Source: Corbicula japonica | Lineage: Eukaryota; Mollusca; Bivalvia; Venerida; Cyrenidae | NCBI GenBank assembly: GCA_038501625.1 | Contig: JAZAYU010000199.1 | Span: forward strand, 248,001-312,000 | DNA: 64,000 bases | Reading direction: 5' to 3' | Shown here: in pieces, positions 1 to 64,000 of the stretch | Layout of the letters: each line of letters begins with the position of its first letter | Position numbering within the stretch: the first letter of the stretch is position 1 | The notes under the pieces: generated by a model | Told to the model about the DNA's origin: nothing | What the model saw: the letters and a program-made list of their open reading frames with translations, nothing else | The model's database searches: none | Translations under genes and position numbers: made by a program

Positions 1-55
1 CTATTAGATTTAAGCTAATGTTTCAGACGTATTTATTAACTTTTATAAACTCTCA

Positions 56-543
56 CTAGGCCGCCCTTGATGATAACTGGTCGTTTTTTATTTTAAATAA
101 TGCCTCGTCTATGCACGCGCATGCGCACAGCTGGTTATCACAATTATCAGCTCCACAGTTCTGAAGACACCACCTTGTCACTCCCGGAGTGCCATCCCAT
201 TCTGCCTGTGGGTCACACCACAGTTCAAGTCTCTGTAATACACATTCAGTTTTCGTCGGGTTTCTAAACGATATATTGTTTGTAGCGACACCTCCATTTG
301 TAAAACTTTGAATATTCCCACCATTAAAGATATTTAAAGTACTTCCGGTCTGTGTTTGATTGACTCTGTCGAATGGAACAGTGTTCCAACTATTAACCGA
401 CAAAGTCCCAGGCGAAACGTTGGAAAGTTGATGTTGGCTTACTCCAGAATTTCTGATTCTTTCAAACCTTGGCGAAACTGACTGTATGGTACTTGGTTGG
501 TTTTGAGCTGGGGGTTGTCTTGTCAAATCGACAAAGAGCACAT
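56..543 (-). CDS. Exon 3: second cysteine cluster and C terminus
   Basis: The acceptor TATTTTTTCAG (554-544) precedes bases AT and then an open frame to TAG at 58-56. It encodes residues 448-608: an Asn/Ser/Gln/Gly-rich stretch, then cluster 2 at 547-590, then a short charged tail. Cluster 2 contains WCLQNC (571-576) and ends CACAC (586-590). Its spacing matches cluster 1 to within one residue at three places, which supports an internal duplication separated by exon shuffling or intron gain. Confidence 0.75.
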
Positions 544-3500
544 CTGAAAAAATACATTTGTATTTATAAAACAATTATATAGAGCATTTTGTGCTCTGGT
601 AAACTCAGGCTTAAACGTCATGTAATACCAATTCTAACACTTAAGATCAGGGTTGAAGGTTATAAAACTGAGTTTGGAAACCAGTCTCAAATCTCAAGCA
701 CCAGTCGCCATTTCAGCCAATCAGACGCTTGAGATTTGAGACTGGTTTCCAATCTCAGCTTTATAACCTTCAGCCCAGTTTAGTTCGCGTGTCTGAAAAG
801 AGGTTTTCTAGTTTATTTAATAACTGCCGAAGCATTCCGTTTTCCAATACAGTATGTAACCAATAACTAGATCACCATGTGACAGACTAGGGTAAAAGTA
901 TCCATTCCATTTATGAATATTAGTTACTGTAATATAATAAAACGCGCTTGTATCTGCTTTAATATCATTTGCGATCACGTGACCGTTTACTTATCCATAA
1001 GTAAGGTCATACAACAGATAAAAACAGGTTACCTTCTGGCTAAATTTATAAGTATGACAGAGGTAAAACAACAAGATTATAAAAGTGTCATATTCATCAT
1101 GAAAAAACGATGGAGTGCCCAGCGTGAAAAATATCAATATCGAGTAACTGCATATAATGTGTAACGTAACGGACAAATTAATATTATATATTATTAAATT
1201 ACATTGTTGCATGACTAGAACAGCATTGTTCGAATTGCAACTCTGAATAAGTTCATTCTAAGCCCCCGATTCTCCAAATTGGCCAGTGTTAAATTTCTAA
1301 TAAAAATTAAAAGCGGCAGGCATTTACGATTTATTAGAACATTTTGGACGTCATTATAGGAGAAACGTTAAGCCTTATTGGACTTGCATTTCTCAGGGAA
1401 AGGTTCTTGTTCCATGCTTTACTACGAAGGGTGAAGAAGTTTTACACGTTGCAATCTTTAAACTGGACCTAAGATCAAAGACTTTAACCAGTCTCGGACT
1501 CTAGCTTTTGATTGGTTCACTTGGAGAGTGAATTCTGTTTAACCGCCTAGATTTTAATGAAGAATTGTATTTATCTAAGGATATACTAAACTAATGTTTG
1601 CAAGCTCCGTTTAGTCCGATTTAGTTCAAAGAAAAACCATTTGCATGATAATTCTCATGAAAGAAATTAAGTTTTTCTTGTTTTTTTTAATCCTAAAATT
1701 ATTTTGACAAATTGGCACTAATGATTGTAGACCAGCATATACTTATTTCAGGTAGGAGTTGTTTTGGTATGTTGTCAATGAATTTCAATGTTATCATGAA
1801 AATGGTTGTTCTTTTGTGTTTGGTATGTGCTTGGTATGTTTGTATGTTCTTTTGTTTTGATGAGTACATGTATATATGTGTTCATCTGCAATTGTTAAGG
1901 GCAAAAAACTGTATTGTTTATGCCTGTAACGGGTACCGATCGTCTGGATTACAATATATTAGAATTTTCCTTTTGCCTTCTTTGGCTATTTGATTGGAGA
2001 CAAATGTTTGATTAAATGATTTAGATGTGTGAAATCAAATCTCATATAATTATCCTGAAATACACAAAATCAGCTTCACTTCAGCCGGTTGTCATGTAAT
2101 TTATGAAAATCAACTCTATGGTCATCAATTAGCTGGTAACTATATGGTCAGTACCTTTGATCATCAAAAAGTATCACTTATTAGTTTATACTTATAGACT
2201 AAATCAATAGAGATCATCAGCAACACAAAACAAGTAGTCTGTTTTTGACCGTAATACCTATCATACGACTGACAATAATGTGACCATCACATACGGTCAT
2301 CAAATATACTGCAAGTCAGTCTCCTATTGCAGTACTACTATATTCAGCTCAACATAGGCTGACAGTGTTATCATCAACAAGTCACACCATATACAAACTA
2401 TTGTATATACTTGTTAAACCAATGTTACTCACCTAATGGAGTTCCAACTACGACCCGGTTATAATCCTATCTATTATAAGTAGTCCGACCCTCTAGAAAG
2501 CAATGCGTTCTCAGAGAGGACTGATGGAGCTAGTTGACATGTAGAGGATATACGCATCAAAGTCCTAGTTAGTTCTCCAATGAGTATGTCTCTCTTGGAT
2601 CTAGCTATATACCCAAGCCTGATCACATGACTCACCTGGATTGGCTGAATGATTCTGTCTCTGAAAACGCTTATTACTTACTGTTGCTTGATGAGCCTAT
2701 AGATGGGGTGTTGTTAAACGCTTTTTAAAACTATGAACAACATAACAAAATAGAGTAATTAACCTGCACGCTTTTCCTAGCGTATTTAAACCAAATACTT
2801 TGAAAGTAACCAATCAAATAGCAACATTATATAATAATTAAATGATAAAAAAACACAGAATGGTTTAACTTCTTTGAAATTAAGACTTCTGACATCGTTT
2901 TAATTGACCAGAACTTCTTGTTCTTACTTAGTATCTAACCAGTCTTCTATATTAAGACATCACTAACGTTGCAAATGGCGAAAACTGGCTAAAATTTCAA
3001 AAATGAATTTTGCGAAATACCCATTGCCACCTAGAGTTTAGTGAAGTAATGTATTACGAGTATTCTAAGAATAAAGTAATTGTTTGCAAGCTCAGTTACG
3101 TCTAATTCATGTTGAAGTTCAAGATTTTATTCGGCATGTGACAAAGGTACCTCCCCTTATTTATGGTACGCCATTTCATTAAGTAAGACGAATTGAGTCT
3201 AGCATCGATATAAAAGTCCACGAGTTTTACATGTTAAAGCGGAATTGTGTGACATGTTCTACACAGTAAACTTGTAATTAGTACTAATTAATTAACAAAA
3301 CAGCCAGCACCGTAAGATTTTATAATAACTTCGTTGTCAATTATATTTTGGGGGAAGTTTTTCTTTGACGATAAAACGAATGACAGAAATCTTCACTATC
3401 TTTCATTAAAACCGATGAAACCCAATCTATTGTAAATGTAATTGGTGAACTATTTTTTCGAGTTAAAGTAAAAGTAGTTGAAATTAGTCCCAGCCTATAA

Positions 3501-6228
3501 CAGAGGTGAATGTAATAAGCCGATAGTGTAAGAGAGTGGTCGAAAATCTTCGACGAATTCGAAAACTCTGATAATTGAAAATGAAAGTAAACGGGGTAAA
3601 ATGTATAAATTTTTATAAACGAATCGGCTAAGAGTCCGTTGTGTGAGAACCCCTAACCAGAAATACATCTGTCAAGTATGATTGTGTTTCCTGCAATAGT
3701 TTATGATTTGAGGATTTTTTTTAATAATCTTCGTATAACTCGGAAAATCCAATGCTAAAATTGTATTCTGTGCTCAAATCAAATGTGTACTTACTCGATC
3801 CCGGAAGTTGCCGCACGGTGACGCCGTTTTCTATGTTTCCAGAACTCAACATCCTTTGCACTGGTGTAGGTTTAGGGAGATCTAAAATAACCAAATCCCA
3901 ATGTTGTAAAAGTGAGAATAGAAACCAGTCTCAAATCTCAAGCATCTGGTCGCCATTTCAGCCAATCAGATGCTGGAGATTTTGGACTGGTTTCCAATCT
4001 CAGTTTTACAACCTAGTGACCAGTAATACAGAAACCCATGATTTTAGGCAATGGTTCATCCAATAATGTTGACCTTGATACACGAAGCAATGCGTGAAAA
4101 TGTGCTTTCAACTATTTAATAAACCCTCATACGTAACATTATCAACTCTACTGGCATTCCAAAAGAAAATGTGCACTTTGTAGTCGGTGATTTTTTCATT
4201 AACTGCTTTTCTTAATGCCTAAATATTGGGTATCAAAATTGAGATTAGATCATTTAAATTCTATAGTCAAACTATCGTGAAAAACACTTTCTTTTGAAAT
4301 GGAGTATATATTTGCCTCAATTGTAGGAAGTTACTGTTGTGCTGTCGTTCAAATTTGTTGTTACCGTGCTGAGCAATTATTTTCTAATATTTTAATACTA
4401 ATAACTGATAGTGCTAAAATCTGCTATGTCGGTTATTTATAAAACAAACAGCAGGCTTACCATAATTACGTAAAATCTTCTAAAAGGGAAGTCAGTTTTA
4501 TTATTTATATGAAAATTTCACTCTCTATTTTCGAATTTTCGAACTCGTGTTCTTCTTCAAGAAAAATACAGAAATTTTGTTATTTAAGTTTCATCCATTT
4601 TGAGAACGTATTATTATTGTTTGTATTTTTCTTGAAGAAGAACACGAGTTCGAAAATTCGAAAATAAAGAGTGGATATTTTATAAACAACATGTTGTATC
4701 GGTTATTTATAAAACAAACAACATGCTTACCAATGTTTAATCTTTGAAATGACGTCATAAATTTGAGCAGACGACAATATTTATTATGCATTTCGCGGTA
4801 AAAATACCATTTTATTGTCAAAATGAGTACCAAAATCACATTTTAGTTATAAGAAATTGATTTATAGGTAAAAGTTTTTCCTAAACTAAACTAAAATATA
4901 ACTAAAATGACCGAATGTAGATTTTCCCGTGACGTGCCCCAAATAAAACAGCAAAACAAAAAAACAATATGCTTACCAATGCTTAAACCGGTAGTTGGAT
5001 CTTCAAACGGTCGCAGTTCAGACATTATCATCTGCATATTTCCTAATGACGGGTCGTTTTCCGTCCCTGGATTGAAATTAATAAAATTCAATGGTACCGG
5101 GATTCCCATATTTGTTTCTTGATTTGAACGTTGAGATATCGGCTCTGCAATAGTGTTTCTTGTCCGAACTAGCCGGAAGTCGGGTTGGGAACCAGTAGTT
5201 CCGCGTCTTCGTGGGAGCAACGCAGGAGGTTCGCCGGCAATGATTTGATTTATACCTTGTGGTCCAACAATTTCGTTTAACACTGGTTGCGCTATTAAAG
5301 TAGCTAGGACCTCATCACTGATCCCGAAACTAAGATCCCTCGTGACGTCATTACGCCTTTGAGGGGGTTCTCCCGTCTGTCTGTTTACGGCAGCGTCTCT
5401 CGCAGCCTCTTGTCTCTGTCGCAGTAAGTTACGTATAGCCAAAATGGCTCGTGCCCGAGAATCTGTGCGGACGTCTCTTTCTACTGGCATAAGTTCGGGC
5501 CCACTTATCCTTCCAATATCTCTCAATCTCCCGATGAGGTTCGGATGTACACAAGAACATTCACACGGAATTGTGCACGTTCGTCCGGGACAACCTCCGT
5601 CGCATCTGTAAGCGTCTCGGGTGTCCCGATTTTCGGGCCAGGAAAAGCATCTAACAGACCTTGGCGATTCGCACTGCGTCATAACGGAACCGGAAACACC
5701 GGTTACTACGGTTGAATTAGGAAGCGTTCTGAATGCCGTCTGCTGACTGGTTGAATCAGGACCCGACGGTATACCGGCGGAATCAGACATCGTTCTGACT
5801 CCCCTCTGTTGACCGGCTCGTATCCGCGACACTGCTTCTAGTCTGGGATCCAGTCTCGCATTTGAAATATTCGCCTGAAAGCTCCTCGCTTGAGGTATAA
5901 CACCGCCTGTCCGTTGAAGATTTCGGATCTGTAAAACACGTACCGGATTCATCCGGCTATTTTCAACATTTTGTCTTCCGGTTCCGACTGAGACACGTGA
6001 ATTATCCGGAAATCGTTGTACGTTCCGGGTATTTTGTAGTAAATTTCCAATATTTGTTGGTGTTCCGGTGTCTCGTAATGAAGTTATCGAGGTCTGGCGA
6101 GAAGGCACGATGGTCTGCTGGAGTCCTGGACCAGTAAAGCCTCGAGTCTGGGCTGCAGAATCACTTATTAAACTTGTTATAATCAGCAATTTAAAAACTA
6201 CGGAATTCCATTTGCAGTTCTCACCCAT
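56..6228 (-). CDS. Predicted secreted protein with two eight-cysteine clusters, three exons, 608 aa
   Basis: Join of 6228-4977, 3881-3795 and 543-56. The lengths 1252+87+488 make 609 codons including a TAG stop. Both introns (1095 and 3251 bp) start GTAAGY, end TTTTAG or TTTTTTCAG, and are phase 1, so the frame is continuous. Residues 1-26 look like a signal peptide: Lys6, a hydrophobic stretch at 10-21, then a small-residue site SAA before Gln27. Cluster 1 has Cys186, 194, 209, 213, 218, 222, 224, 226. Cluster 2 has Cys547, 556, 572, 576, 581, 586, 588, 590. Both follow C-x7/8-C-x14/15-C-x3-C-x4-C-x3/4-C-x-C-x-C. The rest is low-complexity, rich in Arg, Asn, Gln, Ser and Thr, with no membrane segment. 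An extracellular, perhaps matrix, protein is inferred. The family is not recognised and no function is claimed. Further exons inside the introns cannot be excluded. Confidence 0.72.
544..3794 (-). other. Intron 2 of the secreted-protein gene
   Basis: It runs from GTAAGT to TTTTTTCAG on the minus strand. It holds a hairpin element at 650-776 and otherwise AT-rich sequence. Short ORFs at 913-1164 and 1712-1993 have no start context, domain or repeat partner and are not called as genes. I see no further exon with good splice signals, but a short one could be missed in 3.2 kb. Confidence 0.6.
650..776. mobile_element. Hairpin MITE, family H (copy in intron 2)
   Basis: The arms GGTTATAAAACTGAG and CTCAGCTTTATAACC lie at the two ends. 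Inside them GAAACCAGTCTCAAATCTCAAG is repeated inverted (left arm near 678-699). The left arm is shortened around the centre, where CCAGTCGCCATTTCAGCC is kept. It belongs to a dispersed family with members at 3902, 45080, 48615, 49810 and 51816. There is no ORF. It sits in an intron, so it would be transcribed with the gene and could fold. Confidence 0.75.
3795..3881 (-). CDS. Exon 2: 87-nt symmetrical phase-1 linker exon
   Basis: This small exon is open in only one frame, the one required by exon 1. The last G of exon 1 plus its first two bases AT give an Asp codon. It encodes residues 419-446, a Pro/Ser/Gly/Asn-rich linker without cysteine, and its final A joins exon 3 to make Asn447. The acceptor is TTATTTTAG at 3890-3882 and the donor is GTAAGT from 3794. 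Both ends are phase 1, so it could be skipped without shifting the frame. Confidence 0.65.
3902..4014. mobile_element. Hairpin MITE, family H (copy in intron 1)
   Basis: Starts GTTGTAAAAGTGAG and ends CTCAGTTTTACAAC. The internal arms GAAACCAGTCTCAAATCTC and its inverted partner flank CGCCATTTCAGCCAATCAG. It begins about 20 bp upstream of the exon 2 acceptor, on the minus strand. Confidence 0.7.
4430..4985 (-). repeat. Three related copies of the exon 1 donor region
   Basis: The real donor (ATTG/GTAAGC at 4980-4971) has look-alikes at about 4732-4722 (ATTG/GTAAGC) and 4466-4456 (TATG/GTAAGC). All are preceded or followed by similar AAAACAAACA-rich sequence on the plus strand. The two inner copies share a longer stretch, TCGGTTATTTATAAAACAAA. 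They look like partial tandem duplications of the exon-intron boundary. No clear acceptor was seen that would make the inner ones true exons. Confidence 0.5.
4519..4673. repeat. 51-bp inverted repeat in intron 1
   Basis: Arms 4519-4569 and 4623-4673 are inverted copies with one mismatch in 51 bases, separated by 53 bp. The arm core reads TTCGAACTCGTGTTCTTC. No other copy was noticed in the window. It could be a young fold-back insertion or a local inverted duplication. Confidence 0.85.
4977..6228 (-). CDS. Exon 1: signal peptide, linker and first cysteine cluster
   Basis: The ATG at 6228-6226 is preferred over an in-frame ATG at 6342 because a signal peptide follows it directly. The upstream 38 codons look like untranslated leader and contain a donor-like GTAAGT at 6246-6241. 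The exon encodes residues 1-417, with cluster 1 at 186-226, and then a Pro/Arg/Asn-rich stretch including an amphipathic Arg/Ala/Leu segment near 256-280. The exon ends ATTG with donor GTAAGC from 4976. The reading frame runs another 28 codons into the intron before a stop at 4891, which is read-through rather than coding. Confidence 0.75.
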
Positions 6229-7461
6229 TTTAACTAAATCACTTACGCAGAATCTTAATCCATACCAGAATTCTAATAACAAGTAAAGAACCTTCAGTCG
6301 GAAGACAGAAACACGATTATTCCAATTTCCAATTGAAATCAAGCCAGCTCTTCACCAGTTGTGCACATTGTTCAAAAGACCTCGACTGTGTGTACGTTAT
6401 CTTTGTTAAAACTATAACCATCTGAAGGTTTTACATCATCTTTCATAGTTATGTCATCCACAAATTTCAAAATAAACAACATGTATCAAAATAATGACCT
6501 TTTGTTGTTGGGAAAGCAGATTGGGAAAGCAGATTTTGACACCACGCATGTGGAAAGTAAAAATGTCATTCACGTAACGACCGCTGATTATGGAGTTAAT
6601 GAGAACGTATTATTGAATGCATATAAAATTCAAGTTATAACGAAATAAGACCATAACAATATCATGACAAATGACCATTTAACGACTTTCCCTGGACAAC
6701 TGTGTCCAGCAGACCGAATGTTTAGATGATGTTATGACATGTAAATGGCACGAATAAATGCCTAATATTTGCATAATTAATAACGGTATTGACATTTGTG
6801 TTAATTAATCGTGCGTAATCACCAGCGAGTTTGGGTAATAAAAATTTAATTGGTAGGTTGTATCCAAACTTTAATTGTTTCGCCGGAAAACAGCCTTGAA
6901 TATCGTATGCGCTGAATTAATGAATATAATTCATCTTCTTGTAAGAAAAATGGGACAAACGTATTAAAAACCTGCGTTCAAAAATATTTACAAAACTCCA
7001 AATGGAAATATATCTAAAATATATTATTTATTTTACTTTCAATTGACCGTTTTGTTAAACGTCTAGTCGCACTGACCAAGTTTTCTTTCATGGTAAGGGC
7101 AAACTTTTCTGAATTTGATTTCGCACAATAACAAAGTTCATATAATATTCTGCGCTGTTGTGTAAGATGTTTGGTTCGTTATGTTATGTCCTCTTTCCTC
7201 AGAAATATGAGAAATAGCATTTCATTTATTCGTGTTTCGGTCTATTTGTTAAAACAAGTTTTTTTAACAACGGCGCAATATAAGGTTTTGAATTATGTTC
7301 GCCTAAATTACTGCGCCATACTGCCGACATGAGAATTACATTCAATCTAAAACAAATGTCTATTATTTAAGAAAGTACTTATTTTAAATATGCAAGTAAA
7401 AGGAAGTGCACGACTATGCGCGGTGATAGAGAGGGCGAGACATAAAAGTTGCAGCGCTTAA

Positions 7462-7476
7462 CCCCCCCCCCCCCCC
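7462..7476. repeat. Homopolymer C15
   Basis: Fifteen consecutive C residues on the plus strand. It may form i-motif or G-quadruplex structure on the opposite strand, and its length may be uncertain in sequencing. Confidence 0.9.
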
Positions 7477-7539
7477 ACTCTCCTTCCTGAACATTTTACT
7501 CTATATATATTTAAATACGCCGGTACGGGTATTATCGCG

Positions 7540-7720
7540 TGAGCGACCAGTGTAGCACCAGTAAGCTGGGAAATCCTTATCGTCTGATACAGATATACAC
7601 TGGTCGCATTCAGAAATCACCTACTGAACCTAAAAGCAAACAGTGTAGATCCTAATCAGACAGCACTGTACGAATGTGCCAGCAGATCTGGATCGACTTT
7701 GTCCGCCCATGGGATTACAG
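7540..7720. mobile_element. Decayed piggyBac-like MITE, family P
   Basis: Contains CGACCAGTGTAG, GATACAGATATACACTGG, AGTGTAGATCCTAATCAGACAG and AGATCTGGATCGAC in alternating orientation, as in the clear copy at 23514-23730. The terminal TTAA/CCCTTTCC motifs are lost. Confidence 0.5.
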
Positions 7721-8299
7721 CTATATCTCATTGAGTAAAGGGTTAACTGCAAGGGGCATGTTGGTTTACTTGTTGTACTTAAGTCAAAAACTTGCATTCC
7801 ATTTAAAAGAAAAACGGTATTTGCAGCTTTAATTATCATAACAAGGGACAAAACCATGTAAAATACAAGTTTTCAAGTAGTGTTTGAACCTTTATATCAA
7901 ACCTTGGTTGAAGCAGAATCGGTAATTTCAATTACATATGTATGCTTTTTTTCTTTCCAAAAGAAAACAATTATCATATTTTGCTGGAATATTAAAAAAA
8001 TATCAAATTAAATATCGTCAGAATAAATATTATTTGTTCGCCACCAAATTCCTTTTATGATGCGATATACGCCAACGTTTCCATAAGGGATAGGGGTAAA
8101 GGTAAACGTAATAACGCAAAAACGAAGTCGGTGACACCCCTTTTTTGTCAAACATTTCCAAAATAATATTTACAAACGAATTATGCAAAAAATCAAAATT
8201 TTATTCATCATTTTTTTTGCAATTCCGAAACAAGCGACGAAATTTTAGTAAAACTACGTCATTTTTCAGGTCAAAACGGCGTTTCTCGGCGACGCCATG

Positions 8300-9415
8300 C
8301 GTAAATCTTAGGTGCAAACAAAGACCACCTCTGCTAAAGAAACCTGTTTTAAAGGTTGCCCTTAAAGAAAGACTACCTCTGCTAAAGACCAACTGTAAAC
8401 AAAGACCAAGTGAGTTATTTACACATGCAAACAAGGACCACCTCTGCTAAAGACTATCTGTAAAACAAAGACCATAAGTGCAAAAGACCACCTGAAAACA
8501 AAGACAACCAGTGCTCAAGACCATCTGTAAACAAAGTCCAAGTAACTTAAAACCACCTGCAAACAAAGACCACCTGTGCTAAAGACTACCCCTAAACAAG
8601 ACAACCAGTGCTAAAGACCTCCTGTAAACACAGACAACCTGTGCTTATTACCACCTGTTAAGACAAGACAACCTATGCTAATTAACACCTGTGCTAAATA
8701 CCACCTGAAAACAATGACAACCAGTGCTAAAGAATACTGTAGACAACCCGTTCTAAAGAAACCTGTAAACACAGACAACCTGTTCTAATTACCATTTGTA
8801 AACAATGACAACCAGTTCTAAAGAATACTGTAAAGACAACCCGTGCTAAAGACAACCTGAAAACAATGACAGCCTATGCTAAAGAATACCTGTAAACAAA
8901 GACAACCCGTGCTTAAGACAACCTGTTAACAAAGACAGCCTATGCTAAAGACTGCCTGTAAACAAAGACAACCTGTGCAAAAGACTGCCTGTAAACAAAG
9001 ACAACCTATGCTAAAGACTGCCTGTAAACAAAGACAACCTGTGCTAAAGAATACCTGTAAACAATGACAACAAGTGCTAAAGACAACCTGTAAACAAAGA
9101 CAGCCTATGCTAACAACTGCCTATAATTAATTTCAGCTAAGGATCAAATTTAAACAAAGACCACCTGAGCTTAAACCAACTGCAGACAAAACGGACCAAT
9201 TCTGCAAAAGACACCCTGTTCTTAAGACTGCCCATAAATAAGGACCATCTCTGCTAAGACCACCTGTAAACAAAAACCACCTGAGCTACAACCACCTGAA
9301 GACAAATACAACCTCTGCTAAAACACCTGCAAACAAAGACGACCAGTGCTACAGACCACCATTTAACTAAGACAACCTCTGTTTAAGACCACCTGTAAAC
9401 AAAGAAACTCGACCT
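8300..9415. repeat. Degenerate ~33-bp minisatellite, copy A
   Basis: Roughly thirty imperfect units built on TAAACAAAGACAACCTGTGC followed by TAAAGACTGCCTG. Units vary through substitutions and small indels. The most regular part is about 8880-9060. The array and its right flank recur at 29445-30430, so it is part of the large duplication. Confidence 0.85.
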
Positions 9416-9570
9416 TACAAGTTAAAGGTCATGACGATGTAGATGTTGACTGATTATTATTCTAACATTTAAGATACCAAGAAGTTTAAAAGTACATATT
9501 TTACTTAAAGTAATTTCTAAGTGAAAAGGGTTACCATTTGAAAGAACTATTGTAGCGGAGTTATCAGAAT

Positions 9571-11017
9571 GGGGTCCTATCCAGAGTTACCTCCCATTTA
9601 GAGTGGCTTCCCATGCTGATTGGTAGTTCCGGTTTAGAAGCGGTAATAAAGCGTAGCGTTAAAAGTGTAGATAAAAAGTTTCAAAGTGCTTTTGAAGTTA
9701 AAATGCATTGTCAAATTAACAAAAAAAGTGAAACAGGCATATAAAGAATAACCATCAACTTTGTAAAGTGATTTTAAGTTAATAACTAAATGCATCTTTA
9801 GCTATTTACGTAACTGCACGTATCCTTTATGAAAAATTATTTATTGTCTGGCATCGAAATTTTAGCTTTTTGAAACGTTCACTTAAGTATTCAGCCAATC
9901 ACCGTTAAGTCATGCAAACAATGCTTATTAAGAAAAGGGCCTGGTGTTTTATGATCATGTTACGTAATCTAATTAGCAAGACTGGGTTTTACCAGCTGGA
10001 GGTGTGATAAAGGCCTTTTGAAGTTTAGTTGTAGATTTGTAAGAGGTCGAAAACGTTACTTGTTGGGGGTAAAAGTGTTGTTTTAGGAAAGTGACTTTAG
10101 ATTAAATATTCTAATTAATTGTCACACTGTTGTTTGAGACCCGAGACATTAATTATTTGATATTTGCAACTTAAAGCGCTCCGATCTGAATTTAATAAAA
10201 TAGCATTCGGGAAAGTTTTACCCAAACATATATAAACTTTATTCAATTAATTAAAATTGATTGTAAAACTAAATGAAATAATAAAATAAAGAGAAAGACG
10301 TGAAAACATTACGAAACCATGTTTGAATATATTCTAAATTGTATAAGAATAAGAAAGAAACTTTTGGAACTTTTTAGCAGTATATTGAAAAATACGTTAA
10401 TACGAACATGGCACAAATCTATAAACCGAATGGTGTGAATTTAATTTGTAGGAAAAGGTTCAGTTATTAAAATAATCTTAGACTATTAAATTCCTGGCCA
10501 AAAATGTTGCATGGACATGAAAGAACATGTATAAAAGTGAACGAGCGTTTTATTGGCGGAAGTCAAACTTTATTTTACATCATGTGTTATAAATTGTACT
10601 AGTCTACCTTTTTTTTCGTTAACGGTTTCTTACTTTTCTTTCCCTCAAATCTGCCATTTTTGAGCATAAGCAATGCGTAATTTTACTCTATTACCGAAGG
10701 GGTCGAACATAACGATGTTAAACACATACCTCGCAAACGTATAAAAATGGGTAAAAGAGAAAATTTAAATATTATGCGCTGCACTATAAAACTATCTATT
10801 TTTTCCATTCAATTATAATAATCAAACGTTTTTATGCATTATGCTGATCTCTAACCAACTAGACCCTTTGAAAACGTATTTGAAAGGACCACGGATGACT
10901 ACTGCATGTCTGTTTTAATGTCAATTTCAGACCGGAACTACCCAGTGACAGGTGTGCGTTACAAAGGGAGGTAACTTAAGACAGAATATTGAGATAACTG
11001 TATATCGGTAGGACCCC
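9571..11017. mobile_element. Non-autonomous DNA transposon, 1447 bp, with AT target duplication
   Basis: Starts GGGGTCCTA and ends TAGGACCCC. Subterminal inverted matches include AGTTACCTCCC and GGTAGTTCCGGT near both ends. It is flanked by AT on both sides (9569-9570, 11018-11019). The paralogous site near 30606 reads CAGAATTGGTTTTG without the element, which fixes the ends to the base. There is no ORF of note, so it depends on a transposase elsewhere. The superfamily is not assigned. Confidence 0.85.
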
Positions 11018-11315
11018 ATTGGTTTTGTTGGGGACCTGTTATTTTGAGCAATGGAATTTTAAATGTATGATTAAGCCAAGTTATTTTCATGACAAAATCC
11101 AATTACAACAAGAGCTGTCACTTGAAATTGACATATGCCCCCGAAATGCAGCTTTGAAATCGAATTGGTATACATATGTAGTAAAAATATGCCTGTGGAA
11201 GTAGAAAATAAGGGCCTATAACCCTTGCAACAAGAGGGTCCATAGGGTGGCTCACCTGTCAACAACTGCTCAATGGTTGTAAGAGTTGTGTGCAAGTTTG
11301 GTAAAATCAAGGGAA

Positions 11316-12539
11316 ACAAGAGGGCCATGATGGCCCTTTATCGCTCACCTGAATACAACAAAGTTGTGTTGTATGTGACCCATCGTCTTGATATGGTGAA
11401 CATTTACACCAAGTTCTTTTAAAATCCAATAAGAAACAACAAATTTACAGCTTAGAAAAGAAAATGCTATTTTAAGTAACAGTTACCTTGACCTTGGACC
11501 AACCGGCATGGGTATTGTACGCAACACAACCCCTTGTCATGGTAAACATTTATGTAAAGTTATTTTGAAATCAACTTAACAGCCCAGACAAGAAAATTTT
11601 ATTTTTAGTAACAGTGACCATGACCTTGGACAAACAGCCATGGGTATTGTACGCGAAACAACATCTTGTCATGGTAAACATTTGAGCCAAGTTATTTTAA
11701 AATCCAATGAGAAATAACAAATTTACAGCCTGGACAAGATTTTTCTATTTTTAGTAATAGTCCCTAGTTTTTGACCCCAGATGACCCATATTCAAACTCG
11801 TCCAATTAATAACTGGGACTAATGTCCTGACCATGTTTCTTTGCAATCGGACAATCTGAGCAAAAATGTGACCACTAAAGTGTTAACAAGAAAATTCCAT
11901 TTTTAGGAACAGTGACCTTGACCTTGGACCAACCAACATGGTTTTGTACTCAACACACCGCCTTGTCATGGTGAATATTTGTGCCAAGTTATTTTGAAAT
12001 CCAATGAGAAATTTACAGCCAAGACAAGATAATTCTATTTTTAGTAACAGTGACCTAGTTTTAGATTCCAGATGACCCATATTCGAACTGTTCCAAGTAA
12101 TTACTGGGACTAATGTCCTGACCATGTTTCGTGACAATCGGAGCAAAAATGTGACAGCTAGAGTGTTAACAAAAAAATTCTATTTTTAGTAACAATGACC
12201 TAGTTTTGGACCCAGATGACCCATATTAGAACTCGTCCAAGAAATCATTGGGACAAACATCCTGACCAAGTTCCATGACAATCGGAGCAAAAATGTGATC
12301 GCTAGAGTGTTAACAAGAAAATTCTATTTTAAGTAACAGTGACCTAATTTTTGGACCCAGATGACCCATATTTTAACTCATCTGAGAAATCATTGGGATA
12401 AACATCCTGACCAAGTTTCAAAACAATCGAGGCAAAAATGTGACCGCTAGAGTGTTAAAGAATGCAGGACATACTGTCGGACTGACCGACAACTTGGCGA
12501 CTATATGCTCCCCTGAATTTCTTCGGGGAGCATAAAAAA
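11316..12539. mobile_element. Nested bivalve-type repeat ending GGGGAGCATAAA
   Basis: Begins ACAAGAGGGCCATGATGGCC, containing the palindrome GGGCCATGATGGCCC. Internally it has four to six ~150-bp units around AAGAAAATTCTATTTTTAG and ACAGTGACCTTGACC. It ends with a small hairpin GCTCCCCTGAA...TTCGGGGAGC. ORF 11883-12146 on the minus strand is a by-product of this repeat. Confidence 0.65.
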
Positions 12540-13233
12540 GTGTGACCTTAACTTGCCAGTTTGTGTACATACACTGTATACATCTAAGACTTTCTTAAAT
12601 TTAGTCTTAACATTTTGAGAATGTGCTTCAAATTTATTGTTGTTGTTCTTTTTGTTGTTTTACTTACAGTGAATAACATATTCAGAAAAGCCCGATTTTC
12701 AAAGTGCTATAAAGTAAGAAAGTTTATTTGGTCACTATCCATAGAAAATGACAAAATTTACCCTATAAAATCTTCCAGAGCAAAGTTCTTAATATTGCAT
12801 AACACAGATCTAAGCAGCAAAGTTCATCAGGTCATTGTCCAGCAACTTGACCAACATTAATGAATAAACTGGTAAACATCATATGTAGCTGAAGACAGGT
12901 AGAAATATTGGATTTCGACACTTGAAATTTTCACTCTGCTACTAAAATTTTTGTTTCAAAATTTATCACTGAACAACCAGTGAATGAATTGTTCAGGAAA
13001 GATTGAATTTTAAGATGGTATAAAGCTTGTCTCAAAATCTGGTTGATAACTGTAGAAAATCAAAGGTTAAAAACAGATTTTGAAAGAAAAAAAATCCCCA
13101 GGGCGGGGCCCCTGGTCAATTTAACAACATGATTTTTATCATTTGTGTAGAAATCATCAATATAAATATTCATACCAAATTTCATGACAATCGGACAAAA
13201 AATGTAATCTCTATTGCTTTAACAAAATTTACC

Positions 13234-13680
13234 TTAGGGTTAGGGTTAGGGAAAAAGGCCCATAACTCCGCCAAAAATAATCCGATCAGAAATTCCTTAG
13301 GAAATGCAAAACTAGGCTTAGTGAAAAACACTCCTGTGAAGTTTCAATGAAATCCCTCAAGCGGTTTCAAAAAAGCTTAGGGTTAGGGTTAGGTAAAAAG
13401 GCCCATAACTCCGCCAAAAATAATCCGATCAGAAATTCCTTAGGATATGCACAACTAGGCTTGGTGACAAACACTCCTGTGAAGTTTCAATGAAATCCCT
13501 CAAGCGGTTACGGAGAAGAAGCGAGGACAAGATTTTGCTAAAAAGGGCCATAACTCAGCCAAAAATAATCCGAGCAGAAATTCCCGACGATATGCACAAC
13601 TAGGCTTGGTGACAAACACTCCTGTGAAGTTTCAAAGAAATCCCTCAAGCGGTTTTGGAGAAGAAGGGAGGACAAGATTA
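13234..13680. repeat. ~142-bp tandem units, two headed by TTAGGG tracts
   Basis: Three units start near 13255, 13397 and 13540 with AAAAGGCCCATAACTC and end near CCCTCAAGCGGTT. The first two are preceded by three TTAGGG-type repeats (13234-13251 and 13377-13393). The third has unrelated sequence there. The short tracts resemble the vertebrate/mollusc telomere repeat. Confidence 0.75.
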
Positions 13681-14404
13681 TTTCGGACGGACGGAAAGAC
13701 GGTCCGATTACTATATGCCTCCCTTCGGGGGCATAAAAAGGTATATGTAAACATGGTTAAATGTCAAATATTAAAATTGATGATTTAAACTGTAGATGAC
13801 CTGTAAATGTGATGTAAATTTTTTACACCGTCAAAGTAGGAGTGAAAACATTTGTATGTTTAAAGATAAAAGTTGTTTAGCATTACTAAGTTTTTAATGT
13901 TTAGTCTTATGACAAAATCCAAAAGGACTAAGGGCCCTGAACTCTTCCAAAAATAGTCCGAGTAAAAACTCCTGAAAATATGTACAACCAGGCTTGGGGA
14001 CTAACAGTATCCTGAAGTTTCAACGAAACCCTTCAAGATTTTGGAGATGAAGCGAGGACAAGATTTTACCAGACTGACATTTTAGATAGAAAGACGGATA
14101 TTGCGATAACTTTGTTTCCATAGAGGGCATCAGGAAAAGGATAACAGTCAAATGTGACCTAAAGATTTTGGCATTGTCACAAAACAGAAATAAAAACTTT
14201 GATTTGGTGAAAACCAGACCAAAAAAGCAATCCCTATGTATTGCCTTTTCTTTGAAAAGGGAACACAAAAATAGCTTTGCTATGAACAGTTTATAGTATT
14301 TTTTCAACTCTTTAAATGTGTTCCACTGATCACTGAGGGAATCAAGAAAGTAAAAACTACAGGAACTTTTTAACATTTATTAAGAATGTAAATACTATGC
14401 ACCT

Positions 14405-15680
14405 AGTTACCTTGGTGCATAAACAGACTTGAGGACTCTGCTACCTCAAATCTATTTCTGCACCAAGGAAACAGTTTACAGTTCCATTCCACAGTACAAC
14501 TACAAAGGAAGCACATTGTTACCTCGGTGCAGAAACTGATATGCTCGCGGTACAAATCTGTTTCTGCACTGTGGTAACATTGCCAACTAAAGTGTAGACG
14601 AAACAATCAACACATAAAACGCAAATATTTACAAAAACAAACAATAATGTATGCACCTTGTTACTGCAATGTTGTGCTCTCTGTTGTCCTTAAATGGCAT
14701 AATCATTGAATGATTGCACTGATGACTAGATTTGATTTTGACACATATCCCGAACTTGACCTCTTGCTCTCTACCAAAGGTCACCGATATCCCGGATGTG
14801 ACTCTCTGTTCTCTCCCCCAAACGTGACATTGCATTAACCCGGATTTGACTTTTGTATATATTAGTTATATTAGTTAAATTTAGTTTTCATTCAATTTGT
14901 AAAGTGGGTAATGTTACCTTGGTGCAGAAACAGATTTGTACCGTGAGCATATCGGTTTCTGCACCAAGGTAACAGCATGGTTACTTTTGTTATTTGTTGT
15001 TTTTATGTATAATGGGCATTGTTACCTTGGTGCAGAAACAGAATTTGGGACCGGCCATGGCGGAGTTGCAGGACTACAGAATGACCAAAATGAAAACAAA
15101 AATCAATTGATCATCAAAACATTTCAAAATATCAAGATACAACACCCATCATAAATATAACTGGAAAATAACCCTGCTCTATGGTAGGACAAATGTCAGT
15201 AAATGGCTTAACTTGAGGAAAAGAATCCTCCCCAAGAACCCCTAACTCCTATTTATGAAGTAAACAAGTTACCCCACCCTCCTCCTTTCTCACCCGGGCT
15301 TGGGACCGGCCATGGCGGAGTTGCAGGACTACAGGAAGACCAATAAAAAAGAAAAAGTAAATTGATCAACACCACATTTAAATGACACTAAATGCCCTTA
15401 CTTGTGACTGATATCCCCGATGTGACTATCTGTTCTCTCCCCCAAACGTGACATTGCATTAACCCGGATTTGACTTTTGTATATATTAGCTATATTAGTT
15501 ATATTAGTTAAATTTAGTTTTCATTCAATTTGTAAAGTGGGTAATGTTACCTTGGTGCAGAAACAGATTTGTACCGTGAGCATATCGGTTTCTGCCGCAA
15601 GGTAACAGCATGGTTACTTTTGTTATTTGTTGTTTTTATGTATAATGGGTATTGTTACCTTGGTGCAGAAACAGATTTTG
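14405..15680. repeat. Cluster of GTTACCTTGGTGCAGAAAC palindromes, copy A
   Basis: A 61-bp palindrome at 14913-14973 has 19-bp perfect arms (14913-14931, 14955-14973). A near copy lies at about 15545-15605. Single arms lie near 14405-14470, 14519-14580, 15028 and 15656. The loop carries GATATGCTCGCGGTAC or its reverse. Minus- and plus-strand ORFs of 60-70 codons across these sites are shadows of the palindromes. Confidence 0.8.
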
Positions 15681-15965
15681 GGACTGGCCATGGCGGAGTT
15701 GCAGGACTACAGAATGACCAAAATGAAGACAAAAATCAATTGATCATCAAAACATTTCAAAATATCAAGATAAAACACCCATCATAAATATAACTGGAAA
15801 ATAACCCTGCTCTATGGTAGGACAAATGTCAGTAAATGGCTTAACTTGAGGAAAAGAATCCTCCCCAGAACCCCTAACTCCTATTTATGAAGTTAACAAG
15901 TTACCCCACCCTCCTTTCTCACCCGGGCTTGGGACTGGCCATGGCGGAGTTGCAGGACTACAGGA
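14830..15965. repeat. Tandem duplication, ~630-bp unit, copy A
   Basis: The stretch from CCGGATTTGACTTTTGTATA through GGCCATGGCGGAGTTGCAGG to the CCCCTAACTCC region occurs twice, at about 14838-15340 and 15463-15965, with few differences. Copy B has a single version of the GGCCATGGCGGAG part repeated at 34793 and 35046. Confidence 0.7.
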
Positions 15966-16700
15966 AGACCAATAAAAAAGACAAAAGTAAATTGATCAAC
16001 ACCACATTTAAATGACACTAAATGCCCTTACTTAAAAAAAATCCTCCCCAGAACCCCTACCCTTCTGTCCAGAGGAAAGACAAGTACAGTGAAACAAATC
16101 TATTGCAAGACCAGCCAGTAGGTAGCTTATTTATCTTGAAAGATAAGAACTCGTCAAACCGAACTGTGCAAAGTATTACACAACCTGTAAACCAGATTTT
16201 TATAAATACTTTTAACTGAAATATTTTGAAGTATGCAAGCAGAGGCCAAGTAATGATGTGTTCTAAACTTTCCTTAAATTTAACCTTGTACAGTTCAAGT
16301 AAAGATACAGGGCGGGTTTAGATATTATTGGTATATGTGCCAAGTGAGAGTTAGTTGGTCTTGGATGTTACAGTATAGGAATTTATAGGATGTATCTTTA
16401 CCTCAACTGTAGAAGAAATATATTTTATAAATTTTTGACAAGTTGTGCTGGCAGCGGTTTACTTTTTTTAAAGTAAACATGTTAAAGTATTTGACCATCC
16501 TTTTAATGTTATCACATACATTAAAGGCCTTATTTCTTTTCCAAAGACCTTAGTTGATGCAGTAGTGGATTAGAACTTTCATAGCCAGCTGCTCTGTGTA
16601 AAACCAGTAAATCTGACCACACAATTCACAGTGTAACAAATTAAAGAGCAAATTCATCACAGACATACCTTGCAAGTATGCCAGCCGCCAAGACATAAAT

Positions 16701-17970
16701 AAACTAGACTGTCCACAGGACACTGATGCCCCCACTGCTGCAATAACATTTGTTACAAAATTTTGTACCAGGTATTAACAACATGTGGTGATCATGATTA
16801 GTAAATGAGGAGTAAGTGCCACAAAATTTAATAACTAACATAAACAAAAGGCCATAACTGGTGAAAATTGTTGCAAGACAATGTCCTTTACAACAATCTT
16901 CACATCATGTCTAATCATCTGTGCAAGTTTGAAAGAAATCAGCCAATTAGAAAATGTGAAGTTGATGCCACAAAATTTTGTAAGTGAAATAAACAAAGGG
17001 CCATATCTGTGGTAAAAATGGCAGCAGAAAAAAATCTTTTTTTATGATCATCTACCCAGCCATCTTGATCATGTGTGCAAGTTAGAAAGAAATCTGTCCA
17101 AAAGTAAATGAGGAGTTGATGCCACAAGATATTATTACTGAAAAAAAACAAAGGGCCATAACTCTGGTAAAAATAGTCGCAGGAAAAAATCCTTTCTTCA
17201 CGATCATCTACACATCCTGCTTCATCATCTGTGCATGTTTGCAAGGAATCTGCCCTGTAGTTTAGGAGGAGTTGATGCCACAAGAATTAATTGCTGAAAT
17301 TAACAAAGGGCCATAACTCGTAAAAATGGTCGCAGGAAAAAATCCTTTCTTTACGATCATCTACACATCCTGCTTCATCATCTGTGCAAGTTTGCAAGAA
17401 ATCTGCCTTATAGTTTTGGAGGAGTTGATGCCACAAGATTTAATTACTGAAATTAACAAAGGGCCATAACTCTGGTAAAAATGGTCGCAGGAAAAAATCC
17501 TTTCTTTACGATCATCTACACATCCTGCATCATCATCTGTGCAAGTTCGCAAGAAATCTGCCTTATAGTTTTGGAGGAGTTGACGCCACAAGATTTAATT
17601 AATGAATATAACAAAGGGCCATAACTCTGGTAAAAATGGTTGCAGGAAGAAATCCTTTCTTCACGATTATCTACACATCCTGCATCATCATCTGTGCAAG
17701 TTTGCAAGAAATCTGCCTTGTAGTTTAGGAGGAGTTGACGCCACAAGATTTTATAACTGAAATTAACAAAGGGCCATAACTCTGGTAAAAATGGTCGCAG
17801 GAAAAAAATCCTTTCTTTACGGTCATCTACACATCCTGCTTGATCATCTGTGCAAGTTTGAAAGAAATCCGCCTTATAGTTTAGGAGGAGTTGATGCCAC
17901 AAGATTTGGGGACGTACGGACGTACGGATGGACGAGTGCAACTCTATATGCCTCCCACTTTGTGGGGGCA
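16701..17970. mobile_element. 1270-bp insertion carrying a 154-bp tandem array
   Basis: Copy B reads CATAAATTAACAAATG at this site (near 35841), whereas copy A is interrupted after CATAAAT. The insert starts near AGACTGTCCACAGGACAC and ends TGTGGGGGCATAACAAA. About six units of ~154 bp (16965-17905) each read GGAGTTGATGCCACAAGA, then GGGCCATAACTCTGG and ACACATCCTGCTTCATCATC. The minus-strand ORFs 16939-17283, 17361-17591 and 17516-18001 arise because the unit happens to be open; they show no protein family features. Confidence 0.75.
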
Positions 17971-20900
17971 TAACAAAGGTAGTATAGCATAATATATACA
18001 ACGCACTAAGCTATGTAGGTAATCAACAATAAACCCGACTAAGCAACATTTAAAAAATATCACAAAATCGAGCAAGAGCACAAACAAATACAGGACAATC
18101 TGCAAGCCACTCGAAACTGTCCAAAAATCTCAACTCAATGTATATGAATACTGCTTAGGTCAAGACTTTGTAATCCACCTAAATAAAATGCACAAATCTT
18201 TATCAGATGTGATTTTGACCTACAAATATTAGGTTCATCAAGACCCTGTTGCCACAAGAGTATAAAAGGAATACAAATAAGAAGTTGAGGACATTAAGAA
18301 ATGGCAAAGGTTAAGCCAATATTAAGATTTGTCAACGGACTGACAGAATGACAAAGGCCAAAACAAATGTGAAACATTTTCTTCAAAATGGGCAAAAAAC
18401 CTTCCCCACCACCCATTCACCAATGTTCAAGACAGAAGTTTTGATGCAAATGATATCTAACTGCCTTGTGTTTGCATGTAAATGGTATTTTATCGGTACT
18501 TTAAAGTTAGAGTACTGAAATAACTTGAGACTTTAATGCACAGATGTTAACAGGTTTTTTTCTTGTACAACCACGGTATCCAAAACCCCATTTTCTGCCT
18601 GGATTTCATGTGTTAACATGTCAAGAAAAAACAATTACAACACTATTTTTGAAAGGGTAACTGTTTCCCTGAACCAAAAATTCAAAGGGTGTTTGCAAAA
18701 CAAAAAGGTTTTCTTCTGGACAATTTTAGTCTTATCATTACAACCATCTAAATAAAACTGCAATCCCCAAAACTAAACGTTATTTTTAAAGTTTGATGCT
18801 AAATCCTTGCAAGAACATGCAATTGCAAACAGTAATTATAACAATGCTTTCAAAAAAAAATGCAATGAGCAACCAAAGATATGCCAGATAGCTAACCCCA
18901 CTATTGGTAACCATTCTATAAACATCTACCCACAACTGCAAAACAAAAATAGAGTTGAAATACAACAGATGAACACAGTATGAACCCATGCCAGTATAAA
19001 CATGCACTCGGGTTTGACCAAGTGATCACGCATGTGTGCCAGTGTGTACAAGTGCATGCCTGCAATGTACTCATGCCAGGCATTGGTCAGGATGGATGCA
19101 TGCTTGGCTGTCGAGCCAAACCAGCACCGACTTGTGTGCCCTTACACTCTCACACACACACTGTGCACCACACAAACACAGACTCTTAATACTTATCGTC
19201 AGCTTTGTATAAAATATACAAGTACCAAAATGGTACTTGTACTGTTTTGTACAGAGGTGAAAATAGTCTTACACCAAACACACAAGCATAGGCTGGTTAG
19301 ATCACTTCCATTCAAGCACACATCCGCTCCAGCACCAACCTGATATGAGAACGGTGAAGGCTTGCTCCCATTCACACAAGCGCACACACATGAACATACC
19401 TTCCCAAGCACATGCATTTTATACAGACATTAGACTCCAAGATTATTGAACAGAAGAGAGATCAGTCTAAAAACTCAAGCTTCTTACTGATGACTCGTCT
19501 CATTTAAGCCAATCAGATGCTTGGGACTCTAGGCAGTCTCCAGTTCACGTTTCATGATCTTGGGCATAGTGTCGCACTTGGGCACATTCCATATACATCC
19601 AGAACATTTTCAACTCTTGAATTTTACTCGTGGATAATCTCTTGAGAATGGCAACATATAGAAACCCAATGCCCTGAAACTTTGTGAACCTAGAGTAATT
19701 CCCAAATAACATCGAAATTGTTCTTATGTAATCACACCGCTAACGAGCAAGTTTAATAGTTGAATTGACATTTCGCCAGAATGCATCTGTTAAAAGGACC
19801 CTTGTCCTCCAAAACATTGTTATAATTTTCAATTATGTTCAAAGTCATTTTTGATAATGTGTCATAGTCTTAAACCAAACGCAAAAATGTGATATTAGAA
19901 ATCTCTTCAATAATCTTATTTCCTCCAAACTCAAAGATTTAAGTACCAATAATTAATATCCAAGATCTGTTGGGCATGGGCTACATACCCTCATTTAAAG
20001 GTAAAAAGCCCTGATAACATACATTAACAGTTCCCCTTTCTTCAAGTAGAATGGGACTTAAGTAAGCATTTTTCCCCACCATTTTGTAATGAGGCCCAGG
20101 GTCTTTTGGATTGGGATAAATGTGTTTGGGAAATTTGGAAAGCCATAAAAAATATAGAAAGACAATATACAACAAGTAGTTTCTCATTTTGCCAAGTGGA
20201 AGGGGTTAAAATGCAAGCGATCGTTTTTCAGACTGGGAAATATGTTTTTCCACTAAATTGGGATGAGGCACAGAATAGTTTTGGATTGGCAAAAATGTGC
20301 CAATTTTATCTAATTTGGAAAATTAATTTATGTCAATTACAAAAACAAAAAAAATCCAATGAATGACTGTAAAGAAAAACTTTAATGTTGTATTCATAAT
20401 AAAACCCGATTATTCCACAAAATTACTTTGTGACAGTCAAATCTTTCAAATTTCTTTTCATTCCAAAATAATATTTAATCGAAATCGGGAATTCAAAATT
20501 TCATGAGAAAAATGTTAACATCTTGAAAAAAAAAACACTAAAGAAAACAAAAGTGAAATTCTGGGCTCAAAATAAACAATACCAGCTGTTCAAATAACAT
20601 AACCAGGTCAGCAATTGCCTGGAGAATTATGTGTGCATTAATGTATTTTTGTATTATTTGTATCCAATGAATTTCATTTGTCAACTATATAAAAATTAAT
20701 TATATACTTGCTTACTCTTACACATTTTCTAATACTTGATTTACATTTACTAGTTTAAAATGCAACAGTTTACATATCGGATGATAAATTATATAATGTT
20801 CAACATCAAAATTTAACAACACTTCAATGGCAATATTGGTTCCATTTCCTTTACAGTCTCAATCTTAAACAACACTATTAGTATATGTGAATCCACCACA

Positions 20901-22140
20901 TATGACATGGCATTTTTCCTCGTTTAATGGTGGTCATTTTCAGGCAACTTATTGCCTTTCCAATTTCTTTTGGAGTCATTTTTTCATATGTTACATTACA
21001 GTATATTTGCAATTAGACCATTTTATTCACCAGAGTTAATGCACAAAATGGGTCTTTGGTAAGCATACATCTTTATAATCTGTGCAGAGATTTTTAAACA
21101 TGTTTTGGAAAGACAATTTTGTAAATTTGTACCAAAGTAAACTATTATTTGTAAGAAAATTATTAAAAATATAAGACAACAATGTATTCTAATGAAGTAC
21201 CCAAAAAACAATAAATGATGGTAGCCCCAAAGACCCATTACCTGGTGATGTGATTTTTTCTTTTTAATTATCCACTTCGGTAGTTCATCAACGCAAGTAC
21301 AGTCTGTCCACTCGCATCGATAGAAGCCAGTCCTCTTTAATATAAAGCTTGTTTAGTCCCTTCATTCACCATAGTAAATGAATCCGCACAATCAAGACTA
21401 TAATGTTCATTGAACCAAGCAATCAACACCAATCCCTCACTGAGCAGGTCCTGTAAATGTAATTTTGTAATATTAACACTTTATAAAATGAGTACTTATT
21501 GCAAATTTGAACAGTGTTGATCCAGATCTGTGCTGTCTGATCACGATCTACACCATTTGCATCTGACAAATTACCTAATGTGACAAGAAGTAAACAGTGC
21601 GGATCCAGATCATCCGGCACATCTGCGCTTAGTCTTTACTTGTGTACTAAGAGTCGTAGAGGAGTAAAGGGTTAAAAAATTAAATTGTAATGGGTTGTGA
21701 TATGTAAACTGAAACCCAGATTCCATGTTAAGTTTTCATAATCTGGTAGCAATGTGTCGGACTTCCCTTATCACTTTGACAAGTAAATTGTAAACATAAC
21801 ATTCAATCTTTCAGTTTAGATCTATATTCATTATAAACTTGAAAGGAAACGTACAAATTCCTCACACTAATGACTGGTTTTGATGAAAGATCATCCAGTT
21901 TCAAACTTGTCATACATATGAGCAAGACTATCTGATCTTATGAACAAATTTGGCATGTTAATACAACAAGTTCTTATTAGCTTACACAAGATATACATGA
22001 AAATCAACTTCATTGCTGAATATGCTAGAGACATTGTAACTCAAATAGTCCTTTTCCTGTTTTGTGGTTCCAGGTCATTTTTTTTAACTATTATTAAAAG
22101 AAATATAATAAATTCATCATGCAAAACTGTTTCATGTAAA
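17971..22140. other. Duplicated non-coding stretch of copy A
   Basis: Closely matches 35855-40025. It contains a decayed hairpin-H element near 19440-19560, a short CA-rich patch near 19150-19190, and a decayed family P element near 21480-21675 ending GGGTTAA. The ORFs seen (for example 19032-19343, 20106-20366) are not conserved in frame with copy B and are not called. Confidence 0.55.
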
Positions 22141-22324
22141 AAAAAAAATTATTCACCAATATTTATGGAACGATTTAGCCTTCAAAATGTTCATTTATGA
22201 TGCGTGGAGGTGACTTACTTTTCATACATTTCAATTCAGAAGAAAACATCAGTGAAAACCTATCCCTTCACATTTTACAAATCTGTCATCGTACAGATCT
22301 AGTTACTATCTGGGTAGACAATGT

Positions 22325-22400
22325 GTGAGCTAGGATTGCTCAGTTGGTAGACCACTCACCCCGTAAGCGACAAGTCCTGGGTTTGAGTCGCAGTCTGGCT
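22325..22400 (+). mobile_element. tRNA-like SINE head
   Basis: Contains an A-box-like TTGCTCAGTTGGTAGACC and a B-box-like GGGTTTGAGTCG about 40 bp apart, the layout of a tRNA-derived Pol III promoter. Acceptor arms do not pair, so it is not a working tRNA gene. A non-tRNA body follows. Confidence 0.55.
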
Positions 22401-22569
22401 GCACATTCTTTCTCACCCTGTGACATTTGGCATCCAACAAGGAAATGTGATAGCTAGCATATTGGGCCTGCAACCAGCCTGTAATTGCAAATTACATATA
22501 AATAACTCTAGAATTTGAGGACAAATTTCCAAATTTGACGGGGTGTATGTCATTGTCTGGGGATAAGAT

Positions 22570-22650
22570 GTGTTAGCAGCCCAGATAACTGTCAGCAGAG
22601 CACTCTCGCAGCTAGGTTCGAGTCCGGGTCTGGCTGCTCCAAAACTTCAG
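22570..22650 (+). mobile_element. Second tRNA-like segment
   Basis: A perfect B box GGTTCGAGTCC lies near 22614-22624, preceded by a weak A box around GCAGAGCACTC. It lies 240 bp after the first tRNA-like segment and may belong to one dimeric SINE or to a second insertion. Confidence 0.45.
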
Positions 22651-23513
22651 TACTGATTGGATGTTGGAAACTCGTACTGTATAAATTTCATGCATTTTTA
22701 CATTTTTAAAACCCAAAACATAAAATTTAATCTGGGTAAATTTTTTAAAATGCCAGTTAAAAGGTTTGAATAAAGTATAATTAAATGTTTTTATTTGGTA
22801 CAGGTTGTTTTCCTTTAATGGAAGTTAGGAATATTCAACATGATAAGCAACCAGATTTGATAAAATTAAAACTCGAAATTTGATGTTACAGTCTTTAACC
22901 TATAACAGGGCAAGGTCCATAGTTTCATTAAAATCCAGAATCTCAATGGACTGTTTTGTTGAGGGTTTTGAAAACCTACTATGTGTCAAAACATAAAATT
23001 CTTGCTATTGCTGAAAGACTGTAACAGACATTTTCGTGAATTAAACATGATTAGCACATTCCAATTTAATAATACTGTAGAATTGGTAATGTTCGCGAGG
23101 ATGTAATGTTTGCGTATTTTGCGATTTGATAAAAATCGCAAAATTATCAGCCAGCGTAAATTAGAGCTTATGTATAAGCAAAATTTTAACCTTACACCAG
23201 ACTATGGTGAAACAAAACACGTTAAGTAGTATTGAACTTTACTACAAGACTACATAATATACCTGTACAGATAAAAACCATGGAAATGTACAACTAACAC
23301 CAAAAATTAAACTTATAAACAATTGTACTAAGTGTAGACTTGTGTCAGCCGGCATATCTTTGTTATCAGATCTGGTTCTAAGCGGTTAGGTTTTTGATTC
23401 ATTTGGTCATTTCTAACCAAAATGTGAACAGTGCAGATCTTTATCAGCCGTCACAGATGTGAAACATTATGCCTCCATTTGCTTTTATCATTACAACAGC
23501 CATTTAACCCTTT

Positions 23514-23730
23514 CCTGTATAGATACACCTTTATTGCTAGGGCGAACAGTTTAGATCCAGATCAGCTGGCACATCCGTGCCACTGATCAGGATCTAAACT
23601 GTTCGCTTTTTGATTCATTAGGTTATTTCTGTCCAAAATGCTAGCAGTGCAGATCCTGATCAGACAGTTGATCTGGATCTACACTGGTCGCACATGCGTA
23701 AAAATGGGTATATATCAAGGAAAGCATTAA
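23514..23730. mobile_element. piggyBac-like MITE, family P, uninterrupted copy
   Basis: Bounded by TTAA on both sides. The left end is TTAACCCTTTCCTG and the right end, read inverted, is TTAATGCTTTCCTTG. Inside are inverted and direct copies of GATCCAGATCAGC / GATCTGGATCTACACTGG. A TTAA target and ends starting CCYT are hallmarks of the piggyBac superfamily. It is 217 bp with no ORF. Confidence 0.7.
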
Positions 23731-24347
23731 ACAGGCTCAAATCACAATTTATCCTCAGTATTTTGTTACGATTTGAAAATATTAAGAATATTAAGAGTTT
23801 AAACAATCAAAATGTTTTACATACCCTGGTACATGCAATAAAATATTGATTCAATCCTTCAATTAAATTGTCTTCATTTATCTGTTATACTGATTAAAGC
23901 AAATACCTAGATATACCTAGATAGAGAGGTAATATATAAGTCTTAAAGCCCCAGCCCTAAACTTAAGTAAGAATATACTATTGAAAAATCATATTTGTTC
24001 ATATAGACTCCAATATATAAACTCTCTAAATGAACACAAAAGGTCCGATCGATTTCTTTCTTATAGACGGGATTTTCAATGATATTGTTAAATTTTCGTT
24101 AACAAATTTTTAAGAAGCTAAATATAAAACGGAGCTATATTTAGCACTGACAAAGAGACCACTTCATGCGCGATCTCGATTTCTTTGACGTTTCGGAAAT
24201 CCTACTTTCGCTTTTAGTTGCACGGACCAAATTTATTTTAGTAAATTAAACTTTTATTAGCCGAACTAATGCTGCAAATTTGTGCCTATAGTTCCAAATA
24301 CATGTAATATTTCATACAAGAGCAGGTTAAATTGAAGTTATGCTGCT

Positions 24348-26244
24348 TTAACCCTTTCCTCCAAAGACACACCTTTATTGCGTGGGCGAACAGTGAAGAT
24401 CCAGATCAGCCGGCACATCTGTGCCATCTGATCAGGATCTGTACTATTTGCATTATGATGTTAGGTTATTTCTGACCAAAATGAGACCATTGCAGATTCT
24501 GATCAGACGGAATAAATGTGCTGGCTGATCTGGATCTACACTGGTCCCACATGTGTAACAAGAGCTGTCAGAGGAGACAGCATGCTCGACTATTCGAATC
24601 ATTTGAAACAAATGCAATTTGAAGATTAAAACAATAACAACTATGGCCATACATTCATGTGCAATCAGGAAAAATATTTACAAGTGAATGGTACGGGAGA
24701 AATTCTTTTCAAATAACAGAAATAATTCCTAAATGTACCATAAATATTAAACTGAATAGGGGAATAACTATGAAATATTTCTGAATTTGTTAGAAAACTT
24801 GTTAGTAATTTTTTATTAGAGACATTTACTTTTAGTCAAATATCAATCACTTCAGTAATGTTACAGAAAAAGAACTGAAATGAAAATATAATGGTAGTTT
24901 GAAGTTGATACCTTAAGTATTTGCAAAGTTATCGATGAAGTGCACTTAAGTGAAAATATAAGTGAAACTAGAAATGTGTCCATAGGACACGGATGCCCCG
25001 CTATGCATCATTTTCAGACACTCAAGTGCAATGATGGGAATAATACGCGATACACTGCCCTTTCATGGTGAACATTTGTGTCAAGTTTTTTTGAAATCCC
25101 TCCATTTATAATGAAGTTACAGCCTGGACAAGAAAATTCTATTTTTGGTAACAGTGACCTTGACCTTGGACCTTCAGGCTTGGGTATTGTGCGGACACAC
25201 TGCCTTTTCATGAACATTTGTGCAAAGTTATTTTAAAATCCCTCCATTTATAACAAAGTAACAGCCAGGACAAGATAATTCTATTTTTAGTAACAGTGAC
25301 CTTGACCTTTGACCTACAGGCATGGGCATGGTACGTGACACACCGCCCTGTCATGGTGAACATTTGTGTCAAATTATTTTGAAATCCTTTCATTCATAAC
25401 AAAGTTACAGCCTGGACAAGAAAATTCTATTTTTAGTAACAGTGACCTTGACCTTGGATCTACAGGCATGGGTATTGTGTGGACACACCGCCTTGTCATG
25501 GTGAACATTTGTGCCAAGATATTTTGAAATCCCTCCATTCATAACAAAGTAACAGCCTAGACAAGAAAATTCTATTTTTAGCAACAGTGACCTTGACCAT
25601 TGACATACATTCATAACGAAGTTAAGGGCCGACTGTATATTGTGCTTAACACAAAATGTAAGCGAAAAAGGGGCATAATTTGAAAAATATTGGAAGAAGG
25701 GTTATGGGTCTTGTTGGTTATGATGTAATTTTGATGGTGAAAATATATTTCAAGTTTCAAGGCAATATCTCAATTAGTTTTAAAGTTAGAGGCAAAATGC
25801 ATATTTTGCTTGACACAAAATATAAGAAAAAAGGGGCATAACTTGAAATATATTGACAGCAGAGTTATGGGTCTTGTTGGTAATGATGTAGAATTTGATG
25901 GTGAATATATATTCCAAGTTTCAAGTTGATATCTCAAGTAGTTTATAAGTTATGGACCAAAGTGCATATTTTCCTTAACGCAAAATTTAAGTGAAAAAGG
26001 GGCATAACTTGAAAAATATTGGAAGCAGAGTTATGGGTCTTGTTGGTAATGATGTAGAATTTGATGGTGAATATATATTCCAAGTTTCGAGTTGATATCA
26101 TAAGTAGTTTTCAAGTAATGGACCAAAGTGCATTTTTTGTTTAACGGACGCCGACGCCGACGCCGACACCGGGGCGAGTAGGATAGCTCCCCTATTCTTC
26201 GAATAGTCGAGCTAAAAATGCATATATACGGAGGAAAGGGTTAA
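24348..26244. mobile_element. piggyBac-like MITE, family P, split by an insertion
   Basis: Ends are TTAACCCTTTCCTCC and GGAGGAAAGGGTTAA, an inverted pair with TTAA outermost. The MITE body matches 23514-23730 up to ACATGTGTAA (24558). It resumes at AAATGCATATATACGG (26214) after a 1.65-kb insertion. Without it the element would be about 240 bp. Confidence 0.75.
24559..26213. mobile_element. Insertion nested in the family P MITE
   Basis: Starts CAAGAGCTGTCAGAGG, then GCTCGACTATTCGAA (24583-24597). Near its end the inverted TTCGAATAGTCGAGC (about 26197-26211) appears, preceded by a GCCGAC triplet run (26144-26168). It holds two tandem arrays: ~145-bp units with AACAGTGACCTTGACCTT (25040-25615) and ~170-bp units with GGGTCTTGTTGGTAATGATG (25640-26135). 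Minus-strand ORFs 25014-25614 are repeat shadows. Confidence 0.7.
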
Positions 26245-26754
26245 AGAAACAGTTATCTGATTTACATGAATTAAGTTACAGTTTCTGTATATCTCCAGTT
26301 CCAACACAATATATATATCTAAATCAATACAAAATATCTACAAAATCAGAGACTGTCGAAGATGGGTGATGCTCCCCGAATCGGTACATCATCACAAAAC
26401 AGTTGTATAACTATTGAGATGAATTTTGAGAATAGTGTAGTACATATAAAATCAGACATAATCAAACCTGCACCTATGAACATTGCAGGGAATGATGTTG
26501 AATTCTGTTCATTTTCTGGGTGGTTCAAAATACAACTTCCTAGTGACTGTAAATTGACTCCAATCCAAATTTAAGGACATTACCTATTTTAAAACTAAAT
26601 TTTCATTTAAAAAATTTCATTTTTTAATGATGATCACTTTTGCCATATAGTGTTTGCCATATAGTGTTGCAATCGCAATTGAAAAAAGTCATAGGCCAGT
26701 CTAGTGTGGAGTTACATGCCACTAACACTACTTAGTATAATGAAGTATAGCACG

Positions 26755-27590
26755 CACAGAGCCAAACAATGGGCAAGGTAGCCACCCAAACGTTGTGCGT
26801 GACACGTCTTCTAGATATGGTGATCATTTCAATGAAATGATTTTAAAATCCAAGTGTAAATAAGGAAGTTATAGACCAGACTAAATTTTGCTTCAAGGTC
26901 ATGTTGTGACCTTGACCTTCAAGTAAGCAACCCAAATTATTCACACAAGAAGTCATCTCATTATGGTGATAATTACTGAGAAATAATAATTTTAAATTTT
27001 GATTTCAAATAACCAAGTTATGGACCGGACTTGATCTCGCTTCAGTCATGTTGTGACCTTGACCTTCAAATGAGCGAACAAAATGTTGCGTACGACAAAA
27101 TTATGGTGATCATCTCTGTGAAATAATTTTGAAATCAGACTTAAAATAAAAAAAGTCATATGCTGGAAATGGTTAAGCTACAAGTTCATACTGTGACCTT
27201 AACCTTCAAGGTAGCGAACCAAATGTTGCACGCAAATGTTGTGCACGACATGTCGTCTCATTATGGTGATCATTTCTGTGAAATACAGTCAAACTGGTCT
27301 TTAGCAGCCACCCAAGGGAGTGACAAAAAGTGGCTGCTCTATACAGGTGGCTGTTAACCACAGGATAAAATGAGAACAAAATGTCAGTTTAGGACATATT
27401 CAAACTGGCTGTTGAAGACAGGTGGTTGCTATTCGCAGGTGGCCGCTAAGGCAGGTTTTACTGTAATTAAAAAATCCGACTTCAAATAAAAAAGTTATTG
27501 GCGGGACACATATGCAGGATAAAGGACTGACGGACAGATGGGACAACCCGCAACAATATACTCCCCTGAATTTCTTTGGGGAGCATAAAA
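26755..27590. mobile_element. Bivalve-type repeat ending GGGGAGCATAAA
   Basis: Three or four ~150-bp units carry TGTTGTGACCTTGACCTTC and ATTATGGTGATCATTTCTG. The 3' end forms the hairpin ACTCCCCTGAA...TTGGGGAGCATA, like that at 12503-12536. A TACAGT element is inserted at 27284-27465. Confidence 0.6.
27284..27465. mobile_element. Short inverted-repeat element TACAGT...ACTGTA
   Basis: Starts TACAGTCAAACTGG and ends CAGGTTTTACTGTA. The interior has paired GGTGGCTG / GGTGGCCGCTAA motifs. It is inserted in a unit of the surrounding repeat, which continues on either side (AAA... / ...ATTAAAAAATCC). It is non-coding and 182 bp. Confidence 0.65.
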
Positions 27591-27949
27591 ATATGCACTT
27601 GCTTATTCTTGGAGGAAAAAGAAATTTTAAGGATTGTATTTTTCCATTTCAAATCCTTAATTAGGTCTTTAACAGAGAATTGAAAACAAGAATTTCGTTC
27701 ACCTCGACTTACTTATTAACACAACACAATCTATGAAAAAAAGGTTACTTGAATTGTGCATTTTTAACAGCAAATAACACTTAACCATTTTTCTTTTTCC
27801 ATTTGAATTCAGCAAATACTTTTTCCAGAATAAAGATATGACCTCAAGTTTAATTGCTAGAAGGATTGTGTAAATGTCAGTGGTGGAAAGGGATGAAATG
27901 TGAAATGACAAGAACTCTTTTGAACTCCATGTTGTGTTTTTTTTTGCAT

Positions 27950-28052
27950 GTTTAACCAGTGTAGAGCCAGATCAGCTGGCAAATCCATGACATCTGATCA
28001 AGATCTACACTGGTTGCTTGTTGGTCAGAGATAACCTAATGAATCTGAATTG
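27950..28052. mobile_element. Fragment of family P MITE
   Basis: Carries ACCAGTGTAGAGCCAGATCAGC and the inverted CAAGATCTACACTGGTTGC, then the family phrase CAGAGATAACCTAATGAATC. Terminal TTAA ends are missing. Confidence 0.5.
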
Positions 28053-28746
28053 ATTTGTTCAAGCTGACGACACATTCCACATATTAAGTAAAAATACTGA
28101 ACAAAAATAAAAAGTATCCACTTTTTATGCTTATATTCTCATTAACATATTTTCATTTAATCGCTTTGAATGGTGTTTTGTCAGTTAATCTCAGGTGTTT
28201 TTAAGTTAAATTGTTCATGAATAAGATCTTCCACACCAAGACCTGAGGAACTGCCGATTGAATAACAAGGAATCATGGATTACAAAACACTACATATTCA
28301 ATTTAAAGGGAGGAAATTGGAAATGGTTGGAATTTCTAGCGTTGTTTATCGAGGACCAGTTGTGTTATTGATGAATATTTTGTAATTTTATTTACAAGAA
28401 GTAGAGAGTGATTCAATTCAAATAAATGTGAATATTTCAAAGAAATGATAACAGAAAAGCAAATTTGCACACATAGAATTTTGAGTTTTCATTTTGAAAT
28501 TTTACAAAATATAAAGTAGGAAAGTGGATACTTTTTATTTTTGTTGAGTATAGGTCAAGTACTCTTAAAGTAAGAGGCAACATTTATTTATATATGAAAG
28601 TCATTTGAAAGGGGCAAGGCTTGAAAAATTGCAAATCAGGAGTTAATAGTTATCATTCTTGTTGTAACAGATGGCTTTGTTCATGCAAATAATATTTTCT
28701 AAATATTTAACCAAAATACCAAGTACTTGCAAAGTAATAAGCAACA
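28053..28746. other. Non-coding stretch
   Basis: No gene is seen. The segment 28097-28125 (AACAAAAATAAAAAGTATCC) is found inverted at about 28520-28545 (GGATACTTTTTATTTTTGTT). This suggests the ends of a ~450-bp inverted-repeat element, with the remainder unrecognised. Confidence 0.45.
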
Positions 28747-29009
28747 TTAACTCTTTCGCTGCCAACCTTGAAAACTGATATGTCAGTGCCAAGAGCTTTT
28801 TAAAAATACCTATACCATGGTCTGAATGAGGCTGTTTATTTATAGATATATCGACATAGTTACTATATGTTTACATGTGAAAACGAAAGCAATTGGTCAA
28901 TACTTCAATGATCTGCCTACGTCAGCATGGGAACTCCCGCTTTGTGTTTTGCATGCTGGTCTATATATAGAAATGGCATATGCCGTCCTTATGGCAGTGA
29001 AAGGGTTAA
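28747..29009. mobile_element. piggyBac-like MITE, second family, 263 bp
   Basis: Ends TTAACTCTTTCGCTGCCA and TGGCAGTGAAAGGGTTAA are inverted, with TTAA at both extremes. The interior is unrelated to family P. The ORF 28826-29026 lies inside it and runs over its right end, so it is not a gene. Confidence 0.75.
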
Positions 29010-29444
29010 GTTCCATCTTAAAGTAATCTGAAAGGGGCATAACTCAGAAAAAGTTAAACAGGAGTTACCATTCTTGTTGTTCAAGATGGCAATAGTCATG
29101 CAAGTGATATATTCCAAGTTTTAAGTTAATAGGACAAGTACTTTCAAAGTTATAGGCAACATTATGTTTCATACTAAAGCTTGTAACCAAGCCAGACAAT
29201 AGAATCCCTTTTTATTTCACCCGAGATAAGGTAGCCACAGTTATGTAACCTGTGCACAGTCAAGGGTCCACTGCTATTTGTAGAAACTCACAGTTATCCA
29301 CATGCACAAACTAGTTAGCTGGATGGCCATGAAGACAAACAGTTCATTCACTATTTAATAGCGACAGTAAGTTTTGATAATTGTATTCTATCAAAGTTTT
29401 TGGAACAAGCAACACATTCAGATAAGTAATCAAACAGTGCTTAC

Positions 29445-30430
29445 AGACCACCTGTACAAAAAAACTCTTGTGCTAAAGACCGCCTTAAAAAAGAACACCT
29501 TTGCTAAAGACCACCTGTCACCAAAGACAGCTTGTGCTAAGGACTGCCAATAATAATTTATCAGTAATCTTTGCTAAATTTAAACAAAGACAACCCTAGA
29601 TAAAATAACCTGCAAACAAAGACCGCCTCTGCTAAAGACAACCTGCGTTAAAGGCTGCCCTTAAACATTGACTACCTCTGCTAAAGACCAACTGTTAACA
29701 AAGACCAAGTGAGTATTTTCACATTAAAACAAGGGCCACCTCTGCTAAAGACTATCTGTAAAATAAAGACAATATGTGTATAACACCACCTGAAAACAAA
29801 GACAACCAGTGCCCAAGACCATCTGTTAACAAAGACCAAGTAACTTAAAACCACCTGCAAACAAAGACCACCTCTTCTACAGACTATAAGTAATCAAAGA
29901 CCACATGTGCCAAAGACTACCCGTAAACAAGACAACAGTCCTGAAGACCACCTGTAAACACAGAAAACCGGTGCTAATTACCACCTGTATTAACACAGAC
30001 AACCTATGGTAATTGACACCTGTCAACACAGACAAACTGTGCTAATAACCACCTGTAAACAATGACAACCAGTTCTAAAGAATACTGTAAAGACAACCCG
30101 TGCTAAAGAAACCTGTAAACACAGACAGCCTATGCTTACAACTGCCTATAAATAATCTCAGCTTAAGATCAAATTGAAACAAAGACCACCTGAGCTTAAA
30201 CCAACTGCAGACAAAGACCAATTCTGCAAAAGACACCCTGTTCTTAAGACTGCCCATAAATAAGTACCATCTCTGCTAAGACCAACTGTAAGCAAAAAAC
30301 CACCCGAGCTACAACCACCTGGAGACAAAGACAACCTCTACTAAAACACCTGCAAACAAAGACGACCAGTGCTACAGACCACCAATTAACTAAGACAACC
30401 TCTGTTTAAGACCACCTGTAAACAAAGAAA
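29445..30430. repeat. Degenerate ~33-bp minisatellite, copy B
   Basis: Same unit as 8300-9415 (AACAAAGACAACC, GTGCTAAAGACCACCTG) but fewer units, so the array has changed length since duplication. The right flank ACTGATTATTATTCTAA is shared with copy A. Confidence 0.85.
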
Positions 30431-31462
30431 CTCAACCTAAAAAGTTTTAGATCCTGATGATGTTGATGTTGACTGATTATTATTCTAATATTTAAGATAC
30501 CAATCAGTTTAAAAGTACATATTTTGCTTGAAGTAATTTGCTTGAAGTAATTTCTAAGTGAAAAAGGTAATCATTTGAAAAAATCTATTGTAGCAGAGTT
30601 ATCAGAATTGGTTTTGTTGGTGACTTGTTATTTTGGAGCAATGGAATTTTAAATGTATGATAAAGAAATAATAAAGCCAAGTTGTTTTCATGACAAAATC
30701 CAATTACAAAAATTTGTTTAAATATGTAAACATGGTTAAATGTCAAATATTAAAATTTATGATTTAAACTGTAGATGACCTGTAAATGTGATGTAAATTT
30801 TTTACACTGTCAAAGTAGGAGTGAAAACATTTGTATGTTTAAAGATGAAAGTTGTTTAGCATTACCAAGTTTTTAATGTTTAGTCTTATGACAAAATCCA
30901 AAAGGACTAAGGGCCCTGAACTCTTCCAAAAAAAGTCAGAGTGAAAACTCCTGAAAATATGTACAACTAGGCTTGGGGACTAACAGTATCCTGAAGATTC
31001 AACGAAACCCTTCAAGATATTTTGGAGATGAAGCGAGGACAAGATTATACCAGACTGACATTTCAGATGGAAAGACGGACATTGCGATAACTTTATGTTT
31101 CCCTAGAGGGCGTCAGGAAAAGGATAACAATCAAATGTGTAAAGATTTTGGCATTGTCACAAACAGAAACTGATTTGGTGACAACCAGACCAAAAAAGCA
31201 ATCCCTATGTATTGCCTTTTCTTTGAAAAGGGAACACAAAAATAGCTTTGCTATGAACAGTTTATAGTATTTTTTCAACTCTAAATGTGTTCCACTGATC
31301 ACTGAGGGAATCAAGAAAGTAAAAACTACAGGAACTTTTTTAACATTTATTAAGAATGTAAATACTATGCACCTAGTTACCTCGGTGCATAAACAGACTT
31401 GAGGACTCTGCTACCTCAAATCTATTTCTGCACCAAGGAAACACAGTTTACAGTTCCATTCC

Positions 31463-32200
31463 ACAGTACAACTACAAAGGACGCACATTGTTACCTCGGT
31501 GAAGAAACTGATATGCTCGCGGTACAAATCTGTTTCTGCACCGAGGTAACATTGCCAACTCAATTGTAGACGGAACACTTAACACATAAAACGCAAATAT
31601 TTACAAAAACAAACAATAATGTATGCACCTTGTTACTGCAAACTGCAAACATTAAATTAAAATAAACAAAGAAGAAAACAAACAAGAATGTATACACCTG
31701 ATTACCTTGAAGAAATATTAAGAACTGGTGTAGCTATAGCCAACATTCAGTTGTGTCAAAATCCAAATACAAAAAGTGGCTTATCTCCATCAATGTCACC
31801 TTTGACTTAAGAAATCTGGAATCAAAAAGATCCAGAATCATGACAATGTTCTCATAAACAAAATAATTTTAAAGTTTGATGGAGAAATATAATAAATGCT
31901 TAAGTTACAGCCAAAGTTCAGTTCTTTTGTCAAAATCCAAGTACAAAAAGGGGCATAACTCCATCAAAATCCAACCTTGACCTAAAGAATTAGTCATCAT
32001 GACCTTGTAGTAATGAGCAATATTTGGAAGTTTGATGAAGAAATATTAAGAACTGGTAAGTAACACCAACTTAAAGTTATCATGGGTGACACAAATACCC
32101 TTTCTAAAGTCAATAAGTTATAACAAGTGCCCATTCGACAATACTACAACAAAAGTAAGCATGTTACCTTGGTGCAGAAACTGATATGCTCGCGTACAAA
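31463..32200. repeat. 738-bp direct repeat, first copy
   Basis: Almost identical to 32603-33340 at an offset of 1140 bp, starting ACAGTACAACTACAAAGG and ending near the palindrome loop CGGTACAAATC. A few substitutions lie in the final palindrome (GGTGCAG versus GCTGCAG). Confidence 0.85.
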
Positions 32201-32202
32201 TC

Positions 32203-32602
32203 ACGCTATACAAAACCTCATTTTCTGCCTGGATTTCATGTGTTAACATGCCAAGAAAAAACAATTACAACACTATTTTGGAAAAGGTAACTGTTTCCCT
32301 GAACAAAAAATTCAAAGGGTGTTTGCAAAACAAAAAGGTTTTCTTCTGGACAATTTTAGTCTCATTACAACCATCTAAATAAAACTGCAATCCCCAAAAC
32401 TAAACGTTATTTTTAAATATAGATGCTAAATCCTTGCAAGAACATGTAATTGCAAACAGAAATTATAACAAATGCTTTAAAAAAAATGCAATGAGCAACC
32501 AAAGATATGCCAGATAGCTAACCCCACTATTGGTAACCATTCTCTAAACATCTACCCACCACTGCAAAACAAAATTAGAGAGTTGAAATACAACAGATGA
32601 AC
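32203..32602. repeat. 400-bp segment copied from 36475-36875
   Basis: Matches copy B sequence 36475-36875 from ACGCTATACAAAACCTC to CAACAGATGAACACAGTA. It sits between the two 738-bp repeats. It shares copy B variants rather than copy A variants (for example ACGCTATAC, not ACGGTATCC, near 18577). At the right junction both sides share ACACAGTA. Confidence 0.8.
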
Positions 32603-33340
32603 ACAGTACAACTACAAAGGACGCACATTGTTACCTCGGTGAAGAAACTGATATGCTCGCGGTACAAATCTGTTTCTGCACCGAGGTAACATTGCCGACT
32701 CAATTGTAGACGGAACACTTAACACATAAAACGCAAATATTTACAAAAACAAACAATAATGTATGCACCTTGTTACTGCAAACTGCAAACATTAAATTAA
32801 AATAAACAAAGAAGAAAACAAACAAGAATGTATACACCTGATTACCTTGAAGAAATATTAAGAACTGGTGTAGCTATAGCCAACATTCAGTTGTGTCAAA
32901 ATCCAAATACAAAAAGTGGCTTATCTCCATCAATGTCACCTTTGACTTAAGAAATCTGGAATCAAAAAGATCCAGAATCATGACAATGTTCTCATAAACA
33001 AAATAATTTTAAAGTTTGATGGAGAAATATAATAAATGCTTAAGTTACAGCCAAAGTTCAGTTCTTTTGTCAAAATCCAAGTACAAAAAGGGGCATAACT
33101 CCATCAAAATCCAACCTTGACCTAAAGAATTAGTCATCATGACCTTGTAGTAATGAGCAATATTTGGAAGTTTGATGAAGAAATATTAAGAACTGGTAAG
33201 TAACACCAACTTAAAGTTACCATGGGTGACACAAATACCCTTTCTAAAGTCAGTAAGTTATAACAAGTGCCCATTCGACAATACTACAACAAAAGTAAGC
33301 ATGTTACCTTGCTGCAGAAACCAATATGCCCGGGTACAAA
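32603..33340. repeat. 738-bp direct repeat, second copy
   Basis: Second member of the pair described at 31463-32200. Downstream it runs on through a complete palindrome into CATTGCCAACTCAATTG. Confidence 0.85.
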
Positions 33341-33840
33341 TCTGTTTCTGCACCAAGGTAACATTGCCAACTCAATTGTAGACTAAACAACAAATGGAAC
33401 ACAAATATTAACAAATAATGTATGCACCTTGTTACTGAAAACTGCAAACATTAAATATTTGGAAGTTTGATCAAGAAATGTTAAGAAATGGAAAGTACAC
33501 CAACTTTAAGTTACCATGGGTGATACAAATACCCTTTATAAAGTCAACAAGTTAAAACAAGTGCTCATTCCACAATACTACTACAACAAAAGTAAGCATG
33601 TTACCTTGGTGCAGAAACTTATAAGCTCGCGGTACAAATCTGTTTCTGCACCAAGGTAACAATGCCCATTATACATAAAAACAATAACAAAGAAACCATG
33701 CTGTTACCTTGGTGCAGAAACTGATATGCTCGCGTACAAATCTGTTTCTGCACCAAGGTAACATTACCCACTTAACAAATTGAATATAAACAAAATATAA
33801 CTAAAATAACATATATACAAAAGTCACATCCGGGATATTA

Positions 33841-33930
33841 GTCATGTTTGGGAGAGAGAACAGATGGTCACGTTTGGGAGAGAGAACAGATGGTCACGTT
33901 TGGGAGAGAGAACTGATGGTCACGTTCGGG
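33841..33930. repeat. 26-bp minisatellite
   Basis: About 3.4 units of GTCACGTTTGGGAGAGAGAA plus CAGATG. Copy A carries the inverted counterpart in a shorter, diverged form near 14755-14830, where it reads CTCTCCCCCAAACGTGAC. Confidence 0.85.
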
Positions 33931-34027
33931 ATATGTCAAAATCAAATCTAGTCATCAGTGCAATCATTCAATGATTATGCCATTTAAGGACAACAGAGAG
34001 CACAACAAATAAGATGTACAAGACAGT

Positions 34028-34112
34028 GCCTTACGGATATTTAGACCACGCCAGAGGGCACAAGGGGGTACAATTTGCCTTACGGATATTTAGACCACGC
34101 CAGAGGGCAACG
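34028..34112. repeat. 49-bp tandem duplication
   Basis: CCTTACGGATATTTAGACCA plus CGCCAGAGGGCA occurs twice, at 34029 and 34078. It is not seen in copy A. Confidence 0.85.
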
Positions 34113-34779
34113 AACAAGAAGACAACACAAACATGTAAACGCCACAACATTGACAACATAACAAGAGTTAGCATGTTACCTCGATGCAAAAACTGATAAG
34201 CTCGCGGTACAAATCTGTTATTGCACCGAGGCAACAATGTCAACTCTACATAAATAACAACACAATCATTGAATAAAAGCACTGATAGACTAGATGGGTG
34301 TTGGGTGTTGGGTGTTCAGTGGAACACTTGTGTCGCCCTTCGGTACTTGGTCAGAAAAAAAATAAATAAAAAAATATCTCCATCAAATGTAACCTTGACC
34401 AAAAGAATTTGGCATCATTATAACCTTGTAATAAGCAATACAGTTTGATGAAGAAATATTAAGAAATGGCAGAGTTATTGCCAACAATAAGGGGCATAAC
34501 TGTGCCAAATTTGACCTTGACTAATTAAACCGGCATCAAAACCGCGTTGTCATTAGCCACATAATTTGAATGTTTGATAAAGAAATAATTAATGTTTAAG
34601 TTACAGCCAAAGTTAAGTTTTTTGTCAAAATACAAGTACAAAAAAGGGCATAACTCTAAATAAAATATTAAGAAATAGCAAAAAATAGCCAATGTTAAGT
34701 TATGTCCAATACACAAATGGTCTAAAGTACAAAGTGCCTCAGGGCGACACCAAAACACCCCCCTCCTCCTTTCTCACCC

Positions 34780-37700
34780 GGGCTTGGGACCGGCCATGGC
34801 GGAGTTGCAGGACTACAGAATGACCAAAATGAAGACAAAAATCAATTGATCATCAAAACATTTCAAAATATCAAGATACAACACCCATCATAAATATAAC
34901 TGGAAAATAACCCTGCTTTATGGTAGGACAAATGTCAGTAAATGGCTTAACTTGAGGAAAAGAATCCTCCCCAGAACCCCTAACTCCTATTTATGAAGTA
35001 AACAAGTTACCCCACCCTCCTCCTTTCTCACCCGGGCTTGGGACCGGCCATGGCGGAGTTGCAGACTACAGGAAGACCAATAAAAAAGACAAAAGTAAAT
35101 TGATCAACACCACATTTAAATGACACTTAATGCCCTTACTTGAAAAAAATCCTCCCCAGAACCCCTACCCTTCTGTCCAGAGGAAAGACAAGTACAGTGA
35201 AACAAATCTATTGCAAGACCAGCCAGCAGGTAGCTTTTTTATCTTGAAAGATAAGAACTTGTCAAACTTGTCAAACCGAACTGTGCAAAGTACAACACAA
35301 CCTGTAAACCAGATTTTTATAAATACTTTTTACTGAAATATTTTGAAGTATGCAAGCAGAGGCCAAGTAATGATGTGTTCTAAACTTTAATTTAACCTTG
35401 TACAGTTCAAGTGAAGATACAGGGAGGGTTTAGATATTATTGGTAGATGTGCCAAGTGAGAGTTAGTTGGACTTGGATGTTACAGTATAGGAATTTATAG
35501 GAATTTATAGGATGTATCTTTACCTCAACTGTACAAGAAATATATTTTTTACATTTTTGACAAGTTGTGCTGAAAGCTTGAGCTTTGACGATTTGGCAGC
35601 GGTTTACTTTTTGAAAAGTATGCATCATGTTAAAGTATTTGACCATCCTTTTAATGTTATGACATACATTAAAGGCCTTATTTCTTTTCCAAAGACCTTA
35701 GTTGATGCAGTAGTGGACAAGAACTTTCACAGCCAGCTGCTCTGTAAAACCAGTAAATCTGACCGCACAATTCACAGTGTAACAAATTAAAGAGCAAATT
35801 CATCACAGACATACCTTGCAAGTATGCCAGCCGCCAAGACATAAATTAACAAATGTAGTATAGCATAATATATACAACGCACTAAGCTATGTAGGTAATC
35901 AACAATAAACCCGACTAAGAAACATTTAAAAATATCACAAAATCAAGCCAGAGCACAAACAAATACGGGACAATCTGCAAGCCACTTGAAACTGTCCAAA
36001 AATCTCAACTCAATCTATATGAATACCGCTTAGGTAAAGACTTTGTAATCCACGTATACAAAATGCACAACTCTTATCAGATGTGATTTTGACCTACAAA
36101 TTTTGGGTTCATCAAGACCCTGTTGCCAAAAGAGTATAAAAGGAATACAAAATAGAAGTTGAGGACATTAAGAAATGGCAAAGTTAAAGCCAATATTAAG
36201 ATTTGTGAATGGACCAACAGAATGACAAAGGCAAAAACAAATGTGCAACATTTTCTTCAAAATGGGCAAAAAACCTTCCCCACTGCCCCACCCATTCCAC
36301 AGAAAGCCAAAGGCAATGGAAACAATGTTCAAGACAGATGTTTTGATGCAAATGATATCTAATTGCCTTGTGTTTGCATGTAAAGGGTATTTTATTGGTA
36401 CTTTAAAGTTAGAGTACTGAAATAACTTGAGACTTTAATGCACAGATGTTAACAGGTTTTTTGCTTGTACAACCACGCTATACAAAACCTCATTTTCTGC
36501 CTGGATTTCATGTGTTAACATGCCAAGAAAAAACAATTACAACACTATTTTGGAAAAGGTAACTGTTTCCCTGAACAAAAAATTCAAAGGGTGTTTGCAA
36601 AACAAAAAGGTTTTCTTCTGGACAATTTTAGTCTCATTACAACCATCTAAATAAAACTGCAATCCCCAAAACTAAACGTTATTTTTAAATATAGATGCTA
36701 AATCCTTGCAAGAACATGTAATTGCAAACAGAAATTATAACAAATGCTTTAAAAAAAATGCAATGAGCAACCAAAGATATGACAGATAGCTAACCCCACT
36801 ATTGGTAACCATTCTCTAAACATCTACCCACCACTGCAAAACAAAATTAGAGAGTTGAAATACAACAGATGAACACAGTATGAACCCGTGCCAGTATAAA
36901 AACACGCACTCAGGTTTGAGCAAGTGATCACGCATGTATGCCATTGTGTACAAGCGCATGCCTGCAATGTACTCATGCCAGGCATTGGTCAGGATGGATG
37001 CATGCTTGGCTGTCGAGTCAAACCAGCACCGACTTGTGGCACACTTACACTCTCGCACACACACTGTGCACCACACAAACACAGACTCTTAATACTTATT
37101 GTCAGCTTTGTATAAAATATACAAGTACCAAATGGTACTTGTACTGTTTTGTACAGAGGTGAAAATAGTCTTACACCAAAAACACAAGCATAGGCTGGTT
37201 AGATCACTTCCATTCAAGCACACATCCGCTCCAGCACCAACCTGATATGATAACAGTGAAGGCTTGCTCCCATTCACACAAGTGCACACACATGAACATA
37301 CCCTCCCAAGCACATGCATTTTATACAGACATTAGACTCCAAGATTATTGAACAGAAGAGAGAGTCTAAAATCTCAAGCTTCTTACTGATGACTCGTCTC
37401 ATTTAAGCCAATCAGATGCTTGGGACTCTAGACAGTCTCCAGTTCACGTTTCATGATCTTGGGCATAGTGTTGCACTTCGGCATATTCCATATACATCCA
37501 GAACATTTTCAACTCTTAAATTTTACTTGTGGATAATCTGTCTTGAGAATGGCAACATATAGAAACCCAATGCCCTGAAACTTTGTGAACCTAGAGTAAT
37601 TCCCAAATAACAGAAATTTTTCTTATGTAATCACACCGCCAACAGGCAAGTTTAATAGTTGAATTGACATTTAGCCAGAATGCATCTGTTAAAAGGACCC

Positions 37701-40025
37701 TTGTCCTCCAAAACATTGTTATATTTTCAATTATGTTCAAAGTCATTTTTGATAATTTGTCAGTCTTAAACCAAACGCAAGAATGTGATATTAGAAATCT
37801 CTTCAATAATCTTATTTCCTCCCAACTCAAAGATTAAAGTACCAATAATATCCAAGATCTGTTGGGCTTGGGCTACACACCCTCATTTAAAGGGAAAAAA
37901 CCCTGATAATGTATGTTAACAGTTCCCCTTTCTTCAAGTAGAATGGGACTTAATTAAGCATTTTTCCCCACCATTTTGTAATGAGGCCTGGGGTCTTTTG
38001 GATTGGGATAAATGTGTTTGGGAAATTTGGAAAGCCATAAAAAATATAGAAAGCCAAAAAATACAACAAGTAGTTTCTCATTTTGCCAAGTGGAAGGGGT
38101 TAAAATGCAAGCGATTGAAAGACTGGGAAATATGTTTTTCCACTAAATTGGGATGGGGCACAGAATAGTTTTGGATTGGCAAAAATGTGCCAATTTTATC
38201 TAATTTGGAAAATTAATTTATGTCAATTATAAAAACAAAAAAAATCCAATGAATGACTGTAAAGAAAGCTTTAATGGTATTCATAATAAAACCTGATTAT
38301 TCCACAAAATTACTTTGGGAGTCAAATCTTTTGAATTTCTTTTCATTCCAAAATAATATTTAATCCGAATTGGGAATTCAAAATTTCAACTATGAGAAAA
38401 ATGTTAACATCTTAAACAAAAAACACTAAAGAAAACAAAAGTGGAATTCTGGGCTCAAAATAAACGATACCAGCTGTTCAAATAAAATAACCAGGCCAGC
38501 AATTGCCTGGAGATTGTGTGCATTAATGTATTTTTGTATTACTTGTATCCAATGAATTTCATTTGTCAACTCTATAAAAATTAATTATATACTGTTTACT
38601 CTTACACATTTTCAAATACTTGATTTACATTTACTAGTTTAAAATGCAACAGTTTACATATCGGATGATAAATTATATAATGTTCAACATCAAAATTTAA
38701 CAACACTTCAATGGTAATATTGGTTCCATTTCCTTTACAGTCTCAATCTTAAACAACACTTTTAGTATATGTGAATCCACCACATATGACATGGCATTTT
38801 TCCTCGTTTAATGGTGGTCATTTTCAGGCAACTTATTGCCTTTCCAATTTCTTTTGGAGTCATTTTTTCATATGTTACATTACAGTATATTGCAATTAGA
38901 CCATTTTATTCACCAGAGTTCATGCACAAAATGGGTCTTTGGTAAGCATACATCTTTAAAATCTGTGCAGAGATTTTTAATCATGTTTTGGAAAGACAAT
39001 TTTGTAAATTTGTACCAAAGTAAACTATTATTTGTAAGAAAATTAAAAAAAATAAGACAACAATGTTTTCTAATGCAATACCCAAAAAACGAATAAATGA
39101 TGGTAGCCCCAAAGACCCATTACCTGGTGATGTGTTTTTCCATTTTTACTTATCCACTTCGGTACAGTTCATTAACACAAGTACAGTCTGTCCACTCGCA
39201 TTGATAGAAGCCAGTCCTCTAATATAAAGCTTGTTTAGTCCCTTCATTCACCATAGTAAATGAATACGCACAATCAGACACTAATGTTCATTGAACCAAG
39301 CAATCAACACCAATCCCTCACTGAGCAGCTCCTGTAAAAGTAATTTTGTAATATTAACACTTTATTAAATGAGTACTTATTGCAAATTTGAAGTGTTGAT
39401 CCAGATCTGTGCTGTCTGATCACGATCTGCACCATTTGCATCTGACAAATTGCCTAATGTTATAACAAGTGAACAGTGCGGATCCAGATCATCCGGCACA
39501 TCTGCGCTTAATTTTTGCTGGTGTACTGAGAGTCGTAGAGGAGTAAAGGGTTAAAAAATTAAATTGTAATGGGTTGTGATATGTAAACTGAAACTTGGGT
39601 TCCATGTTAAGTTTTCATAATCTGGTAGCAATGTGTCGGACTTCCCTATTACTTTGACAAGTAAATTGTAAACAAAACATTCAATCTTTCAGTTTAGATC
39701 TATATTCATTATAAACTTAAAAGGAAACCTACAAATTCCTCACACTAATGACTAGTTTTGAGGAAAGATCATCCAGTTTCAAACTTGTCATACATATGAG
39801 CAAGACTATCTGATCTTATGAACAAATTTGGCATGTTAATACAACAAGTTTCTTATTAGCTTACACAAGATATACATGAAAATCAACTTCATTGCTGAAT
39901 ATGCTCCAGACATTGCGACTCAAATAGTCCTTTTCCTGTTTTGTGGTTCCAGGTTATTTTTTTTTAACTATTATTAAAAGAAATATAATAAATTCATCAT
40001 GCAAAACTGTTTCATGTAAAAAAAA
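34780..40025. other. Duplicated non-coding stretch of copy B
   Basis: Matches 15040-22140 of copy A. It contains the empty site of the 1270-bp insertion near 35841, a decayed hairpin-H element near 37330-37465 and a decayed family P element near 39390-39556. ORFs (35130-35336, 36816-37082, 38836-39096) are short, without domains, and not called. Confidence 0.55.
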
Positions 40026-40063
40026 AATTATACATTAAATGAACAATTAAGCTATTAAAATAC

Positions 40064-40161
40064 CTGACTAAACTTGAATGTTGTAAGTAGCATGTGGAAG
40101 ACAACTTAAGTTGGAACCCCAGGATATTTGGACTTGTTGGGTTCCCAGCTCATTCACTGAT
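40064..40161 (-). other. Exon-like block 6 of a repeated cluster
   Basis: On the minus strand a possible acceptor TTATCAG precedes GAATGAGCTGGGAA, a phrase shared with blocks 3-5, and the block ends CAG/GTATTTTA. The acceptor position is uncertain, with two AG choices. It lies just beyond the end of segmental copy B. Confidence 0.35.
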
Positions 40162-40287
40162 CTGATAACTCCAACAGTGGGAAATAACTTTCAGTCCACA
40201 AGAAATTATCATTCAGCTATACAGCATCAATCCATCCATGGCTATCTCATCCTGTAACATGAATCCTTTGTTATTTATACACGATTA

Positions 40288-40500
40288 TTAACCCCTTTCC
40301 TCTGAATACATACACCTTTATCACATGGGTTAACAGTGTAAATCCAGATCATCCAGCACATACATGCTGTCTGATCAGAATTTGCACTGTTCACATTTTA
40401 GGTTAGAAATAACCTTAAATATTAAAACAGTGCAGATTCTGATCAGATGACAGATGTGACGGCCGATCTGGATTTACACTTTTCACCAAGGAATAAGTGA
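40288..40500. mobile_element. Family P MITE, one end preserved
   Basis: Left end TTAACCCCTTTCCTC. The interior has AGTGTAAATCCAGATCATCC, GATCAGAATTTGCACTG and CGATCTGGATTTACAC as in the full copy. The right TTAA end has been lost. Confidence 0.6.
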
Positions 40501-40769
40501 ATCTATGGAGTAATTTAATCAAGCCACCGGTATATTCAAACTGCAGGTTAAGTTACAAATTGTCAATAAAACAAAATAATTTGCAACTATTCCAAACAAC
40601 CATAAAAGCTCAATGCAAAACTGAGTGAAAAAGGGGCATAATTTGACAAATAGCAGAGTTGTGGTTCTTATTGGTTATGATGTAAATTATGATAATGATT
40701 CCTTGTACCACTGATGTTTTTTTGTATAACATCTACGCTTCTACACACTGAAGAAAGTAGTTACTTTAC

Positions 40770-40903
40770 CTTAATATACACATCTGAGAAATCTTTTCCA
40801 TCTGCTTTGTAAGTATTCATTAAGACAATATGCAGAAAGGTAGATCTACTGGTTCTTTGGTCCCGTCACACCTTTATTCCAGCTCAATCTTTCAACAACT
40901 ATT
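40770..40903 (-). other. Exon-like block 5 (134 nt)
   Basis: Acceptor CCATTTCAG and donor TTAAG/GTAAAGTAAC on the minus strand. It contains GATTGAGCTGGAA. It has stops in all frames, including TAG at the position where block 2 has a Trp codon in a related phrase. It may be a lncRNA exon or a decayed coding exon. Confidence 0.45.
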
Positions 40904-41024
40904 CTGAAATGGAAATGGAAAAATGTTATTTTGAATAATCTTGTAAATAAATAATAATATAAACAAATTGTGTTTATTTCTGAAAACCCATTTCTCAATA
41001 TTGACACATTTTAATGTGTGTACG

Positions 41025-41205
41025 ACTAGTGTAGATCCGATTAAACCGGCACATTAGTGCCGTCTGATAAGGATCTGCACTGGTCACATCTTTGTCAGAA
41101 ATAGCCGAATGAATCTAAAAGCAAACAGTGTATATCCTGATCAGACAGCATGGATCTGAGAACTGATCTGGATCTACACTATTCGGCTATGCAATAACAG
41201 TGTTA
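41025..41205. mobile_element. Decayed family P MITE
   Basis: Alternating AGTGTAGATCCGATTAAACC, AGGATCTGCACTGGTCACA, CAGTGTATATCCTGATCAG and TGATCTGGATCTACACT in the order of the full copy. No TTAA ends remain. Confidence 0.55.
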
Positions 41206-42290
41206 TTCAGCTAAGGGTCATTCTGAAAACTGCGGAAGTTGACATTCAACAGCACTACCAAATATTCCGACTGAAGAATATCAATATTTAGTCATGAAGT
41301 TACAGATACCCAATGTACTAGTAATTATTTTGAAAACTGTCAAAGTTGACCCTGCTGCCTCCTTCGTAAATAAATGGACAAAGCCACATGAAATGCAAGT
41401 TTATTAGGTCACAAATATCTACTATTGATGCATAACAAATTTTTCATATGTTAGCCAGTCATTATCATGAAAGCTGTAGAGGTAATCCAACAATTATTGA
41501 CCTTTAAACCGTGACATGAGCTACGAACTGTTAGGATCATAGCTCTTACACTAGACTAATATTTAGACCAACACTGGTGAAATTCAGACAAGAACCCTCA
41601 ATTCTTTTGCAAAGTTTTTCCCTTTTTAAATCTAGAAATTGGCACTTGACCTTTGAACACTGTATGTGTGACCTTAGTAAGAGCCATGGTTCTTGGGGCC
41701 CAATACTCTGTCATATCAAAATACCTTCAGTTGCTAAATTATAAGCTCTGAACTTTTGGCATTATTTACCTTTAAATCACTAGTGACTTTGACCTTGAGT
41801 TCATGGATACGGGATTCCGCCTCAAAGGTAATCACTTGGGTGAAGTCTGGTTGAAATCCCTCCATTGGTTGCGTAGACATGCTCCAGATACCAGATTTGT
41901 GAATGTCATAACAGATGGACATCCGTAGTATAGCTTTCACCAAGTCCAGCGACGACAGCAGCTATGTCTTTTTTTAACTGTAATCTACGACTACAGCATT
42001 GAAGACTTCCTGAAAAGATATAATTTTACAGCTCTTATGCAATTTACTCACCATCTTACTCATGCCCATCTTTTGGACTGAAGCTATACCTCAATTTGAA
42101 TTATTTATAACTAAGTTAACCTATGAAGTGTCATTGATCAGTATCATTCGGTTTTTAAAAGATTTGATTAACAAAAAATTTCCAAGAAAACAGCGAGCTC
42201 AACTATTCACTTTATTTGAAACAAATTCAATTTAAGATTAAAAGAGCAACTTTGGCCAAACTTTAACAAATCTATGCGATTAGTGTATTT

Positions 42291-44181
42291 TTATTTTACA
42301 TGCGTTGAGAAATGTTAAAACATTTAAGGAAATAGACCTAAAAGAATTCCTAAAATTCTATTTGCAATTAAACACAAAAATGAATGAACACAAACAACAA
42401 TTTTAATGACCACTTGAATAAAGTATTATTGGCAATATGCAAGATATTCTTCAAGAACTTTCAATTATGAAGAGGAAAATTAACCTTTGTTAACATTTTA
42501 GTCACCCGTTTTCGCGACCACACAACGGAAGGTCAAACACATTTTTACAAATATCTCATACTCTATACGCCTTTCCAATAATTCGGTGATTTTTTCGGTT
42601 ACCTCCCCTATTCAGTCACGTGACTACTATACAGGAAAAAGTATTGCTCGCTGTAATAATGTAATAGGGAACATGTACCTACAACTTTCGTTTTTCATCA
42701 AGAAATTTCTTTTTTAAAATATATTTTCTCGTTTATCGTTGAATTAGTAATAACACATCAGCGTAATGAATTTTTTTAATCAAGAATAGTTTATATATAA
42801 AACAAATCTAATTTGACTAAAAGTGTAGTCATACCTCGCGCCAAGGTTTACTTCAAACGACTTAAACTAACAGCCTGTGTTCTATCCACGGATAAATTGA
42901 GTGTCGTTTCCGGCTTAGCGTGTCTTATCAACTACTGACATGCCGGCTGCGATTGATTTTGAAAGCGGCATGTCATAAAAATGCCAAATTGTCGCGGACA
43001 AGGCGTCCCCTGTCAATTACTAAGAAGAAGATATCCTTGACCAATAGAGATCGGTTTACTTTTTTATGTACCTCCACCTCCCAATTAATAAGTATATCGA
43101 AATCCTTAATTACTGAATCGGGTATCAAAAGTATTTGATATAGCAGTTATATGAATTATTAATCCTTAATACGACAAGTAGAACCATAAGACATCAATTA
43201 GAAACTCATCTTAGCAGAACATTTTATAAATATTCAATCAAGCGATGGAGCGTTTACACCAAAATGACAGAATTTCAAACCTTAGCAGTCTTAATGTTAA
43301 TATAAATGTTCCCATCATTATTTGAAGCAGGCATCTCCGTCTTTATTAGAAGCCAGCATCAGAATCCTTGAATTTTATTCTATGAATGATACTCTTACGT
43401 AAACGAACAATCAGATAACCTTATTGATCCTTCTTAATTTCAAGACAGAATCAATCGTACCGTATTTTTGCTTGTGAAGTATACGTGACGTTTTCAAAAA
43501 TTCAAAATTATTTGTTTGTTGAACATTAACGGTACGATGAATTCAAATAATAGATGAGTACATGTATAACGTAGATACTGTAACCGAATGTTGACATGTC
43601 ACAATTTCCGGAGTATAGTACATTACCAGTCTTAGCAATTTGCGAATTTCATACCAGTTAAATATAATTTTAAGTATAAAATACATAAAGATGAAAATGC
43701 TGTATAGAAATTCGTAACATTAATACTCGCGTTTATCCGAATCGCGTCTCATACTGCCCACTATCAACAAGAAGGGTACATGTTCTTACAATATTAAAAA
43801 TGCAAATATCTAACAAATAGTGAAAATAAAAATGTCCGACTAGAATAACAGACCAGTAACTTATTTTCGACCGGCGGCAACGATTTTACACCTGAAATTT
43901 AATGGATTATGTTAGGCCTTATGTGCTTAAGCCATAGTCCGATAGTTCAGCTTTCCTGTGAAGCCTCGTTTTGGGTTGATATCTGGTCACGGGAAGTAAC
44001 TCGTACAGGACTGCGAAACTGTTTATTGGAAAGGCGTATAGATTTGTTAATCAAATGGACCTTAGTGTTGTAACTCATTACTCATAAAGCATTTAAATTG
44101 TGTTTGGTTGCAAATAGAATTTTAGGAATTTGTTAGGTCTATTTTTCTTTACTGTTGTAACTTAATGTATGTAAAATAAAC
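42291..44181. mobile_element. ~1.9-kb element with long diverged inverted ends
   Basis: The left end ATTTTTATTTTACATGCGTT and the right end GTATGTAAAATAAACA are inverted. Further inverted matches follow inward: CCTAAAATTCTATTTGCAA at 42350-42368 against its partner near 44120, and TATACGCCTTTCCAATAA near 42568 against its partner near 44025. Also paired are TTACCTCCCC...GTCACGTGAC near 42600 and GTCACGGGAAGTAAC near 43986. The ends are inverted over some 300 bp with gaps. The interior has no ORF above 72 codons, so it is non-autonomous; the long ends recall Mutator-like or fold-back elements. Confidence 0.65.
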
Positions 44182-44554
44182 ATTAAAAACAGTTTTTGCA
44201 GTTTTATTTAACAGCTTTTTGCCATGGATGAGGACTGATTGTCTTTTTATTAACATCAGTGCAATATCAACTGCCATAGAACCTTAACTTTACCTTGACC
44301 AACTACAGATAGGACTTCAGAACAGTATAGTTGCAAGAAATAAAATTTGAAAATCTCATGAAATATTAATGGCAATTACAGCAGTTATGTTTCTGCGATG
44401 AAAGGACATAGGCCAGTCTCAAATTATTAAGCTGATCATCTACATGTCAAATATGCTGCCTCATTTTTGACTATCGCTGAACTTGACCATACTGGATCAA
44501 ACAGGAAATTAAGTTATTATTACTGTAAATGGATGATGAAAGCGGTTACTATAC

Positions 44555-44690
44555 CTGGGTGTACTCTACAGATGAAGCGAGACTTCTTGAATCTGTGTAG
44601 CAAGTCATCTCCTTGACAACATTAGGAAAACAGAACTACTGGTCATCTCGCCTAGTCAAATACTGTTCCCAGCTCAATCCTCCATCCAGT
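44555..44690 (-). other. Exon-like block 4 (136 nt)
   Basis: Acceptor ATGATTTCAG and donor ACCCAG/GTATAGTAAC on the minus strand. It contains GATTGAGCTGGGAA and AAGAAGTCTCGCTT, both shared with block 3. One frame is open except for a single internal TAG. It could be an alternative terminal exon or a decayed coding exon. Confidence 0.5.
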
Positions 44691-45079
44691 CTGAAATCAT
44701 TCATTTTACTAATATATTATTTATTTTTAAAACCAATTTGTTTTATTCAATACACATGATCCAAACTTTAATTAAAATAGAAGGCTGACAAAAATTAACA
44801 CACCACACAAAGGCAAAACCAAAAAAAGGTCTTTGAAGGCAGATGTTCTTTGTTCACAGGTGAATTTGTGTGAATTTGTTTTTTTAAGCATTAAGTGGGA
44901 AAACTGAATTGTGATCTGTATACACAGGTGTTTTGTTTACAGTTGGCTTTTAGCACAGGTTGGACTGTGGCTCTTACATTGACCTAAATACTGAAGCTGT
45001 TGCAAGACCCAACCCCCTCAGCTCCATCTTGTGCTCACATAAAAGTCATGGCTCTCTAAACATGACAAAGGCCAATGAT

Positions 45080-45190
45080 CATAAAACTCTTAGACCAGTC
45101 TCGAATCTCAAGCTGAAATAAAGACCAGCGCCATGTCAGCCTGATCCTTGAAATTCGAGGTCTCCAATCGAAGTTTTATGATCTTAGGCC
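45080..45190. mobile_element. Decayed hairpin MITE, family H
   Basis: Ends ATCATAAAACTCTTAGACCA and TCGAAGTTTTATGATC are inverted. GTCTCGAATCTCAAG and CTTGAAATTCGAGG are the inner arms. The centre keeps CGCCATGTCAGCC. Confidence 0.6.
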
Positions 45191-45384
45191 AAGATGTTGC
45201 CAAGACAAGCTCCACTATGCTCCAGAAATAAGATATGATGGACAGACACAAGTTGAAGGACAAACCAAGCAATCACTATGTATCGATCATTTAACAATGG
45301 TGATTCAATGTATTCCAGTTTGTTTTCAATGAGCAAAACACAGAAATCCTGCCTAAAAAAGAATGAATAAATCAGTAACTATAC

Positions 45385-45538
45385 CTTGTTATACTCTGCA
45401 AGCGAGACTTCTTGTACAACTCCTTTCTATCTGCATACCCAAGTCTTCCCCATTACAACTCTTAGAACGGTTGAAAACCAATGGTTATCTGGTCTATTTA
45501 CATCCAGTTCCAAGCTCAATCACATCAAAATAACCAAT
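45385..45538 (-). other. Exon-like block 3 (154 nt)
   Basis: Acceptor CTAAATTTCAG and donor ACAAG/GTATAGTTAC on the minus strand. It contains GATTGAGCTTGGAA near its start and AAGAAGTCTCGCTT near its end, at the same relative places as block 4. All three frames have stops. Confidence 0.5.
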
Positions 45539-45966
45539 CTGAAATTTAGAAATATTTATTTTGAAATTTTATCTTTGTTTAAGCATGAATAAGCTGTCTA
45601 ATTTTGATCTACAATGTTGGCACTTGCAATAAAATGTATATAAAATTATATGGAGGAAAGGGAGCAAGTCTTTCCCTTTCTGAATTTAACATTGCAGTGT
45701 ATGATATCTTGTACTGCTAACAGGTGACCTCCCATTCTCCATAATTGAGAAATAAACAAGCTGTGGAAACATTTTGGAACTTTTTGCTCCGGTTTATTAT
45801 ATTGTTAACTGGTTTCACTGCAAAGATTTACAACATTTTTCTAAGACTTCAGTATGCGACTAAGAACTTTGACCATCTGATCCCATGTATAGTTTATTGT
45901 CTTCTAAATGGGCATAATACACAAATGCTGCCTGAAAGAGAAAAAAAACCAAAGCAGTTACTATAC

Positions 45967-46097
45967 CTGGCTATAATCTAGGCATGCGAGAATCTCTCCA
46001 TGGTCTGTAGCCAAGTCTTAGACAAGACCATTTATAGAAATGTAGAACCACACGTTATCTGTACCAGCACAAGCCTTCACCAACTCTGCTCCACAAA
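45967..46097 (-). other. Exon-like block 2 (131 nt)
   Basis: Acceptor TTTTTTTCAG-type tract and donor GCCAG/GTATAGTAAC on the minus strand. Its intron start continues CTGCTTTGG, close to the other blocks. One frame gives 25 codons before a stop. A resemblance of its CGxEL start to an insulin B chain was considered and rejected. Confidence 0.45.
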
Positions 46098-46213
46098 CTG
46101 AAAAAATATTTTTATTTTTATCAATCTTAATGTGCAGTGCATAAAATCAAGTTTGCTAATTCAATCATAGTTATGATGCGGATATTGTGTTACAAATGAG
46201 AATGTAGTGCAAA

Positions 46214-46255
46214 CAGGAATCTTTATCAAATTTGATAAAGATTCCTGGTGCAAAC
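46214..46255. repeat. 34-bp perfect palindrome next to an 8-bp direct repeat
   Basis: 46214-46247 is perfectly self-complementary, with arms CAGGAATCTTTATCAAA and its inverse. GTGCAAAC occurs at 46207-46214 and 46248-46255, as an 8-bp target duplication would. Confidence 0.85.
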
Positions 46256-46410
46256 TACCTAAGTCACGGGTAGTGCAAGTCAGCATCCAGGCCTTTCTAG
46301 TCGCCATCAAAATGTAATTAAATGGCACTTTTCCTGGTGTTGATTATTACGTCATTTTAAGATGACAAAGTCTAAGCGTGTATATTAATATAGCTATCTA
46401 CAGAAGTAAA

Positions 46411-46597
46411 GGGGGGGGGGGGGTAATAAAAACGCCCTATCCAGAGAATTTTTTTAGTACAAGGTGACCTTGCACATATAGGCGACACACTGTCTTGTCA
46501 AGCTAAACATATGGGCCAAGTTATTTTTGAAATTCCTCGGTGTTTCTTCTGCCAAGTTACACCCTTGACACGAATTGTTGACCCCCCCCCCCCCCCC
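46411..46597. repeat. G13 and C16 runs flanking a repeat fragment
   Basis: G13 at 46411-46423 and C16 at 46582-46597 bound a 158-bp piece of the AAGGTGACCTTG / GCCAAGTTATTTTTG repeat class. The two runs can pair with one another in a single strand. Confidence 0.8.
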
Positions 46598-46893
46598 AAA
46601 ACGACAAACTCGTGATGACGATTTTCAAAATAAAATCCGATAATGGAAGCCTTTTTGCTGTTCGAAATTATTTAATGCGTGCTTATGCATACATTTTTAA
46701 TAATAATTTCATCATGTTCCTTTGCTGGCAGTCCAGTACACTTCTTTAGTTCCAAAAACAACACGTGGCCATTTTGTCACGTCGCTAGCACATGGCATAT
46801 TTCTTTTTCAAGTTGTAACCAAATCTCGACATGTAGCGCATTGAAAAAAAATCACAATTAATTGAATTAGATAATAATTAAGTCAACACTTAC

Positions 46894-47064
46894 ATTTCTG
46901 GTGTTCCATTCCTCCTCAGCCAAACCACAAACTTCTCAGACAAGAAATCGCTTCTCCAAGTCGCATCGCCAACTGATTTGTCATCTCCCTGGTCTGCAAT
47001 ATTTATCCCCTGACAAGTCACGGAAAAAGCGTGCAGTTTCCCGCCGCGAATATCAAATTGTGTC
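46894..47064 (-). other. Exon-like block 1, possible first exon of the cluster
   Basis: A strong donor AAAT/GTAAGTG follows at 46893 on the minus strand. One frame is open for about 56 codons up to the donor but contains no ATG at its start. Another frame has a 22-codon ORF starting ATGACAAATCAG. An internal acceptor-like CTTGTCAG (near 47016) is also possible. It lacks the GATTGAGCTGG phrase of the other blocks. Whether it belongs to the same transcript is inference. Confidence 0.35.
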
Positions 47065-47143
47065 TTCTATAAATAAAGCTGACACGTCACAGAGATAGCA
47101 CTAAATGAAAAACAAGAAGCATTAGTTAGAATAGGATAGCAAG

Positions 47144-47215
47144 AGGTGGCAATAGCGCAGTTGGGAGAGCTTCTGCCTGTAAATCCGGAGGTCCGAAGCT
47201 CGGGTCTTTAATCAG
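47144..47215 (+). mobile_element. tRNA-like SINE head
   Basis: TAGCGCAGTTGGGAGAGC matches an A box well. CTGCCTGTAAATCCGGAGGTC resembles the anticodon region of a Tyr-type tRNA. The B box region (GAAGCTCGGGTC) is degenerate and the acceptor stem does not close, so it is a pseudo-tRNA or SINE 5' end. A T-rich stretch follows at 47221. Confidence 0.55.
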
Positions 47216-47516
47216 TCACGTTATTTTTTATCAAAATCTGGCCTTTTTAATGTGAATAAAATAAAATTATTGCAATATTATGGTATTGAAAAAGGACAAA
47301 CATAATGAACCTTTTTTGTTTGAAGTTCTAAACGATTTGTATTGTTAATGGTAAAAACGACAATTTACTGGTAAATCTGCTCAGAGAATTACTTATATCA
47401 GATGTCTTTAAAGTTCCTGATTAAGTAAAATATTAATCTTACTTCAAAGTAGAAAATGGTCCCTCCAATGGTATTATATTTACATGGCCTACCGTGATAT
47501 TTTCACAGGATAACTT

Positions 47517-47982
47517 TTATTCAATGTTGGTAATAATAATTATTAAATCACAGTCCATAAAAAGAACGGGTTTTCTACCATTAATCAAACAGGAACATTT
47601 GGTGTGGTATACGTTAATGGTAAAAATATGTTGTTTACCTTCATACGCTCTGACTTTTGTTTCCCCATTCATGCCAGTTTTGTCTGTTACGGAAACTGAA
47701 GTGTACTTGTATGTCGTAGTCTGTTGAATAAAATTCCGCAGCTGTCCGTTTAAAAAGTTCATACAAGCCGGTATTCATCTCTATTTTTACACCTCCTCCA
47801 GTTTCTGTCACTGTGATGGGCTCCTCTGTTGAATCAAGCTTTTTCATCATAGATTTCATTTGATTAAGATTGTAGTCTCGGCATTCATTATTTTTACTTT
47901 GCGCGTTTTCAGCCATTTTGAATTTGTTATGAATTTGCAGTTGACGTTCCAATTTTCCACTCATTTTCTTTTTCACAGTCAC
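47517..47982 (-). pseudogene. Broken ORF of unknown family
   Basis: Two overlapping minus-strand frames: 47982-47641 (113 codons, Lys/Glu/Asn-rich) and 47762-47517 (81 codons). The second frame has coding character around FTINVYHTKCSCLING (near 47620-47575). The two would make one protein only with a frame change in the overlap. A donor-like GAAG/GTAAAC near 47638 would cut the second frame. It may be a decayed repeat-borne gene or an exon; I do not recognise the family. Confidence 0.35.
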
Positions 47983-48293
47983 AGGAACAAAGATTTCATC
48001 GTAATTTTCTCCATCTTAATTAATCCATTTGCAGTTTTCTTGAACTAACGATTTTCCTTTTCAAAATACGATTCACATAATTTCGATAATTTTTCAAGAT
48101 GTTACCGTCCGATCTTATGTCAATATACATCATTTTATTCGTCTATTTACTTTACATTACATTATTTTACAACAACAAGAATCTGAAGCAGTATGTTTCC
48201 GTAAATTAATAAAGTTCTAATTTTTATCAGAGCGTCATTTTTTTTAACTTGTTTATCCGGACGTGACTTAACGTTTCAAGCTACAAGCATAAT

Positions 48294-48485
48294 CGATCTC
48301 AGAGCTGGCTCGATACTCAACCCAGCTCGAAATTCACTTTTATCTGAATTTCGATCTCAGAGCTGGCTCGATATTCATCCCAGCTCGATATTCGCAGGGT
48401 TTTGTTTGAATATCGATCTCAGAGCTGGCTCGATATTCAGCTCGATATTGAATTTCGATCTTCGATCTTTGATATCAGAGCCAAC
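48294..48485. repeat. ~60-bp tandem repeat, three units
   Basis: CGATCTCAGAGCTGGCTCGA starts near 48293, 48352 and 48414. Each is followed by CCAGCTCGA or GCTCGATATTC. The array ends in GATCTTCGATCTTTGATATC. Confidence 0.8.
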
Positions 48486-48614
48486 TTCACATGTTGTTGT
48501 TTTTCAAGATCATTGTAATGATGATAATGTAAATTTATGTAATTTACATAATATTATTAACCCAGATTGAGACTCGCGCTTTACAGATTTCCTATCAGTC
48601 AAGATGAGATCGGT

Positions 48615-48745
48615 CCAAGATCATAAAACTAAGTTTGTAGACCAGTCTCAAATCTTGAGCATCCGATTGGTTAAAATGGCGACTGGTTCTCATTTCAGCC
48701 AATCAGATGCTTGAAATTTAAGAATGGTTTTCAGAATTAGTTTTT
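48615..48745. mobile_element. Hairpin MITE, family H, diverged right arm
   Basis: GATCATAAAACTAAGTTTGT, GACCAGTCTCAAATCTTGAG and AAAATGGCGACTGG on the left are matched by TTTCAGCCAATCAGATGCTT and GAATGGTTTTCAG on the right. It differs from the other copies by substitutions throughout the right arm. Confidence 0.65.
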
Positions 48746-49384
48746 GTTGATATGTATATGTCTCCGAGCTAAAATATACCGACCAAAAATGAAAAAAATT
48801 ACCCTTTTTAATATTAAAGTTGTTTTCAGTGATGCTTTATTTTGTCTTAAATTTACTTTATGGTATTTGCACAAATCTGAACATTTGATAAAGTGGGATG
48901 ACGTTGTTATTTCTGCACAGAGAACGTTATCTCCTCTTTCCTAATGATGAGATCGATCTGTTCTTACATGAAATTCTCAAACAGATTATTTCACAGTTAA
49001 ATTAAGAAATTTATGGCTTTTACAGAAGGAAAAACACACTATTTAAAATATTAAGATGCAAAGAAATAAAATACAGTTAATTAAAAATCATTTCTTGTAA
49101 ATTACCTCCCTTTGATTAAAGGAAAGAACAAAATCCAACTAAATTTCTCGCAACCAAATAACGTTTTTAAAATCGATAGATACTGAACCGACAAATATCA
49201 AGATAAACAGATTAGTCGTCACATTCCTCCTGGCATCATTGATTTTAAAGGAGTTTCCCTTGTTATTTTGTCAAGTTTTCATTTTGGTTCAGTATACATA
49301 TATAAGTACCAACACTTGTGCTAACGTGGAAGAGACAGGCTGCATTTAATACCTTTAAACTATGTTAATTATATTAATTAAGAC

Positions 49385-49572
49385 TACTGTGGTTTCATTA
49401 TATTTCGCGGTGGTTTAATTTTCGAGTATTTTGTGCTAGGCTAAATGCGCGAAATCAAAACCTAGCAAAATCAACCATATTCTTATTAGAATAATACAAG
49501 TGCGCGAATTTATGCACCCGAGAAAACGTCACTTATGCCATTTTGCGCGAAATTTGATCCCCGCGAAATAAG
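49385..49572. repeat. CGCGAAAT-type inverted element
   Basis: The ends TTTCATTATATTTCGCGGTG and CCCCGCGAAATAAGATG are inverted. Internal copies of GCGCGAAAT and TTTTGCGCG lie between. There is no ORF. Confidence 0.5.
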
Positions 49573-49819
49573 ATGATACAACAATATTAATCAAAAAGTG
49601 TATTCTAACATTTAAAATAGATCTAGTTATATAAATGTAATTATTACAATTTTAATATTTATTTTCAAGGCATTTCTTGAACATAACAAAATCGGCATTC
49701 TTTTTGGCGACAGTTGATATGCTCTTTAAAATACCGGCTAACCCCAAAGCTGCGACCAGCAACAGAACAAGAGGAAAGATTTATTACATTACATAGCAGG
49801 GGGAGAATGGTAATAGATT

Positions 49820-49935
49820 GGAAACCAGTCTCAGATCTCAAGCATCTGATTGGCTGAAATGGCGACCAGTCGCCATTTCAGCCAATCAGATGCTTGAGAT
49901 CTGAGACTGGTTTCCATGCTCAGCTTTATAACCTT
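49820..49935. mobile_element. Hairpin MITE, family H, near-perfect palindrome
   Basis: 49820-49915 is a 96-bp palindrome. Its arm starts GGAAACCAGTCTCAGATCTC and passes through TGGCTGAAATGGCGAC to the centre CA. The right side continues GCTCAGCTTTATAACCTTGG, whereas the left tail is degraded (GGTAATAGATT). Both halves carry the same AGATCTGAG variant, which suggests recent correction or a recent origin. Confidence 0.85.
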
Positions 49936-50274
49936 GGGTTCAGGTACAAATATAGTTGCTTCATACTGGCAACATAAAGAGATGTATAAGTGTTAAAAGA
50001 CTGAATCAATATTTTTTTTCATTCATGAGGATATGGAAAACATTTGGGGTTTAAACTCTTTTTGCTGTAATTTCTACTTCTGAACACTGCATGTATTTAA
50101 GTAAAAGTACCATCAGCAAAAATGTGCAAAAGAGCAATACATGTATAATTACTTTTTGAATTATTTGTAATTCTACAGCTTTCATGTGTGTTTCATGGTT
50201 AACTTTAGGACACAGATTTTGTTAGAATTACATTCAAGATCATTTGAATTGAGAAACATTATTTCACAAAGTCT

Positions 50275-50345
50275 GTGGTGGCTGGGAAAGGAACACACTT
50301 TTCTGATAAAGAAAAGTAATCCAGGTTCAAGTCCTGGTGGAGAAC
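50275..50345 (+). mobile_element. tRNA-like remnant with intact T arm
   Basis: CCAGG-TTCAAGT-CCTGG (50321-50337) forms a perfect T arm with a B box. Upstream ACTTTTC-TGATAAA-GAAAAGT forms a 7-bp stem and loop like an anticodon arm. No good A box or acceptor stem was found, so it is not called as a functional tRNA. Confidence 0.4.
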
Positions 50346-50437
50346 CCAGCTCACTGGCTAAGTGAATTGTTGATCACATCACAAATTATTTTTGGGTTTT
50401 TATCATAAGCAGTGGTTTTGGCACTGCTCATATCATA

Positions 50438-50755
50438 GGGACCCGGTTTTAAATCAGCGAAAAATACCACTAAATAGTGAAGTTGAAAATTTTGACCTGG
50501 TAGCTCTACTAATATTACTTAAAAGGTGCGCAGCCTCCATTAAACCAACGGAAGTCCGGTAAATTGACTGGTTTTTGGGGTATAGCGTTTATGTATTGAC
50601 GAGTAATTACGAATACATTGCATCCCAAAAACCAATTAATTTACCGGACTTCCGTTGGTTTAATGGCGGCTGCTCACCCTTTCAGTAATATTAGTACTAA
50701 GTCTAATTTTTCAACCTTACTATTTAGAGGTATTTTTCACTGAAACCGGGCCCCC
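50438..50755. mobile_element. Fold-back element, 318 bp
   Basis: Starts GGGACCCGGTTTTAAATCAG and ends CACTGAAACCGGGCCCCC. The arms are inverted nearly to the centre, for example ATTAAACCAACGGAAGTCCG (50537-50556) against its complement near 50645-50665. The centre GACGAGTAATTACGA is itself close to a palindrome. There is no ORF. Confidence 0.8.
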
Positions 50756-50864
50756 TTTTGTTCACACATACGATTATAATTATTAATTGGGGGAAAAGGT
50801 GAAAATTTTGGCTTTTCTGAATATTTCATTCACTGTTAAGTAAACTAATAGAAACATTATTTCT

Positions 50865-51055
50865 GTGTCTACTCTTACAAAGCAGAACCTATCGGCCAGC
50901 ACATCCATGCCTTCTGATCTGGACCAACACTGTTTGGTTTTTGATTTATTATTTATTATTATTATTTCGGACCAAAAAGCGAACAGTTCAGATCCTGATC
51001 AGACGGCAAGGATGTGCTTGTGCTCGCTGATCTGGATCTACACTGTTCCCCTTTT
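50865..51055. mobile_element. Decayed family P MITE
   Basis: CATGCCTTCTGATCTGGACC, AGTTCAGATCCTGATCAGAC and CTGATCTGGATCTACACTG are in family order. A TTATTATTATTATT run interrupts it near 50946-50965. The ORF 50865-51119 spans it and is not a gene. Confidence 0.5.
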
Positions 51056-51689
51056 CCCCTATTCCACTGTTCCCATAACGACATATAAATGGAGTAAATG
51101 GTTTACAGATCAGCTGTGAAGGCTATATTCTTAAGATTTACCCTTAACTTCAAATTTATTGTGGTGCGCCCATACCTGTCCGTTTGTTCACATTTTACAA
51201 GAAAATTATAACAATTAAATTTCTTTGTCGTATAATAACCACGGTATGTACCCGGATAATGGGAATCGCGGATAATGCTAGATTGTGAGAATAATTGTAG
51301 ATCGCCAGATCGGGAAAACACAATGGAGAGGTTAGTTATTGTATGAATTTCATGTTATTTTGATCTAATACTTATCTTTTGCGATAGATAACAATCAAGC
51401 GATGTCCTAGCCTTCCTCTCATACCCATACATTTGGAATCGGCCTTCAGATAAAGTAGACAAAGGAAAATGATCACATGCATAACCATTAATATAGTTCA
51501 TTTGAAAATGTGTAAACAAATCAAATGAATTATTCTAATATTCGTTAAAATGTTAATCTTACGCATTATCGACGTTTTTCACCTGTTTTCAGTCCGCCAT
51601 TTCATTCGATTCAGTGTGATGTCATATCGCATTTGCTATGATTACGTCATACTTGTCGGATAGTGTTGGAAATTCTTATTATATACACA

Positions 51690-52015
51690 TTTTCAAACCT
51701 GTGTGACCAGTGAAGAACTTGGTCGTCAGATCTGGATCTGCACAGGTTTCATCTTTGTCAGAAATAACCTAAAGAATCTAAAGCACACAATGCAGATCCT
51801 GATCTAACAGCACAGTGCCCAAGGTTATAAAACTGAGCATGGAAACCAGTCTCAAATCTCAAGCATTGGCTGAAATGTGGACCAGTCGCCATTTCAGCCA
51901 ATCAGATGCTTGAGATTTGAGACTGGTTTCCAATTTCAACTTTATAACCTTGGGCACAGAATTTACTATATGTTCACCCATGGGATAACATCCATGTTCC
52001 ATGGGGTGAAAGGTT
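51690..52015. mobile_element. Decayed family P MITE split by a hairpin-H insertion
   Basis: The left part to 51815 has GTCAGATCTGGATCTGCAC, AGAAATAACCTAAAGAATC and GCAGATCCTGATC. After the hairpin (51816-51956) the sequence continues to GGGGTGAAAGGTTAA at about 52000-52015, a remnant of the CCCTTTC...TTAA end. Confidence 0.5.
51816..51956. mobile_element. Hairpin MITE, family H, most complete copy
   Basis: 141 bp from TGCCCAAGGTTATAAAACTG to TTTATAACCTTGGGCA. Long inverted arms contain GAAACCAGTCTCAAATCTC. The left arm has lost part of the ATCAGA region near the centre. It gives the best definition of the family ends (TGCCCAAGGTTATAAA). Confidence 0.85.
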
Positions 52016-52399
52016 AATATAAAATGGACCAAAACAATCCAGTTTGGTAAAAGGTTCTACAAACACTGCTAGTTCTTATTCAAAGTTCTTGTTGGTGTCC
52101 TGTTTAAACTTATAAAGAAATATAGACTATAGACCTTTAAATATTGTTCCCGGTATAAAATATTGTAAATTTTGCATGACATATTTTTTTAAAGGCTGTC
52201 AATCATAGCTGGTACCATTTAATAAGGGACTAACTTATATGCCTTTGTAAATCTAAGTGTTTGTAGTGTCCATTTCCAGAAAGAAAAGTATGGGCCATGT
52301 ATCAATTATCAGAATGAAGATGGCACCTTGTTAGGATTGTAACCCTGTAACCGGTGCATTGTTTTCTTTTTGCGTTTCTGTGTGCTCTTTAAAAATGTT

Positions 52400-52720
52400 T
52401 TACATTTGCCGTCTTAAGGGGCAGGTGATAGTTTCGCACTTTGGTCCCTGTCGATTTTCTAAGTATTTGGGATACCCGTGAATAAAATGAATTAAAATCA
52501 TTTTTTGAATTAAAGATGTCATATTCTTTATTAATATTGTATCGTTTATGTAATTTGAAATCTGATCACTGTGGCTCAGATGCATTGATGCTAGCTTTGT
52601 ATGTTCTGAGTTGAACAGTTGCCGGATGAAAACGGAGTCTGTCGGGCTCAAAATATGAATAATTTTGGGGTGAGGTATTTCAATGTCAAATCCTGAAAAA
52701 TCGAGACGGATTGGAGACAC
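52400..52720 (-). other. Unassigned 106-codon ORF
   Basis: A single open frame from ATG at 52720 to TGA/TAA near 52400. The predicted product is His/Ile/Ser-rich with no signal peptide, cysteine pattern or recognised motif. There is no splice or promoter context. It may be a fragment of a repeat or chance; listed because it is the longest frame between 48 and 53 kb. Confidence 0.15.
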
Positions 52721-53820
52721 ACTCCAGCTGCTTGGAAGATGGGGAACACATAAAATATTAGCATGAAAGGGGTTTTATTTGGAAATATTTTGCAGGGTTT
52801 CAAATCATGTGTAGAATTTCAGTCAAATTTGCATTGGAAAATCAGGACTGGGGTGACTTTAAATGCCTGTATAGGTTAAATGATTAGTTCTGTAGAACAG
52901 TTGGTTGTGGTTTGTAAAAAGCTAGACCCCTGCAACACATAAAGTACAACAACAAAATTTTAGCTGTGCAAAGTTATTATTTACAGTCAATGTAAGCTTG
53001 CACGGGGTCGTCCAAGACTCAGGCGAACAAGATCATAACGTTTGTTTGCCACAACGCAATACTTTGCACACTTTTTTATATTTAATTCAGAACATTTCGT
53101 TTGTTTACATCAAACTTGGAAACGTTCCGGATCACAATTTTAAACTAGGATTCTATTATTTCTGTTTTTATTACTATACATATTCATATAGCCTAAATAG
53201 CGCTTTCCAGTGACTGCCTTGTGCAGATCTTGTCAGTGGGTTCCTAACCATTTCTGGGCCGGATATAAGGTGTTTTTGCTCGAATAAGAACTCGACCACA
53301 TGCTAGGGTGGATTAAAAGATATCAGATCAAAAATAGAGTGTTCCCAGCAATTCAATGCTAAACAGAACCTTAATTAATTCGTTGCGCGTTAACTCTGAA
53401 AAATATCGTTTTTATCTCCCCTTTATTGCAAAGGATCGAACAAACCGCTGTCCGAGCTCGCCATCGATCGGGCGAACACGAGTACAGCGTTTGTTTGCCT
53501 CACTGCAATACAGAGGCTGTTGTTTCGGGCTTGGAACTTTAGCAATTTGTCAGGGTATTACTATATTCATATAGCACAAATAGCACTTTCCAGTGACTGT
53601 CAAACAGATCGAGTCACCAGGTTCCGAGGAAGCGCTTTAGCCTTTTTGTGCCTGAAATTCGATGCATGTTCGCTTGAATTCGATGCATTTGCACGACTCC
53701 GGGAGCATGACCATTAACCAGCGTGAATTTAAAGTAACCAGACCGGAAAATGGGCTTTATCCATAACTTGAAAACATAAGTAAACATAAATTAAATCTCT
53801 TCGAACGCGTTTTTCAAATG

Positions 53821-53895
53821 GACTGGTTGGCCGAGCGGTTACGATCACTGTCTTGCAAACATTTCGACCCGGGTTCCTGGCGGGTTCGATTCCTA
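53821..53895 (+). ncRNA. tRNA-like Pol III promoter unit, copy 1
   Basis: A box TGGCCGAGCGGTTA and B box GGGTTCGATTCC are about 45 bp apart, the spacing of a class II (Leu/Ser-type) tRNA with a long variable arm. The anticodon-like stem TGT/ACA carries the loop CTTGCAA. The acceptor stem does not pair, so it is tRNA-derived, not a tRNA. A T9 run about 35 bp downstream (53928-53936) could end Pol III transcription. Confidence 0.55.
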
Positions 53896-54681
53896 AAGAG
53901 ACTAATTTTCTTATTTCTTCAAACGTGTTTTTTTTTAATTTAATTCAGAACATTTCGTTTGTTTACATCAAACTTGGAATAGTTCCGGATCACAATTTTA
54001 AACAAGGATTCTATTATTTCTGTTTTTATTACTATACATATTCATATAGCCTAAATAGCACTTTCCAGTGACTGCCTTGTGCAGATCTTGTCAGTGGGTT
54101 CCTAACCATTTCTGGGCCGGATATAAGGTGCCTTTGCTCGAATAAGAACTCGACCACATGCTAGGGTGGATTAAAAGACATCAGATCAAAAATAGAGTTT
54201 TCCCAGCAATTCAATGCTAAACAGAACCTTAATAAATTCGTTGCGCGTTTACTCTGAAAAATATCGTTTTTATCTCCCCTTTATTGCAAAGGATCGAACA
54301 AACCGCTGTCCGAGCTCGCCATCGATCGGGCGAACACGAGCACAGCGTTTGTTTGCCTCACTGCAATACAGAGGCTGTTGTTTCGGGCTTGGAACTTTAG
54401 CAATTTTTCAGGGTTTTATTACTATATTCATATAGCACAAATAGCACTTTCCAGTGACTGTCAAACAGATCGAGTCACCAGGTTCCGAGGAAGCGCTTTA
54501 GTCTTTTTGTGCCTGAAATTCGATGCATGTTCGCTGGAATTCGATGCATTTGCACGACTCCGGGAGCCTGACCATTAACCAGCGTGAATTTAAAATAACC
54601 AGACCGGAAAATGGGCTTTATCCATAACTTGAAAACATAAGTAAACATAAATTAAATCTCTTCGAACATGTTTTTCAAATG

Positions 54682-54756
54682 GACTGGTTGGCCGAGCGGT
54701 TACGATCACTGTCTTGCAAACATTTCGACCCGGGTTCCTGGCGGGTTCGATTCTTC
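54682..54756 (+). ncRNA. tRNA-like unit, copy 2
   Basis: Boxes are identical to copy 1. The sequence after the B box changes to TTCTTCAACAG. A T9 run follows near 54789. Confidence 0.5.
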
Positions 54757-55543
54757 AACAGACTAATTTTCTTATATCTTCAAACGTGTTTTTTTTTAAA
54801 TTTAATTCAGAACATTTCGTTTGTTTACATTAAACTTGGAATAGTTCCGGATCACAATTTTAAACAAGGATTCTATTATTTCTGTTTTTATTACTATACA
54901 TATTCATATAGCCTAAATAGCGCTTTCCAGTGACTGCCTTTTGCAGATCTTGTCAGTGGGTTCCTAACCATTTCTGGGCCGGATATAAGGTGCCTTTGCT
55001 CGAATAAGAACTCGACCACATGCTAGGGTGGATTAAAAGACATCAGATCAAAAATAGAGTTTTCCCAGCAATTCAATGCTAAACAGAACCTTAATTAATT
55101 CGTTGCGCGTTAACTCTGAAAAATATCGTTTTTATCTCCCCTTTATTGCAAAGGATCGAACAAACCGCTGTCCGAGCTCGCCATCGATCGGGCGAACACG
55201 AGCACAGCGTTTGTTTGCCTCACTGCAATACAGAGGCTGTTGTTTCGGGCTTGGAACTTTAGCAATTTTTCAGGGTTTTATTACTATATTCATATAGCAC
55301 AAATAGCACTTTCCAGTGACTGTCAAACAGATCGAGTCACCAGGTTCCGAGGAAGCGCTTTAGACTTTTTGTGCCTGAAATTCGATGCATGTTCGCTGGA
55401 ATTCGATGCATTTGCACGACTCCGGGAGCCTGACCATTAACCAGCGTGAATTTAAAGTAACCAGACCGGAAAATGGGCTTTATCCATAACTTGAAAACAT
55501 AAGTAAACATAAATTAAATCTCTTCGAACGCGTTTTTCAAATG

Positions 55544-55618
55544 GACTGGTTGGCCGAGCGGTTACGATCACTGTCTTGCAAACATATCGACCCGCGTTCC
55601 TGGCGGGTTCGATTCTTC
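55544..55618 (+). ncRNA. tRNA-like unit, copy 3
   Basis: Boxes are intact. Changes lie outside them: CATATCGACCCGCG replaces CATTTCGACCCGGG. A T9 run follows near 55651. Confidence 0.5.
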
Positions 55619-56403
55619 AAGAGACTAATTTTCTTATTTCTTCAAACGTGTTTTTTTTTATTTAATTCAGAACATTTCGTTTGTTTACATCAAACTTGGA
55701 ATAGTTCCGGATCACAATTTTAAACAAGGATTCTATTATTTCTGTTTTTATTACTATACATATTCATATAGCCTAAATAGCGCTTTCCAGTGACTGCCTT
55801 GTGCAGATCTTGTCAGTGGGTTCCTAACCATTTCTGGGCCGGATATAAGGTGCCTTTGCTCGAATAAGAACTCGACCACATGCTAGGGTGGATTAAAAGA
55901 CATCAGATCAAAAATAGAGTTTTCCCAGCAATTCAATGCTAAACAGAACCTTAATTAATTCGTTGCGCGTTAACTCTGAAAAATATCGTTTTTATCTCCC
56001 CTTTATTGCAAAGGATCGAACAAACCGCTGTCCGAGCTCGCCATCGATCGGGCGAACACGAGCACAGCGTTTGTTTGCCTCACTGCAATACAGAGGCTGT
56101 TGTTTCGGGCTTGGAACTTTAGCAATTTTTCAGGGTTTTATTACTATATTCATATAGCACAAATAGCACTTTCCAGTGACTGTCAAACAGATCGAGTCAC
56201 CAGGTTCCGAGGAAGCGCTTTAGCCTTTTTGTGCCTGAAATTCGATGCATGTTCGCTGGAATTCGATGCATTTGCACGACTCCGGGAGCCTGACCATTAA
56301 CCAGCGTGAATTTAAAGTAACCAGACCGGAAAATGGGCTTTATCCATAACTTGGAAACATAAGTTAACATAAATTAAATCTCTTCGAACGCGTTTTTCAA
56401 ATG

Positions 56404-56478
56404 GACTGGTTGGCCGAGCGGTTACGATCACTGTCTTGCAAACATTTCGACCCGGGTTCCTGGCGGGTTCGATTCCTA
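56404..56478 (+). ncRNA. tRNA-like unit, copy 4
   Basis: Identical to copy 1 through both boxes, including the CCTAAAGAGA tail; a T9 run follows near 56511. Confidence 0.5.
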
Positions 56479-57265
56479 AAGAGACTAATTTTCTTATTTC
56501 TTCAAACGTGTTTTTTTTTAAAATTTAACTCAGAACATTTCGTTTGTTTACATCAAACTTGGAATAGTTCCGGATCACAATTTTAAACAAGGATTCTATT
56601 ATTTCTGTTTGTATTACTATACATATTCATATAGCCTAAATAGCGCTTTCCAGTGACTGCCTTGTGCAGATCTTGTCAGTGGGTTCCTAACCATTTCTGG
56701 GCCGGATATAAGGTGCCTTTGCTCGAATAAGAACTCGACCACATGCTAGGGTGGATTAAAAGATATCATATCAAAAATAGAGTTTTCCCAGCAATTCAAT
56801 GCTAAACAGAACCTTAATTAATTCGTTGCGCGTTAACTCTGAAAAATATCGTTTTTATCTCCCCTTTATTGCAAAGGATCGAACAAACCGCTGTCCGAGC
56901 TCGCCATCGATCGGGCGAACACGAGCACAGCGTTTGTTTGCCTCACTGCAATACAGAGGCTGTTGTTTCGGGCTTGGAACTTTAGCAATTTTTCAGGGTT
57001 TTATTACTATATTCATATAGCACAAATAGCACTTTCCAGTGACTGTCAAACAGATCGATTCACCAGGTTCCGAGGAAGCGCTTTAGCCTTTTTGTGCCTG
57101 AAATTCGATGCATGTTCGCTGGAATTCGATGCATTTGCACGATTCCGGGAGCCTGACCATTAACCAGCGTGAATTTAAAGTAACCAGACCGGAAAATGGG
57201 CTTTATCCATAACTTGAAAACATAAGTAAACATAAATTAAATCTCTTCGAACGCGTTTTTCAAAT

Positions 57266-57341
57266 GAACTGGTTGGCCGAGCGGTTACGATCACTGTCTT
57301 GCAAACATTTCGACCCGGGGTTCCGGCGGGTTCGATTCCTA
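57266..57341 (+). ncRNA. tRNA-like unit, copy 5
   Basis: Boxes are intact. It starts GAACTGG instead of GACTGG and has an extra G in CGACCCGGGGTTCCGG in the variable arm. The T-run is T7. Confidence 0.5.
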
Positions 57342-58126
57342 AAGAGACTAATTTTCTTATTTCTTCAAACGTGTTTTTTTATATTTAAATCAGAACATTT
57401 CGTTTGTTTACATCAAACTTGGAATAGTTCCGGATCACAATTTTAAACAAGGATTCTATTATTTCTGTTTTTATTACTATACATATTCATATAGCCTAAA
57501 TAGCGCTTTCCAGTGACTGCCTTGTGCAGATATTTTCAGTGGGTTCCTAACCATTTCTGGGCCGGATATAAGGTGCCTTTGCTCGAATAAGAACTCGACC
57601 ACATGCTAGGGTGGATTAAAAGATATCAGATCAAAAATAGAGTTTTCCCAGCAATTCAATGCTAAACAGAACCTTAATTAATTCGTTGCGCGTTAACTCT
57701 GAAAAATATCGTTTTTATCTCCCCTTTATTGCAAAGGATCGAACAAACCGCTGTCCGAGCTCGCCATCGATCGGGCGAACACGAGCACAGCGTTTGTTTG
57801 CCTCACTGCAATACAGCGGCTGTTGTTTCGGGCTTGGAACTTTAGCAATTTTTCAGGGTTTTATTACTATATTCATATAGCACAAATAGCACTTTCCAGT
57901 GACTGTCAAACAGATCGATTCCCCAGGTTCCGAGGAAGCGCTTTAGCCTTTTTGTGCCTGAAATTCGATGCATGTTCGCTGGAATTCGATGCATTTGCAC
58001 GACTCCGGGAGCCTGACCATTAACCAGCGTGAATTTAAAGTAACCAGACCGGAAAATGGGCTTTATCCATAACTTGAAAACATAAGTAAACATAAATTAA
58101 ATCTCTTCGACCGCGTGTTTCAAATG

Positions 58127-58201
58127 GACTGGTTGGCCGAGCGGTTACGATCACTGTCTTGCAAACATTTCGACCCGGGTTCCGGGCGGGTTCGATTCCT
58201 A
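58127..58201 (+). ncRNA. tRNA-like unit, copy 6
   Basis: Boxes are intact. The variable arm reads GGGTTCCGGGCGGG and the tail CCTATTGAG, a variant shared with copy 7. A T9 run follows near 58234. Confidence 0.5.
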
Positions 58202-58986
58202 TTGAGACTAATTTTCTTATTTCTTCAAACGTGTTTTTTTTTATTTAAATCAGAACATTTCGTTTGTTTACATCAAACTTGGAATAGTTCCGGATCACAA
58301 TTTTAAACAAGGATTCTATTATTTCTGTTTTTATTACTATACATATTCATATAGCCTAAATAGCGCTTTCCAGTGACTGCCTTGTGCAGATCTTGTCAGT
58401 GGGTTCCTAACCATTTCTGGGCCGGATATAAGGTGCCTTTGCTCGAATAAGAACTCGACCACATGCTAGGGTGGATTAAAAGATATCAGATCAAAAATAG
58501 AGTTTTCCCAGCAATCCAATGCTAAACAGAACCTTAATTTATTCGTTGCGCGTTAACTCTGAAAAATATCGTTTTTATCTCCCCTTTATTGCAAAGGATC
58601 GAACAAACCGCTGTCCGAGCTCGCCATCGATCGGGCGAACACGAGCACTGCGTTTGTTTGCCTCACTGCAATACAGCGGCTGTTGTTTCGGGCTTGGAAC
58701 TTTAGCAATTTTTCAGGGTTTTATTACTATATTCATATAGCACAAATAGCACTTTCCAGTGACTGTCAAACTGATCGATTCACCAGGTTCCGAGGAAGCG
58801 CTTCAGCCTTTTTGTGCCTGAAATTCGATGCATGTTCGCTGGAATTCGATGCATTTGCACGACTCCGGGAGCCTGACCATTAACCAGCGTGAATTTAAAG
58901 TAACCAGACCGGAAAATGGGCTTTATCCATAACTTGAAAACATAAGTAAACATAAATTAAATCTCTTCGAACGCGTCTTTCAAATG

Positions 58987-59061
58987 GACTGGTTGGATGA
59001 GCGGTTACGATCACTGTCTTGCAAACATTTCGACCCGGGTTCCGGGCGGGTTCGATTCCTA
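58987..59061 (+). ncRNA. tRNA-like unit, copy 7, altered A box
   Basis: The A box is changed from TGGCCGAGCGG to TGGATGAGCGG, which should weaken it. The B box is intact and the T-run is T7. Confidence 0.45.
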
Positions 59062-59844
59062 TTGAGACTAATTTTCTTATTTCTTCAAACGTGTTTTTTT
59101 AAAATTTAATTCAGAACATTTCGTTTGTTTACATCAAACTTGGAATAGTTCCGGATCACAATTTTAAACAAGGATTCTATTATTTCTGTTTTTATTAATA
59201 TACATATTCATATAGCCTAAATAGCGCTTTCCAGTTACTGCCTTGTGCAGATCTTGTCAGTGGGTTCCTAACCATTTCTGGGCCGGATATCAGTTGCCTT
59301 TGCTCGAATAAGAACTCGACCACATGCTAGGGTGGATTAAAAGATATCAGATCAAAAATAGTTTTCCCAGCAATCCAATGCTAAACAGAACCTTAATTAA
59401 TTCGTTGCGCGTTAACTCTGAAAAATATCGTTTTTATCTCCCCTTTATTGCAAAGGATCGAACAAACCGCTGTCCGAGCTCGCCATCGATCGGGCGAACA
59501 CGAGCACAGCGTTTGTTTGCCTCACTGCAAAACAGCGGCTGTTGTTTCGGGCTTGGAACTTAGGCAATTTTTCAGGGTTTCATGACTATATTCATATAGC
59601 ACAAATAGCACTTTCCAGTGACTGTCAAACAGATCGATTCACCAGGTTCCGAGGAAGCGCTTTAGCCTTTCTGTGCCTGAAATTCGATGCATGTTCGCTG
59701 GAATTCGATGCATTTGCACGACTCCGGGAGCCTGACCATTAACCAGCGTGGATTTAAAGTAACCAGACCGGAAAATGGGCGTTATCCATAACTTGAAAAC
59801 ATAAGTAAACATAAATTAAATCTCTTCCAACGCGTTTGCAAATG

Positions 59845-59919
59845 GACTGGTTGTCCGAGCGGTTACGATCACTGTCTTGCAAACATTTCGACCCGGGTTC
59901 CGAGCGGGTTCGATTCCTC
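59845..59919 (+). ncRNA. tRNA-like unit, copy 8, altered A box and T-run
   Basis: The A box reads TGTCCGAGCGG. The downstream T-run is shortened and broken (GGCTCTTTTTA). The B box is intact. Confidence 0.45.
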
Positions 59920-60702
59920 CTGAGAATAATTTTCTTATTTGTTCAAACGTGGCTCTTTTTATTTAATTCAGAACATTTCGTTTGTTTACATCAAACTTGG
60001 AATAGTTCCGGATCACAATTTTAAAAAGGATTCTATTATTTCTGTTTTTATTACTATTCATATTCATATAGCCTAAATAGCGCGTTCCAGTGACTGCCTT
60101 GTGCAGATCTTGTCAGTGGGTTCCTAACCATTTCTGGGCCGGATATAAGTTGCCTTTGCTCGAATAAGGACTCGACCACATGCTAGGGTGGATTAAAAGA
60201 TATCAGATCAAAAATAGAGTTTTCCCAGCAATTCAATGCTAAACAGAACCTTAATTAATTCGTTGCGCGTTAACTCTGAAAAATATCGTTTTTATCTCCC
60301 CTTTATTGCAAAGGATCGAACAAACCGCTGTCCGAGCTCGCCATCGATCGGGCGAACACGAGCACAGCGTTTGTTTGCCTCACTGCAAAACAGCGGCTGT
60401 TGTTTCGGGCTTGGAACTTTAGCAATTTTTCAGGGTTTCATGACTATATTCATATAGCACAAATAGCACTTTCCAGTGACTGTCAAACAGATCGATTCAC
60501 CAGGTTCCGAGGAAGCGCTTTAGCCTTTCTGTGCCTGAAATTCGATGCATGTTCGCTGGAATTCGATGCATTTGCACGACGCCGGGAGCCTGACCATTAA
60601 CCAGCGTGAATTTAAAGTAACCAGACCGGAAAATGGGCTTTATCCATAACTTAAAAACATAAGTAAACTTAAATTAAATCTCTTCGAACGCGTTTTCAAA
60701 TG

Positions 60703-60777
60703 GACTGGTTGGCCGAGCGGTTACGATCACTGTCTTTCAAACATTTCGACCCGGGTTCTGGGCGGGGTCGATTCCTA
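60703..60777 (+). ncRNA. tRNA-like unit, copy 9, altered B box
   Basis: The B box is GGGGTCGATTCC, having lost the first T of GGTTCGA. The loop reads CTTTCAA instead of CTTGCAA. The T-run remains. Confidence 0.45.
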
Positions 60778-61564
60778 GTGAGACTAATTTTCTTATTTCT
60801 TCAAAAGTGTTTTTTTTAAAATTTATATCAGAACATTTCGTTTGTTTTCATCAAACTTTGAATAGTTCCGGATCACAATTTCAAACAAGGATTCTATTAT
60901 TTCTGTTTTTATTACTATACATATTCATATAGCCTAAATAGCGCTTTCCAGTGACTGCCTTGTGAGGATCTTGTCAGTGGGTTCCTAACCATTTCTGGGC
61001 CGGATATAAGGTGCCTTTGCTCGAATAAGGACTCGACCACATGCTAGGGTGGATTAAAAGATATCAGATCAAAAATAGAGTTTTCCCAGCAATTCAATGC
61101 TAAACAGAACCTTAATTTATTCGTTGCGCGTTAACTCTGAAAAATATCGTTTTTATCTCCCCTTTATTGCAATGGATCGAACAAACCGCTGTCCGAGCTC
61201 GCCATCGATCGGGCGAACACGAGCACAGCGTTTGTTTGCCTCACTGCAATACAGCGGCTGTTGTTTCGGGCTTGGAACTTTAGCAATTTTTGAGGGTTTT
61301 ATTACTATATTCATATAGCACAAATAGCACTTTCCAGTGACTGTCAAACAGATCGATTCACCAGGTTCCAAGGAAGCGCTTTAGCATTTTTGTGCCTGAA
61401 ATTCGATGCATGTTCGCTGGAATTCGATGCATTTGCACGATGCCGGAAGCCTGACCATAAACCAGCGTGAATTTAAAGTAACCAGACCGGTAAATGGGCT
61501 TTATCCATAACTTGAAAACATAAGTAAACATATATTAAATCTCTTCGAGCGCGTTTTTCAAATG

Positions 61565-61639
61565 GACTGGTTGGCCGAGCGGTTACGATCACTGTCTTTC
61601 AAACATTTCGACCCGGGTTCCGGGCGGGTTCGATTCCTA
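61565..61639 (+). ncRNA. tRNA-like unit, copy 10
   Basis: Both boxes are intact. The loop variant CTTTCAA is shared with copy 9. The eleventh unit ends before reaching this part. Confidence 0.5.
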
Positions 61640-62310
61640 CTGAGAATAATTTTCTTATTTCTTCAAACGTGTTTTTTTTAAATTTTATTCAGAACATTTC
61701 GTTTGTTTACATCAAACTTGGAATAGTTCCGGATTAGAATTTTAAACAACGATTCTATTCTTTCTGTTTTTATTAATATACATATTCATATAGCCTAAAT
61801 AGCGCTTTCCAGTGACTGCCTTGTGCAGATCTTGTCAGTGGGTTCCTAACCATTTCTGGGCCGGATATAAGTTGCCTTTGCTCGAATAAGAACTCGACCA
61901 CATGCTAGGGTGGATTAAAAGATATCAGATCAAAAATAGAGTTTTCCCAGCAATTCAATGCTAAACAGAACCTTAATTAATTCGTTGCGCGTTAACTCTG
62001 AAAAATATCGTTTTTATCTCCCCTTTATTGCAAAGGATCGAACAAACCGCTGTCCGAGCTCGCCATCGATCGGGCGAACACGAGCACAGCGTTTGTTTGC
62101 CTCACTGCAATACAGCGGCTGTTGTTTTGGGCTTGGAACTTTAGCAATTTTTCAGGGTTTCATTACTATATTCATATAGCACAAATAGCACTTTCCAGTG
62201 ACTGTCAAACCGATCGATTGACCAGGTTCCGAGGAAGCGCTTTAGCCTTTTTGTGCCTGAAATTCGATGCATGTTCGCTGAAATTCGATGCATTTCCTCG
62301 ATTCCGGGAC

Positions 62311-64000
62311 TCACTGATATAGCTAGGTTGTACTATAGTCGTTTTTCTTCGCGCCTCCTTTCATGAAGAGCTAACAAGAGATTTAATAACAAATCTGACT
62401 CGTGCAAGAATTATTAAGATTTACTGAAGCTAAAATGATAACCTGTCGATGTAATCAGAAAGCATTAACTAGAACCATTACTTGTTAATGATTTGTTTGA
62501 CAACTCTGCGTACAGATGTTAGGCATCTGTTAACAATTAATGATCGCGTACAGTTGCAACTATCCGTACAGTCTTATCATTTATAGTGTCATAAATAAAG
62601 TATCATTTTCTCGTTGCTACGTTCTTGAAACTCAGGTCATTTTCTCCCATACCAACAAAAATATGTTCCAAAATCTATTTACATAAAGAAATTTGAGCCC
62701 AAAACGTCCCGTTTTGTTCAATGTTTTGCTCTTATTTTCACCTATCGAGTTGGAAACGATGATGGATTATAACAATACTAACCCTTCCTTTAAGTCTATA
62801 TGATCACAGCAGGACTAACAATTAACGTTGTACTTACCACAGAAATAATTCTTCCTAATGCACATTAAATTTGGTGTTATTTACCAATAAATAATTCGAT
62901 GTCGCAGGTTTTTCTGTAAGCAACTATGTGATCATCGGCGTAGAGATCAGCAACTTCCGTTTTGAGAAACTGTACGCTCACACAATTTGATTGAGATAAG
63001 AAGAAATCGATGTTTGCCAAAACAAAACAAAACCATTAATTGATGACTTCATCGAACAAAGTTTGCATTTGCCGTTTATTAGGTCATAAACATTCAGTCT
63101 TTCAAGTGAACGAAATGATAATCTACCAATTTCGGGTTAATTAAATACTAAAAATATAGGGTCGCCTCGTTTGGATGACTGTCGTCCATGATTATGTGTA
63201 CATGGAGGACCTTCTCTATGTGTAACTAAACGATTTTCCAATGCAACTTTATGCAATGAAGACTTTACAGTATGCTGTTAATTTTACAACATGTTATACA
63301 TGAAATGAAGGAGAATTTTTTTCCGAATACGGCAGTATTTCTTGATTAAAAAAAACATGAAGTGCTGTCTGAATATTTATTTATATATAGTGCGCTAACG
63401 TCGTTTTGGGCTTGTCCTAGCGTAACACGCGACTAAATGTTTTGTACGGGTAAATGCTGCAGTTTGTTTATAAATTGAACGAAGCCCACAAACTTTTAGC
63501 CATTGAATTTTACGTCACATCCCTTGATAACATCATCAACAGAATGTAATTCAAATTGTCGGAAGTCGCAATTCAGAATATTTTCTAAGAAGGAGTAATT
63601 TGTCCCATTTTCGTGCAATTTGACGGAGCTCACGTTTCAAACGATATTTAAATACACAAGGGAAACAGTTAAGTTGTGATTTACACATCAAGAAATTGTA
63701 ATTTTCCTCTTCTACGTTTCCATATAAAAATAAATTAAATGATCACATGACTTAAATTACAGTTTTAAAATATCTCTGTCTAGCAAAATTGTGAAAATCC
63801 ATAAAAATTGCGCTATTTCTAAAATTGACGTTTGTTCCTGTAGAAGTATGAAAAGTGGCGCTTAATAATATGAGAAACAAACCTATATTGATATTGTAAT
63901 TTTTTCGCTTTATCTTAACATATATACCTTGTGGTATATAGAGTTATAGTTAAAACGCTATGAATACAAATTCATGTCTAGCAATAATGTGAACTGTTCC
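62311..64000. other. Right flank of the satellite, no feature recognised
   Basis: AT-rich sequence with no ORF above 60 codons, no tandem repeat and no copy of the repeat families listed here. The junction with the satellite is abrupt at GATTCCGGGAC/TCACTGATATAGC. Confidence 0.5.

Follow-up and report, generated by a model that had tools for sequence, protein, structure and literature searches.

A low-copy tandem repeat family of Corbicula japonica with a tRNA-Leu-like head and a putative Pol III promoter

The window analysed here, a stretch of 64,000 nucleotides from the bivalve Corbicula japonica, contains a tandem array in which every full unit carries the A and B boxes of a tRNA-type Pol III promoter followed by runs of T, as the initial annotation had claimed. 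Relatives of the unit occur elsewhere in the genome, and in the diverged copies the two boxes have outlasted the bases adjacent to them. With moderate confidence, we read these sequences as a low-copy tandem family whose Pol III-competent units carry a tRNA-Leu-like head, a family of the type represented by the OAX repeats of Xenopus.

Array layout and promoter elements

The array (53072-62309, forward strand) comprises 10.7 copies of an 861-bp consensus unit and agrees closely with the interval 53068-62310 given before. Individual units are 858-863 bp long, and the ten units of the window array, cut in phase, share pairwise identities of 95.2-98.6%. The term satellite, used in the initial annotation, suits the homogenised tandem arrays formed by this unit family but is generous for a family with 49 heads in the stretches examined of the assembly. 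A stray fragment of the unit, absent from the initial annotation, lies immediately to the left of the array (Table 1), and the left edge with this fragment suggests a point of rearrangement.

One tRNA-like segment had been described at a fixed place in each unit, and an A/B pair is indeed found in all ten full heads. The A box TGGCCGAGCGG is exact in eight of them, the number reported earlier, and the remaining two have one and two mismatches. Nine perfect B boxes had also been reported; this holds for the shorter core GGTTCGATTC, kept in 9/10 heads, and not for the full box GGGTTCGATTCC, which is exact in seven heads and has one mismatch in the other three. A TTTT located 12 bp past the B box in all ten heads, which had gone unmentioned, could be a first terminator. 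The distal T-run lies at +34 and has the expected length of T7-T9 in nine of the ten heads, where the initial annotation had placed it about 35 bp downstream in most. A loose scan of the window for heads, which allowed up to one mismatch in each of TRGYNNARNGG and GGTTCGANNCC and a separation of 30-80 bp, returned the ten heads plus a single weak pair at 10699-10786 on the reverse strand; 40 first-order Markov sequences modelled on the first 53 kb gave on average 0.225 pairs, both strands included. The exact pattern TGGCCGAGNGGTTAN{25,50}GGGTTCGATTCC occurs six times in the genome, five times in the window array and once in locus C169, and not at all in the control.

Table 1. Features of the 861-bp repeat in the window.
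Feature	Position	Strand	Remark
Stray 44-bp fragment of the unit, 82% identity	53019..53062	+	immediately left of array edge
Tandem array, 10.7 x 861-bp unit	53072..62309	+	units 95.2-98.6% identical pairwise
Unit 1 head: A box, B box, TTTT, T9	53828..53936	+	
Unit 2 head: A box, B box with 1 mismatch, TTTT, T9	54689..54797	+	
Unit 3 head: A box, B box with 1 mismatch, TTTT, T9	55551..55659	+	
Unit 4 head: A box, B box, TTTT, T9	56411..56519	+	
Unit 5 head: A box, B box, TTTT, T7	57274..57380	+	
Unit 6 head: A box, B box, TTTT, T9	58134..58242	+	
Unit 7 head: A box with 2 mismatches, B box, TTTT, T7	58994..59100	+	
Unit 8 head: A box with 1 mismatch, B box, TTTT, T5	59852..59960	+	
Unit 9 head: A box, B box with 1 mismatch, TTTT, T8	60710..60817	+	
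Unit 10 head: A box, B box, TTTT, T8	61572..61679	+	

Related copies in the genome

The genome-wide search that had been proposed for the unit, run on the assembly with 901 bases of the array as query and with common words skipped, returned at least 96 matches outside the window array, on at least 26 other contigs. Across the stretches examined of the 1.07-Gb assembly, 49 heads passed a filter of at most one mismatch per box; they are distributed over the window and, with C81a and C81b taken as separate loci, 16 loci outside it, and such copy-number figures are subject to possible under-assembly of arrays. Since the heads were selected by their boxes, their number is itself no proof of box retention. 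The distance from the start of the A box to the start of GGTTCGANNCC ranges from 41 to 62 bp among the 49 heads, and an A/B pair is present in three of nine further degraded loci. A run of at least six T lies within 75 bp of the B box at 46 of 52 A/B-pair sites, as against 6.2% of random 75-mers; three of these sites are foreign to the 861-bp family, and without them the count is 45/49. Two patterns gave no match in viral contigs.

Conservation of the boxes

Within the window array the boxes are unremarkable. Variants per column amount to 0.27 in the A box and 0.25 in the B box, compared with 0.30 between the boxes, 0.27 in the 60 bp upstream, 0.56 in the 34 bp after the B box and 0.18 over the whole unit, so that the box columns vary more than the unit average and are no better conserved than most of their neighbours; of windows equal in length to the A and the B box, 83% and 82%, respectively, show no more variation than the box itself. 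Because the boxes vary like their neighbours inside the array, one half of what the initial annotation had named as counting against its reading, that the boxes be no more conserved than neighbouring bases, therefore holds there, while the diverged copies elsewhere show the reverse.

For those copies, mismatches to the window consensus were counted at 12 further loci in which the head was aligned, each represented by one majority sequence and 72-90% identical to the unit; locus C1362 (97% identical) was excluded. The A box has 8/132 mismatches and the B box 10/144 (6-7%), compared with 145/444 (33%) in the segment between them and about 20% in the flanks (152/728 in the 60 bp upstream, 82/408 in the 34 bp after the B box), these mismatches not being independent, as the loci are mutually related. 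Mismatch over the whole unit is 15.7% across 16 loci, in four of which (C71, C99, C43 and C540) the head was not aligned. In six loci (C81b, C17, C30, C169a, C169b and C213) no more than one of the 23 box positions differs, whereas their other bases differ by 13-24%; locus C1, with 5/23 box mismatches, keeps its boxes no better than the remainder (18%). Of the 861 positions at which the box pair can be placed, only three, its own among them, equal or exceed the observed contrast with neighbouring bases. In absolute terms 67/861 placements are equally well kept genome-wide, and the boxes are therefore not the sole conserved part of the unit. A 15-base extended B segment is ordinary (64% of windows are as low), and the distal T-run, with 18/108 mismatches across loci, is roughly as variable as the sequence around it.

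These figures bear directly on the possibility that the units are silent relics, never transcribed, with a tRNA-derived head whose boxes look intact because this part, in common with several other blocks of the unit, is conserved by chance or was homogenised recently. The ordinary behaviour of the boxes in the window array, the 67 equally kept placements and the RNA folding results given below are all compatible with it, but the sharp drop in conservation between and beside the boxes and the six loci with almost intact boxes in otherwise diverged units are not easily accommodated, and we regard this explanation as possible but unlikely. It is improbable, in our judgement, that TFIIIC would instead be bound at the boxes with no productive Pol III, organising or insulating the array in the manner of extra-TFIIIC sites. 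Loss of the RNA body with retention of the boxes would fit such a platform; however, a B box alone is typically sufficient at extra-TFIIIC sites, the boxes are retained in dispersed single copies as well, and the frequent T-runs near the B box fit transcription better.

The predicted RNA

The putative transcript would be a weakly structured RNA that probably measures about 100-125 nt and stops at either the TTTT or the T7-T9 run. Three predicted transcripts fold no better than shuffled sequences (z from +0.50 to +0.97), and a stable structure was rejected on this basis; neither the RNA body nor its fold is kept across the diverged loci. No Rfam family reached its gathering score; seven matches to HIV_GSL3 (E 3.9-6) fall far under the family cut-off and were taken as chance. 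The promoter, spacing and T-runs fixed in every unit of regular arrays would suit tandemly arranged genes encoding a functional small RNA, as in 5S rRNA clusters, but the folding and Rfam results oppose this reading, as does the between-box segment, among the fastest-changing parts of the unit in both sequence and length, and we give this interpretation very little credence.

Edges and spread of the copies

Fifteen loci (three arrays and 12 dispersed copies) have abrupt edges at varying positions of the unit, with no common 3' end or tail, and a SINE with a defined end was rejected. Three of the 12 dispersed loci consist of a single, circularly permuted unit, opened at a different point in each, which suggests spread as circles. 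Left edges cluster at the distal T-run, within about 24 nt of it in 5/15 loci. At a threshold of p<=0.02, homology extended past none of the 15 left and none of the 15 right edges, and the right edge of L020 gave the smallest value (p 0.045). A larger shared mobile element was likewise rejected, the matches listed in an all-against-all comparison consisting of unit homology and common repeats with no common flank. One locus, C135, has a 2.8-kb insert that may be Penelope-like; a reverse-transcriptase label for it was rejected, Pfam returning no family for two fragments.

A selfish, Pol III-driven repeat might multiply through monomeric circles, with transcription and breakage at the terminator helping to release or reinsert circles of unit size, hence the kept promoter. 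Such an element would account for a promoter kept without its RNA, for the three permuted units and for the left edges at the distal T-run; we nevertheless consider it a long shot.

Ancestry of the head

Like a SINE, the unit has a tRNA-derived head with A and B boxes; no parent SINE was found. A tandem unit with tRNA-like boxes is also what characterises OAX. The head appears to have its origin in the 5' part of a tRNA, with tRNA-Leu the most likely source, since the D arms of the C81b, C204 and C1 copies are close to those of tRNA-Leu-like genes listed in the genome (the names tRNA-Leu-like and tRNA-Ser-like are our own reading of the sequences). It is not a tRNA gene: ARAGORN found none in the window, and 53000-62500 gave no tRNA match at E<=10. 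Scoring of the copies for tRNA structure, a check that the initial annotation had proposed, went against an intact tRNA fold, with at most four of seven acceptor pairs and four of five T-stem pairs at the fixed positions in all 49 heads. C4 and C6 of the same genome carry arrays in which tRNA-Leu-like and tRNA-Ser-like genes stand at even intervals, a precedent for deriving the repeat from an array of ordinary tRNA genes that has decayed. This origin is disfavoured and highly improbable, given these incomplete stems and the lack of any C4 or C6 match listed for the 901-base query in a search that skips common words.

Discussion

The cloverleaf has decayed, but the A and B boxes of the internal promoter and the two downstream T-runs persist, and we propose that the unit is probably able to bind TFIIIC and recruit Pol III. 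Selection on source copies would probably act on the promoter and not on the RNA body. Arrays may grow by unequal exchange, and the family may spread as pieces of arrays and as single units, some perhaps via circular DNA.

The combination of arrays with diverged single copies lets the sequence reveal what persists: the boxes of the promoter do, the RNA does not. Should the units be transcribed, their range of box spacings (41-62 bp) forms a natural promoter series, and it becomes possible to test why certain tandem repeats bear Pol III promoters, a long-standing question.

The OAX repeats are transcribed by Pol III, whereas transcription of the Corbicula family is putative; the latter is also low-copy and occurs in addition as permuted single units. 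The likeness is one of description, both being long tandem units with a tRNA-derived segment, which is central in OAX, or satellite I (Ackerman 1983; Lam and Carroll 1983; described in PMC10702118). Segments related to tRNA also occur in further tandem repeats described in the same source, namely PolIII/TAN (Hirt) from the newt Cynops, Rana/polIII and Hy/polIII of Hydromantes. TAN is reported to be capable of in vitro transcription, and by a title cited there it derives from tRNA-Glu, in contrast to the tRNA-Leu-like head found here; units of the three repeats measure about 200-360 nt, as against 861 bp, and Hy/polIII is described as having no B box, unlike the Corbicula unit (PMC10702118). 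SINE-type sequence in tandem, as in the Corbicula arrays, is also seen in SINE-derived satellites of reptiles (PMC10702118) and, among molluscs, in the limpet PcH-sat, derived from Nin-SINE; the SINE segment of PcH-sat is reported to be without boxes A and B (PMC11121367), whereas both are present here with no parent SINE found. Mollusc satellites described in PMC5139131 resemble the Corbicula copies in their short arrays, single monomers and abrupt edges mostly at no fixed place, but some belong to Helitrons, while the Corbicula copies have no shared flank among the matches listed. All descriptions that we found of a tRNA-like Pol III segment in tandem repeats concern amphibians (frogs and newts), and the Corbicula family belongs to another animal group.

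Organization of the array and its tRNA-like heads

The window corresponds to G000:C199:248001-312000 in the 1.07-Gb assembly, and the satellite reported in it by the initial annotation is present as 10.7 copies of an 861-bp unit. Pairwise identity among the ten in-phase units is 95.2-98.6%, with the units at the left more similar to each other than the right-hand ones, and an inner duplication of ~51 bp (86%) lies inside the unit. Some repeats in the window presumably resemble bivalve repeats. The left edge of the array falls in the T-run, as had been noticed from the sequence, and is probably a rearrangement point, since a stray 44-bp piece from a different part of the unit lies only 9 bp away.

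All ten full heads (the tRNA-like parts of the units) carry an A box and a B box. The A box motif TGGCCGAGCGG is exact in 8/10 heads, the number first counted; the B box motif GGGTTCGATTCC is exact in 7/10 rather than nine, a figure that was probably the count of the core GGTTCGATTC, found in 9/10. The two motifs are 54 bp apart, start to start. TTTT follows 12 bp past the B box in every head, and the T7-T9 run described for most units lies 34 bp past the B box in nine, the remaining head having T5. Ten A/B pairs in register are far above chance expectation: simulated first-order Markov sequence yielded 0.225 comparable pairs in 53 kb (both strands counted), and outside the array the window contains a single weak pair.

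The units would be able to recruit TFIIIC and Pol III and yield a predicted RNA of ~100-125 nt. Because few parts of the unit change faster than the sequence separating the two boxes, and predicted folding of the RNA is no better than that of shuffles, the promoter rather than the RNA would be the selected part, if any selection acts.

That the heads are tRNA genes was rejected: ARAGORN finds no tRNA over the whole window, Rfam gives neither a match at the gathering score nor a tRNA hit between 53000 and 62500 at E<=10, and in every one of 49 heads the acceptor and T stems are incomplete (at most 4/7 and 4/5 pairs, respectively, at fixed positions). Eight of these heads could form a complete 3-bp D stem. 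The source of the head is likely a tRNA-Leu (tRNA names were assigned by reading the sequences), since the D arms of the C81b, C204 and C1 copies are close to the D arms of tRNA-Leu-like genes among those listed from the same genome.

Distribution of the family

A DNA search of the assembly with the array sequence gave at least 96 matches on 26 other contigs, C199 itself being absent among the matches listed. In the stretches read, arrays of the unit occur at C1362, C135 and C81 (two kinds); C39 holds broken copies, and further loci hold dispersed ones. In nine further degraded loci, an A/B pair was found in three (L060, L062, L066) and looked for but not found in six. The exact head pattern occurs six times genome-wide (five in the window array, one on C169) and a looser one 270 times, each with 0 in the control; the looser-pattern matches listed are mostly other tRNA or tRNA-like sequences. 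A run of at least six T lies within 75 bp of the B box at 46/52 A/B-pair sites (45/49 without three non-family sites), compared with 6.2% of random 75-mers. The proximal T-run is T6-T8 in C135 and C81 copies, whereas it is T4 in the window array and C1362.

Conservation of the boxes

Better retention of the boxes than of adjacent bases, proposed as a test of the promoter, is not seen inside the array: the number of variants per column is 0.27 in the A box, 0.25 in the B box and 0.30 in the stretch separating them, 0.27 over the 60 bp upstream, 0.56 over the 34 bp after B, 0.89 in the T-run and 0.18 for the unit overall. The array is young, and as a test this is weak.

The opposite holds at other loci, compared as one majority sequence per locus with C1362 (97% identical) excluded; the head aligned in 12/16 loci, the exceptions being C71, C99, C43 and C540. 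Mismatches to the consensus of the window array were 8/132 (A) and 10/144 (B), against 145/444 between the boxes, 152/728 in the 60 bp upstream, 82/408 in the 34 bp after B and 15.7% across the whole unit. The box-versus-neighbour contrast is equalled or exceeded by 3/861 placements, its own position counted. The plain mismatch rate of the box pair is equalled by 67/861; therefore other blocks of the unit are as well kept. An extended 15-base B segment is not unusually conserved, and C1 has not retained the boxes (5/23 box mismatches versus 18% elsewhere).

Edges of copies

Copy edges are abrupt and lie at varying unit positions. In 5/15 loci by hand count (the window, L017, L019, L020, L027), left edges fall at unit positions P850-P12, P1 being the first base past the distal T-run, and cluster at or just past that run. 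A single unit opened at differing points occurs in 3/12 dispersed loci (L017-L028): in C99 the ends are exactly adjacent and most of the head is missing, in C1 3 nt are missing between the ends, and in C213 the ends overlap by 6 nt by BLAST or lack ~10 nt by eye. The remaining nine fail to close (e.g. 61 nt missing in C30, ~70 nt excess in C3). A binomial estimate for 3/12 closing within 10 nt is 0.003, with a post hoc criterion and a reference unit picked per locus. These permuted units are consistent with unit-sized circles having inserted, but do not prove it.

Neighbouring elements

Two array units on C135 contain the same insert (2.83 kb, 97.4% identical) ~45-48 bp upstream of the A box. 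The insert has a tandem end repeat of 347 bp, and its reverse-transcriptase-like frames are broken. It may be Penelope-like; Pfam assigned no family to two fragments of it. Pieces related to the insert adjoin or lie close to unit copies in 11 more of the loci read and are absent from the window. Among the looser-pattern matches listed, a second dispersed tRNA-like family (TGGCCGAGTGGTTAGAGTCGCGGACCAGCGG...) occurs on C2, C4, C7, C9 and C13, several times as pairs 0.9-2.1 kb apart. The hairpin beside the C1362 array is perhaps a small inverted-repeat transposon; by eye, similar sequence lies beside L016 and L026.

Coordinates of the array and of neighbouring or tRNA-like features
Feature	Location	Strand	Remarks
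861-bp array	window, 53072-62309		
2.83-kb inserts	L011 and L012 (C135), oriented 2480-5305 and 6284-9118	reverse	
Evenly spaced tandem tRNA-Leu-like sequences, 1588 or 1685 bp apart with one gap; tRNA-Ser-like, 2403 bp apart	G000:C4:5337590-5358808 and C6:5707444-5733940		names by reading
tRNA-like segment by C39 unit copies	L015:6147-6218	(-)	Rfam tRNA 29.6 bits, cut-off 29, barely reached
tRNA-like segment by C39 unit copies	L015:7421-7484	(-)	below Rfam tRNA cut-off
Near-perfect 82-nt hairpin right of C1362 array	L009:9601-9682		matches mir-6536 on both strands, below cut-off

Comparison with known tandem repeats

We found no report of the 861-bp family in a literature search covering few subscription papers. 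OAX (Xenopus), PolIII/TAN (a newt), Rana/polIII and Hy/polIII have been listed together as tandem repeats containing tRNA-like parts, with their SINE origin doubted (PMC10702118), and Xenopus satellite 1 and Hy/Pol III are tabulated as tRNA-related (PMC9659126). A limpet satellite is described as derived from a SINE segment without A and B boxes (PMC11121367), whereas the 861-bp unit has both. By its layout alone, the 861-bp family joins the tandem repeats with a putative tRNA-like Pol III segment.
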